The notes under the pieces were generated by a model, which was given only the letters and a program-made list of their open reading frames with translations, did no database searches and was not told the origin of the DNA. 22,563 nt of DNA from a bacterium (lineage in GTDB: Bacteria; ARS69), in assembly GCA_025774805.1 (NCBI GenBank), contig JALGZR010000064.1, positions 1 to 22,563 of the forward strand, given 5' to 3'. Positions within the stretch are counted from its first letter, which is position 1; each line of letters opens with the position of its first letter. The position numbers and the translations under genes are program-made. Positions 1-22,563 of this stretch are shown here, piece after piece.

Positions 1-1
1 G

Positions 2-832
2 GACGACAACTTGATCGGCAACAAGCGCCGGTTGAGGACCGAGCTTCTTCCCGCCTTGATCGAATGGCGACGCGGCAAGCGGGGGTTCCAGTTCTACACG
101 GAGGCGTCCATCAACCTCGCGGACGATCCGGAGCTCATGGCCATGATGGTGGAGGCCGGGTTCGACACGGTCTTCATCGGGATCGAGACACCGAGTGACG
201 AGGGCCTCGCGGAGTGCAGCAAGAAGCACAACCTCAACCGCGATCTCGTGGCGGACGTGAAGCGTATCCAGCGGGCGGGAATGGAGGTGCAGGGCGGATT
301 CATCGTTGGTTTCGACAGCGACACGGACACGATCTTCGATCGCCAGATCGAGTTCATCCAGCGAAGCGGCATCGTGACCGCCATGGTGGGCATCCTCCAG
401 GCGCCGACCGGAACTCGCCTGTACGAACGCCTGGCGCGCGAGCATCGCCTCCTGGGTTCGATGTCGGGTGACAATGCTGACGGCAGCACGAACATCGTGA
501 CCCGGATGGACCTGCCCAAGCTGGTCGAAGGCCACCGTCGGATCCTCCGGGGCATCTACCGGCCGAGCGCGTACTACCGGCGCATCCGGACGTTCCTGCG
601 CGAGTACGCCCGAGATGGTGGTGTGCGTCGACCGCTGGCGACACGCGCCGACGTGGCGGCCTTCGTCCGCAGCGTCGTGCGGCTGGGCATCCTGGGACGG
701 GAGCGTTTCCACTACTGGACGCTTCTGTCATGGACGCTGCTCCGGCGCCCGAAGCTCGTTCCGCTGGCGGTCACGCTGGCGATCGGTGGGTACCACTTCC
801 GGAAGATCTGCGAGAAGCAGCTCCTGTCCTGA
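2..832 (+). CDS. Radical SAM protein (B12-binding/DUF4070 type), 3' part
   Basis: The reading frame is open from the window edge, so the true start and the CxxxCxxC iron-sulfur motif lie upstream. The first visible residues, DDNLIGNK, match the conserved 'DDN..GN' strand that follows the cluster-binding loop in B12-binding-type radical SAM enzymes. Further barrel motifs follow: FYTEASINLADDPELMAMM, then FIGIETPSDEGL, then the glycine-rich GGFIVGFDSD. The last roughly 130 residues (basic, with RRILRGIYRPSAYYRR) resemble the DUF4070 C-terminal domain. Such proteins catalyse radical modification reactions, but the substrate cannot be told. About 277 codons are present of a family usually 450-550 residues long. 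The first in-frame TTG at 11 is not a believable start because the conserved motif continues upstream of it. Confidence 0.85.
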   Translation, partial: DDNLIGNKRRLRTELLPALIEWRRGKRGFQFYTEASINLADDPELMAMMVEAGFDTVFIGIETPSDEGLAECSKKHNLNRDLVADVKRIQRAGMEVQGGFIVGFDSDTDTIFDRQIEFIQRSGIVTAMVGILQAPTGTRLYERLAREHRLLGSMSGDNADGSTNIVTRMDLPKLVEGHRRILRGIYRPSAYYRRIRTFLREYARDGGVRRPLATRADVAAFVRSVVRLGILGRERFHYWTLLSWTLLRRPKLVPLAVTLAIGGYHFRKICEKQLLS

Positions 833-1003
833 AGAGGACCGTGTGCGTCATCGAGGTCCCCGGCGCAGGATCGACGAAGTGGGCGAGGCATCGACGACCT
901 CCACCTTCTGGCCGTCCGGCAACCGATGCCGGCCACGGTCTCGCACGCGGCTGCGGAGAGATTACGGAGAGGCGATTCCTGGCGCCTGATCCCTCCAAAG
1001 GTA
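833..1003. other. Intergenic, no gene seen
   Basis: Between the radical SAM stop and the first strong hairpin no ORF has a plausible start with a ribosome binding site, and no RNA gene is recognisable. The following 1004-1139 segment holds two hairpins and a decayed tRNA copy, described separately. Confidence 0.5.
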
Positions 1004-1033
1004 AAGGCCCAAACCCCAGAGGGTTCGGGCCTT
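1004..1033. terminator. Strong hairpin, probable bidirectional terminator
   Basis: AAGGCCC (1004-1010) pairs with GGGCCTT (1027-1033). After one A/C mismatch the stem continues with AACCC pairing GGGTT around a four-base loop. Read on the minus strand it follows the decayed tRNA copy at 1039-1094; read on the plus strand it could end the radical SAM transcript. The T-rich tails are short on both sides, so efficiency is uncertain. Confidence 0.6.
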
Positions 1034-1038
1034 CGATT

Positions 1039-1094
1039 TGGCAGCGGGGGCAGGATTTGGACCTGCGACCTTTGGGTTATAAGCCAATTGCTCC
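1039..1094 (-). pseudogene. Truncated initiator-tRNA copy
   Basis: On the minus strand this segment aligns closely with the intact initiator tRNA at 1140-1216: it keeps the D-stem start GGAGCA, the anticodon-loop side TTATAACCCAAAGGTCGC, a paired T stem (GCAGG/CCTGC) and the 3' end CCCCGCTGCCA. It lacks the 5' acceptor strand, which is replaced by the T-run of the neighbouring terminator. About a dozen bases covering the rest of the D arm and the left anticodon stem are gone, apparently between TGG repeats. The T-loop TTC has become TCC. It cannot fold as a tRNA and is read as a decayed tandem duplicate. Confidence 0.7.
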
Positions 1095-1101
1095 AAAAAG
1101 G

Positions 1102-1134
1102 AAGGGCCCGGAAGTCGTTGACTCCCGGGCCTTT
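1102..1134 (-). terminator. Intrinsic terminator of the initiator tRNA
   Basis: GGCCCGG (1105-1111) pairs perfectly with CCGGGCC (1125-1131), extended inward by AGT/ACT after one mismatch and outward by AA/TT. On the minus strand it begins 6 bases after the tRNA CCA end and is followed by TTCCTTTTT, a usable U tract. Confidence 0.75.
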
Positions 1135-1139
1135 AAGAT

Positions 1140-1216
<77 letters not shown>

Positions 1217-1227
1217 ATGCGACCGAG

Positions 1228-1256
1228 AACATACGTGGGTGGGGGGCGGTCGTCAA
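1228..1256 (-). promoter_or_regulatory. sigma70-type promoter for tRNA-fMet
   Basis: On the minus strand TTGACG (1256-1251) and TATGTT (1233-1228) are separated by exactly 17 bases. The predicted start point falls about 5 bases before the mature tRNA 5' end at 1216, as expected for a short tRNA leader. Confidence 0.8.
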
Positions 1257-1370
1257 GGAAAGAAGAGGTCAGAGGCTCTGGCCCACCCTGGTCACGCAAA
1301 CCGATCGGCCCCATGGGCTTGCGCCCACTCCGGTGCCGCGGGGCGCGTCCCCTCTACTACCTCTCTTCTT

Positions 1371-1943
1371 CTACTCTTCTTCTACCTCCCCGCCCACCTC
1401 GTAAAACCGCACGAGCTTCTCCCCGTCCCGGACCATGGCGTGCTCGTCCCGGGCGACCCATTCCAGCGCGCGGGCGTTCTTCGGATCCTGTAACGCCTCC
1501 ACCTCGGCGCGAAGGGCGGCCTCCTGAGCAGAGAGATCCGCGATCTCGGACTCGAGCCGGGCGCAATCGCGATCGACGAACCAGAGCCGGGCGAGGCTGG
1601 CGGGGCCGATCACGAAGGTCCAGAGAACCCAGACTCCCGCGAGGGCGATGAGGACGGTCCGGAGCCGCTGCCGAAGGAGGAACTTCTGCTCGAAGAGCCG
1701 TGACCAGTGCATGAGCCGTGCGGCCGCTCCTCGACCTGGCCGACCGAGGGTCGACTTGCGCTTGGTCCGCAGGCGTCGGTTGCGGCTGCCGCGCCGGAGG
1801 CCCCGGCGCACGGCCTCCGGCGCCGACTTGCGCTCGCCGCCGCGGCGCAACTTCGCGATTCGCTGGAGAGCTGCGCGGCCCGCGCCCGCCTTCGGACGCT
1901 TCGGGGGACGATCGCCCCAAGGGCCCGGTCGGTTTCCCGTCAT
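1371..1943 (-). CDS. ftsB: FtsB/DivIC-like septum formation protein with long basic N-terminus
   Basis: Residues 78-190 are a typical FtsB/DivIC protein: a short basic segment, one membrane helix (about 95-115, IALAGVWVLWTFVIG), a periplasmic coiled coil (about 120-152) and the conserved C-terminal stretch DPKNARALEWVARDEHAMVRDGEKLV. FtsB acts in the FtsQBL divisome subcomplex at the septum. The ATG at 1943 is chosen because GAGG sits 5 bases upstream; it gives 190 aa, against about 100 in the family. The extra 77 residues are very rich in Arg and Lys and would be cytoplasmic. A start at 1712 (MHWSRLF) would give a normal-sized 113-aa protein but has a poorly spaced ribosome site. Location downstream of eno fits the eno-ftsB/divIC neighbourhood seen in several phyla. 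Confidence 0.8.
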   Translation of the reverse strand: MTGNRPGPWGDRPPKRPKAGAGRAALQRIAKLRRGGERKSAPEAVRRGLRRGSRNRRLRTKRKSTLGRPGRGAAARLMHWSRLFEQKFLLRQRLRTVLIALAGVWVLWTFVIGPASLARLWFVDRDCARLESEIADLSAQEAALRAEVEALQDPKNARALEWVARDEHAMVRDGEKLVRFYEVGGEVEEE

Positions 1944-2067
1944 CCCGTCCTCGTCGTCATCACCGCCGGGCATTGTAGGACGCCCGGGCCGTCCCGCCAA
2001 GATGGAGCTCACCGAGGCGACCGACCGATCGATCGGCCGGCGACAACCGCCTTGCTCCCCGGCGTCC

Positions 2068-2817
2068 CTAGTCCCCCAGCTGGTACTCCACCGTCGACAC
2101 CACGCGCAGGGTCTTGTGGAGCTGCCCCTCCACCGAGATCCCCGGTGCGCGGTCCCGGGCCAGGATCTGAAAGACCCCCTGGTTCGCGCGGCGTATGCCG
2201 CCGAGATCCGTCCCGGCGTCATCCGCGAACTTCTGCGCCGCCTCCCGCGCGTTCGCGGTGGCCTCGGCGATCATCACCGGCTTGAACTCGTTGAGGCGGG
2301 TGAACAGGTAGGTCGGCCCGCCGCTCCAGCCGCCGCTGCCGGTCAGCACGACGCCCGCGTTCACGAGCTCTCCGACCTTCTGGCTCGCCGCGTGCACGAG
2401 CTCCGGATCGTCCGAGCGCACCATGAGGGTCTGCGTGATCGTGTACCGGCTTCCGGGGACGCGGTCCCCGTAACTCCGGGCGACGCGGTCCTCGACCTCC
2501 ATGCGCTGGAGCTCGACCGACTCGGCGGCGATGCCCTCGCCCTCCAGGAACCCCAGGATCTTCTCCCGGCTGGCCTCCACTCGCGACTGCGCCTGGATCA
2601 GATCGTCGTCCGTGGCCATGTAGCGAAGCGGCCAGAGGGCCAGGTCGGCCCGGACGTCCCTCTCCGCCACCCCCTTGACCGTGACGAAGCGGTCCGCCGT
2701 CCGCGAGGCCACGAACCCCCGCCCCGCCAGCCATCCGCCCAGGGCGATGCCGATCGCCAGCAGCACCGCCGCCCCGTGGAGCACCGAACCGCGCTGGTTC
2801 CGTTCCTCGTTGCTCAT
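2068..2817 (-). CDS. SIMPL domain (DUF541) periplasmic protein
   Basis: This 249-aa protein has one N-terminal membrane anchor or uncleaved signal (about residues 12-32, SVLHGAAVLLAIGIALGGWL). It is followed by the SIMPL opening FVTVKGVAERDVRADLALW and the family's alternating strand-helix pattern, including the segment LNEFKPVMIAEATANAREAAQKFA. SIMPL/DUF541 proteins are periplasmic or membrane-anchored and form oligomers; their function is largely unknown. The ATG is preceded by GGGGAGGA at good spacing. It lies between eno and the FtsB-like gene on the same strand, 95 bases after the eno stop, so cotranscription is plausible. The product is intact and of usual length. Confidence 0.88.
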   Translation of the reverse strand: MSNEERNQRGSVLHGAAVLLAIGIALGGWLAGRGFVASRTADRFVTVKGVAERDVRADLALWPLRYMATDDDLIQAQSRVEASREKILGFLEGEGIAAESVELQRMEVEDRVARSYGDRVPGSRYTITQTLMVRSDDPELVHAASQKVGELVNAGVVLTGSGGWSGGPTYLFTRLNEFKPVMIAEATANAREAAQKFADDAGTDLGGIRRANQGVFQILARDRAPGISVEGQLHKTLRVVSTVEYQLGD

Positions 2818-2874
2818 GGCTCGTCCTCCCCGCATCCCCGGCCGGCCGCCTCCTCCTACAGCCGGCGCCTCGAA

Positions 2875-2899
2875 CGGACGGCGCGACCCGCACCGTCCG
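2875..2899 (-). terminator. Hairpin after eno, possible attenuator or terminator
   Basis: CGGACGG (2875-2881) and CCGTCCG (2893-2899) form a perfect 7-bp stem with an 11-base loop, 14 bases past the eno stop on the minus strand. No T tract follows, so it may only reduce readthrough or stabilise the eno mRNA end. Confidence 0.35.
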
Positions 2900-2912
2900 C
2901 CTCTCGCCGCCC

Positions 2913-6537
<3,625 letters not shown>

Positions 6538-6541
<4 letters not shown>

Positions 6542-8154
6542 GCGCCCTCTCGAATCTCCGACGCCGATCGCAGGGAAAACGATGGGGCCTTCCCGCCGCC
6601 GACACCACCTCCAACGCCGCCCGCTTCGCCGCCCTCACCACCCTCGCCGCCCTCGCCTCGTTCTGCTTCTCCTGCGGCCCGGCCGAACGGACCCCGGAAG
6701 GCGCGCCTCCCGTCGAGGATGTCCAGCGACTGCTCGATCGCGCGGGCACGAGTCTCCTGCGACGCGGTGAGGAGGGAGCGCGGGAGGCCGTCGACCTCTA
6801 CCGCGAGGTTCTCCGCGCGGACTCCGCGAATGCCGAGGCCCGCTTCGGCCTCGGGCAGGCGGAGCTCCTCACGGGGAGGAGGTGGGCGGGCCTCTGGAAC
6901 CTGCTACGGCTCACACGGGACGTGCCCGACCACGCCGGCGCCTGGAGCACCCTCGGCATTGACGCCTACAAGCGAAACGCGAACGAGGACGCCGTCGCCG
7001 CGCTCAACCGCCTGACGGAAACCCGCCCCCTTCGCCGGAACGAGCTCCTCGCTCTGGCCGACGCGTCCCGCCGGACGGATCGGAGGGCGGCGGCCGAGAG
7101 CCTGTTCACGGTGTACCTCGAACGGTACGGCGACGATCCCCGCGTGCTCGCCTCCCGGGCCGACGTTCGAAGCGAGCGGGGGGACCTCGAGGGTGCGGCG
7201 AGCGACTACACCGCCGCCCTCGCCTATGCCGACCCGGCTGACCCGCCGCCCGCCGCCACCCCCGCCGAAACCCCCGAGGTCTTTCTCCTGTCCGCCGACG
7301 ACCGGTTCGCGCGCCGGGTCGATCTGGCCTCCACCCTGGTCGACCTGAACCGGCCCGACGAGGCCGCCGCGGCCCTCGATCTCCTCTCCCCTCCGGGGAA
7401 GACTTCGATGCGGGGTTCGCCCCTCGACTCCGTCCGCCTTCACGTGGTTCGAGCCCGCGTCGAGGATCAGGCGGGGGACTACCCGGAGGCGCTCCGGCAC
7501 CTCGAGACGGCCCTGGCCATCGACTCGCTCGACGCGGGCGCCGCGAATCTCGCCGTGCGGATGCGCGCCCGCACCGGCGACCGGGAGGGCGCGCGGGACG
7601 CGGGACGGCTGCATCGCAAGGCCGTGGAGCGCACGAACCGGAAGCAGCGCCTCGAGGCCCTCAAGGCGCTCACCCAGGGGGGCATCGCCATCGAGGCGGC
7701 GGACACCCTCGCCGCCCTCGGCGCCTGGAGGAAGGGGCTCGAGGACGCGCCCGAGGATCTCGCGCTCCACTGCGTGCTGGCTCCGCTCTTCTTCCAGCTC
7801 GGAGACCGGGCGAGCGCACGCGAGTCGTTCACCGTGCTCCGCCAGGCGATGGGCGGAGCGCCCCCGGGGCCGATCTTCCTGAACACTGCGAGAGAGATGC
7901 GCGACCGGGGGCTGCCGAAGGCCGCCGCCGGGCAGTTCGCCCTCGCGGTGAACCGGATGCCGGGCAACGAGGAGGCGCTGTTCGAGTACGCCCGCTGCCT
8001 CGCCGAGACGGGCGATTGGGACAAGGCTCTCCGGGTCGCCGCCCCGCTCGAGGCCCCACCGGGTCCGCCGCCCGCGCCCTTCGAGCCGTTCCGGACGTCC
8101 CCCCCGACTCCTCCGCCTCCGCCGACCGGCGAGACTCGGCCCGGCGATCCATGA
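6538..8154 (+). CDS. TPR-repeat protein, probable lipoprotein
   Basis: The GTG at 6538 overlaps the preceding stop (GTGA) and has a very good AGGAGG seven bases upstream, giving 538 aa. The N-terminus has basic residues and then a hydrophobic run ending ASFCFSCGPAERT, a poor lipobox but probably a signal peptide with lipidation at one of the two cysteines. The rest is helical with repeated TPR-like pairs, such as EARFGLGQAELLTGRRWAGLWNL, WSTLGIDAYKRNANEDAVAALNRL and DYPEALRHLETALAIDSLDAGA. A Pro-rich tail ends it. Likely a periplasmic scaffold working with the secreted protein encoded upstream; the partner is unknown. Its stop overlaps the sigma-factor start (ATGA), indicating translational coupling. 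Confidence 0.85.
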
Positions 8155-8774
8155 GCGAGGAGAGCGGCTCCCCTCCTCGATATCCGGAGCTCGAAGATCG
8201 CGAGTGCGTCCGCCGGACGCTCCGTGGTGACGACCGGGCCTTCGCGGAGCTCGTTCGGCGCTACCAGACCGGCCTCTTCAATCTCGCGTACCGCATGGTC
8301 CACGACCGGGAGACGGCCCGGGATCTGACCCAAGAGATCTTCGTCCGGGTTCACCGCGTTCTTCCCAAGTACGATGCGGTCTATCCGTTCACGAGCTGGG
8401 TCTACCGCGTCGGCACGAACCTGTGCATCGACTGGATCCGGAAGAGGAAGCTCGAAACGGTCTCGCTCGACGCTCCGATCTCGTTCGGGCAGAACGAGGG
8501 CCTCACCCGGGAGGTCGAGGATCCGACCCAGGACCCCGGCCGGGACGTCGAGCGATCCCAGCGGGCGGCCATGATCGGCGCGGCCCTGGCCAAGCTCCCC
8601 GAGAATCACCGGATGATGCTCGTCCTCCGGCACCAGCGGGAGCTCTCCTACGACGAGATCGCGCTGATCCTGGACGTCCCCCTGGGGACGGTGAAGGCCC
8701 GGATCCACCGGGCCCGGGAGGCGTTCCGCAAGATCCTCAGCCAGGACTACGACCTGGAGGAGTTCCTGCCATGA
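8151..8774 (+). CDS. ECF-type RNA polymerase sigma-70 factor
   Basis: The 207-aa product has the two-domain ECF layout. Region 2 spans about 24-97 (FAELVRRYQTGLFNLAYRMV, DLTQEIFVRVHRVL, FTSWVYRVGTNLCIDWIRKRK). Region 4 spans about 140-195 (LPENHRMMLVLRHQRELSYDEIA, then LDVPLGTVKARIHRARE as the helix-turn-helix). Regions 1.1 and 3 are absent, as expected. It redirects RNA polymerase to a specific promoter set, usually under an anti-sigma factor, which is probably encoded at 9037-9657. ATG 8151 overlaps the TPR stop; its own ribosome site is weak, consistent with coupling. I found no obvious GGAAC-type autoregulatory promoter upstream. Confidence 0.95.
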   Translation: MSEESGSPPRYPELEDRECVRRTLRGDDRAFAELVRRYQTGLFNLAYRMVHDRETARDLTQEIFVRVHRVLPKYDAVYPFTSWVYRVGTNLCIDWIRKRKLETVSLDAPISFGQNEGLTREVEDPTQDPGRDVERSQRAAMIGAALAKLPENHRMMLVLRHQRELSYDEIALILDVPLGTVKARIHRAREAFRKILSQDYDLEEFLP

Positions 8775-9040
8775 AGATTCGGACCGCCACCGCCCCCCGG
8801 CCGCAACTGTTCGACCGCTGTCTGCCCGGATCCCTCGCCGCCCCCCGGCCGCAACCTTCCGGCCGCCGGGCTCGTCTCTCCCCCAGAGAGGAGGTCACGA
8901 ATCGGCCAATTTGGCCTATATTCGGCCTCTCTCACCGAAAAGGACCCTTCGAGATGGACTGCAACCCCTCCGCGGCCGTCTTCGTAACCAAGGGTGAAGT
9001 GAAGAACCTCCGAATCACCCCGGGAGGAGACGGCTCATGA
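8771..9040 (+). CDS. Doubtful 89-codon ORF between sigma and anti-sigma genes
   Basis: This frame starts at an ATG overlapping the sigma stop (ATGA) and ends at a TGA overlapping the anti-sigma start (ATGA), so it would complete an unbroken coupled chain. Against it, the middle codons (AGA, AAT, CCA, ATT, ATA, AAA) are unlike the very high GC3 of its neighbours. It holds an in-frame duplicated APRPQ segment, and a promoter-like palindrome/TATATT stretch sits inside it. No family is recognisable. A shorter reading from ATG 8954, with AAGGA nine bases upstream, would give a 28-aa peptide. It may be a real small protein, a leader ORF, or simply the anti-sigma promoter region. Confidence 0.3.
   Translation: MKIRTATAPRPQLFDRCLPGSLAAPRPQPSGRRARLSPREEVTNRPIWPIFGLSHRKGPFEMDCNPSAAVFVTKGEVKNLRITPGGDGS
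8790..8855 (+). repeat. 18-bp direct repeat, 48-bp spacing
   Basis: CCGCCCCCCGGCCGCAAC occurs at 8790-8807 and again at 8838-8855. The 48-bp period is a multiple of three, so both copies encode the same APRPQ in the doubtful ORF. It looks like a short tandem duplication just after the sigma gene. Confidence 0.85.
8904..8922 (+). promoter_or_regulatory. Palindrome next to a -10-like TATATT
   Basis: GGCCAATTTGGCC (8904-8916) is a perfect inverted repeat with one central base, directly followed by TATATT (8917-8922). The segment is much more A+T rich than its surroundings and lies about 115 bases before the anti-sigma start. No good -35 is seen at 16-18 bases (TCACGA at 17), so an activator-dependent promoter with an overlapping operator is one reading. 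Confidence 0.4.
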
Positions 9041-9657
9041 CCGGCCGACCTGATCGCACCCGCAAGCTCCAGGACTTCCTGGACTGCTACCTGACCCCCA
9101 CCCAGGAGGCGGGGATCCGGCGGCGCCTGCGGGAGAGCGACGAGTGGCGCCGGGAGTACGACGAGCTCCGCGCCGTCTACTCCCTGCTCGGGACGCCGCT
9201 CGACATCGACCCCCCGGAAGACCTCCTCCCCGGGATCTTCGCCGCGCTCGAAGCGGAGGCCGTCCGGTCCGCCCGGCCGTTCCGCCTCCCCGCGTCGTTG
9301 GAGAAGGGCCTCGTTGTCGCCGGCGCCGCGTCGGTCGCCGGGCTGCTCGGCGTGTTCCTCCGGGTGCTCGAGCCGGCCGGGCTCGTCGGCCGCGCCACGA
9401 TCGCGGTCACGTCATTTTTCTCCGCCGCCAAGAGCGGGCTCATCGGCGGCGTGGGGCTTGCTTCCCATCTCGACTGGACCACCCGAACGCTCGCCACCCT
9501 GGCGGACGCGGCGCGGACCGCGCTCGCGGCCACGGCCGAGCCTCTCCTCGCCGTGACCCTGGTGGGCACCGTTCTCACGCTGTTCCTGGGTTGGCTGGTT
9601 CTGAGATCCCACGCCCCTGTTCCGGAAGGAGGTTGGAGCCATGGCCTCCGTTCGTGA
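9037..9657 (+). CDS. Membrane anti-sigma-like protein without zinc ligands
   Basis: The 206-aa protein opens with a helical domain (about 8-50, LQDFLDCYLTPTQEAGIRRRLRESDEWRREYDEL) whose pattern resembles the N-terminal anti-sigma domain that follows many ECF genes. The HxxxCxxC ligands of the ZAS/zf-HC2 type are absent. Two membrane helices follow (about 89-108 and 169-189), with a loop between them and a short C-terminal tail. It most likely sequesters the sigma factor encoded at 8151-8774 at the inner membrane; this is inferred from position and architecture. The ATG has GGAGGAG seven bases upstream. The 3' end overlaps the next gene by 17 bases. Confidence 0.7.
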   Translation: MTGRPDRTRKLQDFLDCYLTPTQEAGIRRRLRESDEWRREYDELRAVYSLLGTPLDIDPPEDLLPGIFAALEAEAVRSARPFRLPASLEKGLVVAGAASVAGLLGVFLRVLEPAGLVGRATIAVTSFFSAAKSGLIGGVGLASHLDWTTRTLATLADAARTALAATAEPLLAVTLVGTVLTLFLGWLVLRSHAPVPEGGWSHGLRS

Positions 9658-11104
9658 TCGGAAGCTCTCCGACGTCGGACTTCCCGCGGCTCTCGCGGCG
9701 CTGCTCGCGCTCGTCCTCTGGCTTCCGGCGCCCGCCGCGGCGGAGTCGCCCCCACCGACCCCCGGCGAAGGGGCCGGCGAAGGCGCCGGCGAGGGAGCCG
9801 GCCCCGAGCCCGGTGCGCCTCTCGAGGATCGGTTCGAGGACATCGACCGGCAGATCGAGGCGGGCGTGCCCGACGACGCGGACCTCGAGGAGGCCGACGA
9901 CGAGGCCAACACCGACCTCTGGGAGGAGTACCAGCGCTACCGCCGTCCGGAGGATCGGGACTACCGGACCCACTCCGAACGCGTGGAGGTCGGAGGCAGC
10001 ATCACGATCGAGGAGGACGAGTACATCGAGGGGGACGTCGTGGCGGTCGGCGGACAGGTCGTCGTCCACGGCCGGGTCGACGGCGACGTGGTCGCGGTCG
10101 GCGGCAGCGTCATCCTCTCGGAGGACGCGGTCATCGACGGCGACGCCGTCTCCGTCGGCGGCCGGGTGAGGGGAGAGGGCGAGGTGACCGGGGAGAGGGT
10201 CTCGGTCGACATCCCCTTCCCGTTCGAGGGCTTCATGTTCCACGGACCCGACCTCGACTACGGGCCGCCGCGCTTCCTCGGGTTGGGAGTGAGCGTCGGC
10301 TGGTTTCTCTTCACGCTGCTCGTGGCGTTCCTCCTCAACATGCTCGCGGGGAACCGGCTCGACGTCGTGAGCCGTCGCGTCGACGGTGAGCCGGGGATGA
10401 GCTTCCTGATCGGGCTCCTCGCCGCCATCGGGACCCCGGTCGCCTTCATCATGGCGATCGTGCTCCTGGCCATCACGGTGATCGGGCTCCTGCTGGTACC
10501 GGTGCTCATGATCGTCGTCTGGGTGGCGGCGACGGCGGGCTTCGTCGCCGTGGCGCTCGCGGTGGGACGACGGGTCTCGCACGCGCGCGACGAGGAGGCG
10601 CTGCCGACCCCGCGCAGTCCGCACCACTACCTGCTCGTCGGGTTCATCACGCTGCACGTCTTCTGGGTCGTCGGTGAGCTCTTCGAGTCGATCGGCGGGT
10701 TCTTCAACCCGATCGGCATCCTCTTCACGATCCTCGGCGTGTTCGTGCTCATCTTCGCCTCGATCCTCGGGTACGGCGCGCTCTTCACGAGTCGGTTCGG
10801 AACCGTCGCGGTCGGCGCGAGGCCGACCGGCTACGGTTACCCGGTCCCCCCCGGCACGCCTCCCCTTCCGCCGCCGACCGCCGGCGGACCGGGCGGCGCC
10901 CCGGGAGCCGTCGCACCCCCGGGCCCGCCGCCGCCTCCTCCTCCGACCCCGCCCGGGTCCGGGTCGCCTCCTCCGGCCCCGACCCCCGGGGCGTCCGGGA
11001 CGGAATCGACGGCGCCTCCCGGCGAGACGCCCGGGGGAGAGGGCGGCGGATCGGAACAGCCGCCCCCCACGAGACCGCCCGAGAGACCCGAGCCCACGGG
11101 ATAG
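9641..11104 (+). CDS. Polytopic membrane protein with bactofilin-like (polymer-forming) repeats
   Basis: The 487-aa protein has a signal peptide (about 1-34, ending PAPAAAE), then an acidic linker with three GEGA repeats. A beta-repeat segment (about 118-180, with EGDVVAVGGQVVVHGRV, DGDVVAVGGSVILSED and DGDAVSVGGRV) resembles bactofilin/polymer-forming cytoskeletal domains. Four to five membrane helices follow (about 214-380), and then a roughly 95-residue Pro/Gly-rich tail. The signal peptide places the repeat domain outside the cytoplasm, whereas classical bactofilins are cytosolic. It is read with AAGGAGG eight bases upstream and overlaps the anti-sigma gene, so it probably belongs to the same regulon. 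A role in envelope structure or sensing is inference. Confidence 0.8.
   Translation: MASVRDRKLSDVGLPAALAALLALVLWLPAPAAAESPPPTPGEGAGEGAGEGAGPEPGAPLEDRFEDIDRQIEAGVPDDADLEEADDEANTDLWEEYQRYRRPEDRDYRTHSERVEVGGSITIEEDEYIEGDVVAVGGQVVVHGRVDGDVVAVGGSVILSEDAVIDGDAVSVGGRVRGEGEVTGERVSVDIPFPFEGFMFHGPDLDYGPPRFLGLGVSVGWFLFTLLVAFLLNMLAGNRLDVVSRRVDGEPGMSFLIGLLAAIGTPVAFIMAIVLLAITVIGLLLVPVLMIVVWVAATAGFVAVALAVGRRVSHARDEEALPTPRSPHHYLLVGFITLHVFWVVGELFESIGGFFNPIGILFTILGVFVLIFASILGYGALFTSRFGTVAVGARPTGYGYPVPPGTPPLPPPTAGGPGGAPGAVAPPGPPPPPPPTPPGSGSPPPAPTPGASGTESTAPPGETPGGEGGGSEQPPPTRPPERPEPTG
9764..9799 (+). repeat. Three 12-bp tandem repeats encoding GEGA
   Basis: GGCGAAGGGGCC, GGCGAAGGCGCC and GGCGAGGGAGCC lie head to tail in frame in the linker of the bactofilin-like protein. 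Such a tract can change length by slippage without breaking the frame. Confidence 0.85.
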
Positions 11105-11153
11105 CGCCGGCGATTCCCCGGCCCGCGACTTCTCATCGGCCCCGGCGCCGCCG

Positions 11154-11203
11154 CTGCCGCCGCCGCGGCAGTGACGGGTGAGATTGCGGGCTAACCCTTG
11201 ACC
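11154..11203 (+). repeat. Copy C of the leader element, before the Omp85 gene
   Basis: GCCGCCGCGGC (11159-11169, hairpin GCCG-CCG-CGGC) is followed by AG, then GGTGAGATTGCGGGC, then TTGACC (11198-11203) and CCCGG. The first two parts match copies A and B in the nqrA leader, and the TTGAC-CCCGG part matches copy A. It begins about 50 bases after the preceding stop codon and ends 70 bases before the Omp85 start. TTGACC could alternatively be a -35 with GAAGAT 17 bases downstream, but the -10 is weak. Confidence 0.5.
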
Positions 11204-11273
11204 CCCGGCGGGACGCTTCCGAAGATCGGGATGGCCCTTTCCCTCACTGCCGCAGGGGATCCATCCGAGATCG

Positions 11274-12623
11274 ATGAAGCTTTCCCGCCGTCCCACCTCC
11301 GGGTGTCCCTGTTCCGGACAGGCTCTCGCCCTCGCGATCGCGTTCGCTCTCGAGAGCGTCGCCGCGCCGGCCCTCGCGTCGTCCCCCCTCGACCGCCTTC
11401 GCTACCAGGAGTTCCCGGAGCTCGAGGGGAAGCGCGTCAGCCGGGTCCTTCTCTTCGGGAACAACCACACGCGGGACGTCGTGCTGCTCCGGGAGATGCG
11501 CACGGAGGAGGGCGCTCCCTTCGTGGGCGAGAACCTCTGGCGCGACTGGGAGCGGCTCGTCGATCTCGGGATCTTCGCCGAGGTCGAGGTCGAGGCGGTG
11601 CCCTCGGAGGACGAGGTCCTGGTCGTCGTGTCGGTGTACGAGAGGCCGCGCTGGTTCGTCGCTCCGATCGTCGACTACGACATCGACGGGGGCGATCTGA
11701 CCGTGGGCTACCGCCTCCGCTTCCGGAACTTCGACGGCCTGAACCGCCGGATCCGGAGCAAAGGACAGATCGGGGAGAAGGACCGCCTCTCGTTCAGCTG
11801 GGAGTCGCCGTGGCTCGGGCGTCATCGTCAACCTCTCTCGCTCGACCTCCGCCTCGAGCTGCCGCGGCCCGATTTGGACGAGCTCCGCACGAGCAGCGTC
11901 GGTGTGGCGACGACCCGCTTCCTCGGGGACTACAAGAAGGTCCGCAAGGGAGTGGGCGCATTCGGTCGACTCGACATCCTCGACCGGGACGGGACGCATC
12001 CCGAGGGGCCGGTCCACCAGCTGAGCCCGGTCATCGGCCTCTCCTACTTCCGCGACAAGCGCAACGTCCGGGTCGATCCGACCCGCGGCACGCTCTTCAG
12101 CACGGGAACCGCCCTCGTGTCGGGATGGACGACCGACGAGATCAGCTACTGGCGCTCCACGATCGACGGGCGGGCGTTCCTCCGCGTCTGGAAGGGCACC
12201 GTGCTCGCCGGGCGCGCCACGACCGTCCTCTCGACCGGGGAGATCCCCGACTACCGGCGGCTCGGCATCGGCGGGGGAGGATCGGTCCGCGGGCAGCCGA
12301 CGGACGTCGAGACCGGGAACAACCTGGCGCGGGCTTCCCTGGAGTGGCGCTTCCCGATCCTGGGCCAGAGGCGCTACCTGCTCCGCATTCCCTTCGTCCC
12401 GCAGCGGATCTCGAACTTCGACCTCCGGATCGACGGGGAGATCTTCGTCGACGCCGGAACCGCCTGGGACGACAGCGTCGGCTTTCGCAGCGCCCGGGTC
12501 CGGACCGGAGCGGGGGTGGGGCTGCGCGTCTTCGTACCCGTGGTCGAGTTGGCCCGCTTCGAGCTCGCGTTCGATCCGAGCGGGAGCCCGAGCCTCTACC
12601 TCCGCGAGGGCAATATCATCTAG
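11274..12623 (+). CDS. Short Omp85-family outer-membrane protein, one POTRA domain
   Basis: The 449-aa protein has an N-terminal signal (hydrophobic 16-36, ending PALASS) and one POTRA domain (about 52-124, VSRVLLFGNNHTRDVVLLREM, then DWERLVDLGIFAEVEVE). A 16-strand-type barrel from about 128 to the end includes RDKRNVRVDPTRGTLF (260-275) and the Omp85 signature GGGGSVRGQP (333-342), where VRGQ is the lid-lock motif. BamA usually has five POTRA domains and TamA three, so this is a minimal member and neither name is safe. The C-terminus ends in isoleucine, not the usual aromatic residue. It probably inserts or exports proteins at the outer membrane. It sits between the sigma operon and nqr, 169 bases downstream of the former. 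Confidence 0.87.
   Translation: MKLSRRPTSGCPCSGQALALAIAFALESVAAPALASSPLDRLRYQEFPELEGKRVSRVLLFGNNHTRDVVLLREMRTEEGAPFVGENLWRDWERLVDLGIFAEVEVEAVPSEDEVLVVVSVYERPRWFVAPIVDYDIDGGDLTVGYRLRFRNFDGLNRRIRSKGQIGEKDRLSFSWESPWLGRHRQPLSLDLRLELPRPDLDELRTSSVGVATTRFLGDYKKVRKGVGAFGRLDILDRDGTHPEGPVHQLSPVIGLSYFRDKRNVRVDPTRGTLFSTGTALVSGWTTDEISYWRSTIDGRAFLRVWKGTVLAGRATTVLSTGEIPDYRRLGIGGGGSVRGQPTDVETGNNLARASLEWRFPILGQRRYLLRIPFVPQRISNFDLRIDGEIFVDAGTAWDDSVGFRSARVRTGAGVGLRVFVPVVELARFELAFDPSGSPSLYLREGNII
12614..12619 (+). promoter_or_regulatory. -10-like TATCAT at the start of the nqr leader
   Basis: TATCAT matches TATAAT at five of six positions and overlaps the last codons of the Omp85 gene. A start point near 12626 would place both leader-element copies inside a roughly 320-base nqr mRNA leader. 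No good -35 is visible at 16-18 bases, so this is tentative. Confidence 0.3.
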
Positions 12624-12639
12624 CCGACTCCCCGCCCGA

Positions 12640-12711
12640 GGCTCGTTGCCGGGCCGTGGCGAGCCGCCGCCGCGGCAGAGGCCGGGAGGGGTGCAGGCTT
12701 GACACCCGGCC
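12640..12711 (+). repeat. Copy A of the nqr leader element (candidate structured RNA)
   Basis: Three successive hairpins can form: GGCTCG (12640-12645) with CGAGCC (12660-12665); GCCG-CCG-CGGC (12666-12676); and GGCCGGG (12680-12686) with CCCGGCC (12705-12711), whose 18-base loop carries GGTGCAGGCTTGACA. The 23 bases at 12658-12680 match copy B at 21 positions. The TTGACA at 12699 could instead be read as a -35, but the hexamer 17 bases on (CACCTT) is a poor -10. Confidence 0.55.
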
Positions 12712-12721
12712 CCCCCCGGGT
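12704..12721 (+). promoter_or_regulatory. Inverted repeat ACCCGG-N6-CCGGGT
   Basis: A perfect 6+6 bp inverted repeat with a six-C centre lies directly after TTGACA. It could be an operator, or an alternative pairing competing with the third hairpin of copy A, since the CCCGG strand is shared. Confidence 0.35.
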
Positions 12722-12749
12722 CACCTTGGCCCGGACCTTTCGTGACGAG

Positions 12750-12777
12750 ATTCACCAGCCTGCACATTCACCAGGCT
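12750..12777 (+). repeat. Direct repeat ATTCACCAG with nested inverted repeat
   Basis: ATTCACCAG occurs at 12750-12758 and 12766-12774 (16-bp period). AGCCTG (12757-12762) and CAGGCT (12772-12777) form an inverted repeat across them. It lies between leader copies A and B. Confidence 0.6.
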
Positions 12778-12827
12778 CGGCGAGCCGCTGCCGCAGCAGA
12801 GCGTGGTGAGATGCGCAGGCGGGCTCT
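12774..12827 (+). repeat. Copy B of the nqr leader element (candidate structured RNA)
   Basis: GGCTC-GGC-GAGCC (12774-12786) is directly followed by GCTG-CCG-CAGC (12787-12797), and AGAGC (12798-12802) can pair with GCTCT (12823-12827) around GTGGTGAGATGCGCAGGCGG. The order of elements matches copy A. The second hairpin differs from copy A by a paired change (C-G to T-A), which keeps the stem. The copy ends 119 bases before the nqrA start. Confidence 0.55.
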
Positions 12828-12946
12828 CTCCCTCTCCGGGGAACCCTCGCGGCGAGCCGGTTCCGGGGTCGCCGGGGCGCGACGAACTGCCTCCGCACCC
12901 CCCCGGCCGGCCGCGTTTTCCCATCCTGTCGAGGCGCGAGGCATCG
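12828..12946. other. Remainder of the nqr leader
   Basis: Downstream of copy B up to the nqrA start no ORF or clear terminator is seen. The last bases supply GAGG five bases before the ATG. An open frame continues upstream of 12947 but lacks NqrA similarity there. Confidence 0.5.
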
Positions 12947-14296
12947 ATGTCCGAAACCAGGATCAAGCGGGGATTCGACGTCCCGTTGAGCGGCGCCCCC
13001 GAGCGCGTCGTCGCGGACGCCCCGCCCCCCGAGACCGTCGCGGTCCGCCCGGTCGAGTTCCGGGCGGTCAAGCCGAAGATCCTCGTGAAGAAGGGGAAGC
13101 AGGTCGCCGCCGGGCAGCCGCTCTTCCTCGATCGGGCGAGACCCGAGATCAAGTTCCCCTCGCCCGGCGGGGGAGAGGTGACCGAGATCCGGCGGGGTCC
13201 GAGACGGGTCTGCAAGGAGATCTTCATCCGGCTGGCGTCCGACGAGCCCTTCCTCGAGCATCCCTCCCACACTCCCGCCCGGGCCGGCTCGCTGACGCGC
13301 GCTCAAGTCGTCGAGATCCTGCTCGATTCGGGAATGTGGACGAGCCTTCGTCGCCGTCCCTTCCATTCGATTCCCGACCCCGAGTCGACCCCCGAAGCGA
13401 TCTTCATCGCCGCCTCCGACTCGAGCCCGCTTCCCTTCGACGCGAAGCTGGCCCTGGAGGGCCGCGAGGACGACTTCCAGCTCGGCATCGACCTTCTCGG
13501 CAAGCTGACCGAGGGGGACGTCCATCTCTGCCTCACCCCGGACACCGCCTCCGCCCCCGTGTTCTCCGGCGCGCGGAACTGCGTGAAGCACACGTTCACC
13601 GGCCCTCACCCCGCCGGTCAGATCGAGGTCCAGATCCACCACGTGCTGCCGTACCGGAAGGGGCGCGAGGTCGCCTACCTCGACTGCCAGGACGCCGCCG
13701 GGATCGGGGAGCTCTTCCGGACGGGGCGCTACCCGGTGAGCCGGGTCGTCGCCGTCGGCGGAGAGAAGGCGCCCGACCCGAAGCACTTCCGCACGCGGCG
13801 CGGGGTCAGCGTGGATCTGCTCCAGCGGGGGCGCCACTCGCCCGCCTCGACCCGGATCATCTCCGGAAGCGCCCTCAACGGGCGGATGGTCAGCTCCGCC
13901 TGCGGGCTCGGGCACTACGACTCGAAGTTCTCCCTCCTCCCCGAAGGGGACGCGCCCGAGTTTCTCGGATGGATGCGACCGGGCCTCGACCGGATCAGCC
14001 GGTTCCGCGCCTTCGCCTCCTCTCTCATTCCCCCGAAGAAGCCGCGCATCGACACGAATCTCGGCGGCGGGGTCCGGGCCCACGTGGCCACCGAGATCTA
14101 CGAAAGCGTCTGCGCCGTCGACATTCTCCCCGCGTATCTCATGAAGAGCCTGGTCATCCAGGACATCGAAGAGGCGGAGAGTCTGGGTCTCGCCGACTGC
14201 GCCGAGTGCGGCCTCTGCACGTACGTCTGTCCCTCGAAGATCGAGTTCGGGGAGATCATCGAGCGAGGGATCCTCGAGATCCTGGAGGATGGGTAG
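12947..14296 (+). CDS. nqrA: Na+-translocating NADH:quinone oxidoreductase subunit A, with RnfC-like 4-Cys motif
   Basis: NqrA is the peripheral subunit of the Na+-NQR complex, which oxidises NADH, reduces quinone and pumps Na+ across the inner membrane. The 449-aa product matches the family in length and motifs: RIKRGFDVPLSGAPERVV at the start, KFPSPGGGEVTEIRRGPRRV, LLDSGMWTSLRRRPFHSIP, FTGPHPAGQIEVQIHHVLP and IISGSALNGRMV. Unusually, the C-terminus reads CAECGLCTYVCPSKIEFG (residues 418 onward), a complete CxxCxxCxxxCP ferredoxin-type motif. RnfC uses such motifs to hold [4Fe-4S]; Vibrio NqrA keeps only a remnant of it. ATG 12947 has GAGG five bases upstream. It is first in the operon and is followed by nqrB after 3 bases. 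Confidence 0.96.
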   Translation: MSETRIKRGFDVPLSGAPERVVADAPPPETVAVRPVEFRAVKPKILVKKGKQVAAGQPLFLDRARPEIKFPSPGGGEVTEIRRGPRRVCKEIFIRLASDEPFLEHPSHTPARAGSLTRAQVVEILLDSGMWTSLRRRPFHSIPDPESTPEAIFIAASDSSPLPFDAKLALEGREDDFQLGIDLLGKLTEGDVHLCLTPDTASAPVFSGARNCVKHTFTGPHPAGQIEVQIHHVLPYRKGREVAYLDCQDAAGIGELFRTGRYPVSRVVAVGGEKAPDPKHFRTRRGVSVDLLQRGRHSPASTRIISGSALNGRMVSSACGLGHYDSKFSLLPEGDAPEFLGWMRPGLDRISRFRAFASSLIPPKKPRIDTNLGGGVRAHVATEIYESVCAVDILPAYLMKSLVIQDIEEAESLGLADCAECGLCTYVCPSKIEFGEIIERGILEILEDG

Positions 14297-14299
14297 AGG

Positions 14300-15496
14300 A
14301 TGGACCTGCCAGAGAAACGGGGTTCCTGGAAGGGATTCGAGAGAGTCCGGCCGCACTTCGCGCCGGGCGGAAAGCTCGAGAAGCTCTTCCCGCTGTTCGA
14401 GGCGATGGAGAGCTTCGTGTTCGTTCCGGGGAAGACCACGCGCAGCACCGTGCACGTTCGCGACGCCATGGACATGAAGCGGATGATGTCGGTGGTGGTC
14501 GTGGCGCTCCTGCCCGCGACCGTCTTCGGCATGTACAACATCGGCCTCCAGAAGCTGACCGCGCTCGGGCAGACGGCCGACGTCGGCTCCTGTCTTCTGC
14601 AGGGCGCCTGGCACATGCTGCCGATCATCATCGTGTCGTACGTGGCCGGTGGCTTCTGGGAAGTGCTCTTCGCCGTGATCCGGAAGCACGAGATCAACGA
14701 GGGGTTCCTGGTCACGGGCATTCTGTTCCCGCTGACCTGCCCGCCGACGCTCCCGCTGTGGATGGTGGCCGCGGGGGCCACGTTCGGGGTGGTGATCGGG
14801 AAGGAGGTCTTCGGGGGCACCGGGATGAACATCCTCAATCCCGCGCTGACCGCCCGCGCCTTCGTCTTCTTCGCCTACCCGGGCAGCATCTCCGGCGACA
14901 AGGTCTGGACCGCGGTCGATCCCGCCTCCGACGCGCTCGTCGACGGCTTCTCGGGGGCGACCCCGCTCGCGATCGCGGCCGCGTCGGAGGGGCCCGGCGT
15001 CACGACGGCCCTCGCGGAGGCCGGTTACCAGTTCCGCGACATGACGGTCGGGGTCCTTCCCGGCAGCATGGGCGAGGGGTCGGCGATCGCCTGCCTCCTC
15101 GGCGCGATCCTGCTGCTCGTCACCGGGGTCGGATCCTGGCGCATCATGAGCTCGATGGTCGTCGGCGGTCTCGTGGGAGGTGCGCTCATGAACGCGATCG
15201 CCGGACCGGCGTCCGCGGGCATCATGCACCTGCCCCCGCACTGGCACCTCGTGATGGGAGGGTTCGCGTTCGGCTGCGTCTTCATGGCCACCGATCCCGT
15301 CTCCGCCGCGGCGACCTCGGTCGGAAAGCTGATCTACGGATTCCTGATCGGGGTCCTCGCGGTGCTGGTGCGGGCGGTGAACCCCGCCTACCCCGAGGGA
15401 GTCATGCTCGCGATCCTCTTCCTCAACGTCTTCGCCCCCTTGATCGACCACTACGTCGTCAAGGCGAACATCAAGAGGAGGCTGGCCCGTGTTTGA
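14300..15496 (+). CDS. nqrB: Na+-NQR subunit B
   Basis: NqrB is the main membrane subunit, carrying covalent FMN, riboflavin and the quinone/Na+ pathway. The 398-aa product has a cytoplasmic N-terminus (to about 60), then about ten membrane helices. The flavinylation motif SGAT lies at 218-221, making T221 the predicted FMN-phosphoester residue. The conserved quinone-site helix region EINEGFLVTGILFPLTCPPTLP (131-152) is intact, as are GMNILNPALTARAFVFFAYP and AFGCVFMATDPVSAA. It starts 3 bases after nqrA and overlaps nqrC by 8 bases. Attachment of FMN requires ApbE, which is not encoded in the window. Confidence 0.97.
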   Translation: MDLPEKRGSWKGFERVRPHFAPGGKLEKLFPLFEAMESFVFVPGKTTRSTVHVRDAMDMKRMMSVVVVALLPATVFGMYNIGLQKLTALGQTADVGSCLLQGAWHMLPIIIVSYVAGGFWEVLFAVIRKHEINEGFLVTGILFPLTCPPTLPLWMVAAGATFGVVIGKEVFGGTGMNILNPALTARAFVFFAYPGSISGDKVWTAVDPASDALVDGFSGATPLAIAAASEGPGVTTALAEAGYQFRDMTVGVLPGSMGEGSAIACLLGAILLLVTGVGSWRIMSSMVVGGLVGGALMNAIAGPASAGIMHLPPHWHLVMGGFAFGCVFMATDPVSAAATSVGKLIYGFLIGVLAVLVRAVNPAYPEGVMLAILFLNVFAPLIDHYVVKANIKRRLARV

Positions 15497-16205
15497 TCTC
15501 CGAGCGGTCCGCTTCGCGATCATCGTCTGCCTGAGCTGCAGCATCTTCGTCTCCGGCGCGGCCCTCGGCCTCCGCGACCGGCAGGAGGCGAACAAGGCGC
15601 TCGACATGCGCCGGAACATCCTGAAGTCGGTCGGGCTTCTCGACGAGAGCGTCACCCGGGAACAGATCGGCCCGCTCTTCGAGGAGAGGATGCGGGGCTC
15701 CGTGCTCACGCCGGACGGAAGGGTGGTCGAGAACCGCACCCCGGAGGACGTCGACCCGGAAAAGGAGCCCGAGCTCCTCTTCCTCTACGAGCGGATCGAG
15801 AACGAGGAAACGGTCGCGTACACGTTCCCGATCTCGGGGAAGGGGCTCTGGTCGACGCTGTACGGCTACTTCGCGCTCGAGGCCGACCTGGTGACGGTGC
15901 GAGGCATCACGTTCTACCAGCACGGCGAGACGCCCGGTCTCGGGGGCGAGATCGAGAAGCCGTGGTTCCAGAGCAACTTCGTCGGCAAGAAGATCCTCGA
16001 CGCGACCGGCGCGCTGCGGTCGGTCACGGTCGTCAAGGGAGCCGCGAAGAACAAGTACCCGGACGAGCTCGAGCACTACGTCGACGGAATCTCGGGCGCG
16101 ACGATCACCGCGGACGCCGTGACCGTCCTGCTGAAGGCGGACCTCGAGCGCTACGAGCCCTACTTCGCGAAGCTCCGCGGCGGGGCGGGGGAGGAGACCT
16201 CATGA
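15489..16205 (+). CDS. nqrC: Na+-NQR subunit C
   Basis: NqrC carries the second covalently bound FMN on its periplasmic domain. The 238-aa product has one N-terminal helix (about 7-27), the segment [22 protein letters not shown] (147-168), and the FMN motif DGISGATIT, in which T205 is the expected attachment residue. The start is GTG at 15489 with GAGGAGG seven bases upstream, overlapping nqrB by 8 bases. The stop overlaps the nqrD start (ATGA). Length and motifs are ordinary. Confidence 0.96.
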
Positions 16206-16891
16206 GCACGGCGCAGGCCCCCTCGAAGGCGCCGGCGAAGAAGCACTTCTCCATCGGCGATCTGCTCACGCTCGACAAGAAGAGCCGCAAGGTCGTGGCC
16301 GATCCCCTGTCCGAGAACAACCCGATCACGGTGCAGGTGCTCGGCATCTGCTCGGCCCTGGCCGTGACGGTCCAGATGCAGACCGCGGTCGTGATGTCGC
16401 TGGCCGTGGTCTTCGTCCTCACGACGTCGAACACGGTCGTCAGCCTCATGCGCAACTTCATCCCCTCCCAGATCCGGATCATCGTGCAGCTCTCGGTGAT
16501 CGCGAGCCTGGTGATCGTGGCCGATCAGGTTCTGCGCGCGTTCCTCTACGACATCTCCCGCCAGCTCTCGGTGTTCGTGGGGCTCATCATCACGAACTGC
16601 ATCATCATGGGCCGGGCGGAGGCGTTCGCGATGGCCAACCCTCCGGGCAAGGCGTTCCTGGACGGGCTCGGCAACGCCCTCGGCTACGCCGCGGTGCTCT
16701 GCGCCGTCGCCTTCGGCCGCGAGCTGTTCGGGAGCGGCACGCTCTTCGGGTTCCAGGTGGTGCCCCAGGCCCTCTACGACGCGGGCTACGTGAACATGGG
16801 ATTGATGGTCATCCCGCCGGGCGCGTTCATCCTGCTGGGCCTTCTCATCTGGGCGCAGCGTTCCGTCACCGGCTTCGCCGAGGATCGATAG
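16202..16891 (+). CDS. nqrD: Na+-NQR subunit D
   Basis: NqrD pairs with NqrE to form the membrane core that holds an intramembrane [2Fe-2S] centre. Both ligands are visible: C50 in [10 protein letters not shown] and C133 in [14 protein letters not shown]. Six helices are expected. The 229-aa protein has about 20 extra N-terminal residues ([20 protein letters not shown]) compared with the roughly 210-aa Vibrio protein. ATG 16202 overlaps the nqrC stop. nqrE follows after 9 bases. Maturation of this centre needs NqrM, encoded on the other strand at 21024-21233. Confidence 0.96.
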
Positions 16892-16900
16892 GAGGCTGAC

Positions 16901-17509
16901 ATGGAGGCGTATCTGAGTCTGGCCGTCCAGGCGATCTTCGTACAGAACATCCTCCTGGCGTTCTTCCTGGGGATGTGCTCGTTCCTGGCGGTGTCCAAGA
17001 AGATCGAGACCGGGATCGGTCTCGGGGCGGCGGTGATCTTCGTGCTCATGATCACGATGCCGCTCAACTGGTTCCTGCACGAGAAGCTGCTGAGAAAGGG
17101 AGCGCTGGAGTGGGCGGGGCTTCCCGACGTGGACATGAGCTTCCTGAACTTCATCGTGTTCATCGCCACGATCGCCGCCTCGGTCCAGCTCGTGGAGATG
17201 ATCCTCGATCGCTACAGCCCGAGGCTCTACAACGCGCTCGGCATCTTCCTTCCGCTGATCGCCGTGAACTGCGCGATCCTCGGCTCCTCCCTGTTCATGG
17301 TCGAGCGGAGCTACGACTTCGGCGAGACGGTCGTCTTCGGGCTCGGATCCGGGATCGGATGGGCGCTCGCGATCGTCGCCATGGCCGCGATCCGGACCAA
17401 GATCCGCTACTCGAACGTTCCGCCCGGACTCCGCGGGCTCGGCATCACCATGTTGATCACCGGTCTGATGGCGCTGGCCTTCCAGTGCTTCGCCGGAATC
17501 CAATTGTAG
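16901..17509 (+). CDS. nqrE: Na+-NQR subunit E
   Basis: NqrE is the second half of the NqrD/E pair. The 202-aa, six-helix product has C26 ([14 protein letters not shown]) and C124 ([15 protein letters not shown]), the two cysteines that complete the intramembrane [2Fe-2S] site. The start follows AGGAGG five bases upstream. It is of standard length and intact, and nqrF follows after 17 bases. Confidence 0.97.
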
Positions 17510-17526
17510 GGCCGGGGGGGGAAGAC

Positions 17527-18759
17527 GTGAACCTGATCCAGATGGTCGGCCTGGCGGCTCTCATCTTCACCGGGACGATCGTGCTGCTCGTGATGCTCTT
17601 GGGCGTCGCGAAGTACAAGCTCGTCGCCTCCGGTCCGGTCCGGCTGCTGATCAACGACGACGAGGAGAAGAGCCCGACGGTCGACGCGGGCCAGACGCTC
17701 CTGAACGCACTGACGGCGGCGAAGATCTTTCTTCCGTCGGCGTGCGGGGGCGGCGGCACCTGCGGAATGTGCAAGTGTCAGGTCCTCGAGGGAGGGGGAG
17801 ACGTCCTCCCGACCGAGATGGGCCACCTGTCCCGGAGCGAGCAGCAAGATCACGTCCGGCTCGCCTGTCAGCTGAAGGTCAAGAGCGACATGAAGCTCCA
17901 GGTCGCGCCGGAGATCTTCAGCATCAAGAAGTTCCAGACCACCGTGGCCTCGAACCGCAATGTCGCGACGTTCATCAAGGAGCTCATCCTCGTCATCGAC
18001 GAGGGGCAGGAGCTGGACTTCCGCGCGGGGGGCTACATCCAGATCGACGTCCCGCCCTACGAGCTAGACTACACCGAGTTCGACATCGAAGAGGAGTACC
18101 GGGCGGACTGGGACAAGTACGATCTCTGGCGCTACCACGCGTCCAACGACGAGCTCATCTACCGCGCCTACTCGATGGCGAACCACCCCGCCGAGGGGAA
18201 CCGGGTGATGCTCAACGTGCGGATCGCCTCGCCACCCCCCGGTCTCGACGTCCCGCCCGGCATTGCGAGCTCCTGGATCTTCAACCTGAAGCCGGGCGAC
18301 AAGGTCACGATCTCGGGTCCGTACGGGGAGTTCTTCGCCAAGGAGACGAAGAGGGAGATGTGCTTCATCGGCGGCGGCGCGGGCATGGCCCCGATGCGCA
18401 GCCACATCTTCGACCTCTTCCACACGAAGAAGACGCGCGATCGGAAGGTGACGTTCTGGTACGGGGCCCGCTCCCTGCGGGAGGCCTTCTACCAGAAGGA
18501 CTTCGACGACATCGCCGAGGACTACGACAACTTCGACTGGACGCTGGCCCTCTCCGAGCCGCTTCCCGAGGACAACTGGGAAGGGGCCACCGGGTTCATC
18601 CACCAGGTGCTCTACGACGACTACTTGAAGAATCACCCGGATCCGACGGAGATCGAGTACTACATGTGCGGTCCGCCGCTCATGAACTCGGCGGTGAACA
18701 AGCTGCTCGACGGACTCGGCGTCGACCCGAGCATGATCGCGTTCGACGACTTCGGGTAA
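17527..18759 (+). CDS. nqrF: Na+-NQR subunit F (NADH dehydrogenase subunit)
   Basis: NqrF is the electron entry subunit: it takes electrons from NADH through FAD to a [2Fe-2S] cluster on the cytoplasmic side. The 410-aa protein has one N-terminal helix (about 4-28), a ferredoxin domain with C73, C79, C82 and C114 (SACGGGGTCGMCKC and LACQLKV), the FAD motif RAYSMANHP (213-221), the nucleotide motif GGGAGMAPM (282-290) and CGPPLM (381-386). The start is taken as GTG 17527, with a GGGGGGAA tract upstream; an ATG five codons later is an alternative. It is last in the operon and ends 9 bases from the stop of the convergent gene, with no clear terminator between. Confidence 0.97.
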   Translation: MNLIQMVGLAALIFTGTIVLLVMLLGVAKYKLVASGPVRLLINDDEEKSPTVDAGQTLLNALTAAKIFLPSACGGGGTCGMCKCQVLEGGGDVLPTEMGHLSRSEQQDHVRLACQLKVKSDMKLQVAPEIFSIKKFQTTVASNRNVATFIKELILVIDEGQELDFRAGGYIQIDVPPYELDYTEFDIEEEYRADWDKYDLWRYHASNDELIYRAYSMANHPAEGNRVMLNVRIASPPPGLDVPPGIASSWIFNLKPGDKVTISGPYGEFFAKETKREMCFIGGGAGMAPMRSHIFDLFHTKKTRDRKVTFWYGARSLREAFYQKDFDDIAEDYDNFDWTLALSEPLPEDNWEGATGFIHQVLYDDYLKNHPDPTEIEYYMCGPPLMNSAVNKLLDGLGVDPSMIAFDDFG

Positions 18760-18768
18760 TCGGGCCGG

Positions 18769-20994
18769 CTACCGGGCCAGCAGCGCCCGCATCCTCTCGC
18801 GGGTCGGGGCGTCCCCCGGTTCGAGCGTGATCGCGCGCTGGTAGGCCTGCAGCGCGCCGGTCCGATCGCCCGCCTCTTCACGGACCCGACCGAGCTCGCG
18901 CCAGGCCGAGACGTTCCCCGGCGCTCCGGCCGTGAGGCGCTCGAAGTGCTCCATGGCCTCCGCGTGCCGCCCGAGCTCCCGGAGCGCCCGACCCTGCGCG
19001 ATCGTCCCCTCCGCGTCGTCCGGACGCTCCCGCGAATACCACGCGAGGTGATCCAGCGCCTCCGCCGCCCGGCCGACCTCGAGGAGCGCGAGCCCGTACG
19101 CCAGTCGAAAGCGGGGGCGAAAGATCCCCTCGTCGATCGCCCCCCGGAGCGCCTCCCCCGCGTACCGGACCGCCGCCCGCCGGTGGACGGCGGCGCCCGG
19201 GAGGTCCGGAGCTTCCGCGCCCGCCCGGCGGTCCCCGCCCTCCGCCGCCTCCGCGAGCTCTCCGTGAATCGCGGCGAGCGCACCCAGGAGCCGGGGGTCC
19301 CGATCGCGCGACAGCCCCTCCTCGAGAAGCGCGCGGGATTCCTCGAGGAGGGCTCGCCGTTCGTCGGGATCGCTCGCCCGGGTCGCCTCCCTCTCCTTGC
19401 TCGTGGCCGCGTGCAGCCACCCCGCGGGATGGTCCGGACGGACTTCGAGCGTGTGCCTCCAGAGCGCCTCCGAGCTCGTCCACACGGTCGTCTGCCGCCA
19501 CGTGAGGGCTCCGAGGAGGAGCAGGACGACGGCGGCGAGCAAGGTCGCGAGCCGGGCGGTTCGGCGCGACCGGAAGCCGGCGAGCGCTCCGCCCCCCGCG
19601 AGAAGCGCGAACGGGAGACACGAGAGATACGTGTATCGCTCGGCGACGAGCTGCGGGCCGCTCTGCAGGACCCCCAGCACCGGGGCGACCACGATCGCGA
19701 ACGCCGCCCACGCACAGAGCAGCGCCGGGAATCGCCGCCTCGTGAGCAGCAGAGCGATCGTGACCCCGATCACCGCGATCGCGGGCAGGAGAAAGCGAGG
19801 CGCGAGCGGATCGAGGTGGTCGGGCAGATCGTAGAACGGGCCCAGCGAGACGGGGACGAGCGTCTTCGCGGGGTAGAACGCGAGTCCGTGGAAGACCTGG
19901 GCGATCCGCTCGGTCGCCGTGTGCTGCTCGAGCGTTCGCATCGTGGCGTAGAGTCCCGACTGGGCCCAGGCCGCCAGCGTCGCGAAGAGGATCGCGAGCA
20001 CCGCGGCGGGCAGCTTCTCGACGACGAGATCGACGAGCCGGCCGCGTCGCCGGGGCCAGAAGTCGAGGACGAGGAGCAGCGCGGGCATCACGAGCCCCCA
20101 GGCCTTGGCCAGAAGCGAGAGCAGAAGGAGCCCGTGCACGAGGAGGTGGCCGGCGGTTCCCCGCCGGGCCACCACCGCGATCAGCGCGAGCCACGCGACC
20201 GAGGCGGCCGCAAGGAGGAGGGGAGCGAAGGGACGGAACGCGATCGTCTCGGGAATCGAGAGATCGATCGCGGCGAGGAGGAGGGCGGTGCTCCCCGCCG
20301 CCAGCGCGACGGCCGCGGCGATCGCCCTCGCCCCGTAGGGCCCGGCGCCTCCCGTCCACGGGCCGCGTATCCAGGCGAGCAGCGCACCCACGAAGAGCGC
20401 CCCCGAGAGAACGTCCCGCCGCTCGGTGACCCACGCCACCGACTCGACGCGCAACGGATGCACCGCGAAGAGGAGAGCCGCGACGGCCGCCGCCGCGACG
20501 AGCGCGCCGGCCGGCCGACCTTCGAGCGCGCCGTTCGCCGGCGCCCCCGCCGGTGCCGCCGCCCCGGCACCCGGCCCGTCCGCCCGCCATCCCGCCCCTC
20601 CCGCCGCGAGAATGCGTCGCGCCAGGAAGAAAAAGAGCAGGGCGGTCAGCGCGTGAAGGAAGACGTTCGTCCGGTGGAACCCGGGGCCGTCGAGTTCTCC
20701 GTGCGCGACGTAGTCGGCGCCGAGAGTCACCCAGGAGAGGGGCTGGTAGTGTCCCATCCATCCGGTGGTGAACATCCAGCGCACGTGCTCCCCCGACAGC
20801 CCGCGAAACCTCTCGTTGCCGACGAAGTTGAGATCGTCGTCGTAGTCGACGAACTCGGCCCGAAAGGCCGGCGCGAACGCCAGGAGAACGGCGAGCACGA
20901 TGCCGAGCGAGACGAGAGCCTCCCGGCCCATGGGGGAGGCCTCCCGGGGCGGCCGGGATCGGGCCTGCGGTCGGTCGGCGTCGGAGGCGCTCAT
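18769..20994 (-). CDS. TMTC-like polytopic membrane protein with C-terminal TPRs (putative glycosyltransferase)
   Basis: The 741-aa protein has a membrane N-terminal two-thirds and a soluble TPR tail (about 600-741, ALDHLAWYSRERPDDAEGT, HAEAMEHFERLTAGAPGN, TGALQAYQRAITLEPGD). The N-terminal helix is followed by the acidic motif FVDYDDDLNFV (about 48-57). HYQPLSWVTLGADY and HPLRVESVAWVTERRDVLSG (179-198) are typical of bacterial TPR proteins related to TMTC/PMT O-mannosyltransferases (GT-C fold). Activity is inferred from family, and the acceptor is unknown. An Ala/Gly-rich insert at about 131-163 separates helices. The chosen ATG lacks a ribosome site; ATG 20931, 21 codons on, has GGGAGG eight bases upstream and may be the real start. 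It lies 29 bases after nqrM and is probably cotranscribed with it. Confidence 0.8.
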   Translation of the reverse strand: MSASDADRPQARSRPPREASPMGREALVSLGIVLAVLLAFAPAFRAEFVDYDDDLNFVGNERFRGLSGEHVRWMFTTGWMGHYQPLSWVTLGADYVAHGELDGPGFHRTNVFLHALTALLFFFLARRILAAGGAGWRADGPGAGAAAPAGAPANGALEGRPAGALVAAAAVAALLFAVHPLRVESVAWVTERRDVLSGALFVGALLAWIRGPWTGGAGPYGARAIAAAVALAAGSTALLLAAIDLSIPETIAFRPFAPLLLAAASVAWLALIAVVARRGTAGHLLVHGLLLLSLLAKAWGLVMPALLLVLDFWPRRRGRLVDLVVEKLPAAVLAILFATLAAWAQSGLYATMRTLEQHTATERIAQVFHGLAFYPAKTLVPVSLGPFYDLPDHLDPLAPRFLLPAIAVIGVTIALLLTRRRFPALLCAWAAFAIVVAPVLGVLQSGPQLVAERYTYLSCLPFALLAGGGALAGFRSRRTARLATLLAAVVLLLLGALTWRQTTVWTSSEALWRHTLEVRPDHPAGWLHAATSKEREATRASDPDERRALLEESRALLEEGLSRDRDPRLLGALAAIHGELAEAAEGGDRRAGAEAPDLPGAAVHRRAAVRYAGEALRGAIDEGIFRPRFRLAYGLALLEVGRAAEALDHLAWYSRERPDDAEGTIAQGRALRELGRHAEAMEHFERLTAGAPGNVSAWRELGRVREEAGDRTGALQAYQRAITLEPGDAPTRERMRALLAR

Positions 20995-21023
20995 CGCGGG
21001 GGAGCGGGTGGGCTCGACCGAGG

Positions 21024-21233
21024 CTAAGCCGAGCCCCTCGGGTCCTTCTCCGGGTCCCTCTCCGGGCACTCGTCGAAGGGTCGACCGCACGCGCCGCACG
21101 TGCCGCCCCACCTGCCGAAGAGCCGCGCCGCTCCGCCGCACGATCCCTGGATCGGCCGGCGCAAGAGCACCGTGCCTACGGAGAGAAGCGCCACCGCGCC
21201 CACGAAGAACCCGATTCCGAGCAGAATCTCCAT
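21024..21233 (-). CDS. nqrM: NqrM, Na+-NQR maturation protein (DUF539)
   Basis: The 69-aa protein has one N-terminal membrane helix (about 4-24) followed by RRPIQGSCGG, then CGACGRPFDEC. This cysteine pattern, after an 'R-PI-GSCGG' turn, is the DUF539/NqrM signature. NqrM is required to deliver or assemble the iron centre of NqrD/NqrE. In many genomes it lies directly after nqrF; here it is on the opposite strand, separated from nqrF by the TMTC-like gene. Its own promoter places the transcription start at or next to the ATG, so translation is probably leaderless; no ribosome site is present. Confidence 0.9.
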   Translation of the reverse strand: MEILLGIGFFVGAVALLSVGTVLLRRPIQGSCGGAARLFGRWGGTCGACGRPFDECPERDPEKDPRGSA

Positions 21234-21239
21234 GCTCCG

Positions 21240-21268
21240 AAGATAGAAGGGCCCCTGGGGGAGGTCAA
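21240..21268 (-). promoter_or_regulatory. sigma70-type promoter of nqrM, leaderless
   Basis: TTGACC (21268-21263) and TATCTT (21245-21240) are separated by exactly 17 bases. Only six bases lie between the -10 and the nqrM ATG at 21233, so the expected +1 coincides with the A of the start codon. Confidence 0.75.
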
Positions 21269-21312
21269 GAAATGCCCACCCAACCGGGCGCGGGACGACG
21301 ATTTACGAGGGC

Positions 21313-21342
21313 TTGACCCCGGGCCGGCCCCATTCCGATTAT
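21313..21342 (+). promoter_or_regulatory. Probable promoter of the DUF1573 gene
   Basis: TTGACC (21313-21318) with GATTAT (21337-21342) at an 18-base spacing lies in an A+T-rich patch of the 259-bp divergent region. It would give a leader of about 145 bases containing the three ACTCGACCGG repeats. Confidence 0.5.
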
Positions 21343-21364
21343 TTTGATTCGGTGAACCCCGGAG

Positions 21365-21443
21365 CCGGTCGAGTGTAGAATCGAGCGGCCCCGCAGCCGG
21401 CGGCGGAGACTCGACCGGGACACCCGGCGGTGACTCGACCGGG
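21365..21443 (+). repeat. Three copies of ACTCGACCGG, one inverted
   Basis: CCGGTCGAGT (21365-21374) is the exact reverse complement of the ACTCGACCGG at 21409-21418 and 21433-21442. The last two are direct repeats with a 24-bp period and share an extra G. The first can form a 10-bp hairpin with either direct copy. They lie between promoter and start codon. Confidence 0.8.
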
Positions 21444-21492
21444 TCCGATCGCCTCCACCGGTACCTTGCAGACCCAACCCGAGGGTTTTCCG

Positions 21493-22563
21493 ATGGCTCA
21501 CCGTCCACTTCGCGCACCGGGCCCGAGGTCCGGCGTCATGTTTCTCACCGGGCTCAAGGCCGTTCTCATCGCGGCCGCATCGGCCTGGGCCGCTCCGAGG
21601 GCCCAGATCGAACCGGCCGAGATCGCCCTGGGCGACATCGACGAGGGTCTCAGCTTCGAGCGATACATCGAGCTGACCAACGTCGGAGACGGCATCCTCG
21701 TTCTCGAGGACGTGAACACCAGCTGCGGATGCACGGCCGCGGCGGTGGACGGGGCCGTGGAGCTCGGCCCGGGGGAGTCCCAGCAGATCAAGGTGACGTT
21801 CAACTCCAAGAACATGGATGGTGAGATCAAGAAGCGGGTCACCGTGATCACTTCCGATCCGGAGCAGAAGAGCATGATCGTCTACGTCACCGGAAACGTC
21901 CACCGGGCGGTGCGGACCGTACCGAAGTATGTCCACCTGAGTCGCGTCCGCGCCTCGGACGGGGTCGAGAAGACGGTCGAGATCCAGGCCGACACCGAGC
22001 TCGGAATGGAAGTGCGATCCGTTCGAATCCTCGGAGGCGTCACCCGGGACGAACCGACCGAGATCTTCGACTTCACGGTGGGAGAGAAGCGGACCGAGAA
22101 CGAGCGCGACATCGTCGACGTCCATCTCCGGTTGAAGGAGAGTGCGAAGCCGCAGAAGTTCTCGGAGACGCTCGTGGCGGAGACGAATCTCGAGGAGCCT
22201 CACGACGAGATGAGGGTCCAGGTGCGGGGCGAGATCCTCGGGAGGATCACGTTCACGCCTGCGTTCGCCGTGCTACGCATGGTGGAGCCGGGTGAGAGAA
22301 CCACCCGCGACGTCACCTTCTCCGCGACGGAGGGCACGATCCGGGTGCTCAAGGCCGAGGTGACGCAGAGCCCGGTAGAGGTCGAGGTCATCCCCCAGGA
22401 CACCGGACAGCAGGTCATTCTCCGCCTCTCCTACGTCGGTCGCGAGGGGGATTCGGGCGTGAAGCAGCTCCGGGTCGAGACCGACGATCCCGATCAGCCC
22501 CTCTTCGAGATTCCCGTTCGCTATCAGACGCAGCCCACCGGGGACGCGCAGGGAGCGGGGAGC
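21493..22563 (+). CDS. Exported DUF1573 protein, 3' end missing
   Basis: The frame is open from ATG 21493 to the last base (357 codons), so the C-terminus lies beyond the window. GAGGG seven bases upstream supports this start; ATG 21538 is an alternative within the signal peptide. The signal peptide ends near SAWAAPRA (about 29-37). Residues about 38-140 form a DUF1573 domain, an Ig-like fold with LGDIDEGLSFERYIELTNVGDGILVL-type strands and the hallmark TSCGCTA (77-82). A second Ig-like segment around 235-350 (GEILGRITFTPAFAVLRMVEPGERTTR) resembles it without the CGC motif. DUF1573 proteins are extracytoplasmic and of unknown function. The gene is divergent from nqrM. Confidence 0.85.
   Translation, partial: MAHRPLRAPGPRSGVMFLTGLKAVLIAAASAWAAPRAQIEPAEIALGDIDEGLSFERYIELTNVGDGILVLEDVNTSCGCTAAAVDGAVELGPGESQQIKVTFNSKNMDGEIKKRVTVITSDPEQKSMIVYVTGNVHRAVRTVPKYVHLSRVRASDGVEKTVEIQADTELGMEVRSVRILGGVTRDEPTEIFDFTVGEKRTENERDIVDVHLRLKESAKPQKFSETLVAETNLEEPHDEMRVQVRGEILGRITFTPAFAVLRMVEPGERTTRDVTFSATEGTIRVLKAEVTQSPVEVEVIPQDTGQQVILRLSYVGREGDSGVKQLRVETDDPDQPLFEIPVRYQTQPTGDAQGAGS

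Follow-up and report, generated by a model that had tools for sequence, protein, structure and literature searches.

The window (the whole stretch of DNA analysed, 22,563 nucleotides) carries an nqrABCDEF operon whose first gene encodes an NqrA with a predicted iron-sulfur site (Table 1). The nqrA product scored 369.7 bits against the NqrA model TIGR01936 (curated cut-off 321.05) and exceeded the Pfam cut-offs for NQRA_N, NQRA_2nd and NQRA_SLBB (94.4, 141.3 and 31.8 bits, respectively); its co-encoding with nqrB-F likewise identifies it as NqrA. Its score against the RnfC model TIGR01945 was 54.2 bits, obtained from the C-terminus only and below the curated cut-off of 245.95, and residues 388-439 matched rnfC models by themselves (E 8.3e-15). 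No match to the FMN-binding Complex1_51K domain was found by Pfam in the window NqrA, which also lacks the GGAxFPT motif, and of the two complete CxxCxxCxxxCP motifs by which RnfC is recognized, motif 1 retains its fourth cysteine alone. An AlphaFold2 model of the protein (mean pLDDT 91.4; ten-residue means of 81-92 over residues 381-449 and down to 63 over residues 331-380) matched V. cholerae NqrA with a Z score of 50 and RnfC with Z scores of 26-29. The window protein is a true NqrA in an nqrABCDEF operon: the preliminary description had read the locus as NQR and not RNF, and the operon, the TIGR01936 score above cut-off and the rnfC score below it bear this out.

Table 1. Features of the nqr region, in coordinates of the window.
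Feature	Position	Strand	Remarks
nqrA, 449 aa	12947..14296	+	start ATG at 12947; C-terminus a partial RnfC-type ferredoxin domain
Cys389 codon	14111..14113	+	aligns with the fourth Cys of RnfC motif 1; would be a ligand of the retained cluster
C418xxC421xxC424xxxC428-P429	14198..14233	+	counterpart of RnfC motif 2; C418, C421 and C424 are proposed ligands
nqrB	14300..15496	+	FMN and riboflavin subunit, quinone site; TIGR01937 and NF003756 above cut-off
nqrC	15489..16205	+	TIGR01938 200.9 bits, cut-off 144
nqrD	16202..16891	+	TIGR01939 292.6 bits, cut-off 244.85
nqrE	16901..17509	+	TIGR01940 305.9 bits, cut-off 247.55
nqrF	17527..18759	+	NADH dehydrogenase, 2Fe-2S and FAD; TIGR01941 619.9 bits, cut-off 295
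probable nqrM	21024..21233	-	[2Fe-2S] maturation factor of NqrD/E; 69 aa, CGG...CxxC; Pfam PF04400 14.3 bits

Directly 5' of nqrA, positions 11274-12623 encode a BamA/Omp85-like barrel protein of 449 aa that scores under the OM_YaeT cut-off. The NqrM announced in the preliminary description corresponds to a plausible NqrM-like ORF that lies away from the nqr operon on the opposite strand, but its match to the Pfam family is weak, falling below the cut-off of 22 bits. Elsewhere in the same genome (G000:C267, L006), an rnfC that has both motifs lies about 6 kb from an rnfB; RNF and NQR therefore coexist in this organism.

Translation confirmed that the C-terminus of NqrA contains C418, C421, C424 and C428-P429, as first described, with codons starting at 14198, 14207 and 14216 and the Cys-Pro pair at 14228-14233. 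The motif reads CAECGLCTYVCP and the protein ends ...IYESVCAVDILPAYLMKSLVIQDIEEAESLGLADCAECGLCTYVCPSKIEFGEIIERGILEILEDG. Its spacing is exactly that of RnfC, as the preliminary description had proposed, but the motif by itself would not suffice to make a cluster. In 2[4Fe-4S] ferredoxins, each cluster is held by three cysteines of one motif and the Cys-Pro cysteine of the other, so the last cysteine of the motif serves the other cluster. The earlier list of four cysteines was correct but omitted a fifth conserved one, C389 (context YESVCAVDILP), the likely fourth ligand. When the window protein is aligned with the RnfC encoded in the same genome, C389 falls on the last of the four cysteines of RnfC motif 1 (DACPIFLNP in RnfC, SVCAVDILP in the window protein), and the other three are replaced by His, Thr and Tyr. 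When the ferredoxin ligand rule is applied to this RnfC-type register, C389, C418, C421 and C424 make up one complete site, and C428 would be the lone leftover ligand of a second, lost cluster. The ligands of that lost cluster, cysteines 1-3 of motif 1 and the last of motif 2, have a C3 to C4' spacing of 43, which we take to resemble that of NuoF cluster N3 in complex I. On this basis the lost cluster would be the counterpart of the one adjoining FMN, and the retained cluster that of the membrane-facing one. We therefore consider it probable that a [4Fe-4S] cluster corresponding to the membrane-facing cluster of RnfC is bound by C389, C418, C421 and C424. The Pfam Fer4_17 score of the window NqrA (21.3 bits) is slightly under the gathering cut-off of 22.2; by score the protein is not assigned to the 4Fe-4S ferredoxin domain family, yet it may function like a member.

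The five cysteines are strictly conserved in the small clade to which the window protein belongs, which comprises five genomes of the phylum (four full-length NqrAs and one fragment) and includes metagenome-assembled genomes labelled Gemmatimonadetes bacterium HKST-UBA01 and Gemmatimonadota bacterium DHS20C21. The other three full-length proteins are 53-65% identical to the window NqrA, and in the alignment of the four, C389, C418, C421, C424 and C428 are the sole invariant cysteines of the window protein's ten; the remaining five are unconserved. The NqrA fragment from the fifth genome likewise retains all five. Random loss of cysteines among close relatives, which the preliminary description had said would argue against a cluster, was thus not observed. 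The motif is not a chance occurrence, since it is conserved in all relatives examined and, given the composition of the protein, CxxCxxCxxxCP would arise with a probability of about 1e-5; a sequencing error is likewise ruled out by residues common to five genomes. The same cysteine codon is used at each site in all four full-length nqrA genes, so the codons are uninformative for dating the retention of the cysteines. No relatives of the window NqrA were found on the viral contigs searched.

Mapping the cysteines across the NqrA/RnfC family, a check proposed at the outset, resolved three discrete states. The survey covered 137 distinct proteins of the NqrA family, almost all of them taken from whole genomes; the sample is non-random, with many rows from Desulfobacterota, which were deliberately searched. 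All eight RnfC cysteines are present in 75 of the 137, a set in which three members (L032-L034) are RnfC-like and belong to hybrid operons; five are present in 4 (the window clade), and the other 58 are canonical proteins without the site. Position 389 is Cys in all window-clade NqrAs and never Cys in the canonical proteins, 42 of which have Met. Every canonical NqrA (58/58), but no protein of the cysteine types (0/79), has two additional residues inserted between the sites equivalent to C418 and C424. Cysteines at 424 and 428 are kept in 40 of the 58 canonical proteins, V. cholerae NqrA included, in agreement with the partial remnant CTFVCP noted earlier in Vibrio. By themselves these two residues mean little, because they persist in canonical NqrAs, of which that of V. 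cholerae has no cofactor (PMC12174285).

An NqrA with a predicted iron-sulfur site is not unique to the window clade, as both motifs are present in most of the NqrAs examined from Desulfobacterota. The eight-cysteine proteins are mostly from Desulfobacterota, where Desulfosarcina and relatives encode them in nqrABCDEF operons; NqrB and NqrF of these bacteria are ∼48-56% and ∼53-61% identical to the window proteins, respectively. The FMN motif GGAxFPT is missing from the Desulfobacterota NqrAs inspected, as it is from the window clade. Six eight-cysteine NqrAs scored 275-323 against the NCBIfam nqrA cut-off of 321.05, that is, under or barely over it. The Desulfosarcina widdelii protein (L047) scored 281.7 with TIGR01936 while exceeding the Pfam cut-offs for NQRA_N and NQRA_2nd as well as those for Fer4_7, Fer4_10 and Fer4. 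It shares with the window NqrA the RnfC-type cysteines, the operon, the missing FMN motif and ∼39% identity, but differs in having both motifs (eight cysteines) and a bulky residue at NqrB position 141. One further eight-cysteine NqrA (L175, genome G601) did not group firmly with those of Desulfobacterota on the tree. Sulfate-reducer genome papers list the Nqr complex, with its cysteines unmentioned in the passages concerned (PMC2702500, PMC4046663).

Canonical NqrA (V. cholerae, PDB 8A1Y, 7XK3) has the whole fold, the operon, the NQRA_N, NQRA_2nd and NQRA_SLBB domains and the lack of an FMN motif in common with the window protein, but is without cysteines 389, 418 and 421 as a set, and its motif is longer by two residues. 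RnfC (PDB 9ERI, 7ZC6, 8AHX) has a homologous fold and includes the ligand set of the retained cluster as one of two; unlike the window NqrA, it possesses the FMN domain and both motifs. Additional operons contain subunits of both systems. At L035 and L037 (genomes G148 and G005), an A subunit resembling RnfC, with both motifs, is encoded together with NqrB-E homologues and a reductase of the NqrF type. The portion read showed no polyferredoxin like RnfB, and these operons are possible NQR/RNF hybrids. A similar operon (L036:9578-17768) has the NqrF-like 2Fe-2S part fused to a different C-terminal domain, followed by two more iron-sulfur proteins.

The partner subunit was inspected for its flavin and quinone sites. 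Window NqrB, when aligned to that of V. cholerae, retains Gly-Gly at 140-141, the DGFSGAT flavinylation motif and the inspected residues for riboflavin and FMN; since the quinone-contact glycine is kept, quinone reduction is still expected. Position 141 (V. cholerae Gly141) is occupied by Gly in all 5 window-clade matches and in 39 of the 43 canonical ones. It is Phe, Leu, Tyr or Ser in all 63 eight-cysteine matches, the three hybrid operons left out; such Desulfobacterota loci include L045, L047, L050, L054, L056 and L058. A bulky residue here was not taken to prove loss of the quinone site, as Prevotella NqrB has Leu at 141 and its NQR is reported to use menaquinone (PMC10739449). The non-Gly residues may instead reflect menaquinone use. 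Window-clade genomes encode heme-copper oxidases and MqnC, and MenD gave no match above cut-off in them; menaquinone synthesis by the futalosine (MqnC) route is therefore likely.

Known electron paths suggest what a retained cluster might do. In RNF, electrons pass from the RnfD riboflavin to [4Fe-4S]RnfC-2 over 11.7 Å, then to RnfC-1, FMN and NAD+ (PMC9588780), and in V. cholerae NQR, the NqrB riboflavin delivers electrons to quinone over 11.6 Å near Gly141 (PMC10643135). We propose that the window protein is a true NqrA that would have kept a single [4Fe-4S] cluster of the two present in an RnfC-like ancestor, and that this cluster probably faces the riboflavin in NqrB beside the quinone site, with which flavin it would exchange electrons. 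The window NqrA has neither FMN nor a second cluster, so its retained cluster would act as a side station, most likely a one-electron store for the two-electron reduction of menaquinone; failing that, it would stabilise the domain that grips NqrB.

A redox-active cluster exchanging electrons with the NqrB riboflavin is the reading to which we give a slight and tentative preference. The same cluster could be purely structural, holding the C-terminal domain against NqrB outside electron transfer, so that the two readings part only at the electron-exchange step. The loss of FMN and the second cluster leaves no onward path inside NqrA, NqrB retains its own quinone-site glycine, and canonical NqrA, for which a stabilising role has been suggested (PMC12174285), functions without a cluster. 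A placement like that of the membrane-facing RNF cluster, 11.7 Å from riboflavin (PMC9588780), would nevertheless make electron exchange hard to avoid, and we regard a purely structural role as somewhat unlikely. That the four cysteines bind zinc or form an iron-free thiol site appears very improbable: CxxC pairs are able to bind zinc and the iron is predicted here from sequence, but the residues are in exact register with RnfC motif 2 and the last cysteine of motif 1, and the eight-cysteine relative from D. widdelii exceeds the Fer4_7, Fer4_10 and Fer4 cut-offs. A clade in the course of losing its cluster, with the cysteines kept by common descent only, would fit the already broken motif 1, whose first three cysteines are gone; invariance of five of ten cysteines at 53-65% identity, with the other five unconserved, makes such decay quite improbable. 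We also consider it decidedly unlikely that NQRs with an iron-sulfur NqrA make up a functional class of their own, with NqrA as a redox-active outlet. Were this so, the Desulfobacterota form, with two clusters, no FMN and a bulky NqrB residue 141, would send electrons through NqrA to another acceptor, and the one-cluster form of the window would be an intermediate between it and quinone-only NQR.

The history of the site was addressed with trees and topology tests. In a careful tree of NqrA (motif region omitted) plus NqrB, rooted with RNF, the window clade received 100/100 support and joined canonical NqrA (94/93), apart from Desulfobacterota. Canonical NqrA was monophyletic in none of 200 bootstrap trees. 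These placements of the clade among early canonical lineages would suit a regain, in which a lineage inside canonical NqrA recovered the motif by recombination with rnfC or an eight-cysteine nqrA, an alternative that bears on history and not on function. A topology in which the window clade lies outside a monophyletic canonical NqrA was nevertheless not rejected by AU tests (p 0.145; p 0.77 with a larger quick tree), and the two-residue insertion present in 58/58 canonical proteins is absent from the window clade; we judge a regain fairly unlikely. Grouping of the window clade with the eight-cysteine proteins was not rejected either (p 0.69, quick tree), and the AU tests left unsettled the placements suggested by the first quick trees. 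The simplest account is a stepwise loss that began with FMN and went on to one cluster and then to both, because all canonical NqrAs share the insertion.

NqrA, a subunit of a sodium-pumping enzyme of respiration, is stated in the literature to have lost its cofactors or to have none (PMC4014512, PMC12174285, PMC11889175), and the canonical protein is described as cofactor-free (PMC12174285, PMC11889175). A literature search, with most subscription journals outside its reach, found no published account of an iron-sulfur NqrA. Taken together, the window NqrA appears to be a known enzyme subunit in a new form, with a predicted iron-sulfur site. Extant NqrAs with two, one and no cluster sites would show cofactor loss in steps, and comparing these forms would make the question of NqrA's role testable. 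They further suggest that NQR complexes of different lineages, common sulfate reducers included, carry different sets of cofactors.
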